A stretch of DNA of 58,362 nucleotides from Planktothrix paucivesiculata PCC 9631 (GTDB taxonomy: Bacteria; Cyanobacteriota; Cyanobacteriia; Cyanobacteriales; Microcoleaceae): contig NZ_LR735013.1 in NCBI RefSeq assembly GCF_900009265.2, positions 16,043 to 74,404 of the forward strand, written 5' to 3'. The stretch's first letter is position 1. Each line of letters opens with the position of its first letter. Shown one piece after another: positions 1 through 58,362 of this stretch. Below the pieces are notes generated by a model, which was not told where the DNA came from, did not search any database, and saw only the letters and a program-made list of their open reading frames with translations. Made by a program: the position numbers and the translations under genes.

Positions 1-1
1 C

Positions 2-730
2 TGGCTCACGGCGGTATTTGTTTGTTATACCCTGATCGCTTGGATTTTAATAACTTTGAAGATTCCCTTCTGGGTTTGGATATTTGGCCTAATTGCTTGG
101 TTTACGATTACCTTGGTCGCCAGTGAGGATTCGGATTCCTCCCAACCTTGGTTAATCTCATTGATGTTTGCTGGGGCGATCGCAGGTTGGGTTCTAGGAA
201 ATCAAGCGGGGGGCATGATTACCGCAACAGTATGGGGGATGGTTGGCATCGGATTAGGGGCGATCGCGGGCTCAGAAACAGCCTCTAAATCGCTAATTGG
301 ACTATTGACGCTGATGGGAATTGCCGCCATTGCCGGATTAATTGCCGGAACTCGCCGGGGAAATTGGGTGGGTTCATTTGTGGGTGGCGGTTTTGGGGTA
401 ATTATGGGATTAATGTTAGGAATTATTTTGGATGCGATGTTTCAATCCAGAGCCAAACTGGGAACGGGGAGTTTATTTGGATTAGTATTAGGAGGATGGA
501 TTGGGGCTTGGATGGGAGCGGGACAAAAAGCCATGATTCGGGTGATCGAACGCCTACAGCCAGAAGTGATTATTGCAGCTTGGGGTGCGATCGCCTTGGT
601 TGCCGGAGTCGTGGCGCAAATGGTAGCCGGGGAAAAATTACTGGCGTCGTACAATGGGTTTTATACCTTTTTGATTTTAGGGATAATTTCCGGCCTTGGT
701 TTTAGTTTTGGGTTGTGGTTAGCCTACTAA
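2..730 (+). CDS. Glycine-rich multi-pass membrane protein, 5'-truncated by window edge
   Basis: The reading frame is open to the left edge, so the true start probably lies outside the window; an internal TTG at 56 is the first possible start but has no ribosome binding site. The visible 242 residues are almost wholly hydrophobic, with roughly six or seven membrane segments rich in glycine and alanine. Examples are the stretches around GSFVGGGFGVIMG and SGLGFSFGLW, which resemble glycine-zipper helices. No catalytic motif is visible and I do not recognise a named family. The stop TAA at 728-730 is followed by a 115-bp gap before the ATPase gene. The product is an integral membrane protein of unknown function; the call rests on composition only. 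Confidence 0.6.
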   Translation, partial: WLTAVFVCYTLIAWILITLKIPFWVWIFGLIAWFTITLVASEDSDSSQPWLISLMFAGAIAGWVLGNQAGGMITATVWGMVGIGLGAIAGSETASKSLIGLLTLMGIAAIAGLIAGTRRGNWVGSFVGGGFGVIMGLMLGIILDAMFQSRAKLGTGSLFGLVLGGWIGAWMGAGQKAMIRVIERLQPEVIIAAWGAIALVAGVVAQMVAGEKLLASYNGFYTFLILGIISGLGFSFGLWLAY

Positions 731-845
731 TCCTTTGAAACTAAAGATTTATATTGAATCGCAGAAAATCGGGAACATTGAAACATCGATTTATGGTCTA
801 AGGGTAATAGAGATCCTGTCAAATTTGTAACTTTATTTAACAACA

Positions 846-2192
846 ATGGAACTTGATTTATCTCGTTTTTTTAAAGCTTCTAATCCGGCTGAAACCCTAG
901 ATGTGGAAAACCCGGAAGATAAACAATATTATATTGATTTTTCTCCCGCACGGGGAGGGAAACTGATTGAGCAAATTTCCCGAACCATTACCCGTTTATC
1001 GCCCGATCGCCCCACTTGTCAACTTTTTACCGGTCATGTTGGATCAGGGAAATCAACGGAATTACTCCGACTTCAATCTCAACTCAAAAAAGAAGGATTC
1101 CATGTCGTTTATTTTGAGTCGAGTAAGGATTTAGATATGGGGGATGTGGATATCACGGATATTTTATTAGCGATCGCCCGTCAAGTCAGCGAAAGTATTG
1201 AACTGCTAAAAATCAAATTACAACCTAAAGGTTTTAAGAGTTTATTAAGTGGAGTAATCGGGGTTTTAAATACAGAAATTGATTTAAAAGGAGATCTGAA
1301 TTTACCTGGAATTGGCACAGTTAGTGCGAATACGGAAGGAGAGTTTTCCCTTTCCACGGGAATTGGTAATATTACCGCTAAAACCAAAGATAGCCCAGAT
1401 TTGAGATCTTTATTACGTCAATATTTAGAACCTCGAACCAATAATATTTTAGAGGCAATTAATAAAGAATTATTGGAACCCTCAATCGGGCAATTGAAAC
1501 AAATGGGGAAAAAGGGTTTGGTGGTCATTGTTGATAATTTAGACCGAATCTCTGGTAGCCCAATGAGTACCGGACGTCCACGACCCGAATATTTATTTAT
1601 TGATCGAGGCGAACAACTGAATAAACTCAATTGTCATGTTGTCTATACGATTCCATTAGGTTTAATTTTTTCTAATGATTTGGGACAACTGATGAATCGC
1701 TTTGGGAGTGACCCGAAAACCTTACCCATGGTTACGGTAAAATTTGAAGATGGAACACCCTGTGAAGAAGGGATTGAACTATTACGACACATGGTAATGG
1801 CGAGAGCATTTCCGGGAATTGATTCCCAAGAATATACAAATTTAGTAACACAAATTTTTGATAATCATGACACCTTAGATCGACTTTGTACAATTAGTGG
1901 TGGTCATGTTCGGAGTTTACTAATTTTGTTATATAGCTGTTTACAAAGAGAAGATCCTCCATTAACCAGACAGTCCTTAGAGGAGGTAATTTTGCAACGG
2001 CGTCACCAATTAACCTTAGCAATTGAAGCCAATGAAAGAGAAATGTTGCGTCAAGTTGCAGCAACCAAAAAATTAAGTGGTCAAATGGAATATCAAACCC
2101 TATTAAGAAGTTTATGGGTGTTTGAATATCATCAATCCCAACATTTTTGGTATGACGTTAATCCGATTTTGGTAGAAGCTCAGGAATTTTGA
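846..2192 (+). CDS. P-loop ATPase (AAA/STAND-like), unknown role
   Basis: The 448-residue soluble protein has a Walker A motif GHVGSGKST at residues 63-71 and a Walker B-like strand LVVIVDNLD at about 225-233, so it should bind and hydrolyse ATP. Between them is an insertion of about 100 residues (130-220) containing a beta-rich patch with repeated GIG/GTV turns. The C-terminal part contains TISGGHVRSLL and a basic helix, like the sensor/lid region of AAA or STAND ATPases. There is no transmembrane segment and no fused effector domain. Similar stand-alone ATPases are common in cyanobacteria but their role is not established. It is convergent with psbA and shares a terminator with it. No toxin or partner gene is beside it. 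Confidence 0.75.
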   Translation: MELDLSRFFKASNPAETLDVENPEDKQYYIDFSPARGGKLIEQISRTITRLSPDRPTCQLFTGHVGSGKSTELLRLQSQLKKEGFHVVYFESSKDLDMGDVDITDILLAIARQVSESIELLKIKLQPKGFKSLLSGVIGVLNTEIDLKGDLNLPGIGTVSANTEGEFSLSTGIGNITAKTKDSPDLRSLLRQYLEPRTNNILEAINKELLEPSIGQLKQMGKKGLVVIVDNLDRISGSPMSTGRPRPEYLFIDRGEQLNKLNCHVVYTIPLGLIFSNDLGQLMNRFGSDPKTLPMVTVKFEDGTPCEEGIELLRHMVMARAFPGIDSQEYTNLVTQIFDNHDTLDRLCTISGGHVRSLLILLYSCLQREDPPLTRQSLEEVILQRRHQLTLAIEANEREMLRQVAATKKLSGQMEYQTLLRSLWVFEYHQSQHFWYDVNPILVEAQEF

Positions 2193-2300
2193 ACAGGAAT
2201 TTATAGGGATTAAAGCGATTGCACGGATTTTAGCTGGGCTTTACCTAGCTATTTTTGATTTTTATAGTGCTACGCGCTATGGACAAAAAAATGACACCAC

Positions 2301-2328
2301 AAAACGCCTTCCTTTCGGAAAGCGTTTT
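2301..2328. terminator. Bidirectional terminator between the ATPase gene and psbA
   Basis: An inverted repeat with outer arms AAAACGC and GCGTTTT encloses a CTTCC/GGAAAG stem. It has T runs on both strands, so it can end transcripts from both convergent genes. Base pairing was judged by eye. Confidence 0.7.
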
Positions 2329-2347
2329 TTATGATTTAAGTCAAGAA

Positions 2348-3430
2348 TTAAGCATTAACTTTAGGAGCAACTAAAGCTACGGGAATAGATTCACCAGAAG
2401 CTAAGTCTAAGGGGAAGTTGTGGACATTGCGTTCGTGCATTGCCTCAATTCCCAAGTTGGCGTGATTGATCACATCAGCCCAGGTATTAATCACTCGACC
2501 CTCTGCATCCAGTAAGGACTCGTTAAAGTTAAAACCATTCAGATTGACAGAGAAGCAAGCCACCGCTAGGGATGCACACCAGATCCCAACCACCGGCCAA
2601 GCACCTAACAGGAAGTGTAAGCTCCGGCTGTTGTTGAAACTAGCGTACTGGAAGATTAAACGACCGAAGTAACCATGAGCCGCAACAATGTTGTAGGTTT
2701 CTTCTTCTTGACCGAATTTGTAACCCTGGTTTAGAGATTCATTTTCGCTAGTTTCACGAACTAAAGAAGATGTCACTAACGATCCGTGCATGGCTGCGAA
2801 CAAAGATCCACCAAAAACACCGACCACACCCAACATATGCAGGGGGTGCATTAAAACATTATGTTCGGCTTGCAGGACGATCATAAAGTTGAAAGTGCCG
2901 GAAATCCCTAGGGGTAAACCATCGGAGAAAGAACCCTGACCAATGGAATAGACCAGCAACACCGCAGTAGCAGCAGCTACAGGAGCACTATAGGCAACAG
3001 CAATCCAAGGTCTCATCCCTAAACGATAGGATAATTCCCATTCCCGACCCATGTAGCAAAAAATGCCGATCAGGAAGTGAAACACAATCATTTGGTAGGG
3101 GCCACCGTTATACAGCCACTCATCAATATTTGCGGCTTCCCAGATGGGATAGAAGTGCAGACCAATGGCATTGGAACTAGGCACAACCGCCGCCGTGATG
3201 ATGTTATTTCCGTAGAGCAGTGCACCGGAAACAGGTTCGCGGATACCGTCGATATCCACCGGAGGTGCGGCAATAAAGGCAAGGATGAAGCAGATGGTGG
3301 CTACCAGTAAGGTCGGAACCATCAAAACCCCAAACCAGCCCAGATACAGGCGGTTTTCGGTACTTGTGACCCAGTTACAAAACCGTTCCCACAAGTTTTC
3401 ACTTGACTGTCTTTGAATGGAAGTTGTCAT
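2348..3430 (-). CDS. psbA: Photosystem II D1 protein, micro-oxic D1' type
   Basis: The 360-residue protein is colinear with standard D1, so residue numbers can be read directly. D1 is the photosystem II reaction-centre subunit in the thylakoid membrane that carries TyrZ and most ligands of the Mn4CaO5 cluster. All key residues are present: Y161, D170, E189, H190, H198, H332, E333, D342 and A344, with a 16-residue C-terminal extension removed after A344. It carries A80, L158 and A286, the trio reported to mark the low-oxygen-induced D1' form, where common D1 has G80, F158 and T286. It also has E130, A144, S162 (usually P162, next to TyrZ) and L186 (usually F). The gene stands alone with an AT-rich 204-bp upstream gap, and no clear Shine-Dalgarno site precedes the ATG. 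Regulation by low oxygen is inferred from the subtype. Confidence 0.97.
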
Positions 3431-3579
3431 TGGAGTTATGTATTGCGTATGTAATTTTCAAGGTGCGGTATTTCGCTAATTGGTTTTACAACCATATAGT
3501 TATACTATTTTATTTTTTTAAATTTGTATATAGGGTTCAAATAAAAAAAATATTGTTTTTTGAAGAAAAAGATAATCTA

Positions 3580-3588
3580 TGCTAATAT
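3580..3588 (+). promoter_or_regulatory. Possible extended -10 promoter for the DUF3122 gene
   Basis: The sequence TGCTAATAT lies about 47 bp before the ATG at 3635, in an AT-rich stretch. It fits an extended -10 element, but no well-spaced -35 box is visible. The call is tentative. Confidence 0.3.
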
Positions 3589-3634
3589 ATCGCCATCTCT
3601 CACATCAGGAGAGGAATAATTTACAAGCAGGGGA

Positions 3635-4138
3635 ATGATGTTGAAATTATTAACCCAAACCGTAGTCATCGGGATGATTTTGTTGTTTTTAAGCTTAGGG
3701 AGCCAATTTTTCATCCTAGAACCGGCCCACGCCACTATCGGGCAGCAACAGGAAGCCCCTGGACAAATGTTGTATCAATCCCGTCATAGCTTACGAGACG
3801 AAACCGGGACTGCTTGGCAAGTTGTTCTATTTAAACGGGTCAAGAATGATCAAATTGACACCATTAATTTACGTTTAGTGGGATTTCCGAATCAGGCTGT
3901 ATTTCTTCATCCTCAAGGGTTAGAAATTATGACTTCTCAAGGAAGACTGTTTCAAGCTGAGGATCAATTTGCTAAAAAGTCGCCAGCCGCTAATGTTGCT
4001 GAATATAACCTCAAGGAAATTTTGCCTCAACTCTCCTCAACAGAACAGGTAAAACTACATTTACCATTAGAGGATCAACAACACACTCTAATTCTTCCTT
4101 CTCCTATTATTTTAGAATGGCAAGAATTGATTAAATAG
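3635..4138 (+). CDS. DUF3122 family exported protein
   Basis: The 167-residue protein starts with a signal peptide: a hydrophobic helix at about 5-27 and a probable cleavage site after AHA at about residue 33, so the mature part is periplasmic or lumenal. The rest matches my knowledge of the cyanobacterial DUF3122 family in length and in its pattern: LYQSRHSLRDETG, then a W-x-V-V-L-F-K strand and a late NLKEILPQL helix. The function of the family is unknown. The start ATG is preceded by AGGGGA about 6 bp upstream. The next gene, aroE, begins within 70 bp on the same strand, so the two may be co-transcribed. An alternative start one codon later (second Met) makes little difference. Confidence 0.8.
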   Translation: MMLKLLTQTVVIGMILLFLSLGSQFFILEPAHATIGQQQEAPGQMLYQSRHSLRDETGTAWQVVLFKRVKNDQIDTINLRLVGFPNQAVFLHPQGLEIMTSQGRLFQAEDQFAKKSPAANVAEYNLKEILPQLSSTEQVKLHLPLEDQQHTLILPSPIILEWQELIK

Positions 4139-4203
4139 GAGAAAATATCAAAGAATATGGAATGAGGATGGCGAAAAAGACTGTAAATCTATTTAATAAT
4201 ATT

Positions 4204-5067
4204 ATGATTAAAGGAACAACAAAACTATTAGGAGTAATCGGTGATCCGATTGAACATTCCCTTTCTCCGGTGATGCACAATGCGGCGATCGCCCATTTGG
4301 GAGTGGATTATGTTTACCTGCCTTTTGCTATTTCTCCCGAGGATTTAAAAACCGCCCTTGAAGGATTTGCAGCCATGGGAATTCAGGGATTTAATATTAC
4401 TATTCCCCACAAACAGGCGATTTTACCCTTTTTATCAGAAGTAACCACCCTAGCCCAATCTGTCGGGGCGGTGAATACTGTTTGGCGGACTCAAAAAGGC
4501 TGGAGTGGCACAAATACCGATGTTGTGGGTTTTCTGACTCCCTTAGAGGTGCATCATCAAAACTGGAATGATCAGGTGGCTGTGATTCTGGGATATGGTG
4601 GGGCGGCGCGGGCGGTGGTGGCCGGATGTGCCCAGTTAGGGATCGGGGAAATTTATGTGGTGGGTCGTGACCCCCAGAAATTGGCCACATTTCAACAGAG
4701 TTGGATCGCGTCCCCCCTCTCGGTAGCGGTCAAAACCTGTCCCTGGGAACAATTATCGAGTCTCCTTCCCCAAGCTGACCTGCTGGTGAATACAACCCCG
4801 GTGGGAATGTATCCTCACGTCGGGGAGTCTCCGGTTGAAGCGTCGGTGATGGATAAAATTAAACTAGGTGCGATCGCCTATGATTTAATTTATATTCCTG
4901 AAACTACCCAATTCTTGAATTTAGCCGCCGCCAGAGGTGCGATAATTTTAAATGGATTACCAATGTTAGTAATTCAGGGAGCCGCTGCCTTAGAATTATG
5001 GTTACAGCAACCTGTTCCTATCGAGATTATGCGTCAGTCTCTGCAACAATATCTAAATCTAAAATAA
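4204..5067 (+). CDS. aroE: Shikimate dehydrogenase
   Basis: This enzyme reduces 3-dehydroshikimate to shikimate with NADPH in the chorismate pathway. From the ATG at 4204 it is 287 residues long, as usual for AroE. The N-terminal substrate domain shows GDPIEHSLSPVMHN and NITIPHK with the catalytic Lys70; NTD at 104-106 supplies the partner Asp106. The NADP-binding loop GYGGAAR is at about 130-136, and the C-terminal GLPMLVIQGA helix is present. An in-frame ATG at 4162 would add 14 residues (MRMAKKTVNLFNNI) that do not match the family, so I prefer 4204, where the usual GTTKLLGVIG start follows. A small exported-protein gene begins 12 bp after the stop. Confidence 0.95.
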   Translation: MIKGTTKLLGVIGDPIEHSLSPVMHNAAIAHLGVDYVYLPFAISPEDLKTALEGFAAMGIQGFNITIPHKQAILPFLSEVTTLAQSVGAVNTVWRTQKGWSGTNTDVVGFLTPLEVHHQNWNDQVAVILGYGGAARAVVAGCAQLGIGEIYVVGRDPQKLATFQQSWIASPLSVAVKTCPWEQLSSLLPQADLLVNTTPVGMYPHVGESPVEASVMDKIKLGAIAYDLIYIPETTQFLNLAAARGAIILNGLPMLVIQGAAALELWLQQPVPIEIMRQSLQQYLNLK

Positions 5068-5079
5068 TTTAAAATTCCC

Positions 5080-5511
5080 ATGAAATTTAGAATTTTACCC
5101 GTTATTTTTTGCCTGTGTTTCTGGGTTTTAATTGCCAGTTTTTGGACTCCTCCCGCTTGGGCATCTATTCCCATTCAACTCCAAGATTTAAGTTATAAAG
5201 ACTGTCCTCCTGAATTAGCAGAAGGCTATGTATCTAGTGGGTCAAGTCAGGATGCCTACTGTTTTATTATTACCGGAAAAGCCAATAATACATCGGGAAA
5301 AGTCGTTGTAGATGCCGATATTTTTGGTAGAATTTATGATGCTACTAATAACCCTGTGATGCAAAATCGAGGACGCTTAGGGAATATTGATACAGTTCCC
5401 CCGGGTATTAGTGATTTTGAGTTTAGAATTTCTGTTCCTTCTAACCTGGAAACTCCTCTGCAACTCAAGCAATTTAAAGCCTCTGGTTTTACCAATCGAA
5501 TTGGCAGATAA
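5080..5511 (+). CDS. Small exported protein, possibly FxLYD-like
   Basis: The 143-residue protein has a clear signal peptide (hydrophobic core at residues 5-22, likely cut after AWA at about 29). The mature part has two cysteines, in KDCPPE and DAYCFIITG, that could form a disulfide. It then runs as a beta-rich domain containing the phrase GKANNTSGKVVVDADIFGRI and a late PPGISDFEFRISV. That order (an interaction or comparison strand, NxSG turn, then a later PG turn) recalls FxLYD or similar extracellular beta-sandwich domains, but the resemblance is weak. It lies 12 bp after aroE and ends 6 bp from the convergent kinase gene. Function unknown. Confidence 0.7.
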   Translation: MKFRILPVIFCLCFWVLIASFWTPPAWASIPIQLQDLSYKDCPPELAEGYVSSGSSQDAYCFIITGKANNTSGKVVVDADIFGRIYDATNNPVMQNRGRLGNIDTVPPGISDFEFRISVPSNLETPLQLKQFKASGFTNRIGR

Positions 5512-5517
5512 ACTCAA

Positions 5518-7707
5518 TTACCCCCCCGATTGTAACCGTTTAATTTGGAACTGGGCATCTTTATAACCGCCCGTTAAGCCTTGTTCCAAATAGAGTTTGC
5601 CCGCCTGTTCAAAATCACTAATAGCGCCACTTTTATCACCGATTTCAATTCTAACTAATCCTCGTCCATAATAAGCCGCAGCATAGTTAGGTTTCAGACG
5701 AATGGCTTGGGCATAATCGGCGATCGCCTTATCATAATTTTTCATTCTAACATGAACTTGGGCACGATTTCCATAAGCTTCGGCGTCATTGGGATTAATA
5801 TTAATTCCTTGGGTATAATCGGCAATTGCTCCTTCATAATCCTGGGCTGCGGAACGGGCTAATCCTCGATTACTATAGGCTTTATAATCATCTCCTTTAA
5901 TTTCAATAGCTTTTGAACAATCTTCAATCGCTTGGGGATAATTTTTTAAATTCAAATTAGCAATACAACGATTATTATAGGCGACTTCATTGGGAGTTCT
6001 ATTAATCGCTTCCGTGCAATCTTTAATCGCTTGATTATAGTCCCATAAATTGATATAAACACTACAACGATTAGCGTAGGCTTCCGAATTATTCGGATCA
6101 ATTTGTAAGACGGTATTATAATCCCCTAAGGCGCCTTGATAATCTCCTAAATGAAATCTCGCCCGACCTCGATCATAATACCCTATAGGGTTTTTAGGTT
6201 CTAGGCGAATCGCTTCCGTATAATCGGCCATTCCTGATTGTAAATCCCCGGATTTAACTAATGCAGTCCCTCTAGCGCGATAGACTTTGGCTTGTTTGGG
6301 TTGCAGTCGTAAAACCGTATTATAATCTTCAATAGCGGCGGCATAATCTTCTAAGTCATAATGAATTAAACCTCTTTTATAGAAAGCATCTCCATCCTGT
6401 GGTTCTTTTTTTAAGACTTGGTTAAAATCCGCTAAAGCCCCCGATAAATCTTTCACATCATAACGGGTTAACCCTCGATTAAAATAGGCATTCACATAGT
6501 TTGGGTCGAGTTCAATCGCTTTTGTATAATCTTCTAAAGCTTGTTTATATTCCTTTAAATCATAATAGGAATTAGCCCGTTTGTGATAAGCCTCGGGATT
6601 GTTTGGATTGAATTTAATCGATTGAGTAAATAACCTAATCGCGCCTTTTGCATCCCCAGCCTCAGATTTTTCGATACCTTTTTTAAACGTATTTTGAGCT
6701 TTCAAAGGACTGGGACGATTTAAAACTTGAATTAACCCAAAAATTACAATTAAACCCACTAATCCGGTGATCGTGATGGCGCCTATTTTTGGCCAAGGAA
6801 TCGGTAGCTTTTCCTCTTGGTAAACCGGAAAGTTTTTTAACTTACTAATATTAAATCCCGAACGTCCCGTCGCCTTTCTTAAATCATCTAAAACATCAAT
6901 AACATTCAGATAGCGTTTGCTATAATAAGGGTGTACCATTCTATCAATCACTTGGGCTAATCCCGCACTAACTTTGGCATAACTTTGCCAACTCAATTCT
7001 CCGGTGCTCGATAAATTTGGATCTTGTAACTTAGGTAAATCTGAAGCTTCTAACCCTGTAATGGCTTGAATGGCAATCATCCCCACGGCATAAATATCAC
7101 TATTATATTGAGGATGACCTTGGAACTGTTCAATGGGCATATAAAACGGAGTTCCCGTGGCTATGGTTCGTAATCCTTGACCATTACCATCGGCGAGTCG
7201 GGTACTGACTTCTTTGACGGAACCAAAATCAATTAATACTAATTTTTTATCGGATTTACGACGGATTAAATTAGAAGGGTTAACATCCCGATGAATCACT
7301 TGATTATCATGGACAAACACTAAAATTTCTAAAATATCTTCGATTAATAAAATCACCTGTTCTTCTGACCAAGGAACCCCAGGAACCAACTCTTTCATAA
7401 GAGGCTGTCCACTAACGAATTCTTCGATCAAATAAAATTGATTGTGATCTTCAAAATAAGCTAATAATTGGGGAATTTGATCATGTTTTCCCAATCGTTC
7501 TAAGATTTCTGCCTCTTGGCGAAATAATCGTAATGCGGTCTTTAAAGTATTAGAATTATTATTAGGTGGTCGCAATTGTTTGACCACACATTGGGGATGA
7601 CCCGGACGTCGGGTATCCGCAGCCAAATAGGTTTGTCCAAAGGCTCCTGAACTCAGGACTTGAACAATCCGGTATCTTCGATCTAATAATTGACCAATCA
7701 TTTCCAT
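5518..7707 (-). CDS. Membrane Ser/Thr protein kinase with TPR repeats
   Basis: The 729-residue protein has a Hanks-type kinase domain at about 12-280: glycine loop SSGAFGQT, Lys43 in VVKQL, catalytic loop HRDVNPSN with Asp141, and DFG at 160-162. One transmembrane helix lies at about 308-330, and then about eleven 34-residue TPR units fill residues 341-725, so the repeats face the other side of the membrane or form a docking arm. The catalytic-loop Lys that normally follows HRD(I/V) is Asn here (HRDVNP), which may lower activity. The protein resembles cyanobacterial Spk kinases; its substrate is unknown. The gene is convergent with the small exported-protein gene and divergent from acsA, with a heptamer repeat in the 114-bp gap between the starts. 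Confidence 0.92.
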   Translation of the reverse strand: MEMIGQLLDRRYRIVQVLSSGAFGQTYLAADTRRPGHPQCVVKQLRPPNNNSNTLKTALRLFRQEAEILERLGKHDQIPQLLAYFEDHNQFYLIEEFVSGQPLMKELVPGVPWSEEQVILLIEDILEILVFVHDNQVIHRDVNPSNLIRRKSDKKLVLIDFGSVKEVSTRLADGNGQGLRTIATGTPFYMPIEQFQGHPQYNSDIYAVGMIAIQAITGLEASDLPKLQDPNLSSTGELSWQSYAKVSAGLAQVIDRMVHPYYSKRYLNVIDVLDDLRKATGRSGFNISKLKNFPVYQEEKLPIPWPKIGAITITGLVGLIVIFGLIQVLNRPSPLKAQNTFKKGIEKSEAGDAKGAIRLFTQSIKFNPNNPEAYHKRANSYYDLKEYKQALEDYTKAIELDPNYVNAYFNRGLTRYDVKDLSGALADFNQVLKKEPQDGDAFYKRGLIHYDLEDYAAAIEDYNTVLRLQPKQAKVYRARGTALVKSGDLQSGMADYTEAIRLEPKNPIGYYDRGRARFHLGDYQGALGDYNTVLQIDPNNSEAYANRCSVYINLWDYNQAIKDCTEAINRTPNEVAYNNRCIANLNLKNYPQAIEDCSKAIEIKGDDYKAYSNRGLARSAAQDYEGAIADYTQGININPNDAEAYGNRAQVHVRMKNYDKAIADYAQAIRLKPNYAAAYYGRGLVRIEIGDKSGAISDFEQAGKLYLEQGLTGGYKDAQFQIKRLQSGG

Positions 7708-7761
7708 AAACAGTAATTAGTAAATAGTAATCACAAAAGTTAAGAATTATCAAGCCAATTC

Positions 7762-7821
7762 TTAACTCTTAACTCTTAACTCTTACACTGATAACTGATT
7801 ACCGATTACTGATAACTGATT
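7762..7821. repeat. Short heptamer tandem repeats (STRR type) upstream of acsA
   Basis: Three perfect TTAACTC heptamers at 7762-7782 are followed by GATAACTGATT / ACCGATTACT-type imperfect repeats that run up to the acsA ATG. Such short tandemly repeated heptamers are well known in filamentous cyanobacteria. Confidence 0.8.
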
Positions 7822-9789
7822 ATGTCACAACCTACGATAGAATCGATTCTGCAAGAAAATCGGTTGTTTCAACCTAATTCTGAGTTTTCCCAGAATGCCC
7901 ACATTAAAACCTTAGAGGAGTATAAACAACTCTATGAAAAAGCTAAAGCCAACCCCGAAGCGTTCTGGGCAGAACTAGCGGAAACAGAACTCCATTGGTT
8001 TCAAAAATGGGATCAGGTTTTAGACTGGCAAGCACCCTTTGCCAAATGGTTTGTCAATGGCAAAATTAATATTTCCTATAATTGTTTAGATCGGCATTTA
8101 ACCACTTGGCGGAAAAATAAAGCCGCCTTAATTTGGGAAGGAGAACCGGGCGATACCCGAACTTTAACTTACTTCCAACTGCATCGAGAAGTCTGTCAAA
8201 TGGCGAACGTTCTCAAACAGTTAGGAGTGCAAAAAGGCGATCGGATTGGCATCTATATGCCCATGATACCCGAAGCCGCCATTGCCATGTTAGCCTGTGC
8301 CCGCATTGGTGCGCCCCATACCGTTGTTTTTGGCGGGTTTAGTGGAGAAGCACTCAAAGATCGCTTAGTCGATGCGGAAGCCAAATTAGTGATTACCGCC
8401 GATGGGGGCTGGCGCAAAGATGCCATTGTTCCCCTAAAAGAACAGGTGGATAGGGCCATTGAAGCGGGGGCGACCTGCGTTGATAACGTTTTAGTGGTAC
8501 AAAGAACTAACCAAAAAATTAATATGGAACCGGGACGGGATCATTGGTGGCATGATCTCAGACAGGGGGTTTCCGCCGACTGTCCCGCCGAACCGATGGA
8601 TAGTGAGGATATGCTGTTCATCTTGTATACCAGTGGAACAACGGGCAAACCCAAGGGCGTTGTCCACACCACGGGCGGGTATAACCTCTACACCCACATT
8701 ACGAATAAATGGGCTTTTGACTTACAGGATACCGATGTCTATTGGTGTACGGCCGATGTCGGTTGGATTACTGGACACAGTTATATTGTCTATGGGCCCT
8801 TATCCAATGGGGCGACAACCTTAATGTATGAAGGAGCGCCGCGTACTTCTAACCCGGGTTGTTTCTGGGATGTGGTGGAAAAATACGGGGTGACGATATT
8901 CTATACCGCACCCACCGCGATTCGGTCATTTATGAAAATGGGGGAACATCATCCCAAGTCCCGTAATTTATCCTCTCTACGGCTCTTAGGAACCGTGGGA
9001 GAACCCATTAACCCAGAAGCTTGGATGTGGTATCAACGAGTTATTGGAAACGGTCAATGCCCGATTGTCGATACCTGGTGGCAAACGGAAACGGGCGGGT
9101 TCATGATTACCCCCTTACCCGGGGCGACTCCCACCAAACCCGGTTCGGCTACCTTACCCTTCCCGGGGATTTTAGCGGATGTGGTGGACACCGAAGGAAA
9201 TCCCGTAACCGATGATAGTGGGGGCTATTTGGTGGTGCGGTATCCCTGGCCGGGAATGATGCGGACGATATATGGTGATCCTGACCGCTTCCGTCGGACA
9301 TATTGGGAATATTTGAAACCAAAAGACGGTATTCCCCTCTATTTTGCCGGGGATGGAGCCCATCAAGACCGGGATGGCTATTTCTGGGTTATGGGTCGGG
9401 TGGATGACGTGATCAATGTGTCGGGACATCGTTTAGGGACAATGGAAATTGAGTCGGCGTTAGTGTCCCATCCGGCGGTGGCTGAGGCGGCGGTGGTAGG
9501 TAAACCCGATGAGATTAAGGGGGAGGAGATTGTGGCTTTTGTCACCTTGGAGGAAGGCAAGGAAGCCTCGGAGGAGTTGGCTAAGGAATTGAAAAAGCAC
9601 GTTGTCGGTGAAATTGGGGCTTTAGCCCGTCCCGGGGAAATTCGGTTTACGGATGATTTACCCAAAACCCGCTCTGGGAAGATTATGCGGCGGTTATTGC
9701 GATCGCTGGCTGCGGGTCAGGAAATTACCGGAGATACCTCTACCTTACAGGATCGGAGTGTATTAGAAAAATTACGGGGCGGTGCGTAA
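7822..9789 (+). CDS. acsA: Acetyl-CoA synthetase (AMP-forming)
   Basis: This enzyme activates acetate with ATP and CoA to acetyl-CoA in the cytoplasm. The 655-residue length is standard. Visible signatures are the N-terminal [17 protein letters not shown] block, the AMP-binding P-loop [15 protein letters not shown], the TWWQTETGG motif that binds the adenylate, [16 protein letters not shown] at the domain hinge, and the C-terminal [10 protein letters not shown] with Lys620. That lysine is the site which acetylation switches off in other Acs enzymes. The gene is monocistronic: the kinase upstream is divergent, and an inverted repeat plus a terminator-like hairpin follow. No gcn5-type acetylase or CobB deacetylase gene is adjacent. 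Confidence 0.97.
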
Positions 9790-9799
9790 TTATTTGTAG

Positions 9800-9853
9800 G
9801 GGCGGGTTCATCGAGATTTAGGTGATTAACAACACATATAAAAGAACCCGCCC
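9800..9853. repeat. Interspersed inverted repeat (GGGCGGGTTC ... GAACCCGCCC)
   Basis: Ten-base arms at 9800-9809 and 9844-9853 are perfectly complementary across a 34-base loop, and the complementarity continues imperfectly outward. A related GGGCGGGT/ACCCGCCC pair lies after clpX (39645-39689), which suggests a small dispersed repeat family. Confidence 0.7.
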
Positions 9854-9884
9854 GTACCAGTTATCAGTGTTAATTTTGTGATCT

Positions 9885-9910
9885 TCCCTGATAAACCAGG
9901 GATTTTTTTT
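9885..9910 (+). terminator. Intrinsic terminator or attenuator before the kinase array
   Basis: The stem TCCCTG/CAGGGA has a six-base loop and is followed directly by eight T. It ends only 18 bp before the ATG of the first array kinase. It may simply end acsA transcripts, or act as a leader attenuator for the array. Confidence 0.75.
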
Positions 9911-9928
9911 AATATTTAAAATTTATCA

Positions 9929-12409
9929 ATGAAATTAAGGCAAAAAATTCGGCGATCGCTATCCAGAAACTATAAGTTTCAACTCATCACATTTACTGTC
10001 ATTTATATTGCAGGGATGAGTCTAGCAATAAAACTTCAGTTAATAGATCCTCTTGCTCTAGCTGTCTGGCCACCTGCCGGAATCGCCCTAGCACTAATGT
10101 TATTATTTGGGATTAGGGTTTGGCCCGGTATAGTCATTAGTTTTATCTTATTAAACATCATTTTTTTTTCAGATGAGTTTGATTTTACTACATCAATTAT
10201 GCCTGCAATTGGTGAAATATTACAAACTATATTTGCAGTCAAATGTTTAAGTTATTTTAAGTTTGATCGCCGTTTAAATCGTTTAAGTGATGTCTTTAAG
10301 TTGATATTTTGGGGGGCGATAATTTCTACTCAAATTAAAACAATTTTGCAAGTCTCAACTATTTGTTTATTTAAAGAAGGGATGTGGCGTGATTTTGTTT
10401 GTGTATCTCCTTTAGGAGATTGGAGTAATTTTATTAATCTTTTTTGGAATTGGTGGCTAGGAAATGTCATGGGAATATTAATTTTTACTCCCTTAATTTT
10501 ATTGTTATATCCAAATAAGTTGCTACCCGATCAGCAAATTTTATCCGAACCAGAATTACTGAGAAAAAGGGTAAAATCTTTGCTTCTGTTGAGTATAATT
10601 ACCATTGTTAGTTCTCTAATCTTTTTTCAAAAAATAGATAAGCATCTTGCCAATTATCCCATAGAATATTTGCCTTTACCTTTTATTATTTGGGCAACTT
10701 TAAAATTTGATCAAAGAATCTCGATTATCGCTACATTGTTAGTATCAATGATCTCGATTTTATCAAATTTTTATGATGGTGGCCCATTTATAGCAAGAAC
10801 AAGTAATATCAGCGAGGCAACTCTATTATTACAAACATTTATGGCTGTAACAACTATTACTAATCTAGTATTATTAGCTACAGTTAGTGAACGGATACAA
10901 GCAGAAAAGCAGTTACAAAAATTAAATCAAGAGTTAGAAAATCGTGTAAAGGAACGCACAGCAGAGTTAGCAATTGCTAAGGAAAAAGCCGAGGTAGCAA
11001 ATCAGGCTAAAAGTACATTTATTGCTAATATGAGTCATGAATTGCGGAGTCCATTAAACGCAGTTATTGGTTTTTCGCAGTTAATGTTACGCACAAAAGA
11101 TCTACCTTCTGAACAGTACGAAAATGCTGGTATTATTCATCGTAGTGGGGAATATTTATTAACTTTAATTAATAATGTTTTAGATTTTTCTAAAATTGAA
11201 GCTCAGAAAACTACTCTGAATCAAAAAGATTTTGATCTATATCAATTGTTAGATGATTTGGAAGATATGTTACATTTAAGAGCGTTTAATGCGGGATTAG
11301 AATTGATTTTTGTCCGTGGAGAAAATCTACCTCGTTATCTTTATGCTGATGGAGTAAAACTACGTCAAGTTTTATTAAATTTATTAGGCAACGCGATTAA
11401 ATTTACATCTCAAGGTGAAGTGATTGTAAGGGTTAATAGCCAGGAAAATAAAGAGAACCAAAATCAGACTTTAAATTTTCAAATTGGCGACACAGGAAAA
11501 GGAATTTCTCCAGCAGAATTAACTCAATTATTCGAGGCATTTTCTCAAACCGAATCAGGACGAGAATCCCAAGAAGGAACAGGATTAGGATTAGTAATTA
11601 GTCGTCAATTTGTGCAGTTAATGGGGGGAGATATTACGGTAGAGAGTGAATTAGGAAAAGGGACAACTTTTCAATTTTCGATTCCAGTACAATTAGGTAA
11701 AGAATTAACTAAAATTGAACAAATTAATTCCCAACGGGTGTTAGCACTAGCACCCGAACAAGCGACTTACAAAATCTTGACGGTAGATGATAAAGCGATT
11801 AATTGCCAATTATTAACAAAATTACTTTCCCCTTTAGGATTTGAGGTTAAACAAGCCAGTAATGGACAGGAAGCTATTAATATTTGGCAAGAATGGCAAC
11901 CTCATTTAATATTTATGGATATGAGAATGCCTGTAATGGATGGTTATGAAGCTACTAAATATATTAAGTCAACTACTCAAGGTAATGCTACCGCGATTAT
12001 TGCTTTAACTGCCAGTGTTTTAGAAGAAGAAAAAGCGATTACTTTATCAGCAGGATGTGATGATTTTATGAGAAAACCCTTTAAAGAATCTACAATTTTT
12101 GAAATCTTAACAAAGCATTTAGGAGTCAAATATATTTATGAAAATATGACAGATGGGAATAGTCAAATAGGAGGGAAAATTAATGAATTACCCCGACTAA
12201 CTACAGAACAATTCCAAGTCATGCCCCAGAAATGGGTGTTCAGATTATATCAAGCAGTTCTCGAAGCAGATGAGCAGCAAATCATGAAATTAATCCCAGA
12301 AATTCCTGAAACCGAATCTTGTTTGGCTAAAAGTTTGACTAAACTGGTGCGTCAATTTCAATTTGAGCAAATTATTGATTTAATCGAACCTTTAACAATG
12401 GACAATTGA
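9929..12409 (+). CDS. Hybrid histidine kinase A: MASE1-HisKA-HATPase-REC
   Basis: The first of four tandem hybrid kinases, 826 residues. The N-terminus (about 15-320) is a multi-helix membrane sensor with the [18 protein letters not shown] block typical of MASE1. A coiled coil (about 322-360) leads into HisKA with phospho-acceptor His370 in MSHELRSP. HATPase_c follows, with N box [11 protein letters not shown]1 DTGKGIS and G2 GTGLGL. A receiver domain starts at about 614, with Asp664 in FMDMRMP, Thr694 and Lys716. The last 70 residues are a helical tail shared by all four kinases; it has no obvious HPt histidine. From the coiled coil onward the DNA is homologous to the other three genes and in part identical. 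No output domain is fused. The ATG has no good ribosome binding site. Confidence 0.95.
11777..12163 (+). repeat. 387-bp receiver segment, identical in four copies (copy A)
   Basis: This block, inside kinase A, recurs without a visible mismatch at 14637-15023, 17497-17883 and 20291-20677 in kinases B, C and D. It covers most of the receiver domain, including the phosphorylated Asp codon. Identity even at third codon positions shows recent duplication or gene conversion. Comparison was by eye. Confidence 0.9.
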
Positions 12410-12455
12410 CAAGCGATAATTGATAATTTTTATAAATAAAATTCCTGATTACTTA

Positions 12456-15269
12456 ATGATGACTAGCGATCGCGCCGATAAAACCCCAAAAACTCGACAA
12501 ATTCCCCTAAGATTACTGCTAATTGTCCCCTTTGTCTTGCAAATTGTGGGAGCAGTAGGATTAGTAGGTTTTCTTTCCTATCGCAGTGGACAAGAAGCGG
12601 TAGAAGATATGGCAATATCTTTGATGTCAGAAATAGGCGATCGCATTGAACAAAGCTTAAACAGCTATCTCAATGCACCGGAACAAGTTGCTCAAACTAA
12701 TGCCTCCCTCATCCGTCAAGGAATTTTAGATTACCAAAATTTACCCGCCCTGCAAACACACTTTGCCCAGCAAATGCAAATTTTTCCTAGTGTGAGTATG
12801 GTGAAAATTGCTAACGAAAAAAAAGACTATATATCAGTTTCACGAGACCTATCATCTGATCAGCTTATTGTGAGGATTATAAATACTTCAGAAAGCAATA
12901 ATCACTATCGTTACCGAGTAGATATAACAGGTAAAACTCATAAGTTACTGGACATTAGGACTGACTATAATCCTCATAATGACCCTCCTGGGAAGCCTTG
13001 GTATAGTGAGGCAAGGGAAGCCAAGATCGGAACTTGGGGCATTTTTGTCAATTTATCACAGGGAAAAAATCGCCCGCTTCTGTCTGCAACTTATCATTTG
13101 CCATTTCAAGATGCACAGGGACAATTTCAAGGGGTACTTGGTTCTAATCTATATCTACCTCTGTTTGGAGACTTTCTCCAAGGTCTAAAAATTGGGAACA
13201 CAGGGCAAGCATTTTTGATCGATCAACAAGGACAAATGATTGCTAATTCTGTTAATGAAGTACCATTTATAGCTACCGCGAAAAGTGAGTTATCTCAAAA
13301 TGTTGATGCTAATTCACGACGCTTAAAAGCAACCGCTAGTACAAATAAACTCATTCGATTAACCTCCCAATATTTAACAGATCACTTTAAACTACAAGAT
13401 ATTCAAAAAATTCAAAAATTTAATTTATCAGTGGATGGTCAGAAATATTTTGTGCAGGTTCTTCCTGTGAACAAACAAAATTTAAACTGGCTAACAGTTA
13501 TTGTTATTCCTGAATCTGACTTCATGGAACATATTCAGGAAAATGCCCATTTAACAATTGTCTTGTGTGGTCTAACTCTTGTTGTTGCCACAATAATTGG
13601 TATTCTTACTGCTCGATGGATTACTAAACCAATTTTACAATTAAGTCAAGTAAGTCAGGCTTTAGCATTAGGTGAATGGCAAAAGTCTGATCAAAAAAAT
13701 GATTTAATAAGAACTAAAAATATTACAGAAATATCAACTCTTGCCCATTCATTTAATATTATGGCAAGTCAGTTACAAGAATCTTTTGAAACTTTAGAAA
13801 ATCGAGTAGAAGAACGCACAGCAGAGTTAGTTATTGCTAAGGAAAAAGCAGAAGTTGCTAATCAGGCTAAAAGTAGCTTTATTGCCAATATGAGCCATGA
13901 ATTACGGAGTCCATTAAACGCAGTTATTGGTTTTTCGCAGTTAATGTTACGCGCAAAAAATCTACCTTCTGAACAATACGAAAATGCGGGAATTATTCAA
14001 CGAAGTGGGGAATATTTATTGACTTTAATTAATAATGTTCTCGATTTTGCCAAAATTGAAGCCCAAAAAACTACTTTAAATCCAAAAGATTTTGACTTAT
14101 ATCAATTATTAGATGATTTAGAGGATATGTTACATTTAATAGCCTTTAATGCTGGATTAGAATTAATCTTTGATCGGGGTGAAAATTTACCGCGTTATAT
14201 TCATACAGATGGGGTAAAATTACGTCAGGTTCTACTAAATTTATTGGGTAATGCGATTAAATTCACCCATCAAGGTGAAGTGGTTTTGAGTGTGAACTCA
14301 ACAGCCGATGAAATAGATGAAAAATATAGTTTAAATTTTAGTATTCTTGACACTGGTGTGGGAATTTCATCTGAAGAATTAACTAAATTATTTGAGGCAT
14401 TTTCTCAAACCGAATCAGGACGAGAAGCCCAAGAAGGAACAGGATTAGGATTAGTAATTAGTCGTCAATTTGTGCAGTTAATGGGGGGAGATATTACGGT
14501 AGAGAGTGAATTAGGAAAAGGGACAACTTTTCAATTTTCGATTCCAGTACAATTAGGTAAAGAATTAACTAAAATTGAACAAATTAATTCCCAACGGGTG
14601 TTAGCACTAGCACCCGAACAAGCGACTTACAAAATCTTGACGGTAGATGATAAAGCGATTAATTGCCAATTATTAACAAAATTACTTTCCCCTTTAGGAT
14701 TTGAGGTTAAACAAGCCAGTAATGGACAGGAAGCTATTAATATTTGGCAAGAATGGCAACCTCATTTAATATTTATGGATATGAGAATGCCTGTAATGGA
14801 TGGTTATGAAGCTACTAAATATATTAAGTCAACTACTCAAGGTAATGCTACCGCGATTATTGCTTTAACTGCCAGTGTTTTAGAAGAAGAAAAAGCGATT
14901 ACTTTATCAGCAGGATGTGATGATTTTATGAGAAAACCCTTTAAAGAATCTACAATTTTTGAAATCTTAACAAAGCATTTAGGAGTCAAATATATTTATG
15001 AAAATATGACAGATGGGAATAGTAAAATAGGAGAAACAATTCATGAATTACCCCAACTAACTACAGAACAATTTCAAATCATGCCCCAAGCATGGCTGCT
15101 CAGATTATATCAAGCAGTTCTCGAAGCAGATGAGCAGCAAATCGTGAGATTAATCTCAGAAATTCCCGAAACCGAAGCTGCTTTCCCTAAAAGTTTGACT
15201 AAACTGGTGCGTCAATTTCAATTTGAGCAAATTATTGATTTAATCGAACCTTTAACAATGGACAATTGA
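12456..15269 (+). CDS. Hybrid histidine kinase B: dCache-HAMP-HisKA-HATPase-REC
   Basis: The second array kinase, 937 residues from the ATG at 12456. The frame is open from a TTG at 12420, but those 12 extra codons lie in a leader repeated before kinases C and D, so ATG is preferred. Order: transmembrane helix (19-42), periplasmic double Cache domain (about 45-360, with [12 protein letters not shown] and [11 protein letters not shown]), second helix (365-385), HAMP, coiled coil, HisKA with His481, HATPase_c (DTGVGIS, GTGLGL), and a receiver with Asp775. Cache domains commonly bind small metabolites. The HATPase segment before DTGVGIS differs from A, C and D, whereas the following segment is identical to A. 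It starts 46 bp after A, so A-D are probably one operon. Confidence 0.95.
14637..15023 (+). repeat. 387-bp receiver segment, copy B
   Basis: Identical to the block in kinase A, offset by exactly 2860 bp. The flanking sequence upstream is also identical to A but differs from C and D. Confidence 0.9.
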
Positions 15270-15315
15270 CAAGCGATAATTGATAATTTTTATAAATAAA
15301 ATTCCTGATTACTTA

Positions 15316-18129
15316 ATGATGACTAGCGATCGCGCCGATAAAACCCCAAAAACTCGACAAATTCCCCTAAGATTACTGCTAATTGTCCCTTTTGTCCTGC
15401 AAATTGTGGGCGCTGTGGGATTAGTCGGTTATCTTTCCTATCGCAGTGGACAAGAAGCAGTGGAAGATATGGCAACATCTTTGATGTCAGAAATCGGCGA
15501 TCGCATTGAACAAAACTTAAACAGCTATCTCAAAGCACCCGAACAACTTACTCAAACTAATGCCTCCCTCATCCGTCAAGGAATTTTAGATTACCAAAAT
15601 TTACCAGTTCTGCAAACACACTTTGCCCAGCAATTACAAATTTTTCCTAGTGTCAGTAATGCGTTTATTTCTAACGAAAGAAAAGATTTTATATCAGTTT
15701 CACGATCTGCATCTGATCAGCTTACCGTTAGGATTTTAGATACTTCAAAAAGTAAAAATTTCTATCGTTACCTAGCAGATATCACAGGTAAAACTCATGA
15801 GTTACTGGATATTAGGACTGACTATAATCCCCATAATGACCCTCCTGGGGGGAAGCCTTGGTATCGTGCTGCAAAGGAAGCGAAGACGGGAAATTGGAAT
15901 ATTGTGGTCAGCTTAGCACGGGGAAAAGATCACCCACTTCTGCTTTCAGCTTATTATTTGCCATTTAAAGATGTACAGGGAAAATTTCAAGGGGTACTTG
16001 TTTCTGGTCTATATTTAACTCAGTTTGGAGACTTTCTTCAAGGTCTAAAATTTGGGGATACAGGGCAAGCATTTTTAATAGATCAACAAGGAAAAATGAT
16101 TGCTAATTCTATTAATGAAGTACCATTTATAACTACCGCTAAAAGTAAATTATCTCAAAATGTTAATGCTAGTTCCCGCCGCTTAAAAGCAACAGCTAGT
16201 AAAAATAAAATCACTCGCTTAACCTCCCAATATTTAACAGATAACTTTCAACTAGAAAGTATTCAAAATATTCAAAAACTTAATTTGTCATTGGATGGTC
16301 AGAAATATTTTGTGCAGGTTCTTCCAGTCAGCAAACAGAATTTAAACTGGTTAACAGTTATTGTTATTCCTGAATCTGACTTCATGGAACATATCCAGGA
16401 AAATGCCCATTTAACAATTGTCTTGTGTGGCCTAACTCTTATTGTTGCCACAATAATTGGTATTCTCACTGCACGATGGATTACTAAACCAATTTTACGA
16501 TTAAGTCAAGCAAGTCAGGCTTTAGCATTAGGAGAATGGCAAAAGTCTGATCAAGAAAATGATTTAATAAGAACTAAAAATATTACAGAGATATCAACTC
16601 TTGCCAATTCATTTAATAGTATGGCAATTCAGTTACAAACATCTTTTGAAACTTTAGAAAATCGAGTAGAAGAACGCACCGCAGAATTAGTTATTGCTAA
16701 GGAAAAAGCAGAAGTAGCAAATCAGGCAAAAAGTACATTTATTGCGAATATGAGCCATGAATTGCGGAGTCCATTAAATGCAATTATTGGTTTTTCCCAA
16801 TTAATGTTACGCACCAAAAATTTACCTTCTGAACAATACGAAAATGCGGGAATTATTCAACGAAGTGGGGAATATTTATTAACTTTAATTAATAATGTTT
16901 TAGATTTTTCTAAAATTGAAGCTCAAAAAACTACTCTGAATCAAAAGGATTTTGACCTCTATCAATTGTTAGATGATTTGGAAGATATGTTACATTTAAG
17001 GGCGTTTAATGGCGGATTAGAATTAATATTTGATCGGGGTGAAAATTTACCGCGTTATATTTATGGTGACGGGATAAAATTACGTCAAGTTTTATTAAAT
17101 TTATTAGGCAACGCGATTAAATTTACATCTCAAGGTGAAGTGATTTTAAGGGTTAATAGCCAGGAAAATAAAGAGAACCAAAATCAGACTTTAAATTTTC
17201 AAATTAGCGACACAGGTAAAGGAATTTCTCAAGCAGAATTAACTAAATTATTCGAGGCATTTTCCCAAACCGAATCAGGACGAGAATCCCAAGAAGGAAC
17301 GGGATTAGGATTAGCGATTAGTCGTCAATTTGTGCAGTTAATGGGAGGAGATATTACGGTAGAGAGTGAATTAGGGAAAGGTACAACTTTTCAATTTTCG
17401 ATTGTGGTACAATTAGGTCAAGAATTAACTAAAATTGAACAAATTAATTCCCAATGGGTATTAGCACTAGCACCCGATCAACCGACTTACAAAATTTTGA
17501 CGGTAGATGATAAAGCGATTAATTGCCAATTATTAACAAAATTACTTTCCCCTTTAGGATTTGAGGTTAAACAAGCCAGTAATGGACAGGAAGCTATTAA
17601 TATTTGGCAAGAATGGCAACCTCATTTAATATTTATGGATATGAGAATGCCTGTAATGGATGGTTATGAAGCTACTAAATATATTAAGTCAACTACTCAA
17701 GGTAATGCTACCGCGATTATTGCTTTAACTGCCAGTGTTTTAGAAGAAGAAAAAGCGATTACTTTATCAGCAGGATGTGATGATTTTATGAGAAAACCCT
17801 TTAAAGAATCTACAATTTTTGAAATCTTAACAAAGCATTTAGGAGTCAAATATATTTATGAAAATATGACAGATGGGAATAGTAAAATAGGAGAAACAAT
17901 TCATGAATTACCCCAACTAACTACAGAACAATTCCAAATAATGCCCCAAGCATGGCTGCTCAGATTATATCAAGCAGTTCTCGAAGCAGATGAGCAGCAA
18001 ATCATGAGATTAATCTCAGAAATTCCTGAAACCGAAGCTGCTTTAGCTAAAATCTTGACTAAACTGGTGCGTCAATATCAATTTGAACAAATTATTGATT
18101 TAATCGAACCTTTAATAATGGACAATTGA
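15316..18129 (+). CDS. Hybrid histidine kinase C: dCache-HAMP-HisKA-HATPase-REC
   Basis: The third array kinase, also 937 residues, placed exactly 2860 bp after B at the ATG, the receiver and the stop. The domain order matches B, with His481 and receiver Asp775. The Cache domain is clearly paralogous to B but diverged at many positions, for example [14 protein letters not shown] here against [14 protein letters not shown] in B, so ligand preference may differ. In the ATPase domain it resembles A and D ([15 protein letters not shown]), and in the linker to the receiver it matches D ([20 protein letters not shown]). The first 100 bp or so after the ATG are nearly identical to B. The receiver DNA is identical to all copies. 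Confidence 0.95.
17497..17883 (+). repeat. 387-bp receiver segment, copy C
   Basis: Identical to the block in kinase B, again offset by 2860 bp. The upstream flank matches copy D rather than A and B. Confidence 0.9.
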
Positions 18130-18175
18130 CAAGCGATAATTGATAATTTTTATAAATAAAATTCCTGATTACTTA

Positions 18176-20926
18176 ATGATGACTAGCGATCGCACCTCAA
18201 AACAAAAAAAAACTCGACAAATCCCCCTGAGATTAGTATTAATAATCCCCTTTATTTTACAAATTGTGGGAGCAGTAGGATTAGTTGGTTATGTTTCACT
18301 ACGCAATGGACAAAAAGCGGTTAACGAAGTAGCAACTCAACTACGTCAACAAATTTCAGTACAGATAGATGGGGAAATAAAACAATATATTAATACGCCA
18401 CATATTCTCAATGAAATTAATGCCGCCTCTTTAGCCGAAGGTAAATTTGATATGGCGAAAGCCAGTAATGCTAGACAATTATTAATCCAAGTCAAAAAAT
18501 TTCCTTTTATTTATTCATTTTATTGTGGTAATTCTCAAGGACAGTATTTGGGTGTATCGAACCGTGACACAGCGTTATATCTGGCAGCTAGTAATCAGGA
18601 AACCAATTATCTTTTTCACCGATATAGAATAGATGATTGGGGTAATCGGAAAGAAATTAATAAAAAATTGCGAAAGTTTGATCCTCGTCAACGCCCTTGG
18701 TATCTTTCCGCCGTGAAGGCAGGTAAACCGATCTGGAGTGAACTATACCTAGATTTTGCAACGGGAGAGCCGACAATTACTGCTAGTGAACCTGTCTATG
18801 ACCAAAAAGGAAACTTGATCGGTGTTTGTGGTGATGATGTGATTTTTAGTAAAAATTTAAGGAATTTTTTAAGGAGTCTGACTATTGGTAAAACAGGACA
18901 GGCATTTGTGATGGATCGATCTGGTTTAATCATTTCTAGTTCGACTCAAGAACCATTAACTATGGGAAAAGATAGGGAGAAAACCTTAATTAAAGCATTG
19001 GCAAGCAGTAACTCTTTAATCCGTGAGACATCTCAATATTTGCAGCAGCATTTTGGTGACTTTACACATATTCAAAAATCAGAACAGTTAGATTTTAATT
19101 GGAAGGGTCAACGACAGTTTATACAGGTATTACCATTAAATGATCATAGAGGAATTAATTGGATTATTGTTGTGGTGATTCCAGAAGCCGATTTTATGGA
19201 ACAAATTAATGAGAATACTCATTCAACTCTGATTCTGAGTTTATTTGCTTTAATAATCGCTACAGGATTAGGAATTATTACCTCAAATTTAATTACTGCA
19301 CCAATACGCAGATTAAGTCAAGCTAGTAGTGCGCTCGCTGATGGTGAATTTAATCAGGTTGTCGAAATCAAAGGAGTTTCTGAGATCGAAACTCTAGCTG
19401 ATTCTTTTAATCAAATGGCAAAACAGTTACAAGAATCTTTTGAAACCTTAGAAAATCGAGTAGAAGAACGCACCGCAGAATTATCTATTGCTAAGGAAAA
19501 AGCAGAAGTTGCTAATCAAGCAAAAAGTACCTTCATTGCCAATATGAGCCATGAATTGCGGAGTCCATTAAACGCCATTATTGGTTTTTCTCAGTTAATG
19601 TTACGCACAAAAAATCTACCTTCTGAACAATATAAAAATGCCGGAATTATTCAACGAAGTGGTGATTATTTATTAAATTTAATTAATAATGTCTTAGATT
19701 TTGCCAAAATTGAAGCCCAAAAAACTACTTTAAATCAAAAAGATGTTGATCTAGATCAATTATTAGATGATTTGCAAGATATGCTTCATCTGATGGCGTT
19801 TAATGCCGGATTAGAATTAATCTTTGATCGGGGTGAAAATTTACCGCGTTATATTTATGCTGATGACGTAAAATTACGTCAGGTTTTACTGAATTTATTA
19901 GGCAACGCGATTAAATTCACATCTCAAGGTGAAGTGATTTTAAGGGTTAATAGCCAGGAAAATAAAGAGAACCAAAATCAGACTTTAAATTTTCAAATTA
20001 GCGACACAGGTAAAGGAATTTCTCAAGCAGAATTAACTAAATTATTCGAGGCATTTTCCCAAACCGAATCAGGACGAGAATCCCAAGAAGGAACGGGATT
20101 AGGATTAGCGATTAGTCGTCAATTTGTGCAGTTAATGGGAGGAGATATTACGGTAGAGAGTGAATTAGGGAAAGGTACAACTTTTCAATTTTCGATTGTG
20201 GTACAATTAGGTCAAGAATTAACTAAAATTGAACAAATTAATTCCCAATGGGTATTAGCACTAGCACCCGATCAACCGACTTACAAAATTTTGACGGTAG
20301 ATGATAAAGCGATTAATTGCCAATTATTAACAAAATTACTTTCCCCTTTAGGATTTGAGGTTAAACAAGCCAGTAATGGACAGGAAGCTATTAATATTTG
20401 GCAAGAATGGCAACCTCATTTAATATTTATGGATATGAGAATGCCTGTAATGGATGGTTATGAAGCTACTAAATATATTAAGTCAACTACTCAAGGTAAT
20501 GCTACCGCGATTATTGCTTTAACTGCCAGTGTTTTAGAAGAAGAAAAAGCGATTACTTTATCAGCAGGATGTGATGATTTTATGAGAAAACCCTTTAAAG
20601 AATCTACAATTTTTGAAATCTTAACAAAGCATTTAGGAGTCAAATATATTTATGAAAATATGACAGATGGGAATAGTAAAATAGGAGAAACAATTCATGA
20701 ATTACCCCAACTAACTACAGAACAATTTCAAATCATGCCCCAAGCATGGCTGCTCAGATTATATCAAGCAGTTCTCGAAGCAGATGAGCAGCAAATCGTG
20801 AGATTAATCTCAGAAATTCCCGAAACCGAAGCTGCTTTCCCTAAAAGTTTGACTAAACTGGTGCGTCAATTTCAATTTGAGCAAATTATTGATTTAATCG
20901 AACCTCTTGTTGAAGATTCTAATTAA
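18176..20926 (+). CDS. Hybrid histidine kinase D: dCache-HAMP-HisKA-HATPase-REC
   Basis: The fourth array kinase, 916 residues from the ATG at 18176. The leader and the first few codons match B and C, and then the sensor departs strongly. Its periplasmic Cache domain is more canonical: [12 protein letters not shown], followed by [19 protein letters not shown] and [17 protein letters not shown], coiled coil, HisKA (His459), HATPase_c and receiver (Asp753) follow. The ATPase-receiver DNA is almost identical to C, while the C-terminal tail ([12 protein letters not shown]) matches B, so the gene is a mosaic. It ends differently (LVEDSN) from A-C (MDN). A PH-domain gene follows after 125 bp. No DNA-binding regulator is encoded nearby. 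Confidence 0.95.
20291..20677 (+). repeat. 387-bp receiver segment, copy D
   Basis: Identical to the other three copies; the offset from C is 2794 bp because the D sensor is shorter. Confidence 0.9.
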
Positions 20927-21051
20927 TTAGATAGATAAGTATTTATACTGATCTATCGAAATTTATGTAGTACAGTCTGTTGCTCTTTTAAAGTGTGGAA
21001 TGTCGGATATAATTAAGTTAATGTTATTCATGCGATCGCAGAGGCAAATAT

Positions 21052-21663
21052 ATGTTCAAAAATATTGCGGCGGATGTTTTGGGTTTAAGTGATATTGGTG
21101 CTGTCATCCAACCCAAAGACTATGACAAAGTAGATACCGATGATTATATCATCCAGGAAGAAGGGGAAAAAATCTATTTTCTAATTAAGTCAAAAACCGA
21201 TGAATATTGCTTTACTAATCGCGCTTTGATTCATCTTGATGGCACTTCTGCTGTTAGCAAAAAACGCTTGCTACACCGTTTTAGTTACAATCATCATATC
21301 ATTAAAAATGTGAAGCTAGAAACAGCAGGAACTTTAGATATGGACATTGAAATCAAATTTACTATGGGTGAACATTCCTATTCCATTGATGTTGGTAAAG
21401 CCTTTATCGAAAAACTTAAAGACTTGTATAAAGCATTAATTACAATATCAGCCATTCAGCATGAAAATGCGATTTATTACGAATATGCTAAAACCAGCTT
21501 AAATACAGCAACAAACGCCATTAACCGTTCTACAACTGCCTCCGCTTTAGAAGAACAATTTAAAGCAATTAACCAGTATGCTTTTCATTGGCTCGATCAA
21601 GCTCATAAAACTTATGTTCGTAAAGACTTTGGCGATATTTTCGAGAAATTTATTAACAATTAA
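21052..21663 (+). CDS. PH-domain protein (YvbH-like)
   Basis: The 203-residue soluble protein matches my memory of bacterial PH-domain proteins with a YvbH-like C-terminal helical region. Residues from about 25 to 125 form alternating strands (EEGEKIYFLIKSKTDEYCFTN, then ALIHLDG and FSYNHHIIKNVKLET) ending in a helix (VGKAFIEKLKDLYKAL), as a PH fold requires. Residues from about 140 to 200 are helical. Family members are proposed to oligomerise; the cellular role is not known. It lies 125 bp after kinase D and just before cobK, with its own ATG directly after GGCAAATAT and no strong ribosome binding site. A functional tie to the kinases is only positional. Confidence 0.75.
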   Translation: MFKNIAADVLGLSDIGAVIQPKDYDKVDTDDYIIQEEGEKIYFLIKSKTDEYCFTNRALIHLDGTSAVSKKRLLHRFSYNHHIIKNVKLETAGTLDMDIEIKFTMGEHSYSIDVGKAFIEKLKDLYKALITISAIQHENAIYYEYAKTSLNTATNAINRSTTASALEEQFKAINQYAFHWLDQAHKTYVRKDFGDIFEKFINN

Positions 21664-21706
21664 AGTAAGATAGAAATAACTTTTTTCTGTGTTGCTTGCT
21701 ATACTT

Positions 21707-22459
21707 ATGAGTCATCAAAAAAGAGTCTTAATTTTAGGCGGAACGACCGAAGCGGTAGCAATAGCAACTCAAATTAATCAAATTCCGGGTGTGGAGGCGA
21801 TCGCTTCTTTAGCAGGTCGAACTCAGCAACCTGTGACTCAAACTAGCCAGGTTTCTTTTCGGATCGGAGGGTTTGGGGGAGTGGCTGGATTAGCAGATTA
21901 TCTAAGCCAAGAACACATTGATCTGTTAATTGATGCTACCCATCCTTTTGCCGCCCAAATTTCTTTTAATGCTGCTCAAGCCACCTCTAAATCTGGGATT
22001 CCCCGATTAATGCTAATTCGTCCCGCTTGGAAACCAGTATTAGGAGATCACTGGATTGAGGTAAACACAAATCAAGCCGCGGCGAAGGCCTTACCAGGGT
22101 TAGCTGAACGCATATTTCTTACCATTGGTCGGCAAGAACTCCCCGCTTATGCCCATATAAAAAATATCTGGTTTTTGATGCGGATGATTGACCCTCCTGA
22201 ACCCAATTTACCCATCCCCCCCGGACAGTTAATTTTGCAACGGGGGCCGTTTTCTTTGGAGTCAGAGCGATCGCTTTTACAAAAACATCAAATCGGGGCA
22301 ATTGTTAGTAAAAATAGTGGAGGTGATGCGACTTATGCCAAGATTATCGCCGCCCGGGAGTTAGGATTACCCATTGTCATGATACAACGTCCCCCGGTTC
22401 CTGAAGGAGAGACCGTTACGGATGTAGAAAGTGTTCTTTCCTGGGTGAAAAACCAATAA
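21707..22459 (+). CDS. cobK: Precorrin-6A reductase
   Basis: This enzyme reduces precorrin-6A to precorrin-6B with NADPH in corrin ring synthesis. From the ATG at 21707 it is 250 residues long, typical for CobK/CbiJ. It opens with the VLILGGTTEA nucleotide loop. It also shows LIDATHPFAAQIS, the TIGRQEL strand, MRMIDPPEP and the C-terminal SKNSGGDATYAKIIAARELGLPIVMI block. A GTG at 21689 would add six residues, but the ATG places the conserved strand at the usual distance from the start. It is convergent with the cbiET gene, 67 bp away, and sits apart from the riboswitch-led operon, so it may not share that control. Confidence 0.93.
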   Translation: MSHQKRVLILGGTTEAVAIATQINQIPGVEAIASLAGRTQQPVTQTSQVSFRIGGFGGVAGLADYLSQEHIDLLIDATHPFAAQISFNAAQATSKSGIPRLMLIRPAWKPVLGDHWIEVNTNQAAAKALPGLAERIFLTIGRQELPAYAHIKNIWFLMRMIDPPEPNLPIPPGQLILQRGPFSLESERSLLQKHQIGAIVSKNSGGDATYAKIIAARELGLPIVMIQRPPVPEGETVTDVESVLSWVKNQ

Positions 22460-22526
22460 TCAAACTCAATTAAATTATATCTGTCAATAACGTTCGTGAA
22501 TCGATAATGTTTCAATTTAGATATTT

Positions 22527-23753
22527 TCAAGGTTTTAAAACAACCCATTGAGTTACGGGAGCCATGGCTTTCCAGCCTAAAAATTTGCCTATCGGTTCAG
22601 CCCTTTGAATCCCGATGCGAATTAGTTCTCCCCCTAATTTACTGTACCATTGAAATATGATTAATTCACTTTCTACGGTAACAGCATTAGCAACCAAACG
22701 ACCGCCCGAGGGTAAGGCTTGCCAACAGGTTTCTAAAAGTTCGGGGACTGTAATTCCCCCACCGATAAAAATAGCATTAGGTTGGGGTAAATCTTGGAGG
22801 GCGATCGGCGCTTTTCCCGCCACAATTTTGAGGTTAGGAGTTCCCAAGGCCGTTGCATTATCAGCAATATATTGTAATCGGGTGGGGTGCTGTTCGATCG
22901 CAATACTTTGGCAACGGCGATCGCTTCGCATCCACTCAATCCCAATGGAGCCACAACCCGCCCCCACATCCCACAGCAGTTGTCCGGGTAGGGGAGCCAG
23001 GGCCGCCAGGGTAATCGCCCGTACTTCCCTTTTCGTTAATTGTCCGTCATGGCGATAGGCAAGATCGGGCAGTCCCGGGAGGCGAGGGGGAAAAGAGAGG
23101 GTTGGGGAGGAAATACAGGTAATGGCGATCGCATTCAAATCCGCGATATCCGTGGCATTCCAAGCGCCGGCAGTCCCTTCAATTCGGCGTTCTTGGGTTC
23201 CTCCTAGATGTTCTAACACGACCATCGGACTCTCCCCAAAACCCTGTTGGGTTAGCAGTTGGGCGACGATCGCGGGGGTTTGTCGATCAGCACTGAGCAC
23301 TAATAGTTTAGCCCCTGGATACAGTATCGCATTTAACAAAGCCACAGGGCGACCACATAAACTCAAGGTTTCTACCTCCGTAAGTGACCAACCCAAACGA
23401 CTACAGGCGAGGCTAAAGGTAGACGGAGAGGGAATAATCGTTATTTCGTTGATCGGAATATGACGAGTTAGGGTAACGCCAATGCCATAACACATCGGAT
23501 CACCACTGGCTAAAACACAGACAGCCTGACCGCGACGATGAACAATCTCATTAATTGAATTTTCAATCGGAGAAGACCAAAGAATTTTTTCTTGCTTATC
23601 TTCTTGAGGAAGCATGGCAAGATGACGTTCACCGCCAACAATTACAGAGGCAAGGGAGAGGAGACTCCGGCCTACGGAGGTTAAGTCCTCTAGTCCATTG
23701 TCCCCAATTCCCACAACCGATAGCCATGGATGCTGCTGATCCTGATCGCTCAT
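22527..23753 (-). CDS. cobL: Precorrin-6Y C5,15-methyltransferase (decarboxylating), CbiE-CbiT fusion
   Basis: A bifunctional enzyme that methylates precorrin-6B (6Y) at C-5 and C-15 and removes the acetate carboxyl at C-12. From the ATG at 23753 it is 408 residues long. The N-terminal CbiE half (about 1-205) has the tetrapyrrole methylase start SVVGIGDNGLEDLT, GDPMCYGIG and the IPSPSTFSLACSRLGW block. The C-terminal CbiT half (about 215-400) is a Rossmann methyltransferase with LLWDVGAGCGSIGIEW. A longer frame from 23774 adds seven hydrophobic residues without support. It is divergent from cobG; the start codons are 261 bp apart with the riboswitch between them on the other strand, so its own promoter must lie in the same gap. 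Confidence 0.94.
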   Translation of the reverse strand: MSDQDQQHPWLSVVGIGDNGLEDLTSVGRSLLSLASVIVGGERHLAMLPQEDKQEKILWSSPIENSINEIVHRRGQAVCVLASGDPMCYGIGVTLTRHIPINEITIIPSPSTFSLACSRLGWSLTEVETLSLCGRPVALLNAILYPGAKLLVLSADRQTPAIVAQLLTQQGFGESPMVVLEHLGGTQERRIEGTAGAWNATDIADLNAIAITCISSPTLSFPPRLPGLPDLAYRHDGQLTKREVRAITLAALAPLPGQLLWDVGAGCGSIGIEWMRSDRRCQSIAIEQHPTRLQYIADNATALGTPNLKIVAGKAPIALQDLPQPNAIFIGGGITVPELLETCWQALPSGGRLVANAVTVESELIIFQWYSKLGGELIRIGIQRAEPIGKFLGWKAMAPVTQWVVLKP

Positions 23754-23794
23754 AATTAAAAAAATTATTGTCAACTATAGTCTATGGTATAATT

Positions 23795-24005
23795 TCCTAG
23801 CTTGTTGTTGGGAAAGTCCGGTGAGATTCCGTTACTGTGCCGCAACTGTAATCAAGGAAAAAATAATTGGATTCTACCTTTTTACCTTTTCCCTTGCGAG
23901 TCAGAATGCCAATTTCAAGCGGTTCAAGATTGGATAGAAACACGGTTTTCAACTAATAGCAAAAAAACCCTTGTTTCTAACTAATTCTCTGCGTCGCATG
24001 GAGAA
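23795..24005 (+). ncRNA. Cobalamin riboswitch leader of the cobG operon
   Basis: The conserved core reads GGGAAAGTCCGGTGAGATTCC, then ACTGTGCCGCAACTGTAATC (23830-23850), then GCGAGTCAGAATGCC at 23896-23910, the order and spacing of adenosylcobalamin riboswitches. The probable expression platform is a hairpin at 23985-24005: TTCTC pairs with GAGAA, which overlaps the GGAG ribosome binding site of cobG, with an inner TGC/GCA stem. Ligand binding should therefore block translation. Exact aptamer ends are estimated. Confidence 0.9.
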
Positions 24006-24014
24006 AAAACAACT

Positions 24015-25445
24015 GTGAATTGGTTAGTTAAATCAAATGTTTGTCCGGGGTTATTTTATGGGACTCCCGCCCAAGATGGGTTTTTAATTCGTATTCGCAC
24101 CCCTGGGGGATGGCTGAATGCTCAACAAGGGAAATTGATCGCCCAATTACTCCAAGAGTGGGGAAGTGAAACCCTACAAGTCACAAATCGAGGGAATTTG
24201 CAAATTCGGGCGGTACAAACTTCCCCCAGTTTAGACGTATTTCAAACCTTACAAAACCTGGGGTTAGCCGCATCCGATCCTCGGATCGATCACCTGCGGA
24301 ATATTATGGCTAGTCCCACCGCCGGAATTGATCCTCAAGAATTAATTGATACTCGTCCATTAGTTGAAAAATTAGATTATTTTATTCAGAATCATCCCTC
24401 AATTATTGAACTGAGTCCTAAATTTAGTATTGGCATTGATGGCGGGGGAAAAGTGGGAATTGGAACCCGTTCACCGATTGCGTGGGAACACCGTTATAAT
24501 GAAATTCAACTCTTAGCAATTGCTCTTGAGCATCCTATCAATTCAACCTCTGATATTTATTTCCAGTTAGCCCTCGGAGGGGATAAAAATTTATATCCTA
24601 CCCCAATATTAATTAAGCCAGAAAACTGTTTGTCTGTAGTAGAATCTTTGGTTAACGTTTATATCGATTATGTTCAGAAAAATCCATCTCCAACGGGTAA
24701 ACAATATCGGATGAAACACTTACTTAAAGATTGGGGAGTGGAAAAATATCTGCAAGCGGTTAATGCTAATTTAGAGCATCCCTTAACTCTAATTTCTGAC
24801 GCAGAAAAGACAGTATTAAAAACTTTAAATCCCTTACCCTCTCAACCCTATGCCCATTTAGGAATTCATCCCCAAAAACCAGCCGGATTATCCTATTTAG
24901 GCTTATCCTTAAAATTAGGAAAATTGACGGCAGATCAACTATTGCAATTAGTAGAAATCTCCGAAACTTTTGGAAGTGGTCAGTTACGTTTAACTCCTTG
25001 GCAGACTATTTTAATTCCCGATATTCCCAATCAAAAAGTACCAGAATTATTGCCCAAACTCGCCCCATTCGGATTATCGAATTCTTTAGTTGATGCGGCA
25101 ATTGTCGCCTGTGCGGGAAAACCCGGGTGTGCGGCGGCGGCAACTGCAACTCAAATCCATGCTTTAATATTAGGAGATTATCTCAAGGAACAGTTAACGC
25201 TGAATTCCCCCGTGAATATTCATTTAACCGGTTGTGATAAATTATGCGCCCAACCGAGTCCGGCAGAAATTACACTTCTAGGAACAACAATTGAACAAAA
25301 TGGCAAAAGAGTTGAGGGGTATCAAGTTTATATTGGCAAGGGTCAAGCATCGTTAAATCATCAAGTGGGTGAGGGAAAACTGGTTGATATTCTTCCATTA
25401 ATTAAAAAAGTTTGTGTTGATATCAATAAAACCCAACCCGAATAA
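24015..25445 (+). CDS. cobG: Precorrin-3B synthase
   Basis: CobG hydroxylates and ring-closes precorrin-3A to precorrin-3B using oxygen, the step that commits to the aerobic cobalamin route. The 476-residue protein belongs to the nitrite/sulfite reductase family. It has two ferredoxin-like halves (the first with PGGWLNAQQGKLIAQLL and TNRGNLQIR, the second with GSGQLRLTPWQTILIPDI) and the iron-sulfur cysteines Cys366, Cys372, Cys407 and Cys411, in C-x5-C and C-x3-C spacing. It starts with GTG at 24015, 11 bp after GGAG, the site the riboswitch hairpin can cover. cobH begins 24 bp after the stop. Some cyanobacterial homologues may act in siroheme-like chemistry instead, but the operon supports CobG. 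Confidence 0.9.
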   Translation: MNWLVKSNVCPGLFYGTPAQDGFLIRIRTPGGWLNAQQGKLIAQLLQEWGSETLQVTNRGNLQIRAVQTSPSLDVFQTLQNLGLAASDPRIDHLRNIMASPTAGIDPQELIDTRPLVEKLDYFIQNHPSIIELSPKFSIGIDGGGKVGIGTRSPIAWEHRYNEIQLLAIALEHPINSTSDIYFQLALGGDKNLYPTPILIKPENCLSVVESLVNVYIDYVQKNPSPTGKQYRMKHLLKDWGVEKYLQAVNANLEHPLTLISDAEKTVLKTLNPLPSQPYAHLGIHPQKPAGLSYLGLSLKLGKLTADQLLQLVEISETFGSGQLRLTPWQTILIPDIPNQKVPELLPKLAPFGLSNSLVDAAIVACAGKPGCAAAATATQIHALILGDYLKEQLTLNSPVNIHLTGCDKLCAQPSPAEITLLGTTIEQNGKRVEGYQVYIGKGQASLNHQVGEGKLVDILPLIKKVCVDINKTQPE

Positions 25446-25469
25446 TTTTTTAAACATCAAACAATTAAT

Positions 25470-26099
25470 ATGCTGGATTACCTGCGAAATGGTGACGATA
25501 TTTATAGAAAATCCTTTGCGATGATTCGCGCTGAAACTCCCTTAGAAAATCTATCCCAGGATTTAGCTCATGTGGCAGTGCGTTTGATTCATTCCTGTGG
25601 AATGACCGATATTGTTAAGGATTTAGAAGCCTCATCCGATGCGGTAAAAATTGGACGGGATGCCCTTACAAATGGGGCTAAAATTCTCTGTGATTCTCAG
25701 ATGGTTGCTAATGGGATTACCCGCAAAAGACTCCCTCAAAATAACCCGATTATTTGTACCCTGAATCATCCAGAAGTTCCCGAAATAGCCCATCGAATTA
25801 ATAATACCAGATCGGCCGCGGCGTTAGAATTATGGAAACCGGATTTAGCCGGGGCTGTAGTTGCCATTGGCAATGCTCCCACCGCCCTATTTCGCTTACT
25901 AGAATTACTGGATTTGGGAATAGCAAAACCCGCCCTAATTTTGGGTTTTCCCGTGGGGTTTGTGGGGGCAGAAGAATCAAAAGCCGAATTAGCAGCCAAT
26001 AGTCGCGGCGTTCCCTTTATCACCCTGCACGGACGGCGGGGGGGAAGTGCGATCGCAGCCGCAGCAGTCAACGCCTTAGCAAAGGAAAACGAATTATGA
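25470..26099 (+). CDS. cobH: Precorrin-8X methylmutase
   Basis: This enzyme moves the methyl group from C-11 to C-12 of precorrin-8X, giving hydrogenobyrinate (or cobyrinate from the cobalt form). At 209 residues it has the normal CobH/CbiC length. Signatures are SFAMIRAET near the N-terminus, the proposed catalytic His in RLIHSCGMTD, the DSQMVANGITRKRLP block, and GNAPTALFRLLEL followed by LGFPVGFVGAEESKAEL. It lies 24 bp after cobG and its stop overlaps the cobI start (ATGA), so the two are co-translated. It falls under the upstream cobalamin riboswitch. Confidence 0.96.
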   Translation: MLDYLRNGDDIYRKSFAMIRAETPLENLSQDLAHVAVRLIHSCGMTDIVKDLEASSDAVKIGRDALTNGAKILCDSQMVANGITRKRLPQNNPIICTLNHPEVPEIAHRINNTRSAAALELWKPDLAGAVVAIGNAPTALFRLLELLDLGIAKPALILGFPVGFVGAEESKAELAANSRGVPFITLHGRRGGSAIAAAAVNALAKENEL

Positions 26100-26800
26100 G
26101 CCCATTAGGACGACTTTATGGATTGGGTATTGGCCCTGGAGATCCCGAATTACTCACCCTCAAAGCCCACCGCATTCTAACCGCCGTGCCGGTCATTGCC
26201 TATCCGACCTTAGAAAATGGCAAGGTTTTGGCCCGGGCGATCGTGGCTGATTTTATTCGCCCCGATCAAATTGAAATTCCCATGCCCCTACCCTTTAGTG
26301 TGGAGCGCAGTTCCCAACCCTATTATGATATCGCGGCCGAAAAGATTGCCGAACAGTTGAGTCTGGGGCGAGATGTGGCGGTGCTTTGTGTGGGCGATCC
26401 CATGCTGTATGGCAGTTTTATGTATATCTTTAATCGCCTAGCGGGGCGGTTTGCCATTGAAGTTGTCCCCGGAATTTCTTCGGTGATGGCCAGTGCCGCC
26501 ATGTTGGGCGTGCCGATCACCTATCGCAATGATGTTTTTAGCATTATGCCCGGCACATTGGAGGCGGAAATATTGCGCGATCGCCTTTCCAAAGTTGACG
26601 CGGCGGCTATTATTAAATTAGGCCGACATTTTGCTAAAGTTCGGGATATTTTAGAGGAATTAGGGTTATTAAATCGCGCCCTTTATATCGAAAGAGCTAC
26701 TTTACCAAATCAGAAAATTATTCCGATTACTGAAGTTGATCCTGAAGCTGTCACCTATTGGTCATTAATTTTAGTTCCGAGTATCACCCAACCGCAATGA
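26096..26800 (+). CDS. cobI: Precorrin-2 C20-methyltransferase
   Basis: CobI transfers a methyl group from S-adenosylmethionine to C-20 of precorrin-2, giving precorrin-3A, the substrate of CobG in the same operon. The 234-residue protein shows the tetrapyrrole methylase motifs in order: LYGLGIGPGDPELLTLKA at the start, CVGDPMLYGSFMYI, VVPGISSVMASAA and the late IIKLGRHFAKV. The cobalt form of the enzyme is CbiL; sequence alone does not tell which substrate is used, though the presence of CobG favours CobI. Its ATG overlaps the cobH stop and its TGA overlaps the next ATG (ATGA at 26797-26800). Confidence 0.94.
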   Translation: MSPLGRLYGLGIGPGDPELLTLKAHRILTAVPVIAYPTLENGKVLARAIVADFIRPDQIEIPMPLPFSVERSSQPYYDIAAEKIAEQLSLGRDVAVLCVGDPMLYGSFMYIFNRLAGRFAIEVVPGISSVMASAAMLGVPITYRNDVFSIMPGTLEAEILRDRLSKVDAAAIIKLGRHFAKVRDILEELGLLNRALYIERATLPNQKIIPITEVDPEAVTYWSLILVPSITQPQ

Positions 26801-28272
26801 AACCACCTGCTATTATTATTCTAACAGAAACCAGTATAAAAGTTGCTCGGAAAATTCAAGAGGGCATCGGTTCAGGGATGATTTATGGTTTAATTAATCG
26901 TACCCAATCGGCGGATTTAACCTATACTAATTTTGGGGAAACGGTGCGAGAATTATTCCAAACGGGAACACCGATAATTGGAGTTTGTGCGGCGGGAATT
27001 TTGATTCGGACAATTGCTCCTTTATTAATCAATAAAAATACCGAACCTCCGGTTTTAGCGATCGCGGAAGATGGTAGTGCTGTTGTGCCTTTATTGGGAG
27101 GTTTACAAGGAGTAAATGATTTAGCCCGTAAAATTGCTTCAACCCTGAATATTTCCCCGGCAATTACCACCAGTGGCGAGATTAGATTTAAAACCACGTT
27201 ATTATCTCCCCCGGCGGGTTATCAATTAGTTAATCCCGATGATGCTAAAACTTTTATTGCTGATTTGTTGGGGGGGGAAACAGTAAAATTAATCGGTAAA
27301 GCCGACTGGTTAGAAAAGAGTCAGTTACCCTTTACAACTGATGGGAAATTAACTATTGAGATTCGAGATCATAATAGTTTAGAATTAGCAAAACCGAGTT
27401 TAAATTCTTTGGTTTATCTCTTAGATCAGGGCAACTCAACGGAGGAAAAAAAGGATTTCTACCCCACTATTCTAGGGTCAGAAAACCCGATTTCCCCGCC
27501 AGAAACCGGGCTAAATCCGGGGAAATTAGCGATCGTGGGAACGGGGCCGGGTGCAGTTCGTTGGATGTCCCCAGAAGTGCGAGAGGTGCTGGAAACCGCA
27601 ACGGATTGGGTGGGTTATAAAACCTATTTAGATTTGGTAGAATCCCTGCGGAAACCGGAAATTATTCGCCATGAATCGGATAATCGGGTGGAATTAGATC
27701 GGGCGGAAACGGCCTTAGATTTAGCATCCCAGGGGCGGTCAGTGGTGGTCGTTTCTTCCGGTGATCCGGGGATTTATGCTATGGCGGCGGCGGTGTTTGA
27801 GGTATTAGAAAAAAAGGCAAAACCGCAATGGGAAACCCTGGATATTCAGGTATGTCCTGGGATTTCAGCTATGCAAGCGGCGGCGGCGAGTGTGGGAGCC
27901 CCGTTAGGACATGATTTTTGTGTGATTTCTTTATCTGATATTCTCAAATCCTGGGAAACTATTGCTAGACGGATTGAGTTAGCAGCAGAAGCGGATTTAG
28001 CGATCGCATTTTATAACCCGGTTTCTAAGGATCGGACTTGGCAACTGTTGAAGGCAAAAGAGATTTTATTAAATTGGCGATCGCCCCAAACCCCTATTAT
28101 TTTAGCCCGTAATTTAGGGAGAAAAGGGCAAACTGTGACGATTAAATTCCTAGAAGAATTAACTGTTGAAGATGCCGATATGCGGACGGTTATTTTAATC
28201 GGATCGAGTAAAACTCGGATGATTCAGCAAGGGGAAAAAAAGCCATGGGTTTATACTCCACGTTATCAGTAA
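26797..28272 (+). CDS. cobJ: CbiG-CobJ fusion: cobalamin biosynthesis protein and precorrin-3B C17-methyltransferase
   Basis: The 491-residue protein joins two enzymes. Residues 1 to about 210 are CbiG-like, with GVCAAGILIRTIAPLL, LAIAEDGSAVVPLLGGLQG and ITTSGE; CbiG opens the ring-A lactone in the anaerobic route. After a low-complexity linker (about 212-240), residues 243-491 are a tetrapyrrole methylase starting LAIVGTGPGAVRWMSPE, with SSGDPGIYAMA and CPGISAMQAAAA, matching CobJ/CbiH. The ATG at 26797 overlaps the cobI stop. An open frame from 26758 lies inside cobI and is not needed. A protein with an anaerobic-route domain sitting beside oxygen-dependent CobG is a mixed arrangement; I believe it occurs in other cyanobacteria. 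Confidence 0.92.
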   Translation: MKPPAIIILTETSIKVARKIQEGIGSGMIYGLINRTQSADLTYTNFGETVRELFQTGTPIIGVCAAGILIRTIAPLLINKNTEPPVLAIAEDGSAVVPLLGGLQGVNDLARKIASTLNISPAITTSGEIRFKTTLLSPPAGYQLVNPDDAKTFIADLLGGETVKLIGKADWLEKSQLPFTTDGKLTIEIRDHNSLELAKPSLNSLVYLLDQGNSTEEKKDFYPTILGSENPISPPETGLNPGKLAIVGTGPGAVRWMSPEVREVLETATDWVGYKTYLDLVESLRKPEIIRHESDNRVELDRAETALDLASQGRSVVVVSSGDPGIYAMAAAVFEVLEKKAKPQWETLDIQVCPGISAMQAAAASVGAPLGHDFCVISLSDILKSWETIARRIELAAEADLAIAFYNPVSKDRTWQLLKAKEILLNWRSPQTPIILARNLGRKGQTVTIKFLEELTVEDADMRTVILIGSSKTRMIQQGEKKPWVYTPRYQ

Positions 28273-28277
28273 TCAAT

Positions 28278-28313
28278 GCGATCGCTCTTTATACCTCCCC
28301 AAAAAGCGATCGC
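28278..28313. terminator. HIP1-based inverted repeat between convergent genes
   Basis: GCGATCGCT (28278-28286) and AGCGATCGC (28305-28313) can pair across an 18-base loop. Each arm is a HIP1 octamer. It sits midway between the cobJ and gldA-like stops, so it could act as a shared terminator, although it lacks long T tracts. Confidence 0.45.
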
Positions 28314-28336
28314 CCCTAAATTATTAGAAAATCAAC

Positions 28337-29458
28337 CTAGAATTGTTTCCGTCGCCGTCCTTGGGCATCTGCTGCTAACATAGCCGCCAGAACGGTTTCA
28401 GGACTGATTTCACAGGGTTCATTATGGATAGTTTCACCCGTACTACAAGCCCGCTCTGCGGCTAATAATAGGCGATCGCGACTGACTCCTTCCAGTCCGA
28501 TATCCGCCAAAGTCGTAGGCAGTCCGATGGACTCGCAGAAACTGAACACCCGATCGATCACTGGACTCGGGCGATCGGTTAAAATCAACATCGCTAAAAC
28601 CCCAAAGGCGACTTTTTCACCGTGCCAGAATTTTTGGGTTTCTTCCAAAACCGTAAACCCATTATGAATGGCATGGGCGGCGGCCAGTCCACCACTTTCA
28701 AAACCCAACCCACTCAGTAAGGTATTCGCTTCGATTATCCGTTCCAAGGCGGGAGTAACGACCTGTTGTTCACAGGCAATTTTTCCATAAACCCCATATT
28801 CGAGCAAGGTTTCATAGCACAAATGGGCCAAACTAAAGGCGGTCATGGGCCCCATGCGTCCGGTCATATTTTTGGCGCGTTTAATTTGACAGTCTTCGGC
28901 TTCAAACCAAGTTGCCAGGGCATCTCCCATCCCGGCCACCAAGAACCGTACAGGGGCTTGGGCAATAATATCGGTATCTACCAACACTAAATCAGGGTTG
29001 CGCGGTAAGACTAGATAACGCTCCCACACCCCTTCCGGGGTATAAATCACAGATAGGGCACTACAGGGGGCATCGGTGGAAGCAATGGTCGGAACAATCG
29101 CCACGGGCAGTTCCAGGTGATAGGCGGTGGCTTTAGCCGTGTCGATGGTTTTTCCGCCGCCAATCCCCACAATTAAATCAACTTCCTGAGTTTTACCTAA
29201 ACTGACCATGTGTTCAATTTCGCGATCGCAACACTCACCTCCAAAGCGTTCGAGATAAATCTCTATTTTTCCCTGGGTGAATTCTTCAACAATGGGTTGC
29301 AATTTCGGAAAAATGACTGGCCCCATCATCACCAGGGCTTTTCGACCTAAACGACTCAATTCTTCACCCAGGAACCGGATGGCATGACTACCTTGAACAT
29401 ATCGGGCTGGGAAAATCGCTGTAGTAATCACGGTTTGCTCCTTGTTCAAAACGAACAC
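28337..29458 (-). CDS. GldA-like iron-containing alcohol/glycerol dehydrogenase
   Basis: The 373-residue protein fits the glycerol dehydrogenase branch of the metal-dependent polyol dehydrogenases. The NAD-binding domain shows DLIVGIGGGKTIDTAKA at about 94-110 and PTIASTDAPCSALSVIY. Metal ligands are visible as Asp179 (GMGDALATW), His262 (AAHAIHNGF) and His279 (FWHGEKVAFG), with the 83-residue spacing between the first two that GldA has. The true substrate (glycerol, another polyol or an aldehyde) cannot be told from sequence. It is convergent with the cobalamin operon and has no obvious pathway partner nearby. The start at 29458 gives an N-terminal stretch of about ten extra residues before the conserved PARYVQG. 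Confidence 0.88.
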   Translation of the reverse strand: MFVLNKEQTVITTAIFPARYVQGSHAIRFLGEELSRLGRKALVMMGPVIFPKLQPIVEEFTQGKIEIYLERFGGECCDREIEHMVSLGKTQEVDLIVGIGGGKTIDTAKATAYHLELPVAIVPTIASTDAPCSALSVIYTPEGVWERYLVLPRNPDLVLVDTDIIAQAPVRFLVAGMGDALATWFEAEDCQIKRAKNMTGRMGPMTAFSLAHLCYETLLEYGVYGKIACEQQVVTPALERIIEANTLLSGLGFESGGLAAAHAIHNGFTVLEETQKFWHGEKVAFGVLAMLILTDRPSPVIDRVFSFCESIGLPTTLADIGLEGVSRDRLLLAAERACSTGETIHNEPCEISPETVLAAMLAADAQGRRRKQF

Positions 29459-29802
29459 TCTTACTCACCGCAGCAGTCAGGAATCTGAAGGAATAACTAA
29501 TTCTGTTTTAGTTCTAATTCATGTCACTATAGTATTATAAACTATCCCTCTTAAATCAACAAGAATTGACAATAATTTGTTACAATTATTCTGCTAATCA
29601 AACGTCTTGAGTTCAAGCTAATTATCCTTGTTCGTTGTTGGGCTTTAGCCCTGTCTTTTTTAGGGGTCTTGGCAGTAACAAACGAAATTCCCCAGTTGTT
29701 GGGCTTGAATTCTGTCTTTTTTGGGGACACTCATTCCAACAACAAGGGGTTTATTTGATATTTGTAAAAAAAGGTGCAAAACTTAATTTTAAAATACCCT
29801 AA
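29459..29802. other. Intergenic region with a duplicated GTTGTTGGGCTT motif
   Basis: This 344-bp gap holds no convincing gene. It contains a direct repeat of about 32 bp (29634-29666 and 29695-29726), both starting GTTGTTGGGCTT and containing TCTGTCTTTTTT and GGGG. An imperfect inverted pair CCTTGTT...TTGTTGG and CCAACAACAAGG (29737-29748) surrounds it. The gldA-like promoter, on the - strand, should lie at the left end. Confidence 0.6.
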
Positions 29803-30933
29803 TTACACAAAAAACCCATTCCCATTATTAGGGTAAATTGTATTATTCTCGTTACTACTAAACATCATGGGAGACAAGACTTTGCTATAGAGGAGGTCAT
29901 TATCTTGATGGCTACTGAGCATCACTTCAGGGCGACTGAGTAATGCTTGATTAGGTGTAATCGAATTAGTAATTAAACTTTGAGCTTTTAGACTAATATT
30001 ATCAAAGTCAACTTCTGTACCTCTGTTTGTATTTAAGTTCATTAAGCGAATCCCCAGGTTTTCACCGGTCAGGGGATCAGCAGCACCAGTTGTAAAGGAA
30101 GGTGATTGAGTCGCAGTCCGTAAGCTGGGATTGCTGATAATACCATCAATTAGCGTAATCCCATCGGTGCTCTGGCTCGGTAAAACTATATAGCCTTCAC
30201 CGGCTAACAGGGTTACGGTACTGACTTCATCCCCTTCGACTACATTATCAGGTATCCCAGTTAGGATGAGTTTGGCTTCGGTGGCACCTGGGGCAATGGT
30301 GAGGCCAGCAGGTCTCTTGGTGACCGGATCCATTTGAGTGGTTAGATTTTCACTCTTAGTGTTGCTGACATCTCCCCCGGCATTATCGCTGTCGAGGGCA
30401 CTGATATTCAGATTCAGCCCGGTGCTGGGTGCAGGCTCACTGAGTTTGATGGTGAAAGTCCCTACCCCACCATTTTCAGCGATCGCATTTGGACTAGCCG
30501 TGACACTCACCACGAGTTTCTCAGTCACTGTAATCGCATCGGTGCTAAAGCCGGGTGCAACGGTATAGCCTGTACCGGGTAACAAGCTGAGGGTACTGAC
30601 TTCATCCCCTTCGACTACATTATCAGGTATGCCTGTCAGGATGAGTCTGGCTTCGGTGGCACCTGGGACAATGGTGAGGGCAGCAGGTTTATTGGTGACC
30701 GGATCCATTTGAATGCTTAGATTTGTACTCTTAGTATTGGTGACATCTGGCCCGGCATTATCGCTGTCGAGGGCACTGATATTCAGATTCAGCCCGGTGC
30801 TGGGTGCAGGCTCACTGAGTCGGATTATGAAAGCCCCTACCCCACCATTTTCAGAGATGATAGTTCGATTGACTTTGACGCTGACTATGGGATTAGTCGA
30901 GGTATCGGCGTTAAGTTGCACGGGATTGCTCAT
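29803..30933 (-). CDS. Tandem Calx-beta-like repeat protein
   Basis: The 376-residue protein holds two consecutive units of 125 residues (about 17-141 and 142-266) that are highly similar. Each has ENGGVGxFxIxLSEPAPSTG, ALDSDNAG, MDPVT, PGATEAxLILTGIPDNVVEGDEVS and a GY...STD..T ending. This pattern (ENGG start, VVEGDEV late) is that of Calx-beta-type calcium-binding beta-sandwich domains found in cyanobacterial surface or secreted proteins. The units repeat at DNA level with a 375-bp period. The last 110 residues are Asn/Ser-rich without a known domain. No signal peptide is present, so export would need a type I or other route. No secretion gene is adjacent. Function unknown; adhesion or calcium binding are guesses. 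Confidence 0.75.
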   Translation of the reverse strand: MSNPVQLNADTSTNPIVSVKVNRTIISENGGVGAFIIRLSEPAPSTGLNLNISALDSDNAGPDVTNTKSTNLSIQMDPVTNKPAALTIVPGATEARLILTGIPDNVVEGDEVSTLSLLPGTGYTVAPGFSTDAITVTEKLVVSVTASPNAIAENGGVGTFTIKLSEPAPSTGLNLNISALDSDNAGGDVSNTKSENLTTQMDPVTKRPAGLTIAPGATEAKLILTGIPDNVVEGDEVSTVTLLAGEGYIVLPSQSTDGITLIDGIISNPSLRTATQSPSFTTGAADPLTGENLGIRLMNLNTNRGTEVDFDNISLKAQSLITNSITPNQALLSRPEVMLSSHQDNDLLYSKVLSPMMFSSNENNTIYPNNGNGFFV

Positions 30934-31176
30934 TAATTTTTGATCTCTAATGATAGTGATTAATAATTGATAGTACAGAATAACTTTATAAATTTATCTT
31001 TTTGTAATATGAATATTTTTCATTATGAATATGCACCGCCTGCATTTATTAAAATAAAATCCGAGTACCTATCAATAAAGAGGGAATATATTATGAGACT
31101 ACAAACATATTTTAAAGGACGTTTTTTAATAGTAGAATGGGCATAACCCATCCTACTAAGCCCTATGGGTTAACAA

Positions 31177-32121
31177 TTACTCCCCGTGTTGACGATACCA
31201 CTCAATGGTATTTTTCAACCCTTCCTTAAAGCCAACTTCTGCCATAAACCCGAATTTTTCTTTAGCTCTAGTTGTATCTAAACAACGGCGAGGTTGACCG
31301 TTAGGTTTATCGGTTTCCCAGACAATTTCCCCCTGAAATTCCATTAATTCACAAATCGTTTCTACTAAGTCTTTAATTGTGACTTCGTGATTTGTGCCTA
31401 AATTAACTGGGTCGGGTTCATTATATAATTGAGTCGCCATCACAATGCCCCGCCCGGCATCGGTTGAATACAGAAACTCCCGGGTTGGACTGCCATCTCC
31501 CCAAACTGGAAGGGTCTGATCTCCCCGTTTTTGAGCTTCATGAACCTTGCGAACTAATGCGGGAATAACATGGGAACTTTTCGGATCAAAATTATCTTCT
31601 GGGCCGTATAAATTCACGGGTAACAGATAGATACCGTTAAAACCATACTGTTGACGATAGGATTGTAATTGCACCAATAGGGCTTTTTTAGCAATTCCAT
31701 AGGGGGCGTTAGTTTCTTCGGGATAACCTTCCCAAAGATCATCTTCTTTGAAAGGAACTGGAGTGAATTTTGGATAGGCGCAAATTGTCCCCACACAGAC
31801 AAACTTTTTCACCCCCGCACGATAGGCACTTTCAATTAATTGAGTCCCCATCATTAAGTTATCATAAAAAAGTTCGGCGGGTTTGACTAAATTTAAGCCA
31901 ATTCCACCCACATGGGCTGCTAAATGAATCACAATATCTTGACCCTGAACAACTTTTTGGCAAGCGTCTAAGGTACAAAGATTATACTCCTGAGAACGAG
32001 GAATCATAATCTTATTTGGATCAGCGCCCGATTGCAGTAGTTGAGCTACGACTTGACGCCCTAAAAACCCCGCACCTCCTGTTACTAAAATCCGTTTATT
32101 TGTTAAATCTAATGGACTCAT
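31177..32121 (-). CDS. fcl: GDP-L-fucose synthase
   Basis: This epimerase-reductase turns GDP-4-keto-6-deoxy-mannose, the product of the gmd gene just upstream, into GDP-L-fucose with NADPH. The 314-residue protein is a short-chain/extended Rossmann enzyme: [15 protein letters not shown] at the N-terminus, [10 protein letters not shown] typical of Fcl/WcaG, catalytic Tyr and Lys in YGIAK, and [22 protein letters not shown] in the substrate region. The ATG is 26 bp after the gmd stop, so the two form an operon. The product feeds fucosylated surface polysaccharide or glycoprotein. Confidence 0.96.
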
Positions 32122-32147
32122 AAATCTAGCCTCTACTGTATCCGTAA

Positions 32148-33176
32148 TTAATCAAATTGATGGTGGGTTTCTTCAGTTTCTTCTAAGGCTTTGAGATCGG
32201 AATCTACCATTAACTTCACCAATTCTTCAAAGGTAACAGTCGGTTCCCAGCCTAATTTTTCTTTGGCTTTAGTGGCGTCACCAATTAAAATATCGACTTC
32301 CGCCGGACGCAGATAACGCTCATCAAATTTGACATAATTTTGCCAATCTAAATTAACATGACCAAAGGCAATATCGAGGAATTCCCGAATCGAATGGGTT
32401 TCATTGGTAGCAACCACATAATCATCCGGTTCAGAATGTTGGAGCATCAGCCACATAGCTCGAACATAATCTTTAGCATAGCCCCAATCCCGTTTGGAAT
32501 CCAGATTTCCTAAGTAGATTTCCTTCTGTTTTCCCTTGACAATTCGAGCCACCGCCCGGGTAATTTTGCGGGTAACAAAAGTAGGGCCGCGACGGGGACT
32601 TTCATGGTTAAATAAAATCCCATTAGAGGCAAATAAACCATAGGATTCTCGATAGTTTACGGTTTGCCAATGTCCATAAACCTTAGCACAGGCATAGGGA
32701 CTACGGGGATAAAATGGTGTGGTTTCTTTTTGGGGAATTTCTAACACTTTCCCGAACATTTCCGAGGAACCCGCTTGATAAAATCGGACTTCAATTCCGG
32801 TACGTTGTTGATAGTCTCGAATTGCTTCTAATAGACGTAATACCCCCATACCAACGGCATCAACCGTATATTCTGGAGAGTCAAAACTAACCCGAACATG
32901 GGATTGAGCACCCAGATTATAAATTTCTACGGGTTTAACTTCTTCAATAATCCGCCGCAAAGTTGTGCCATCGGTTAAATCTCCATAGTGTAGAAATAAC
33001 CGAGCATCAGGGTTGTGAGAGTCTTTATAAATATGGTCAATGCGTTCGGTATTGAAACTAGAGCATCGGCGGATAATCCCATGGACTTCATAGCCTTTTT
33101 CTAGTAACAATTCACTTAAGTATGAGCCATCTTGACCCGTGATTCCAGTAATCAATGCCCGTTTCCGTTCTGTCAT
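32148..33176 (-). CDS. gmd: GDP-mannose 4,6-dehydratase
   Basis: This enzyme makes GDP-4-keto-6-deoxy-D-mannose from GDP-mannose. The 342-residue protein starts with the NADP loop [20 protein letters not shown]. It shows [42 protein letters not shown] and the YACAK Tyr-Lys pair, ending with a [21 protein letters not shown] block; all are standard Gmd features. It is followed by fcl on the same strand. A 356-bp gap separates it from the sugar transferase gene upstream, so it may have its own promoter. Confidence 0.97.
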
Positions 33177-33532
33177 TTCAAGAATTCCTTAGAGTTTTGT
33201 GGGTTAATATTCCCTGGTTTAATTATATATAATAACTAATCAGGGAAGTGTGTTGATTATGCACCCTAGATATAGATTCAGCGATTTAGTCGTCAAAGTC
33301 TTGCTAGACCTTTGAGTGTTCTAGCCGTAGCTACACCCAAATTAACCTGAGATCAGGTTTAATTCAAGGTTAGGATCAATTTCTACTTCTATCCGTTTAA
33401 TTTAGAAACCGGAGATCTAAACCTAACTTATATCTTCTAGTCTACTTCCATTAGACTCAAAATAAAACCCCTAAACCCATCGATAAAAGAGTTAAGGGGA
33501 AATAAAATTACCTATGTATTTTTCTGTTTGAA
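33177..33532. other. Intergenic region between the sugar transferase and gmd
   Basis: No coding frame, tRNA or known RNA was seen. The left end should hold the gmd promoter on the - strand. At 33468-33499 a CCCCT/AGGGG stem lies just past the sugar transferase stop and, read on the - strand, is followed by a TTTTATTTT tract, as a weak terminator would be. Confidence 0.5.
33468..33499 (-). terminator. Probable terminator after the sugar transferase gene
   Basis: CCCCTAA and TTAAGGGG form a stem with one bulge. On the - strand a T-rich tract follows. It lies about 35 bp beyond the stop codon. Confidence 0.5.
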
Positions 33533-34267
33533 CTAATAAGCTCCATTATTTTTAGGAAAAATCACAATACCAATTGTTTTGATGACAATTCCCAAGTCTG
33601 TCCAAAAATTCTTGAAAGTGACATAGTATAAATCCATCTGAACTCGACGCGGATAGGGAATATCATTGCGCCCCGAAACTTGCCATAGTCCAGTGAGTCC
33701 AGGTTTAATAGTTAGGATTTTATCCATGTGACGACCATATTTGTGTAGTTCTTCCACCACTAAAGGTCTGGGGCCGACTACACTCATGTCTCCTATTAAA
33801 ACATTCCAAAATTGGGGAAATTCATCTAAACTTGTCACCCGGAGAAACCGACCTATCCAAGTAATTCTAGGATCATGTTTGAGTTTGAAATTGCTCTGAA
33901 ATTCCTCTCGCAAATGGGGAGAAGTTTCCATAATTTGCGTTAATATTTCATCGGCATTACTCACCATGGTTCTGAATTTAATGCAGCCGAATAACTGGCG
34001 GTTTTTTCCGACTCGTTCCTGTACATAAAAAACTGACCCTGGAGAGCTTAATGCAATCAGCAGAGCCAAAATTAAGTAAACCGGAGCGAATAAAATCAGA
34101 ACAAACAGAGAGAAGACAATATCAAATAATCGCTTCCAAAATTCCTCATCTACACGCTGTAGAGAGAGGCGTTCAGGTACCGCTCGATAGGCCAAGGGTA
34201 AAACCCCTCGCCTTGTGAACCCACGCCGAAGTCCCTTACCAAAGATGAGTTGGCTATTGGCAGTCAT
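33533..34267 (-). CDS. Bacterial sugar transferase (undecaprenyl-phosphate phosphoglycosyltransferase), short form
   Basis: The 244-residue protein is the catalytic Bac_transf domain of polyprenyl-phosphate sugar-1-phosphate transferases, which start repeat-unit assembly of exopolysaccharide on the lipid carrier. A membrane (re-entrant) helix lies at about 46-73 (FDIVFSLFVLILFAPVYLIL). KFRTMVSNADE, SLDEFPQFWNVLIGDMSVVGPRP and KPGLTGLWQVSGRN are the family signatures. The usual four-helix N-terminal bundle of WbaP/WcaJ enzymes is absent, so it is a minimal form like PglC-type proteins. The sugar donor is not predictable. It lies 240 bp downstream of a GT4 gene and upstream of gmd-fcl, which suggests a shared glycan. 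Confidence 0.92.
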   Translation of the reverse strand: MTANSQLIFGKGLRRGFTRRGVLPLAYRAVPERLSLQRVDEEFWKRLFDIVFSLFVLILFAPVYLILALLIALSSPGSVFYVQERVGKNRQLFGCIKFRTMVSNADEILTQIMETSPHLREEFQSNFKLKHDPRITWIGRFLRVTSLDEFPQFWNVLIGDMSVVGPRPLVVEELHKYGRHMDKILTIKPGLTGLWQVSGRNDIPYPRRVQMDLYYVTFKNFWTDLGIVIKTIGIVIFPKNNGAY

Positions 34268-34507
34268 CTTACTCCTTCAATTCACACCACACACAGTCCT
34301 GATCATAAAGCCTCAAGACACCCAATATAGGTAATTCGGCTTTAGTTCGTCAAAATTCGGATAGAAAATCGTTCCTTTGAGGACGGGAAAACTCAAGGAC
34401 AGAGGGGGAAACAGCTAAATTTGTTACCCAGAAATCTAAGTATTCTTGGATTTTCAAGCCTCTGCAATCGGGAACGGATTTTCATAAGTCCGAAATTAAT
34501 TGGCATT

Positions 34508-35665
34508 TTAGCTGATATTGCCCGATTGAAATTGTTGTAAGCAATGCTCTACGAATCCCAAGTAATGTTCTTGGAATTGTTTCGGGCTAAATTGGGTGGC
34601 ATTTAATCGAGCCATCTCGGGGTTGAACCTGTCCTTAGACTCCTCAAAGGCTTCTACTGTCTCCACTAGGGCTTCGTCAGTTTGGGCTGAAAATAATAAA
34701 CCCGTTGCTGAATCTGGATATTGTCGCAGATCTCGCACGGTTTCTAAAGCACCTCCGGCCCCGTAGGCAATTACCGGAGTTCCACAGGCTTGAGCTTCGA
34801 CTAGGGCGATGCCAAAATCCTCACAGGAGGCATAAACAAAGGCTTTGGCATCCCGCATATACTGGTCTACGACCTCATTGGGTTGCCACCCTAAAACCTG
34901 AATATTGGGTTTAGCCATTTGTTGAATGGCGTTCAATTCCGCCCCCGTCCCAATCACAATCAACGGGTATCCTAGGCGGTTAAAGGCTTGGACAATCAAG
35001 GAAATTTTTTTATAACTAACCAAACGACAAACCGTTAAGTAAAAATCCTGTTTTTGCGGTTGAAACTGAAAACGTTCTACCTGTACCGGGGGATAAATCA
35101 CCGTAGCCCGGCGACGATAACAGCGCCAAATTCGTCGGGCTGTATGTTTGGAATTCGCCATAAAATAATCCACCCGGTTCGCCGAGATCACATCCCACTG
35201 GCGCAAACGGTGCAGCAGATAGCGGGTAAACACCCCTTGTAGCCCCTTTCCAGCCGAACTGCTGTTCAGGTAGTCAAAGGTTAAATCCCAGGCGTAGCGC
35301 ATGGGTGTATGGCAGTAACAGAGGTGGAGTTGATGGGGACTGGTAATCACTCCCTTCGCCACCGCATGGGAGGAGGAGAGGATCACGTCATACCCTCGGA
35401 CATCGAGTTGTTCAATGGCCAGGGGGAGCAAAGGCAGATATTTCTGCACCCCGGAACGCGCTTTGGGGAAATGCTGAAGAAAGGTTGTGCCAATGGAGCG
35501 TTGATATAAATAGCTATCGGGGTTGGTGGATTCAAAATCAATTAATGAGTAAACATCCGCCTGAATATGGTTGAGAATTTCCTGGACAACGAGTTCTGAA
35601 CCTCCCGTTGCCAGGGGTGTTAACCATTCATGAACCATTGCGTATGTTAACGACACAGCAAACAT
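34508..35665 (-). CDS. GT4 family glycosyltransferase
   Basis: The 385-residue protein has the GT-B fold of glycosyltransferase family 4. The N-terminal domain begins with YAMVHEWLTPLATGGSELV (acceptor side and glycine loop). The C-terminal domain shows YLTVCRLVSYKKISLIVQAF, VIGTGAEL and the E-x7-E donor motif in EDFGIALVEAQACGTPVIAY. It should transfer a sugar from a nucleotide sugar onto a growing glycan at the inner membrane face. A likely donor is GDP-fucose or GDP-mannose because of gmd-fcl nearby, but that is inference. It is the first gene of the - strand polysaccharide group; its promoter lies in the 420-bp gap to its right. Confidence 0.92.
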   Translation of the reverse strand: MFAVSLTYAMVHEWLTPLATGGSELVVQEILNHIQADVYSLIDFESTNPDSYLYQRSIGTTFLQHFPKARSGVQKYLPLLPLAIEQLDVRGYDVILSSSHAVAKGVITSPHQLHLCYCHTPMRYAWDLTFDYLNSSSAGKGLQGVFTRYLLHRLRQWDVISANRVDYFMANSKHTARRIWRCYRRRATVIYPPVQVERFQFQPQKQDFYLTVCRLVSYKKISLIVQAFNRLGYPLIVIGTGAELNAIQQMAKPNIQVLGWQPNEVVDQYMRDAKAFVYASCEDFGIALVEAQACGTPVIAYGAGGALETVRDLRQYPDSATGLLFSAQTDEALVETVEAFEESKDRFNPEMARLNATQFSPKQFQEHYLGFVEHCLQQFQSGNIS

Positions 35666-36085
35666 CCATCCGGTGAGAGTGCAAGAATTAATATCCCACA
35701 GCTTGGGAATTAGAGGAATATTTTCATTTTCTGTGCCTAAAGGCTGATCAAATTTTTGATTAAGCTAGAATGCAATCGGATTTGTAAATAAAATCCTGGT
35801 ATCTGTGCCCAAACCCGACTATCCTGTTCTACACTGTTCAGAATTATCGAAGTCATACAGGGTGCAGGGAAAATGTAAGCGACGATACGAATTGACTCCG
35901 ACTTCTTCCTCAAATTCATGGGGGTCGGAAGAATAGGACTCGGACTTTTATGTAATATCAACCAGAGAATATTGGATTGACGCTGATTAGTGATATATGA
36001 GTCGATTTTCCCTTAGTTTGCTATTGGCAAATTACCCGTTAATGGGTTTTTGATTAAACCTTTAGTTCAACCTTTAAACTCTTGA
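35666..36085. other. Divergent intergenic region, no gene seen
   Basis: This 420-bp stretch separates two divergent genes (GT4 and the PAS-GAF kinase), so it should carry both promoters. A 74-codon frame on the - strand (35737-35961) has no family resemblance and I do not accept it. Small inverted repeats such as GATCAAA...TTTGATT are present. Confidence 0.5.
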
Positions 36086-38089
36086 ATGATGCCAGAAAAA
36101 AAACTTTCCCCAGAATCCTTTATGGGTCAAACCCACTTTCCAGAAGTTGAAACCTGGAAAAATACGACCGTTGACCTTAAAGTTTGGTATGAAAAACAGA
36201 AAAACAAACCTCCTGTTTCTGCCGATAGTCCTGAACTCTTGATGCCACAACGGGAAATTTTTGAAGCGATCGCCGAGGTAACTCCTATTCCCATCATGAT
36301 TAGCCGTCTATCTGATGGCTTAATCTTATACGCTAATTCTTTCTCCAGTCAGTTATTTAATTTCCCCCTGAATCAAATCAAAATTATCACAACTCTGGAT
36401 TTTTATCCTATTGCCTTAGATCGACAAAAATTAATTGATAAAATTATCACGGAAGGCTATGTTTATAACCATGAATTAGAAGTCAGAAAAACCGATGCAA
36501 CTCCTTTTTGGGTGATGGGTTCCTTCCAAATTTTACCCTTTCAAGGCGAGCGAGCCATCCTTTCAATTTTCCATGATATTACGGAGCGAAAAAAAACCGA
36601 AGCCACCCTACAATTGAGTACAGAACGCCTCTATCGTCAAAATGTTGCCCTACGGGATTTAAGTCGAGAACAAACCCGCAATTCTGATCATATCGATACG
36701 GCTATTCGTCAAATTACCGAAACTGCGGCTCATACTTTAGACGTTGACAGAGTGAGTGTTTGGCTCCATAGTGGCTTGGGTGATGCGGTGTCCGATCACG
36801 AGCTAGTCAATGATTTAAACGCCGATTTGGGAGATGAAGTTTGGGTTAAAAAAAATGCTTTAGAATGGACTTGTTTAGATTTGTATGAACGTCAAACCCA
36901 TCATCATTCACCCGATGAATCAGCAATCATTAATCATAATATTTCCCTGTGTTCAAATCCGTTTAATTTGAAAAAATTCTCATTTTATCCTCTCGATTTA
37001 TTAACTAAATCTTTATCTAAATCATCGGAACTGATTGATAATAGTCTGGCTGCTTTTTTGAGTCACTGTTTAGATCGACCCATTTGGTTAGATGGCAAAA
37101 TTATTGGGTTTATTTGTGTTGAATATCCCCTCGATCAACAGGACTGTAGCCTAGAAGATCGAATATTTATTGATTCCTTGGCGAATTTAGTCGCCTTAGC
37201 GATTGAACGATTTGAACGGATTAAAGCTGAAAAAGCATTAGCTCAGGTCAAAAATGAGCTAGAAATTAGAGTTAAAAAACGCACAAAAGAATTACAAGAA
37301 GCTGTTCAACAGTTACGAATAGAAATGGTAGAAAGGTTGAAAGTAGAAGGGATTTTAGAAACGGCTTTACATCAAGCTCAAGCCGCTTCCCAAGCTAAAA
37401 GTACCTTCTTAGCAAACATGAGTCATGAGTTACGCACACCTCTACACGCCATTATCGGTTTTAGCGATTTATTACTTGAAGAAGTAGTGGATAAAAAACT
37501 CTATGACCTATTACCCGATGTGGAAAAAATTCATCAGTCAGGCTACCATTTACTTACCTTAATTAATGATATTCTAGATTTATGTAAGGTTGAAGCCGGA
37601 CAAATGCCTTTATCTTTAGAAACCTTTGAAGTGGCTAGTTTTGTTCATGATGTGGTGACTTCCTTACAACCCCTCGCCGAGCAAAATCAAAACACGGTGC
37701 AAATTTGTTGTAAAAATAATTTGGATATCATGGAGGGAGATATCACTAAAATTCGACAAATTCTTTATAATGTAATGAGTAATGCTCTAAAATTTACCCA
37801 TCAGGGGAAAGTCACCCTCAGCCTAAAGCGAGAACAGAATCAAGATTTAGACTGGATTTGTTTTGAAGTCACGGACACCGGAATTGGTATTTCTCGTGAA
37901 CAGCAGAAAAATTTATTTCAAGCCTTTACCCAAGTTGATAATTCTTTAAGTCGGGAGTATGGCGGCACGGGTTTGGGTTTAGCAATTACCCATCACTATT
38001 GCAAAATGCTGGGAGGACAAATCAGCGTTTCTAGCGAACTCGGTGTCGGTTCTAAATTTACAGTTTATCTCCCAACAGCCCCGGTTTAA
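36086..38089 (+). CDS. Soluble PAS-GAF sensor histidine kinase
   Basis: The 667-residue protein has no membrane segment. A PAS domain spans about 55-180 (ITPIPIMISRLSDGLILYAN-type start, ending in PAC-like FHDITERKKTEA). A GAF domain spans about 195-380 with an unusual long loop rich in His and Asp (HHHSPDESAIINHN). A coiled coil (380-435) leads to HisKA with His447 in MSHELRTPLHA and then HATPase_c ([30 protein letters not shown]). There is no receiver. The GAF lacks an obvious bilin-binding Cys-His motif, so it is probably not a phytochrome. No cognate regulator is adjacent. clpX follows after 197 bp with its own apparent promoter region. Confidence 0.93.
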   Translation: MMPEKKLSPESFMGQTHFPEVETWKNTTVDLKVWYEKQKNKPPVSADSPELLMPQREIFEAIAEVTPIPIMISRLSDGLILYANSFSSQLFNFPLNQIKIITTLDFYPIALDRQKLIDKIITEGYVYNHELEVRKTDATPFWVMGSFQILPFQGERAILSIFHDITERKKTEATLQLSTERLYRQNVALRDLSREQTRNSDHIDTAIRQITETAAHTLDVDRVSVWLHSGLGDAVSDHELVNDLNADLGDEVWVKKNALEWTCLDLYERQTHHHSPDESAIINHNISLCSNPFNLKKFSFYPLDLLTKSLSKSSELIDNSLAAFLSHCLDRPIWLDGKIIGFICVEYPLDQQDCSLEDRIFIDSLANLVALAIERFERIKAEKALAQVKNELEIRVKKRTKELQEAVQQLRIEMVERLKVEGILETALHQAQAASQAKSTFLANMSHELRTPLHAIIGFSDLLLEEVVDKKLYDLLPDVEKIHQSGYHLLTLINDILDLCKVEAGQMPLSLETFEVASFVHDVVTSLQPLAEQNQNTVQICCKNNLDIMEGDITKIRQILYNVMSNALKFTHQGKVTLSLKREQNQDLDWICFEVTDTGIGISREQQKNLFQAFTQVDNSLSREYGGTGLGLAITHHYCKMLGGQISVSSELGVGSKFTVYLPTAPV

Positions 38090-38286
38090 TCTGAACTTTA
38101 CAAAAAAATAACTAATAATTCCCACGTTTTCTTCATTTAGTGTTAGTTTAGGGAAAGATAGTATGGGATTGATCTGGCGTGTGGATGTTCGGAAATTTAC
38201 CCCAGTCTCAGTCGTGACCCAATTCAGTCTATCTCCCCTATTTAGGGAAAAACCACCAGCAGTTGTTAATTAAAAATTAATTCAAT

Positions 38287-39633
38287 ATGTCCAGATATGA
38301 TTCTCATTTACGATGTTCGTTCTGCGGTAAATCTCAAGAGCAAGTTCGCAAATTAATTGCAGGCCCTGGTGTTTATATCTGTGATGAATGCGTCGAACTC
38401 TGTAACGAGATTTTAGAAGAAGAATTTTCGGACAAAAATCTAGCTACGGCTTCTGTCACAGGACAACCGGGAGTAAGTTCTTCCAAACAGTCTACGAATA
38501 AAGGATTTTCTCTGACTTCCATTCCTAAACCCATCGAAATTAAAAACTATTTAGATGATCATGTCATCGGTCAAGATGGGGCAAAAAAAGTGCTATCCGT
38601 TGCGGTTTATAATCACTATAAACGCCTGAGTGTAGAAAAGTTAAAAGCTTCTGAAACCGAGGCTGATGATGCTATAGAATTACAAAAAGCCAATATCCTA
38701 TTGATGGGGCCAACCGGTTGCGGTAAAACCTTACTCGCCCAATCTTTAGCCAAATTATTAGATGTTCCCTTTGCCGTTGCCGATGCGACAACCTTAACCG
38801 AAGCCGGTTATGTTGGGGATGATGTGGAAAATATTTTATTGCGGTTATTACAGGTTGCTGATTTTGATATTGAAGCCGCACAACAAGGGATTATTTATAT
38901 TGATGAAATTGATAAAATAGCCCGCAAAAGTGAAAATACCTCCATCACCCGAGATGTGTCTGGAGAAGGGGTACAACAAGCCCTATTAAAAATGTTAGAA
39001 GGAACAGTAGTTAATGTTCCTCCCCAGGGCGGACGTAAGCATCCCTATCAAGATTTTATCCAAATTGATACTAGCAAAATTCTATTTGTCTGTGGCGGCG
39101 CTTTCGTGGGTTTAGAAAAACTAATTGAACAACGTTTAGGCAAAAAATCCCTCGGTTTTGTGCAGTCCAGAGAAGATCCTAAAACTCCGATTGCTCCCCT
39201 CCAGTCCGACGAAGTTTTGTATCATGTTCAACCGGAAGATTTAGTAAGATTTGGCTTAATTCCTGAGTTTATTGGCCGCCTTCCCGTTTTAACTCGGGTT
39301 TCTCCTTTAGATGAAGGGGCATTAATGCAAATTTTAACCGAGCCGAGTAATGCTTTAGTTAAACAATATAAAAAGCTATTACGCATGGATAATGTCCGGT
39401 TAGAATTTGAACCCGAAGCGTTAAAAGCTATTGCCAAAGAAGCCTTCCGTCGCAAAACCGGGGCGCGAGCCTTACGGGGAATTTTAGAGGAATTAATGTT
39501 AGAAGTCATGTATGAAATTCCCTCCAGAAAGGATGTGGTTCACTGTGTGATCACCCAAGAAATGGTAGAAAAACGTTCCACAGCCGAAATATTATGGCAT
39601 CCCGCTTGGCATCGACAACATGAGTCGGCATAA
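38287..39633 (+). CDS. clpX: ATP-dependent Clp protease ATP-binding subunit ClpX
   Basis: ClpX is the AAA+ unfoldase that feeds tagged substrates to ClpP. The 448-residue protein has the N-terminal zinc-binding domain (CSFCGKS and CDECVELC), Walker A GPTGCGKT, pore loop GYVGDDVE, Walker [12 protein letters not shown], the RKH pore loop ([10 protein letters not shown]) and the C-terminal sensor-2 [10 protein letters not shown]. In many cyanobacteria clpX lies beside tig and clpP; here neither is present. The upstream neighbour is a histidine kinase gene and a serpin gene follows after an inverted repeat. Confidence 0.98.
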
Positions 39634-39644
39634 TTAACATTGAT

Positions 39645-39689
39645 GGGCGGGTGATGTCACAAACGTGAAGGTATTTCAATAACCCGCCC
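39645..39689. repeat. Inverted repeat GGGCGGGT ... ACCCGCCC after clpX
   Basis: Eight-base arms at 39645-39652 and 39682-39689 are complementary, with a 29-base loop, and a T-rich tract follows. It resembles the repeat after acsA (9800-9853) and may serve as a terminator. Confidence 0.6.
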
Positions 39690-39739
39690 CTTTGATTTGT
39701 TTTTTTGTAGGCTTTAACCTCCTGTAGTTCCGCAAACTA

Positions 39740-41386
39740 ATGAGTATATTTCCTATGATCAACTCCTTAAATCCAGTGAGTGATGCAATTAATAGCTTGG
39801 GGTTGAATTTATATCATCAACTCAGCCAAGATAATAAAAATAAACCTAACAATCTATTTTTGTCCCCTTACTCTATTTTTATTCCGTTATTAATGGCATT
39901 AGAAGGAGCAAATGGGGAAACGGCTCAACAAATGAGAGCGGTTTTATGTTTGCCAGAAAATGTAAGTAATGCTGAGTCTTTAGATTCGCCTTGGTTAACA
40001 GAAAATGTTCATCCTATGGTTGCAGAATTAACTCGAAATTTAATCAACTTAGTTACAGAATCTTCTGAAAATAAACTAGCAATTAATAATCAAATTAAAG
40101 AATTAGAAGAAAATCTTAAACTGATTCAAAAACAATCCGACGATTATCGTCATTTAAGTTATGAAGCCGAGATGAATTATAGTAAACAACGTCAAATTAT
40201 TCATGAACAGTGCTACGAAAACTATAACCAAGTTAAAGCTATAACTGATCCTAAAATTAAACAAGAACAAGCAGAAATTGAGCAACATCTTAAAGAGATT
40301 GGTAAACAAGCACAAGAACTTTATAAGATCAGACTTCAAGAATTACAAAAGCAACCGAATGCCCAAACTTTAGAATATTATAGAAGTTATCAAGAGCACT
40401 TATGGCAAGAAGAACAATCAACTGCTGAACAATTAAATTTGCTTTATAAGCAAGGTATACCTGTAGAAATTGCGATCGCCAATAGTATTTGGCAAGAAAA
40501 AAAAGTGGATTTTAAACCAACTTTTTTAGAAACTTTAAATCAATTCTATGGTGAAGTTGTCCATCCTGTAGATTTTACACAATCCGAACAAGTTAGGCTA
40601 GAAATTAACCAGTGGATTGAAAATAATACTGGACAAAAAATCAAAGATTGCTTAAAACCTGAAGATATTAATCCTACTACTATCCTAGTTTTAATCAATG
40701 CGATTTATTTTCGAGGCAATTGGCTGCATGAATTTAATCCTCAAAATACCCATGACCAGGATTTTACTCAATTAGAGGGGACAAAAATAAAAATTCCCTT
40801 TATGAACATGAGAGAAGAAAAATTTAACTATGGTTGCTTTAATGTTGAGCAGGGTGAAAAAAGTAAATTTTTTCAAACAAGATTGGATGAACAGGAAAGA
40901 GTACCCCAGGTACAAATCATTGAGTTACCGTATCGGAATCAGCAATTCTCAATGGTGATTCTACTTCCTGCTGCTCATGATCAACTGCCCTTTTTGGAAT
41001 CCCAATTAAGTTATGAAAAACTGAATCAATGGCTAGCTCAACTTTCGCCTACTTCCTGTAATTTACTGATGCCAAAATTCAAAATTGAGACTAGATTTTC
41101 CTTAAAAAAATATTTATCCGATTTAGGAATGCCCCGGGCTTTTAACGCAAATGCTCAATTTCAAAAAATGTATGATGGTGAGATTCAGATTGATGAAGTT
41201 ATTCACCAAACCTTTTTAGAAGTGGATGAAGAAGGAACGAAAGCGGCGGCTGTTACTGCATTAATCTCCAGGTGCTTTTCTGTACCCGATTATGAGGATT
41301 TCTATGCAGATCAACCCTTTTTGTTTTTTATTCGCGATCGCAATACAGATCTAATTTTATTCTTAGGAAGATTTATGGGTTGTTGA
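39740..41386 (+). CDS. Serpin with a coiled-coil insertion
   Basis: The 548-residue protein is a serpin (serine/cysteine protease inhibitor) about 140 residues longer than the family norm. N-terminal helices (NLFLSPYSIFIPLLMALEGA, GETAQQM) and the later LVLINAIYFRGNW and QPFLFFIRD blocks are standard. The reactive-centre hinge EEGTKAAAVTA (497-507) keeps the small-residue pattern of inhibitory serpins. Counting from Gly499 as P15 puts P1 at Phe513 and P1' at Ser514, though the loop looks about two residues long. Residues from about 107 to 237 are a highly charged, Gln/Glu/Lys-rich helical stretch placed between helix D and strand 2A. It has no signal peptide, so it should be cytoplasmic. The target protease is unknown. 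Confidence 0.92.
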   Translation: MSIFPMINSLNPVSDAINSLGLNLYHQLSQDNKNKPNNLFLSPYSIFIPLLMALEGANGETAQQMRAVLCLPENVSNAESLDSPWLTENVHPMVAELTRNLINLVTESSENKLAINNQIKELEENLKLIQKQSDDYRHLSYEAEMNYSKQRQIIHEQCYENYNQVKAITDPKIKQEQAEIEQHLKEIGKQAQELYKIRLQELQKQPNAQTLEYYRSYQEHLWQEEQSTAEQLNLLYKQGIPVEIAIANSIWQEKKVDFKPTFLETLNQFYGEVVHPVDFTQSEQVRLEINQWIENNTGQKIKDCLKPEDINPTTILVLINAIYFRGNWLHEFNPQNTHDQDFTQLEGTKIKIPFMNMREEKFNYGCFNVEQGEKSKFFQTRLDEQERVPQVQIIELPYRNQQFSMVILLPAAHDQLPFLESQLSYEKLNQWLAQLSPTSCNLLMPKFKIETRFSLKKYLSDLGMPRAFNANAQFQKMYDGEIQIDEVIHQTFLEVDEEGTKAAAVTALISRCFSVPDYEDFYADQPFLFFIRDRNTDLILFLGRFMGC

Positions 41387-41472
41387 TATCTTTTTAGGCT
41401 TGCTATAATTCCATTTTATATTAACATGATTAGAAGGTGTGGAGCCCGATGTTAGTCAAAAGAAATCAAACA

Positions 41473-41835
41473 ATGAAAAAAAACCTTCTGCTTCCTGTAG
41501 TTGTTTCATCTCTTTTTACTGTTATTCTACCCGCTAACGCCCTAGAAACCCGATGTGGGTGGTTAATAAATCCTACTCCCGCCAATTGGTATTTAAAAGA
41601 CACAGACGGGACTTGGACTCTTTCGGTTCAGGGGGGATATCAAGCCAGTGGAATGGAAAATATCCCCGATCTTGATAGGACAGAATATGTCAAAACCAAT
41701 GGCAATTATGGATATGCCTGTGCCTGTTTAGATGTGGATACCGACAGTAACCAAATGAGAATTACTCGGGTTCAAAACACTGAACAATTACCGCTTTCCA
41801 CTTGTGAGCAAGATGCTAATTTACCGGCTTGGTGA
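41473..41835 (+). CDS. DUF4087 family exported protein
   Basis: From the ATG at 41473 the protein is 120 residues long and starts with a signal peptide (KKNLLLPVVVSSLFTVILP, cut near ANA). The mature domain begins ETRCGWLINPTPANWYL and contains GYQASGMENIPD and YGYACACLDV, a cysteine-containing pattern I associate with DUF4087. The cysteines probably pair in the periplasm. The open frame extends to a GTG at 41437 and an ATG at 41449, but these would put 8-12 polar residues before the signal peptide. The family has no known function. It lies 86 bp after the serpin gene and is convergent with a GT4 gene. Confidence 0.78.
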   Translation: MKKNLLLPVVVSSLFTVILPANALETRCGWLINPTPANWYLKDTDGTWTLSVQGGYQASGMENIPDLDRTEYVKTNGNYGYACACLDVDTDSNQMRITRVQNTEQLPLSTCEQDANLPAW

Positions 41836-41932
41836 CCCGGATCAAAAACTCAAGATATACTTGATACAAAAGCCCATACTGATCTATGAAGTGAGCTTTC
41901 GTTGAATCAACTTAGCTATGATGCCTCAGTCA

Positions 41933-43129
41933 TCAGTTTGCCAGGTTTGGCCACTCCCGATATTGACCAGAGGAGAGTCTATGTTCAAATAACCATTGTT
42001 GATGTTCGGGGGAATCGAATAGCCATTTATTCATTAATTCTGCCCATTTTACAGAAATTTGTAGACTTTTTAACGTTTCATCAGAACTTGAAGAAAGACT
42101 GTGATAAAGTGCCGGATCTGACAATAATTCTTTAACACAATGTGCTAAAGAAAGTGGGTCATTAGCTTTAAAAATCAAGGCATTATCTCGGTTTTTTAAC
42201 TTTTTCAAAAACATCGGATGATCGGAAGCAACAATTGGAGTTCGGGAGTAGAGAGCCTCATTAATACTCTTAGGAAATCCTTCACCATATTCATGTCTAC
42301 TGGGAACAACTACCAGATCAGCCTCTCTCATTAAAGGAACTATAGTTTTATTAGGCACTAATCCCAAAAATTCTACGGAATTTTCAATCTTTAGATCCCT
42401 AGCTTGGTTCTTAAAACTTTCTATATCACCTTTACCTGCTATTTTTAAGCGAATGGATAATCCCTGTGTTTTGAGTTGTGCGATCGCCTTGATCACATCA
42501 CCAACTCCTTTAGATTCTATGACTGAACCGACATAGAAAATTTCATAAGTCTCTTGATTCAATTGTAAATTTTTAGCCGGAAAAAAGTTAGGAGTCATTT
42601 CATAGGGCCAATCCCAGGGGATAATTTTGTTTGGATTAACTCCAATATTAGCAAGGGATAGACCCGCAGTAACGCCATGATTTCCTATCCATTCAATCTG
42701 GGAATTATTCAGCAATTTTGCCAATTGGTAGTACCGAATTTTGTCCCGTAAGCCTTTTGAATTGAAAGAATCTGCTAACATCAGCAGTATTTTCAACTTG
42801 CTCTGAATTGCCCAACGAATAATTGCTGTATTCGGTGTTCTCAGAATTAAATGAGTGGGTTGGAACTGTTTTGCTAACCCTACCAACTTCTGATTTTGAA
42901 TTTTCCGGGTAAACCCTGTACCAATAGCGCGAACTCCATTCTCCAGTCTCTCGTTATACGGATGTTCGGTCAGACAACATAAAGTTGCAACTTCATCCGC
43001 TTTTTTCCCAAACTTGGCAACCGCATCAACCGAATATTTTTGACCGTAGTAAGTCTCCTCACCACCCGCAGCAAAGCGTTTAACGGCTTCGCGGTAATCC
43101 CCACCATACTGCACTATTAATAAACGCAT
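41933..43129 (-). CDS. GT4 family glycosyltransferase
   Basis: The 398-residue protein is a second GT-B glycosyltransferase of family 4. The N-terminal domain starts RLLIVQYGGDYREAVKRFAAGGEE. The C-terminal donor domain shows IFYVGSVIESKGVGDVIKAI, LKIAGKGD, FLGLVPNKTIVPLMREADLVVVPSRHEYGEGFPKSINEAL and TPIVASDHP; the E-x7-E pair lies in EGFPKSINE. Donor and acceptor sugars are unknown. It is upstream of a convergent DUF4087 gene and 219 bp from the ABC exporter gene on the same strand, which could export the glycan or lipid product. That link is positional only. Confidence 0.9.
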   Translation of the reverse strand: MRLLIVQYGGDYREAVKRFAAGGEETYYGQKYSVDAVAKFGKKADEVATLCCLTEHPYNERLENGVRAIGTGFTRKIQNQKLVGLAKQFQPTHLILRTPNTAIIRWAIQSKLKILLMLADSFNSKGLRDKIRYYQLAKLLNNSQIEWIGNHGVTAGLSLANIGVNPNKIIPWDWPYEMTPNFFPAKNLQLNQETYEIFYVGSVIESKGVGDVIKAIAQLKTQGLSIRLKIAGKGDIESFKNQARDLKIENSVEFLGLVPNKTIVPLMREADLVVVPSRHEYGEGFPKSINEALYSRTPIVASDHPMFLKKLKNRDNALIFKANDPLSLAHCVKELLSDPALYHSLSSSSDETLKSLQISVKWAELMNKWLFDSPEHQQWLFEHRLSSGQYREWPNLAN

Positions 43130-43348
43130 CGAATCACCTTAGTAATCAATGATCAATGAAATCTATACATTCAAGGCAAAGTATAGGCTGTATATTTTGC
43201 TCTTAGTGTTCATACAACCTTTTACAAAAATCTGATCCGTTCTCTAATTTTGTTGATTGGTGATCATCCTAAATTCTGGAGTTTATAATCAGTTTAAATT
43301 TTAGTTAAGATATCCATACATCTTCGATCGCACTTGAGCCAACTGACA

Positions 43349-45094
43349 TTAAACTAATAATTCTTCTAATTTATGTTGATTCCAAAGAGTCTGATATAAT
43401 CCTTTAATAGCGACTAACTCGGTGTGGGTTCCGGTTTGAATAATACTGCCTTTTTCCATGACTAAAATCCGATCCGCCATGGCAGCCGCCGACATTTGAT
43501 GGGAGATAAAAACAACGGTTTTGCGTTGAACTCCTAGTTTTAAATTTCGTAAAATTTCCGTAGCGGTTTGATTATCTACACTCGAAAGAGCATCATCTAA
43601 AATTAAAATCGGTGCATCTACTAATAGTGCTCTGGCTAAAGCAGTTCGTTGTCTTTGTCCACCGGATAAAGTAATTCCCCGTTCTCCCACCAGGGTTTCA
43701 TATTGTTTAGGAAAATTCAAAATTTCCTCATGAATTTTAGCAATTTTAGCGACTATTTCAATTTCTGATTGTTCAGTTAGGGGGTTTCCATAGGCAATAT
43801 TATTTTGAATACTGGTACTAAATAAAAAGCTCTCTTGAGGAACATAGGCGATCGCCGTTCTCAAATCCGATAACTTTAATTGCGTAATATCCTGACCATC
43901 GACAAATAATTGATCAATCTTAATATCTAATAACCGAGGAATAGCATTAGCTAAAGTCGATTTACCCGCCCCAATCGGCCCAACAATGGCAACGGTTTCC
44001 CCGGGTTTAATCATAAAATTAACATCATTGAGAGCCGGAACTTCGCTTCTGGGGTAGGTATAATTCAGATGAAAAGCACTTAACCAGCCTTGAATCGGGG
44101 TGGGTAAAGGTAAAGGTTCTAAAGAATCTTTGATCCGGGGTTCAACACTTAAAATGGCTTCAACTCGATCAATACTCACTTCTCCCCGTTGATAGGCTGT
44201 AATTGTAAATCCTAATAAAGCCGTGGGAAATACTAAACGTTCCACATATAAAATTAATGCTACAAAATCACCGATACTTAGTTCTCCATTAGCGATAAAC
44301 TCATCCCCAATTCCCAATAAAATTAAAAAGCTCAAACTAGCAATTCCCCCCAAAATTGGAAACAAAAGATTTCGGGTTTTAGCTAAATCTAAATTAGCAT
44401 TAAATAACTGTTGGTTATTGTGAGCAAAGGCTCGGCGTTCATTTTCTTCTTGAGCATAAATTTTAATTAAAGAAATGCCGCTCATATCCTCTTGAATTAA
44501 ATCGCTAATATTTGATAGTTTTTCCTGAACCGTCATTTGCTGATCTCTGAGTTTCCCACTGAAAACCTGCACTAAAATCAACATAAAAGGATAAACAGAA
44601 ATTGATAATAGAGTCAAGCGCAAGTTAATTGCTAACATCACCGGAAGGGTTAAACCATAGGCAAAAATGGTATTAGCAATACTCAGAACTGCAAAGCCTA
44701 ATAAACGGCGAATATTATCAACATCACTGGTAGCCCGATTAATTAAATCTCCCACGGTACTTTCCGAAAAATAGGAGGATTCTAGGGTTAGTAAATGATT
44801 AAAAATCTTTTGTTTTAAATCAAATTCAACTTGACGACCGACCCCAAAGGTGATAGTTCGGGAGAGCATCCGAATCACCCACATAATGGAGGCTAAAATA
44901 AAAATTAAGAATACCTGATTTTGTACCGTATTAAATTTAATCGCAACTTGTAGTTCATTCACCACATCCCGAATCAAAATCGGAATATAAACCCCTAAAA
45001 GATTAACCATAAATAATGCCACAATTCCTAAGATTGTAGCTTTCTTATGGGGACGCAAATAGCCTAGCAGTTTTTGGAATCGAGAAGATTGCAT
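43349..45094 (-). CDS. ABC exporter half-transporter, MdlA/YheI-like
   Basis: The 581-residue protein fuses an N-terminal six-helix ABC exporter membrane domain (about 15-315) to a nucleotide-binding domain (about 335-575). Walker A is GPIGAGKST, the Q-loop is VPQESFLFS, the signature is LSGGQRQRTALARALL and the switch His lies in VFISHQMS. Walker B reads ILILDDALSSVD, where the usual catalytic Glu is Asp. That substitution marks the degenerate-site subunit of heterodimeric exporters such as MdlA and YheI. No partner half-transporter is encoded beside it, so the partner, if any, is elsewhere. The substrate is unknown; peptides, lipids or drugs are exported by relatives. Confidence 0.92.
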   Translation of the reverse strand: MQSSRFQKLLGYLRPHKKATILGIVALFMVNLLGVYIPILIRDVVNELQVAIKFNTVQNQVFLIFILASIMWVIRMLSRTITFGVGRQVEFDLKQKIFNHLLTLESSYFSESTVGDLINRATSDVDNIRRLLGFAVLSIANTIFAYGLTLPVMLAINLRLTLLSISVYPFMLILVQVFSGKLRDQQMTVQEKLSNISDLIQEDMSGISLIKIYAQEENERRAFAHNNQQLFNANLDLAKTRNLLFPILGGIASLSFLILLGIGDEFIANGELSIGDFVALILYVERLVFPTALLGFTITAYQRGEVSIDRVEAILSVEPRIKDSLEPLPLPTPIQGWLSAFHLNYTYPRSEVPALNDVNFMIKPGETVAIVGPIGAGKSTLANAIPRLLDIKIDQLFVDGQDITQLKLSDLRTAIAYVPQESFLFSTSIQNNIAYGNPLTEQSEIEIVAKIAKIHEEILNFPKQYETLVGERGITLSGGQRQRTALARALLVDAPILILDDALSSVDNQTATEILRNLKLGVQRKTVVFISHQMSAAAMADRILVMEKGSIIQTGTHTELVAIKGLYQTLWNQHKLEELLV

Positions 45095-45180
45095 AAAGTT
45101 AATTTATTAATTTAATTGATCATATCAAATATCAGACTATTAAGATAGGTTCAAAAGATAGAGTTTAACTGCTGAACAGC

Positions 45181-47226
45181 TTACGGATCACTGACTACTG
45201 ATTGAGGCATTTTCCAAATTTTAATCGTTTTATCTTCACTTCCACTGACAATAATTTCGCCATTTGAACTTACAGCTAAAGCATTAATCGGTTGATAGTG
45301 ACCCCACAACGTGGCTAGTTTTTTGCCCGTTTTGAAATCCCAAACAATCACACTATCACCTCCACTAACAAGGGTTTTACCATCCTTAGTTATAGCCAAG
45401 GATTTCACGGGATTATTATTCGCTTTCCAGAGAGCTTTTTGTTCCCCGGTATTCGGATTCCACAACCGAACAGTACCATCATCACCGGCACTAATTAGGG
45501 TTTTCCCGTCGGGATGATAAACCACAGCATTAATAGGCCCGTCATGACCCAATATACTCCGCTTGCGAGTCCCCGTTTGCAAATTCCATAACCGAATAGT
45601 TTGGTCTGATCCCCCACTGGCTAGAGTTTGACCATCAGGACTAAAAGCCAGGGCATGAACGCTGCCTTCATGACCCACAAATTTCAATTGTCGACCGCCC
45701 GGGTTTAAAGGCCAAAGGAGAATAGTTTTATCGTCACTCCCACTGGCTAAGGTTTGACCATCGGGACTAAAAACCACGATATTTACCCCTTCGGTATGTC
45801 CTTCAATGGTTCGGATTCTATTTCCATCCTTCAAATCCCACAAACGAATAGTTTTATCATTACTCCCACTGGCAATTGTTGCACCGTTGGGACTAATCGC
45901 TAAAGCTTTCACCCAACTGGAATGGGCTGCAATGGTGCGAGGTTTAACATCTGTGGTTAAATCCCAAATTCTAATGGCTCCAAAACTCCCCACCGCTAGA
46001 TTTTTATTATTCGGACTAATCGCCACGGCATAAATTTGACCAACTGCTCGTTCATAACCCTCTAAAAAAATACTCCCGGGTAACCCTTTTAAAATCAGAA
46101 TGGGATTAACCGGAATAAATCCATAACGGATATAGCCATCAATTTGGGTATAAACTCCGCCCAATATCATCAAGGATGTTCCTAAAACCCAGAAATATTT
46201 AAGCTGAATTTGAGGAAACGTAATTTTAGGAATAGAAAAATTAAACCCCTGCAAACGCTCCAACAAACTAGGCTCAGGTGTCTTTTTATCTTTAGGGGAG
46301 GGTTCAGCCGCCTCCTTTTGGGCGCCCACGGGCTTAATATCGGCTAAACATTGTAAGATTGCTTGTGGAGTTTGGGGCCGATTTCCAGGAAAAGGAGCCA
46401 TTAAATAATCAATCGTTGATGCAAATTGATCAGAAAGATTAGGCGCGCCCTTTCGCCATAATAACTTTCCAGTTCGGGGGTTTTCTGGATAAGCTGTGGG
46501 AGGTTTTCCCGTTAATAAATAAATAAAGGTTCTTCCTAGGGCAAAAAAATCGGATTGAGGAACAGCTTTGCCATTGGTTTGTTCTGGCGGTGTATATCCA
46601 GGGGAAACGATCCCGGTTACATTTTGCCCCTCATTGATCTTAATCACAAAAGTCTCTGTAACTTCCCTGGCAGTTCCAAAATCAATTAATACTAACTGCC
46701 CATTGGGTTTCCTCATAATATTTTGAGGCTTAATATCCCGATGGAAGTATTGCAAATTATGGACTTGCTCCAGGATCTCGGTCAATTCTTTTAACCATGC
46801 CAAAGCGAGTTCTTGACTGATGGGTTCTTTTTTCCGTTCCTTCATCCAGTCTTGTAAATTTTGCCCTTCAATTTTCTCCATCACCAGACAGTGGAGAGCT
46901 TCTTCGCTCCCCTTGGGAAGATAGGTAAAATATCCATCGGGATCAACTTTAGGAATTCCCGGATGGTTCAGTTGACTCAAGACCTTGGCTTCTTGTTTGA
47001 ACAGGGAGACAGCCTTAGGATGGTTTTTTAATAAAACCTTTACGACCTTACATTTGCCTTGATCATCAATTTCAAATGTTTTGCCAAAACCTCCTCCTCC
47101 CAGTTGTTTGATCACACGATAGCGTCCTTCCAGCAAAAGTTCTGAGCCACATTGACAGCAAGTGCGCCGATTCTCGTTTGCCGGATCAGTTGGATTTGGA
47201 CACTTAGGATTAAGGCAATAACTCAC
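45181..47226 (-). CDS. Ser/Thr protein kinase with zinc ribbon and WD40 propeller
   Basis: From the GTG at 47226 the protein is 681 residues long and opens SYCLNPKCPNPTDP with a four-cysteine zinc ribbon (C-x4-C ... CCQCG), the usual start of this cyanobacterial kinase class. An ATG at 47316 would add 30 residues without family support. The kinase domain (about 35-300) has LGGGGFGKTF, Lys63, HRDIKPQN with Asp164 and DFG at 182-184. A transmembrane segment lies at about 345-362. The C-terminal part holds about seven WD40 repeats (GSNDKTIRLWDL, GSDDKTILLWPL and so on), forming one propeller for protein contacts. Substrate unknown. It is 87 bp downstream of nothing on its strand; ssb is divergent to its right. 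Confidence 0.92.
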   Translation of the reverse strand: MSYCLNPKCPNPTDPANENRRTCCQCGSELLLEGRYRVIKQLGGGGFGKTFEIDDQGKCKVVKVLLKNHPKAVSLFKQEAKVLSQLNHPGIPKVDPDGYFTYLPKGSEEALHCLVMEKIEGQNLQDWMKERKKEPISQELALAWLKELTEILEQVHNLQYFHRDIKPQNIMRKPNGQLVLIDFGTAREVTETFVIKINEGQNVTGIVSPGYTPPEQTNGKAVPQSDFFALGRTFIYLLTGKPPTAYPENPRTGKLLWRKGAPNLSDQFASTIDYLMAPFPGNRPQTPQAILQCLADIKPVGAQKEAAEPSPKDKKTPEPSLLERLQGFNFSIPKITFPQIQLKYFWVLGTSLMILGGVYTQIDGYIRYGFIPVNPILILKGLPGSIFLEGYERAVGQIYAVAISPNNKNLAVGSFGAIRIWDLTTDVKPRTIAAHSSWVKALAISPNGATIASGSNDKTIRLWDLKDGNRIRTIEGHTEGVNIVVFSPDGQTLASGSDDKTILLWPLNPGGRQLKFVGHEGSVHALAFSPDGQTLASGGSDQTIRLWNLQTGTRKRSILGHDGPINAVVYHPDGKTLISAGDDGTVRLWNPNTGEQKALWKANNNPVKSLAITKDGKTLVSGGDSVIVWDFKTGKKLATLWGHYQPINALAVSSNGEIIVSGSEDKTIKIWKMPQSVVSDP

Positions 47227-47316
47227 ATTGATCGAGAACCCAGATCTAGGTTGAAGAGTCGTTGTTAATTTGTAGCTAGGTTTTTGTTCCAATTTAGCTT
47301 TCTCAAACAGTAACAC

Positions 47317-47684
47317 GGTTAGGTGTGACTCCGCACTTAACCAATTTAGTTAAGTTTTGACGTTGTTTAATTATGCTCAATTTAAAAACCTGTCACAATA
47401 ATAGCACTCCAGACGCAAAACCAACAAAAAATAAGTCACGAGAAATAACCTCCCGGCGAGTTTCCCGAAAAAACAGAAACCGGGTCTTTGAATTAAGGCT
47501 GATATTAGTAAATTGAGTTCTTGCAAAAACCCGGGTTCTTCTCCGCCATCGCTGGGGTTAGCGCGGTGGGCGTCGGCAATTGTGCTATTAATTTAAAAAT
47601 ACAAAGGATTTAGTTTCGGTGATCCTGGTGTTTGATCCAAGGTCTGAAGAACCTCGATATCCACTATTCCATCATTATTTTCTT
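47317..47684. other. Divergent intergenic region with an imperfect inverted repeat
   Basis: No gene is supported between the kinase and ssb. CAGAAACCGGGTCTTTG (47474-47490) and GCAAAAACCCGGGTTCTT (47523-47540) form an imperfect inverted pair around an AT-rich loop, of a type often dispersed in Oscillatoriales genomes (recollection). The promoters of both flanking genes must lie here. Confidence 0.5.
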
Positions 47685-48047
47685 ATGAACCTAAATATTG
47701 TTACTTTGGTTGGTCGCGCTGGTGGTGATCCAGAGGTGAAATATTTTGAAACCGGTAGTGTCGTCTGTAATCTAACCTTAGCAGTTAACCGTCGGAGTCG
47801 AAAAACGGATCAACCCGATTGGTTTAACTTAGAAATTTGGGGAAAAACCGCAGAAGTTGCCGCCAACTATGTCCGTAAGGGCAGTTTAATTGGGATTAAA
47901 GGAGTATTAAAGTTTGAGTATTGGCAAGATCGCAGTACAGGTACTCAACGTTCAAAACCGGTGATTCGGGTTGATGAATTGGATCTATTGGGTTCTAAGC
48001 GCGATTCGGATGAAGGCGCACCTCGGAATAACTATGATGAGTTTTAA
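47685..48047 (+). CDS. ssb: Single-stranded DNA-binding protein
   Basis: SSB coats single-stranded DNA in replication, repair and recombination. From the ATG at 47685 the protein is 120 residues long, close to other cyanobacterial SSBs. The OB fold shows MNLNIVTLVGRAGGDPEVKY, then VCNLTLAVNRRS, DWFNLEIWGKTAEVAANYVRKGSLIGIKG and RVDELDLLG. The C-terminal tail is short and ends NNYDEF; the classical DDDIPF tip is only loosely kept. The longer frame from 47619 adds 22 residues unlike the family. The next gene starts at the base right after its stop, so the two are translationally coupled. Confidence 0.93.
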   Translation: MNLNIVTLVGRAGGDPEVKYFETGSVVCNLTLAVNRRSRKTDQPDWFNLEIWGKTAEVAANYVRKGSLIGIKGVLKFEYWQDRSTGTQRSKPVIRVDELDLLGSKRDSDEGAPRNNYDEF

Positions 48048-48599
48048 ATGGGCAAAATCGTGACTCAAGAACCCTTAGAACCCGTTAAAATTGCGTACCA
48101 AGCCGGTCAGTTTGCCTTTGAACAGGGACGTTATCGGGAGTCGGTTCAATATTTAGAACAGGCTCTCCAAGGCACCGAAGCCAATACTCGTCTGGGTGGA
48201 GAGATCCAAATCTGGTTAGTCACCGCATTGGAAGCCTCGGGAAAAAGGCAAGATGCGATCGCTTTATGCAAACAGTTGACCCGTCATTCTCATATTGCAA
48301 CCCGTCAACAGGCTCGTCGTTTACTGGAAGTGCTGGAAGCTCCCAAACTCTACATTGACCCGGAGGGATTTGTCAAAATTCCTGATTTGGATCATCTGGA
48401 TGTCCCAGGTAATTCCCGCTCTCAAAACGATTCCGTGGCAAGCGTTCGACCGATTCCCAAACCCCCCGTTTCGCCTATTGTCAACTCTTTGGACGGGGTG
48501 AAGACTCGAGACAATCAATTTTTGGGGATCGCTTTAATCATCGTGCTTCTGGTGAGTGGCGGGTTGATCTGGGTCAGTTCTGTGATCGGTAATCAGTAA
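48048..48599 (+). CDS. TPR protein with C-terminal membrane anchor
   Basis: The 183-residue protein has about two TPR-like helical hairpins at about 12-90 (AYQAGQFAFEQGRYRESVQYLEQAL, then a second with ALEASGKRQDAIALCKQL). A Pro/Ser-rich linker and one transmembrane helix (about 158-178) close the protein, so the repeats face the cytoplasm from a tail-anchored position. It begins at the base after the ssb stop. The gene's last codons and stop lie inside a GTAATCA heptamer array, so repeat slippage could alter the C-terminus. The family is common in cyanobacteria, without a known function. Confidence 0.82.
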   Translation: MGKIVTQEPLEPVKIAYQAGQFAFEQGRYRESVQYLEQALQGTEANTRLGGEIQIWLVTALEASGKRQDAIALCKQLTRHSHIATRQQARRLLEVLEAPKLYIDPEGFVKIPDLDHLDVPGNSRSQNDSVASVRPIPKPPVSPIVNSLDGVKTRDNQFLGIALIIVLLVSGGLIWVSSVIGNQ

Positions 48600-48609
48600 T
48601 CAGTAATCA
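48589..48609. repeat. GTAATCA heptamer array across a stop codon
   Basis: Three perfect GTAATCA heptamers start inside the TPR gene, and the TAA stop at 48597-48599 is part of the array. Related GATAACTG-type repeats continue to about 48685. Confidence 0.8.
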
Positions 48610-48718
48610 GTTATAATCACAAAATCAGTGGTTAGACGCGCCATGGCAGATCTAACCACTAATCACGGATAACTGATAACTGGTATCAATAAACGTTCTG
48701 CAACAAGAATCGGTATAG

Positions 48719-49660
48719 ATGGAAGTTGAAATTCCCCAACTAGAAAGTGTTAAGCTCCAACTCATGAACCATCAAAGACCCAAAAAGCCTAAGATGTTGG
48801 TCGTTGACGATGAGCCGGATAATTTAGATCTGCTCTATCGGACATTTCGACGTAACTTTAATGTATTTAAGGCAGAAAGCGGGGGTCAGGCTTTAGAAAT
48901 TTTGGCTGCGGAAGGAGAAGTGGCAGTCATTATTTCCGACCAACGAATGCCAGAAATGAAAGGTACAGAGTTTCTCAGCAAAACTGTACCGGAGTTCCCC
49001 AATACCGTGCGAATTATCTTAACCGGATTTACAGATATTGAGGACTTGGTGGATGCGATTAATTCGGGGCAGGTCTACAAATATATTACAAAGCCCTGGG
49101 ATCCCAATGAACTCAAAGTTGTGGTCGAAAGAGCCGCCCAAACCTATGAATTGCTCAAGCAACGCACCGCAGAACTTAATCGTGCTCAGGCTCAAACCCA
49201 ACTGTTAGCGACGATTATGGAAGCAGCCCAAGTAGCGACGACCCTAGAAGGTTTACTCACTACCCTGTGTGCAGCCGTCGCATCGGAGTTCGGGGCGGAT
49301 GTTTGCATTTTGCAACAAATTAAAGACAATCGCTTAACTTCTATAGAAGGTCATTATAGTTCCACGGGTGTTGTGGAAAACTGGTTAGAGATTGATCCCT
49401 TGGTTGAGAAAACCATAACGACCGGAACGGTACAAGCATCAATTAATATTACGACTGATCCAGACTTGGCTACCCTAGCCCATTATCAAAGTTCGGGTAT
49501 TCAAGCCCATATCAATATTCCGATTACCTATCGGGAAAAGCTCATTGGTCTATTATCAGTACAATGGAAACAGCCTTGTCAGATGAGTCCCGATGATTTG
49601 ACAACGGTTCATTTAGTCGCTCAACAAATGGCTTTGGCCTTAATTAGTCTGGGGCATTAA
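48719..49660 (+). CDS. Response regulator with receiver and GAF domains
   Basis: The 313-residue protein has a receiver domain at about 25-145 with the acidic pair at Asp30-Asp31, phospho-acceptor Asp74 in IISDQRMPEMKG, the LTGFTD switch strand and KPWDPNE Lys. That set resembles RpfG/HupR-type receivers. A coiled coil (about 145-170) leads to a GAF domain (170-310) with ASEFGADVCILQQI and VHLVAQQMALAL. There is no DNA-binding, HD-GYP or GGDEF output, so it probably acts by protein contacts or by changing the GAF state. No kinase is adjacent. menG follows after 57 bp on the same strand. Confidence 0.9.
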   Translation: MEVEIPQLESVKLQLMNHQRPKKPKMLVVDDEPDNLDLLYRTFRRNFNVFKAESGGQALEILAAEGEVAVIISDQRMPEMKGTEFLSKTVPEFPNTVRIILTGFTDIEDLVDAINSGQVYKYITKPWDPNELKVVVERAAQTYELLKQRTAELNRAQAQTQLLATIMEAAQVATTLEGLLTTLCAAVASEFGADVCILQQIKDNRLTSIEGHYSSTGVVENWLEIDPLVEKTITTGTVQASINITTDPDLATLAHYQSSGIQAHINIPITYREKLIGLLSVQWKQPCQMSPDDLTTVHLVAQQMALALISLGH

Positions 49661-49717
49661 TCTGTAAACTAAATTTGAACAAGGGAACACTGCAACAGGT
49701 AATAGGTAACTAGAGGA

Positions 49718-50458
49718 ATGGTAAAGGAAAATAAGTCGATTCAAGGGATTTTTAATCGCATCGCCCCGGTTTATGATCAGTTAAATGATCGGTTAAGTTT
49801 GGGACAACATCGAATTTGGAAAAAAATGGCCGTGGGCTGGAGTGGGGCTAAACCCGGAGACACCGCTTTGGATTTATGTTGTGGAAGTGGAGATTTAGCC
49901 CTGTTATTAGCACAACAGGTCGGAGCCCCCGGACAGGTGTTTGGCGTGGATTTTTCGAGTTGTCAATTGGACATTGCCCAGCACCGACCCCGACCTTTTA
50001 CCATTCCAACGGCTCAGATCTCTTGGCTAGAAGCGGATGTATTAAGATTGCCGTTTGCAGACAACACCTTTGACTGTGCCACCATGGGCTACGGTTTACG
50101 GAATGTTGTAGATATTCCCCGCAGTCTTGAGGAACTCCATCGGGTACTCAAACCGGGGGCGAAGGCTGCTATTTTGGATTTTCACCGTCCCCAAGGTTCC
50201 CTATTGCGTACTTTTCAACAGTGGTATTTACAGCATTTTGTGGTTGAGACGGCTGATAAATTTGGGTTTCGGGAAGAATACGCTTATATTAACCCCAGTT
50301 TGGATCAATTTCCGATCGGCACAGAACAAATTCTGTTGGCCCAGCAAGCAGGATTTTCCACCGCCACACATTACCCGATCGCAAGCGGTATGATGGGAAT
50401 ATTAGTAATAACCAAAGGAAACACTACCATAGGCAAAAAGATTGTTCTAGGGCAGTGA
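49718..50458 (+). CDS. menG: Demethylphylloquinone/demethylmenaquinone methyltransferase
   Basis: This UbiE/MenG-family enzyme adds the last methyl group to the naphthoquinone ring; in cyanobacteria the product is phylloquinone, the electron carrier of photosystem I. The 246-residue protein opens with the family start IQGIFNRIAPVYDQLNDRLSLGQHRIWKK, has the S-adenosylmethionine loop LDLCCGSGDLALLL, then the NTFDCATMGYGLRNVVD and RVLKPGAKAAILDFHRP blocks, and ends with GMMGILVITKG. AGAGGA lies 6 bp before the ATG. The DUF445 gene starts 12 bp after its stop. Confidence 0.95.
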   Translation: MVKENKSIQGIFNRIAPVYDQLNDRLSLGQHRIWKKMAVGWSGAKPGDTALDLCCGSGDLALLLAQQVGAPGQVFGVDFSSCQLDIAQHRPRPFTIPTAQISWLEADVLRLPFADNTFDCATMGYGLRNVVDIPRSLEELHRVLKPGAKAAILDFHRPQGSLLRTFQQWYLQHFVVETADKFGFREEYAYINPSLDQFPIGTEQILLAQQAGFSTATHYPIASGMMGILVITKGNTTIGKKIVLGQ

Positions 50459-50470
50459 GTTAATTTTTGA

Positions 50471-51769
50471 GTGTTTGATCTGTTTTCTAAGTTAGCTAAT
50501 GCACCAGATGGTAACAAGCGGGCTGCTACGATAAGAATGATCAATTTTTCTGAACAGTGGGTTTTAATTACGCCTCCGATAGTCGGTGGAATTATTGGCT
50601 ATTTTACCAATGATTTAGCCATTAAAATGTTATTTCGTCCCTATCGACCTCTACATATTTATGGCCGTAGACTTCCGTTTACCCCCGGTTTGATTCCCAG
50701 AAATCAAGAACGTTTAGCTAAACGAATTTCTGATACCATTATGGGGTCTTTATTGACTCCCGAAGAATTACAAAAATTAGCGCGTCGTTTGCTCGAAACT
50801 GAACGGATGCAAGCGGCAATTAGTTGGTTTCTCAGACTGGCTTTAGATCAAATTAAAGCAGATACAGAACCAAAAACCGCTAAAATCTTAGCGGGAATTT
50901 TACGGGATTTTATTGGGGAGTCTTTACCTAGAATATTAAGGGTTTTAGCCCGAAAAGACGATTTTTTGGCTCCTCAAATTAATCAAATATTTGATCAAGT
51001 TTTATTAGAATTTCAATTAAGTAATCAACAATCAAAACAGTTATCTCAATGGCTGTTAGAGGTTGTAATAACACCGGAAGTTTTGCGACAAGGTTTAATT
51101 GATTTTCTGACGGATAGAAATATTTCTATTATTGATGAAGGATTCCGAGAACAAAGTAGTGGAACCTATTGGGTCGTGGCGAATTTATTGGGTTTACGGC
51201 ATAGTTTAACTCGCTTAAGAACCTTTTGTTTAGATGAAAAAGAGGAAACTAATCGACGATTAACAGAATTAATTAAATCCTTGGGATTACGCGAAAGACT
51301 ACAAGAGTGGTTACAAAATATCTCGTTACAAAATCTACCTGTTTCTACCGTTAAACAGTTAAGAAAAACCCTCAGAGATGCGGTTATCACCTATATTCAA
51401 GGACAAGGTATTGATGTGATTCAAGATTTAACTCAATCCATCAATTGGGATCATATTTCAAATTGGGTTTTAAAACGGTTACAAACATCTCCCGTGATGA
51501 ATACATCTTTAGAATTAGTGAGTCAGGAATTAGCTTTAATTTTAGAACGGTATTTAGAAGAAGATATAGAAAAAATTATGGCTCAAGTGATTCCTATTTT
51601 GAACATCGATCAGGTGATTATTAATCGAGTCCGAGAAACTTCGCCTGAAAATATGGAAGCTGCCATTAATGGTATCGTTCAAAGTGAATTGCAAGCCATT
51701 GTAAATTTAGGGGGAATTTTAGGGGTTGTGATTGGGCTATTGCAGACCCTTTTGTTAGTATTAAGATAG
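50471..51769 (+). CDS. DUF445 family membrane-associated protein
   Basis: The 432-residue protein begins with GTG at 50471; an ATG at 50537 ([14 protein letters not shown]) is a good alternative, because the conserved region [24 protein letters not shown] starts soon after. A membrane helix near the start and another at the very end ([18 protein letters not shown]) frame a long helical middle section, the usual layout of DUF445 (YheB-like) proteins. Function unknown. It lies 12 bp after menG and is probably co-transcribed. Its stop is followed by repeats and a defective insertion element. Confidence 0.88.
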
Positions 51770-51925
51770 TATAATAATAGGCAATGGGTAATGGAGAATG
51801 GGTAATGGGTTTTGGGTAATTACGAATTACGAATTACGAATGGGTTTTAGGTGATATTAAGCGAGTGAGGACGCACTGCTACGCAGGGCTAACGCCAACG
51901 CACTGCTTCTGCCCCCCTGCTCCTC
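51770..51925. repeat. Low-complexity repeats after the DUF445 gene
   Basis: AATGGGTAATGGAGAATGGGTAATGGG-type repeats are followed by three perfect ATTACGA heptamers (51819-51839). A later stretch, GCACTGCTACGCAGGGCTAACGCC, looks like dispersed repeat sequence. No gene. Confidence 0.65.
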
Positions 51926-51982
51926 CAGGGCTGTTTCAAAGTCAGGTAAAAAAGAGTAAAGAAAGAGCGATCGCCACCTGAT

Positions 51983-52006
51983 AAAATGGAGAGCGATCGC
52001 CATTTT
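51983..52006 (+). terminator. Hairpin with T tract inside the element
   Basis: AAAATGG and CCATTTT enclose a HIP1 octamer and seven T follow. It lies just before the transposase fragment and might block transcripts entering the element. Confidence 0.45.
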
Positions 52007-52020
52007 TTTCTAAAATAAAG

Positions 52021-52170
52021 ATGCTAACAAGTTTAATAGAAAATTTAAAAGAAGTCAAGGATTTCCGAAAAAGTCAGGGAAAAAGGTATAGCTTATGGGA
52101 AGTGCTATTAGTAGTAGTTTTAGGGGTGATGTCAGGGCATCATTGGGAGAAATTAGTGGCTATCTCTTAA
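52021..52170 (+). pseudogene. N-terminal fragment of an ISAs1 family transposase
   Basis: This 49-codon frame reads MLTSLIENLKEVKDFRKSQG, then KRYSLWEVLLVVVLGVMSG, and stops after HHWEKLVAIS. That is the start of ISAs1 transposases (the DDE-associated N-terminal domain: a leading helix, the charged R-K-x-x-G-K-R-Y-S-L turn, and a hydrophobic helix). The DDE catalytic domain is missing and the sequence after the stop gives no continuation in any frame, so the gene is dead. A full-length relative elsewhere in the genome could still act on the element's ends. It is too short to be a working gene. Confidence 0.8.
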
Positions 52171-52518
52171 TCCGAAAGTTAAAAATGAAAAAATAGAGCA
52201 ATTAATTTAGGGAAAATAGATAAAAATCGGGAATGTAAGTCTTACTCCGTAGGGAATAAGAATATTTATGCCACTTAGATGATAATTCCTATAATTAATA
52301 TTAATATAGCAATCATAAGAAATATTAATTATTCAGAAAATAGCTATCATGTTTGAGAATTATGGCCCAAAAGTAGGCTATAATTTTCAAATATGAAACA
52401 GCCCTGCCCATAACCCCATGTTGCCCATAGCCCATTCCCTATTATTTAACTTGTCAGCACCAGGATTAGTTTTAATGATATGATGGGAGTTTTGTATACA
52501 CACCCAATCAGCACTTGA

Positions 52519-53526
<1,008 letters not shown>

Positions 53527-53532
53527 AGTAGT

Positions 53533-53728
53533 TGGAGCAGGGGGAGGAGGAGCAGGGGGAGTAGAGGAGTGGAGGAGCAGGGGGAGTGGAGGAGTGGAGG
53601 AGCAGGGGGAGTAATTATTTATTCCTAACTTCTAACTTCTAAGTCCTAAGTCCTAACTTCTAAGTCCTAACTTCTAACTCCTTCCCTCCCCTGCCTCCCC
53701 TGCTCCCCCTGCCTCCACTGCTCCCGCC
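53533..53728. repeat. G-rich array, heptamer array and C-rich array after ilvC
   Basis: GGAGCAGGGGGAG units repeat at 53533-53612. Eight heptamers of TAACTTC/TAAGTCC type occupy 53626-53681, and CCCCTGCTCCCCCTGCCTCC-like sequence at 53682-53728 is complementary to the first block. The whole can fold into one long hairpin between the convergent ilvC and small membrane protein genes. Confidence 0.8.
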
Positions 53729-53953
53729 CTATTTTACTGGCTGACCCTTATCAAGTTTTTCAATTTCTTTCTCCCGTTGTTCGTTAGTATCTTTAGGTTT
53801 TAACCATTTCGGCCATAAACTCACCACAAACTCACGACTGGTTTTACTGGCATCTCTGGCGGATTTGGGTAAAAATTTGAACGTATCACCCGAGTGGATA
53901 AACACAACAACCAAGGCGATGGCGCCCCAGCCTAGAATTTTTTTAGGAGTCAT
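53729..53953 (-). CDS. Small single-pass membrane protein
   Basis: The 74-residue protein has one hydrophobic helix near the N-terminus (ILGWGAIALVVVFIHSG, about 6-22) and a charged tail (KLPKSARDASKTSREFVVS and KDTNEQREKEIEKLDKG). The composition and the ATG without overlap to neighbours suggest a real small gene, but I do not recognise a named family. The stop lies at the edge of the C-rich repeat. It is on the same strand as the DUF1400 hydrolase gene, whose stop lies to its right; the two are probably separate transcripts. Confidence 0.55.
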   Translation of the reverse strand: MTPKKILGWGAIALVVVFIHSGDTFKFLPKSARDASKTSREFVVSLWPKWLKPKDTNEQREKEIEKLDKGQPVK

Positions 53954-54039
53954 AAGCGATTTTTAAGATAGAGATATTTATGGGAGTTTATTGTAATCAG
54001 ATTTGAAAGGTTTGTACACCCTAACTGTGATTATACCCA

Positions 54040-55722
54040 TTAATACTGAGTTTTTAATAACTCCTCGATAAACACTTGAATGTCTGGGGGAATATCAGTA
54101 ATTAAACGTACGGGAAAAGCAGGAGTTGAGATAAATTTATAATATTCTGGAGTCAGGAATACCTGATATTTTTCGGCTTCGGGAGTCAGTTGGGCGGCCG
54201 TGGCTAAAACCATAGCTTTGGCGTAATTCTTAACATCTTGTGAGGCATCTCCCACGATTTCACCGCCGGAAATGGGAGTTACAGGAATCCAGGTTTGATC
54301 CCCAATTGTTCCGGGATCTCTAACACTTAAATGGGTTGCTCCTAAAACCCCTAATAATAATTTTTCGGTTTTAATTTGGGGAAAAATAGCAATTTGTTCG
54401 GGTAATGCCGGAGTGACTTTATCGGCGGATTGAGTTAAAATTACCGTCGGAACTTGAACTTGATTTAATCCGGTTTTTCCAAATATAACCGAAGCAGTGG
54501 GAGCAAAGGAAATCGCCCGTTTAATCCGAGGATCACTAAACCGATAGCGATCATTCGGGAGTTCTGCGGCTAAACATTGGGTAGCTTTTCCTAAACTAAA
54601 GGTAATAAAACTCTGATCACAACTTTTCCTTAATTCATCAATTTGGAACTCACCTCCAGCTAAAGCTAAAGCTGTTGTTCCGCCAAAAGAATATCCGAAA
54701 ACTAAAGTATTATTGGTATTAAATTTACCTTTAAATCTGGGATCATTTATATTAAGTTTTTCTAATTCATTCAAGGTAAAAATCAAATCTTGGGGACGTT
54801 CGATGACTTCTGTAGGAGATAAAAACAAATTCTTATCCACAAAAGTCGCGTTACTCCCAGGATGTTCAGGAACAATAACCGTATAGCCATGGGAGGCTAA
54901 ATGTTCCATTAAATATCGTAATTCTTGATAATCCGAACCTCGACCATGGGAATACAAAATTAAGGGTTTATCGGGTGCGGCACTTGAGGAGGAATAAATA
55001 TAAACGGGAATATTGCGATCGCGTTGTTTGTCCAGTAATTCTATGCGGGTAATTTCAACTTTTCCTGGCCCGATTTGACTCGGATCAAAAGGAATTGATG
55101 GAGTTTGAGATCCTTCAGGGGTGAGTTTAGGTAAGACTTCTAAAAGTAAGCGTTGAGTTTGCCAAAATCCTTGATTTAATCGTGTTAAAACCGCAAAAGC
55201 TCGCGGAAGATTAATCTCAATAGTCGGTAAAGGATAGTTTTCTAAAAAATTAATAACGGATAAGCCTTGTTCAGATTTAGCAGAAGACAGAATAGCTGTT
55301 TTAATCGCGGTTCCGCCTTGAGATTTATCTGAAGAAATAATTGTATCAATATCGGTTAATAATCTAGTTCCCACTTGACTATTAACAATTTCTTCAACGG
55401 TTTCATTTTTAATTTTAATTTTAATTTTAATATTTAAAGCTCCTAAAGCCTGTTGCTTTTGTTCAGGCTTTAAAAAGCTAAAATAACCCAATAAACCGAT
55501 AGGAACTTTCCCCGTTTCTGCAAATTCTTTTAAGTCTTTGACGGAAACCGTTGCATAAATAAATCCCTGTCTAATCACAACGGATTCCGCAGCCCGCAGG
55601 GGAAGGGTAAACAGAGGAAAACCGCTTAAAATAGTAGTTGTGAAAAGACTCAAGGGAAATAACCATTGTTTCCACTGGCGTTTGACGCGCTGCGGGGAAG
55701 CAAAACGGGGAATTTGAACCAT
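54040..55722 (-). CDS. DUF1400 alpha/beta hydrolase (PAF-acetylhydrolase-like)
   Basis: The 560-residue protein is probably exported: a hydrophobic segment lies at about 18-40 with a cut near RAA-ES at 44-46. Residues from about 45 to 185 match the cyanobacterial DUF1400 domain (AESVVIRQGFIYATVSVKDLKEFAETGKVP). From about 215 an alpha/beta hydrolase follows with the oxyanion-side strand LILYSHGRGSDY and nucleophile Ser345 in FGYSFGG. A late His in LLGVLGATHLSVRD probably completes the triad. The best guess is a lipid or ester hydrolase. A stretch of K-I repeats at about 98-105 comes from a short 6-bp DNA repeat in the gene. Confidence 0.88.
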   Translation of the reverse strand: MVQIPRFASPQRVKRQWKQWLFPLSLFTTTILSGFPLFTLPLRAAESVVIRQGFIYATVSVKDLKEFAETGKVPIGLLGYFSFLKPEQKQQALGALNIKIKIKIKNETVEEIVNSQVGTRLLTDIDTIISSDKSQGGTAIKTAILSSAKSEQGLSVINFLENYPLPTIEINLPRAFAVLTRLNQGFWQTQRLLLEVLPKLTPEGSQTPSIPFDPSQIGPGKVEITRIELLDKQRDRNIPVYIYSSSSAAPDKPLILYSHGRGSDYQELRYLMEHLASHGYTVIVPEHPGSNATFVDKNLFLSPTEVIERPQDLIFTLNELEKLNINDPRFKGKFNTNNTLVFGYSFGGTTALALAGGEFQIDELRKSCDQSFITFSLGKATQCLAAELPNDRYRFSDPRIKRAISFAPTASVIFGKTGLNQVQVPTVILTQSADKVTPALPEQIAIFPQIKTEKLLLGVLGATHLSVRDPGTIGDQTWIPVTPISGGEIVGDASQDVKNYAKAMVLATAAQLTPEAEKYQVFLTPEYYKFISTPAFPVRLITDIPPDIQVFIEELLKTQY

Positions 55723-55766
55723 AATCTCAGATCGAGGTTAAACAATCCCAAAAGTTTAGCATCGAA

Positions 55767-57176
55767 TTATCCGATCGCCATCGGGGGGCGGTGGTGTGAA
55801 AAAGGTTGTGCGGCTTCGAGTTGGGCTGCTAAAGCGATTAAAGTGGCTTCAGAGGCTGGTTTTCCCACTAACTGCACCCCTACGGGTAAACCTTCTGCGG
55901 TAAATCCGGTGGGAATCGCGATCGCGGGTTGGCCACTAACATTAAAACCGGGACAGGGAGAAATCCATTCCGTAATCCGTTGTAAGGTTTCTGGGGGGGA
56001 AAGTTGGGCATATTCTCCCACCCGAATTGCTGGGTGCGTATAGGTCGGTAAAACCACCACATCAAAGGGGCTTAAAGAGGCCACAATTTGACGACCGCCG
56101 ACCTGCATTTTAGACACCGCTTGCAAATATTGTCCGGCGGTGATTTCAGTTGACATTAACCATTGATTCACTGAGCCCAAATACTCCTGGGGAATTCCCG
56201 CCGCGGCGACTCCCGATTTCCAAACCGCAATAAAGGGCTCCAGAATATCACTAAAATCGGGATTAATGGGTTCAATTTGATGACCCAATTGTTCGAGGAG
56301 ATTCACGGTATTTTTCCAGGCTTGTTCACAATCTGGGGAGAGGGAACTGCCGGGTAAAATAGAGGTAGCGATCGCAATTTTTAAAGACTTAGGTGGTTGT
56401 TGAGTGGCGGCTAAAAACGAAGGATTTGGATCGGGCAACCAATAGGGATCACCCGAAATATATCCCGACATAATATCAAGTAAAGCCGCGGCATCGGCCA
56501 CGGTACGAGCCAGGGGGCCATCGGTAGAAATCCCACTTTGGAAGTCCCCCACCGGAGCATGGGAAACCCGCCCCCGAGTTGGTTTAATTCCCACCAAACC
56601 ACAACAAAAAGCTGGGCCGCGCACCGACCCTCCACCATCCGACCCATGGGCGACAGGGGACAACCCGGCTGCAACGGCCGCCGCAGCCCCACCACTGGAG
56701 CCTCCGGGGGTGTGGTCTAAATTCCAGGGGTTACGGGCGGGAGGGAAACCATCGGGTTCGGTGTAGGGTAGGGAACCGATTTCTGAGGTCGCCGTTTTCC
56801 CTAAAATATTAAATCCGGCTTGACGAATCCGGCTGACCACCCCATCATCATAGGTGGCAATTCTATCAACTAAAGCCCGGGAACCGTAGGTACAGGCGAC
56901 CCCAGCAACGGGGTTTAAATCTTTAATAGAAATGGGAACCCCAAAAAAAGGTGGTAAATCCTGAATATCTGAAATCTGGATTAATTGTTCGGTTTGGGTT
57001 TTCGCCAATGCTAAAGCCCTATCTGCCATCACGGTAAAATAACAACCCAATAGAGGATTTAACCGTTGAATTCGATCTAAATAAAGATTAACTAATTCTA
57101 AAGGCGAGATAACTTTAGTGCGAATTAATTGGGCTTGTTCTAGGGCAGAAGTAAAGGCTAAATCCACTGAGTTCAT
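55767..57176 (-). CDS. Amidase signature family enzyme
   Basis: The 469-residue protein has the Ser-cisSer-Lys triad of amidase signature enzymes: Lys85 in PISIKDLNPVAG, cis-Ser160 in TPGGSSGGAAAAVAAG and nucleophile Ser184 in SDGGGSVRGPA, with the usual 24-residue spacing of the two serines. It hydrolyses an amide to acid and ammonia; substrate is unknown. It resembles stand-alone amidases more than GatA: the gene is alone, with no gatB or gatC near. It is 44 bp upstream of the DUF1400 gene on the same strand, so the two may form one transcript. Confidence 0.92.
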   Translation of the reverse strand: MNSVDLAFTSALEQAQLIRTKVISPLELVNLYLDRIQRLNPLLGCYFTVMADRALALAKTQTEQLIQISDIQDLPPFFGVPISIKDLNPVAGVACTYGSRALVDRIATYDDGVVSRIRQAGFNILGKTATSEIGSLPYTEPDGFPPARNPWNLDHTPGGSSGGAAAAVAAGLSPVAHGSDGGGSVRGPAFCCGLVGIKPTRGRVSHAPVGDFQSGISTDGPLARTVADAAALLDIMSGYISGDPYWLPDPNPSFLAATQQPPKSLKIAIATSILPGSSLSPDCEQAWKNTVNLLEQLGHQIEPINPDFSDILEPFIAVWKSGVAAAGIPQEYLGSVNQWLMSTEITAGQYLQAVSKMQVGGRQIVASLSPFDVVVLPTYTHPAIRVGEYAQLSPPETLQRITEWISPCPGFNVSGQPAIAIPTGFTAEGLPVGVQLVGKPASEATLIALAAQLEAAQPFSHHRPPMAIG

Positions 57177-57395
57177 ACTAATTCACTCAAATAAAATAAT
57201 GATAAACAACCGTTGATTCTGGTTGAAGTTTATCATTATTCAGGAGAAAACTAACACCGAATAGAACCTAAACACCCTCACTATCAAAATTTTGTTGATA
57301 TTGTTTGCGACAACACCGGATTGGGGGGTAAACTGGGGATATGGGATTTTAAGATTTCAGCTAAAATCAATTGTTTTTATTCAAGGTCACGCGAT

Positions 57396-58328
57396 ATGAC
57401 ACAATCAGAGCGTCCACCTGTGCCTCGTCCACCTGTTCCGGGAGTTCCAGGGGTTCCACCCCGTCCACCCGCACCTAAAGCACCTCCACCTCCGGGCGCG
57501 ACCACTGCAACAACTCTTTCTGCACCGGCTCAGGCTACCGCGACAACCACAAGGGTGATGGTCGCACCCAGAAATAGGGGCCCGAGTCCGGGAAATCCTA
57601 CATTAATAGATATTGTCAAACGAGCCAACGAGGAGGGGGCTTCGGATGTTCACTTAGGGGTGAATGAGCCACCGCGCCTTCGTAAACGGGGGGATATTGT
57701 GCCTTTGGAGTGGCCGAACACCGACTTAAATACCTTTATGAGTTGGTTGATGGAGGTATTAAGCGATGAGGAAATCCAACAATTTCAAGAAAACTTAGAC
57801 TTTGACGGGGCGGCGGATTTAGGTTTTGTCCGCATTCGGATTAGCATTTTTGACGCCCTCAATGGCCCTTCCTTGGTGTTGCGGTTGATTGGTTCGTCGA
57901 TTTTGACTTTGGAACAGTTGAAGTTACCAGAGGTATTTAAAAAAATCTGTCAATATCACAAGGGATTAATTCTAGTTACCGGGCCAACGGGGTCAGGTAA
58001 GTCTACTACCCTAGCTGCGATGATTGACTACATGAACCGCAACTATGCCTACAATATTATTACTATTGAAGACCCGGTAGAATTTGTTCATGAAAGTAAA
58101 AAATCCCTGATTAAACACCGAGAAGTCGGACGTCATACCTTGAAGTTTTTTAATGCTTTGAAAGGAGCTTTGCGTCAAGACCCGGATGTCTTACTCGTGG
58201 GAGAAATTCGGGATAAAGAAACGATGCAAATTGCCTTAAAAGCGGCACAAACGGGTCACTTAGTTTCGGGAACTTTACACACCCAGGACTTACGCAGTGA
58301 CGCTATATGTAGCGTACTAAGGAGTTAG
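57396..58328 (+). CDS. pilT: Type IV pilus retraction ATPase PilT, interrupted near the 3' part
   Basis: PilT powers pilus retraction for twitching motility and DNA uptake. From the ATG at 57396 the visible product is 310 residues. A Pro-rich N-terminus (about 1-60) precedes the normal N-domain (IDIVKRANEEGASDVHLGV). Walker A is GPTGSGKSTT, the Asp box is IITIEDPVEFVH, Walker B is DPDVLLVGEIRD and the His box ends GTLHT. From there the standard continuation is replaced by QDLRSDAICSVLRS and a stop, so about 80-100 residues of the C-terminal domain are lost. The change occurs at about 58284 and the DNA beyond it is unlike pilT. A GGACTTACGCA motif starts it. An upstream frame from 57321 adds 25 unconvincing residues. 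Confidence 0.85.
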   Translation: MTQSERPPVPRPPVPGVPGVPPRPPAPKAPPPPGATTATTLSAPAQATATTTRVMVAPRNRGPSPGNPTLIDIVKRANEEGASDVHLGVNEPPRLRKRGDIVPLEWPNTDLNTFMSWLMEVLSDEEIQQFQENLDFDGAADLGFVRIRISIFDALNGPSLVLRLIGSSILTLEQLKLPEVFKKICQYHKGLILVTGPTGSGKSTTLAAMIDYMNRNYAYNIITIEDPVEFVHESKKSLIKHREVGRHTLKFFNALKGALRQDPDVLLVGEIRDKETMQIALKAAQTGHLVSGTLHTQDLRSDAICSVLRS

Positions 58329-58362
58329 CGATCGCTAACCCAAAAGAAATCTGGAAACGGAG
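58284..58362. mobile_element. Probable left end of an inserted element in pilT
   Basis: The pilT reading stops making sense at about 58284. The foreign stretch begins near AGGACTTACGCAG, then holds ACGCTA-TATG-TAGCGT (58300-58315) and the 16-base palindrome GTTAGCGATCGCTAAC (58324-58339). The window ends before any transposase is visible, so the element type is unknown. Confidence 0.5.

What the first reader, a model, noticed from the sequence alone, without database searches (positions are those of the whole stretch)
9929..20926. Four hybrid kinases with swapped sensors on a shared, homogenised chassis
Four consecutive genes carry different or diverged input domains (MASE1, two related double Cache domains, one distant Cache domain) on nearly the same HisKA-HATPase-REC-tail body. 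The receiver is identical in protein and DNA over 387 bp. Such an array would route four signals into one phospho-output while the inputs diversify. This looks like an evolving sensor cassette system, not four independent kinases. Array function is inference.
Basis: partly seen in the sequence, partly recalled or inferred. Interest (0 to 1): 0.8.

Follow-up and report, generated by a model that had tools for sequence, protein, structure and literature searches.

The report
Tandem kinases sharing one recombining body
Four neighbouring cyanobacterial sensor kinases carry different sensing heads on one shared signalling body; the gene block changes in number and heads between related species, and the shared receiver part is kept alike within the genome, so it looks like a natural mix-and-match receptor array caught while evolving.

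Summary
Four consecutive hybrid histidine kinases (MASE1; two related dCache; one distant dCache) share a HisKA-HATPase-REC-tail body, with a 387-bp block over the receiver identical in all four. Synonymous divergence within the array is very uneven: HisKA 0.38, HATPase 0.24, receiver 0.009, tail 0.10, while these receivers differ by 0.31 from those of other species of the genus at the same place. In the eight congeners where that place could be read it holds 0, 1 or 2 kinases, intact or broken, with MASE1, dCache, 7TMR-DISM or an unrecognised HAMP-linked sensor, plus scars of collapsed copies. In 15 of 15 cross-species pairs with the same sensor (not independent) the sensor is less diverged than the background (13 with p < 0.05); the adjacent kinase core is so in only 2 of 15. 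Arrays of another genus (probably Okeania) partly repeat the pattern with unrelated sensors. Best reading: tandem kinase arrays evolving by birth-and-death, recombination at the sensor/HisKA junction, and concerted evolution of the receiver. That all four feed one output is plausible, not shown. Precedent: Campylobacter Tlp2/3/4 chemoreceptors. The exact receiver identity comes from a draft assembly and needs long reads.

The parts
9929..12409 (+). K1: MASE1 - HisKA - HATPase - REC - tail hybrid kinase
   Evidence: MASE1 E 4.4e-35
12420..15269 (+). K2: dCache - HAMP - HisKA - HATPase - REC - tail; likely true start ATG 12456
15280..18129 (+). K3: dCache (close to K2) - HAMP - HisKA - HATPase - REC - tail; likely true start ATG 15316
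18140..20926 (+). K4: distant dCache - HAMP - HisKA - HATPase - REC - tail; likely true start ATG 18176; its last residues (EDSN) differ from K1-K3 and resemble single-copy genes of relatives
11777..12163 (+). 387-bp block over the receiver, identical in all four (copy in K1)
14637..15023 (+). 387-bp identical block (K2)
17497..17883 (+). 387-bp identical block (K3)
20291..20677 (+). 387-bp identical block (K4)
17125..17933 (+). 809-bp block identical between K3 and K4 (copy in K4: 19919-20727)
14637..15251 (+). 615-bp block identical between K2 and K4 (copy in K4: 20291-20905)
12410..12455 (+). array junction before K2: spacer and leader, also at 15270-15315 and 18130-18175; a similar junction lies between the two kinases of G004
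7822..9789 (+). acetate-CoA ligase gene that marks the syntenic place in relatives
21052..21663 (+). bacterial PH-domain/YvbH gene, downstream border

Best explanation
This is a tandem array of membrane-bound hybrid histidine kinases in a filamentous cyanobacterium, with the sensor at the 5' end of each gene and one common HisKA-HATPase-REC-tail body at the 3' end. The repeated body is a substrate for homologous recombination (inferred: unequal crossing-over and gene conversion by the general repair machinery). This has three results. Copies are gained and lost while surviving genes can stay full kinases (copy-number variation shown). New sensor/body combinations arise near the sensor-HisKA junction (shown as a divergence mismatch), and sensors have probably also moved between species (inferred). 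The receiver is kept alike within a genome by concerted evolution (shown for the window, partial elsewhere). Functionally, each kinase senses its own signal in the periplasm or membrane and phosphorylates its receiver and a common partner; because the DHp segment after the phospho-acceptor histidine and the receiver are nearly invariant within the array, all copies should couple to the same output (inference). In related arrays that partner is probably the REC-PAS-GGDEF diguanylate cyclase encoded just downstream (inference); the window's array has no such gene beside it and would have to use one elsewhere in the genome.
For: Mosaic divergence: pS within the array HisKA 0.383, HATPase 0.238, REC 0.009, tail 0.098, against 0.445, 0.326, 0.311 and 0.315 to 8 kinases of other species at the same place; REC ratio 0.03, codon bootstrap 0.00-0.10. 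REC pS between the two paralogous loci is nearly as high as that of HisKA (0.61-0.65 and 0.66-0.67), so receiver synonymous sites are not slow in themselves. REC tree (receiver plus 22 codons before it): K1-K4 one clade, 100/98; HisKA tree: K1-K4 a clade in 0% of 200 bootstrap trees. Locus variation in congeners and remnants of collapsed copies. Sensor pS is below the pooled background in 15 of 15 cross-species same-sensor pairs, 13 with Fisher p < 0.05, e.g. K1-G002 MASE1 0.171 (38/224) against 0.422 (1053/2497); sensor and adjacent HisKA-HATPase differ at p < 0.05 in 12 of 15. K2-G004_1 falls to 0.00-0.04 at the sensor end and rises to 0.73 in HisKA. G002 (MASE1) and G008 (dCache) share a body with pS 0.27, below their background of 0.35. 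Partial replication in another genus (probably Okeania): within arrays of kinases with mostly unrelated sensors REC pS averages 0.20 (8 pairs, 0.04-0.31) and HisKA 0.41, while same-sensor orthologues of different genomes average REC 0.22 and HisKA 0.27 (4 pairs); the extreme pair has REC 0.04 and HisKA 0.47. Catalytic motifs look intact in all four (read by eye) and the H-box region is almost invariant.
Against: The AU test does not reject a single origin of the four HisKA segments at 5% (p = 0.077). Recent amplification of one body followed by capture of other sensor-HisKA halves would give the same receiver pattern; the direction is not resolved. Receiver homogenisation is nearly complete only in the window: within-array REC pS is 0.26 in G004, 0.21 in G001 and 0.19-0.47 at the second locus of the genus. 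Sister species G2/G3 (background 0.115) and G6/G8 (0.182) have bodies that differ by 0.37 and 0.38, so there the whole kinase, not only the sensor, differs. The 15 pairs are not independent; 2 of 15 sensors are not significantly below background, and the kinase core is significantly below it in 2 of 15 as well (above in 6, no difference in 7). With the smaller control set one of the 10 pairs then tested (K2-G003) went the other way, 0.329 against 0.307. That sensors are low in every pair could also mean that their synonymous sites change slowly. The PH gene just downstream is also low (0.23 G000-G002, 0.21 G000-G003, 0.12 G000-G006), so exchange may reach beyond the kinases. No output partner is shown.
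Confidence: 0.7

Rival explanations
1. Neutral by-product: the array is an ordinary lineage-specific expansion. Recombination tracts gather in the receiver only because it is the most conserved stretch of DNA; the receiver is not selected to be the same and the four kinases need not share an output.
For: Receiver protein sequence is conserved even between loci (pN about 0.11, against 0.23 for HATPase), so conversion would be easiest there. Strong homogenisation is seen in only some arrays. No output gene found beside the array.
Against: HisKA is nearly as conserved in protein (pN 0.05 within the array, 0.15 between loci) but stays at pS 0.38 within the array. A receiver-centred pattern recurs in part in another genus.
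Confidence: 0.3
2. Differential loss only: an ancestral large array held all sensor types with fixed bodies, and each species kept different members; no sensor-body recombination.
For: Sister species with different sensors also differ in their bodies. Leader and tail remnants in G001, G002 and G009 show lost members.
Against: Sensors and bodies of one gene have different histories: K2-G004_1 sensor 0.137 against HisKA-HATPase 0.474, Fisher p 3e-15; 12 of 15 pairs differ at p < 0.05. K2 and K4, with very different sensors, are the only starred pair among the acs-locus kinases in the HisKA tree, 99/93.
Confidence: 0.1
3. Assembly artefact: near-identical repeats in a draft genome (184 contigs) were merged, making the receivers falsely identical.
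For: The genome is a draft. Identical blocks of 387-809 bp may exceed the read length, which is unknown to me. Contigs of some relatives start or end inside this body (L047, L054, L057).
Against: Identical tracts are pair-specific and end at different places. Partial homogenisation (REC pS 0.04-0.26) occurs in other genomes. Copy-number variation is also seen in G001, a five-contig assembly.
Confidence: 0.08
4. A dedicated variation system (invertible cassettes, retroelement-directed diversification or silent sensor stores) drives sensor change within a population.
For: Change of sensors between close species.
Against: No inverted repeats of 40 bp or more in 9000-22000. The divergence pattern is explained by ordinary homologous recombination. 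Silent cassettes and recombinases were not searched for.
Confidence: 0.03

Closest known systems
Campylobacter jejuni chemoreceptors Tlp2/Tlp3/Tlp4 (PMC9769880; passages read)
   Same: Paralogous receptors with different dCache_1 sensors (about 30% identity) on identical signalling domains; copy number and pseudogenes vary between strains.
   Different: Chemoreceptors, not kinases; the passages that I read describe variation among dCache sensors, whereas here unrelated sensor classes sit on one body.
Lineage-specific expansion and domain shuffling of histidine kinases (myxobacterial survey PMC4603909; passages read)
   Same: Kinases arise by duplication and acquire new input domains.
   Different: That survey calls domain shuffling rare and thinks that apparent shuffling is probably loss followed by gain; here mismatched sensor and body histories inside a genus argue for direct recombination between kinase genes.
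BarA/TorS/ArcB-type hybrid kinases (NCBIfam models)
   Same: The HisKA-HATPase-REC core scores best against models such as TorS and BarA.
   Different: These scores are far below the curated cut-offs; no HPt domain; the C-terminal tail has no Pfam family.
Tandem kinases of the same body followed by a REC-PAS-GGDEF regulator (second locus of this genus, L009, L058, L059, L060)
   Same: Same body, 2-3 kinases in a row, MASE1 and dCache sensors.
   Different: The window's array has no such regulator beside it (nor has the second-locus array of G004, L045).

Membership tests
Hybrid histidine kinase | HisKA, HATPase_c and receiver domain in one protein | tested here: met
   4 of 4 proteins
Hybrid histidine kinase | Intact phospho-acceptor His, ATP-site and receiver Asp/Lys motifs (motifs recalled) | tested here: met
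   sequence, read by eye, 4 of 4
Tripartite phosphorelay kinase (BarA/TorS/ArcB type) | C-terminal HPt domain | tested here: not met
   no PF01627 hit at E <= 0.001 in 4 of 4 proteins; TorS, BarA and ArcB model scores below cut-off
Concerted-evolution receptor set (Tlp2/3/4-like) | Divergent sensors on near-identical signalling parts | tested here: met
   near-identity holds for the receiver, not for HisKA
Concerted-evolution receptor set (Tlp2/3/4-like) | MCP signalling domain | tested here: not met
   no MCP signalling family among hits
Array with one shared output | Adjacent or demonstrated common response regulator | tested here: inconclusive
   none outside the array among the 17 window proteins scanned with Pfam, of 46 ORFs, four of the 17 being the array itself; GGDEF regulator adjacent in some related arrays; phosphotransfer not testable here
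Dedicated cassette/inversion system | Inverted repeats, recombinase or silent sensor cassettes | tested here: inconclusive
   no inverted repeats of 40 bp or more in 9000-22000; other features not tested

The most novel reading that the evidence does not exclude
A natural plug-and-play receptor platform: in Oscillatoriales, sensor cassettes of unrelated classes (MASE1, dCache, 7TMR-DISM, solute-binding, beta-propeller) circulate between neighbouring genes and between species by homologous recombination anchored on the conserved kinase body (and, for dCache, a conserved first-transmembrane leader), while selection keeps one receiver sequence per genome so that every new sensor is at once wired to the same output.
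Probability: 0.33. Interest if true: 0.78.

Novelty: new variant of a known kind. Interest (0 to 1): 0.6.

Why it matters
Sensor shuffling in two-component systems is usually inferred over deep time (recalled). Here congeneric species, a fixed syntenic place, scars of lost copies and sharp breakpoints at the sensor-HisKA junction make the process visible and testable. It would also give natural data on which sensor-kinase junctions work, of use for engineering chimeric kinases, and a case where wiring seems to be kept by concerted evolution of the receiver rather than by divergence of specificity residues.

Tried and rejected
Rejected: even divergence; a stable four-gene array; slow synonymous change of receivers as the cause of identity (REC pS between loci 0.61-0.65); an HPt in the tail. 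Considered and dropped: a simple in-place sensor swap between the sisters G2/G3 and G6/G8, because their bodies are about as different as paralogues. A stand-alone HPt as relay was looked for in the own genome: 11 HPt matches, all in open frames of 326 codons or more, so none is an obvious small relay protein. Ligand motifs of dCache domains were read about in passages of PMC10104139 but no ligand is claimed. In K2/K3 the middle of the sensor (K2 residues 121-250) has pN about equal to pS (0.16-0.17 against 0.16-0.21), with lower pN elsewhere: suggestive of diversification, untested against relaxed constraint. Literature: of ten full-text searches of the held library, eight bore on kinase evolution or gene conversion and two on dCache motifs (52) and Planktothrix kinases (53); none listed a paper whose title or abstract start describes receiver gene conversion or sensor exchange among tandem hybrid kinases. 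Most subscription journals are not held, so this is weak evidence of absence.
Full report
OBSERVATION. Four consecutive + strand genes lie between an acetate-CoA ligase gene and a bacterial PH-domain gene. All four encode HisKA, HATPase_c and a receiver. K1 has MASE1; K2 and K3 have a closely related dCache; K4 has a distant dCache; K2-K4 have HAMP. The protein alignment and 40-column synonymous differences show a sharp mosaic: sensor windows mostly 0.3-1.0 (K2/K3 0.07-0.26), HisKA windows 0.24-0.64, core receiver windows 0.00. The four share a 387-bp identical block over the receiver; shuffled columns never gave more than 92 in 2000 trials. Pair-specific identical tracts (596, 615 and 809 bp) end in different places, as expected of repeated recombination.

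CONCERTED EVOLUTION. Within the window's array pS is 0.383 (HisKA), 0.238 (HATPase), 0.009 (REC) and 0.098 (tail); to 8 kinases of other species at the same place it is 0.445, 0.326, 0.311 and 0.315. The REC ratio is 0.03 (bootstrap 0.00-0.10). Receivers of the two loci of the genus differ by 0.61-0.65, HisKA segments by 0.66-0.67, so the receiver is not slow at synonymous sites. In the REC tree the four window copies form a clade (100/98); in the HisKA tree they do so in 0% of bootstrap trees, though the AU test does not reject it (p 0.077). In other arrays of the genus the effect is weaker: within-array REC pS 0.26 (G004), 0.21 (G001) and 0.19-0.47 (second locus, 12 pairs).

RELATIVES. One search covered 59 genomes (own plus 58 relatives); all 59 matched somewhere, as expected for such domains. 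For the nine congeners the best-matching place was fetched and mapped. Seven have the acetate-CoA ligase gene beside it (G001, G002, G004, G006-G009); G003 has only the PH gene; G005 is a contig fragment and is not counted as read. G001: a MASE1 kinase with a frame break plus a 7TMR-DISM kinase that has lost part of its ATPase. G002: one MASE1 kinase, preceded by a leftover dCache-kinase leader. G003: one dCache kinase. G004: two dCache kinases. G006: a kinase with an unrecognised sensor plus HAMP (no Pfam hit to the sensor), followed by REC-PAS-PAS-GGDEF. G007: the same sensor type as G006. G008: one dCache kinase. G009: only a tail remnant. In G001 a dCache leader is followed by a kinase tail upstream of the MASE1 gene, which looks like the scar of a collapsed copy (by eye). 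The junction between tandem copies in the window resembles that in G004 (by eye), so tandem arrangement probably predates their split.

SENSOR EXCHANGE. All 15 cross-species pairs of intact genes with the same sensor at this place were tested against pooled control genes (6-10 genes a pair, of 14). Sensor pS is below the background in 15 of 15, with p < 0.05 in 13. Examples: K1-G002 0.171 against 0.422; K2-G004_1 0.137 against 0.271; G006-G007 0.158 against 0.349; weakest K2-G004_2 0.233 and K3-G004_2 0.238 against 0.271 (p 0.19, 0.25). The adjacent HisKA-HATPase part is significantly above background in 6 of 15, below in 2 (K3-G008, G006-G007) and no different in 7; it differs from the sensor at p < 0.05 in 12 of 15. 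The pairs share species and are not independent. In one search, an earlier test of 10 of these pairs with fewer controls, 9 were significantly below and K2-G003 was slightly above (0.329 against 0.307). The PH control next to the array is itself low (0.21-0.23). Sisters G002/G003 (background 0.115) carry different sensors while the distant G000/G002 share MASE1; sisters G006/G008 (0.182) differ while G006/G007 (0.349) share. Against a simple in-place swap: the bodies of G002/G003 and G006/G008 also differ (0.37, 0.38), so whole members were replaced there; but G002 (MASE1) and G008 (dCache) do share a body at pS 0.27, below their background of 0.35.

SECOND LOCUS AND SECOND GENUS. The same genome has a paralogous array on contig C100 (MASE1, dCache, MASE1; a substrate-binding-like gene between the first and second) followed by REC-PAS-GGDEF. 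Related loci in G002, G003, G004 and G007 hold 2-4 kinases; homologues of the GGDEF gene were found in G002, G003, G006 and G007, not beside the G004 array. Three genomes of another genus in the family (G014, G029, G032; the G014 contig has the same length, 148,932 bases, as the named Okeania SIO2B3 contig, so the name is an inference) have arrays with solute-binding (SBP_bac_3), 7TMR-DISM, propeller (Reg_prop, Y_Y_Y) and, in the last position, 7TMR-DISM (G014, and by similarity G029) or dCache (G032) sensors, on bodies about 64-90% alike in protein by aligned segment. Within these arrays REC pS is 0.04-0.31 (8 pairs, mean 0.20) and HisKA 0.27-0.50 (mean 0.41); same-sensor orthologues of different genomes have REC 0.15-0.25 (4 pairs, mean 0.22) and HisKA 0.17-0.34 (mean 0.27). 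So receivers of paralogues are on average as close as those of orthologues while HisKA segments are not, and one pair (propeller and 7TM kinases of G032) has REC 0.04 with HisKA 0.47 (means are mine from its table). Of 79 named loci fetched, 12 hold two or more same-strand receivers of at least 50% identity; some of these are genomes already described, stretches were at most about 22 kb, and the fetch kept only the best 80 of 588.

FUNCTION. Catalytic motifs look intact. The segment after the phospho-acceptor histidine is almost invariant within the array and similar in the second locus, and the receivers are the same, so a common partner is likely (inference; that this segment sets specificity is recalled). 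The tail has no Pfam family and no HPt was found in the four proteins. In some related arrays the adjacent REC-PAS-GGDEF gene suggests a c-di-GMP output; the window's array lacks it.

ORGANISM. The window lies in a 6.1-Mb, 184-contig draft genome. Contigs of two congeners have the same length as named records with the same match (G006: KTt_bin-1839; G007: CG2_30_40_61), both called Oscillatoriales. That the genus is Planktothrix is a recollection, not a result.

VERDICT. The finding is real and the evolutionary reading is largely right, with partial replication in a second genus. It is a new variant of a known kind: paralogous receptors with divergent sensors on a homogenised signalling part are known in Campylobacter chemoreceptors (PMC9769880, passages). 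The shared-output claim and the exact receiver identity (draft assembly) remain to be tested.

Noticed in passing
window 39740-41386: A serpin gene (Pfam Serpin E 3.4e-105) in a cyanobacterial genome, beside a ClpX-like gene and a GAF-PAS histidine kinase.
   Followed up: no
L041:2675-7197 and L048:1-3372: In G001 the acetate-CoA ligase gene beside the array is split after codon 39 by an insert with a 592-aa ORF that looks like a group II intron maturase (recalled resemblance); in G006 the ligase match starts at residue 33 with a similar-looking ORF just upstream.
   Followed up: no
window 9790-9928: Upstream of K1 lies a hairpin followed by a T-run about 25 bp before the start codon, and a GGGGCGGGTTC...GAACCCGCCC inverted repeat that is also present in L044, L048 and L049 but not in L041, L042, L050 or L051 at this place (by eye): a possible mobile repeat and a terminator- or attenuator-like leader.
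   Followed up: partly
window 12780-13169 (K2 residues 121-250) and K3 counterpart: Nonsynonymous and synonymous rates between K2 and K3 are about equal in the middle of the dCache domain and nonsynonymous is low elsewhere.
   Followed up: partly
L058:5562-7297 and L046:5625-7175: Second-locus kinases of G003 and a further kinase array of G004 are interrupted by ORFs that look like transposases (recalled resemblance).
   Followed up: no
L045:4826-5536: A kinase remnant made of a dCache N-terminus followed directly by a tail, another apparent collapse scar, at the second locus of G004.
   Followed up: partly
listing: The kinase tail also matches at about 40-47% in frames of roughly 1570-1600 codons in many genomes of one other genus of the family (g11); the proteins were not examined.
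   Followed up: no
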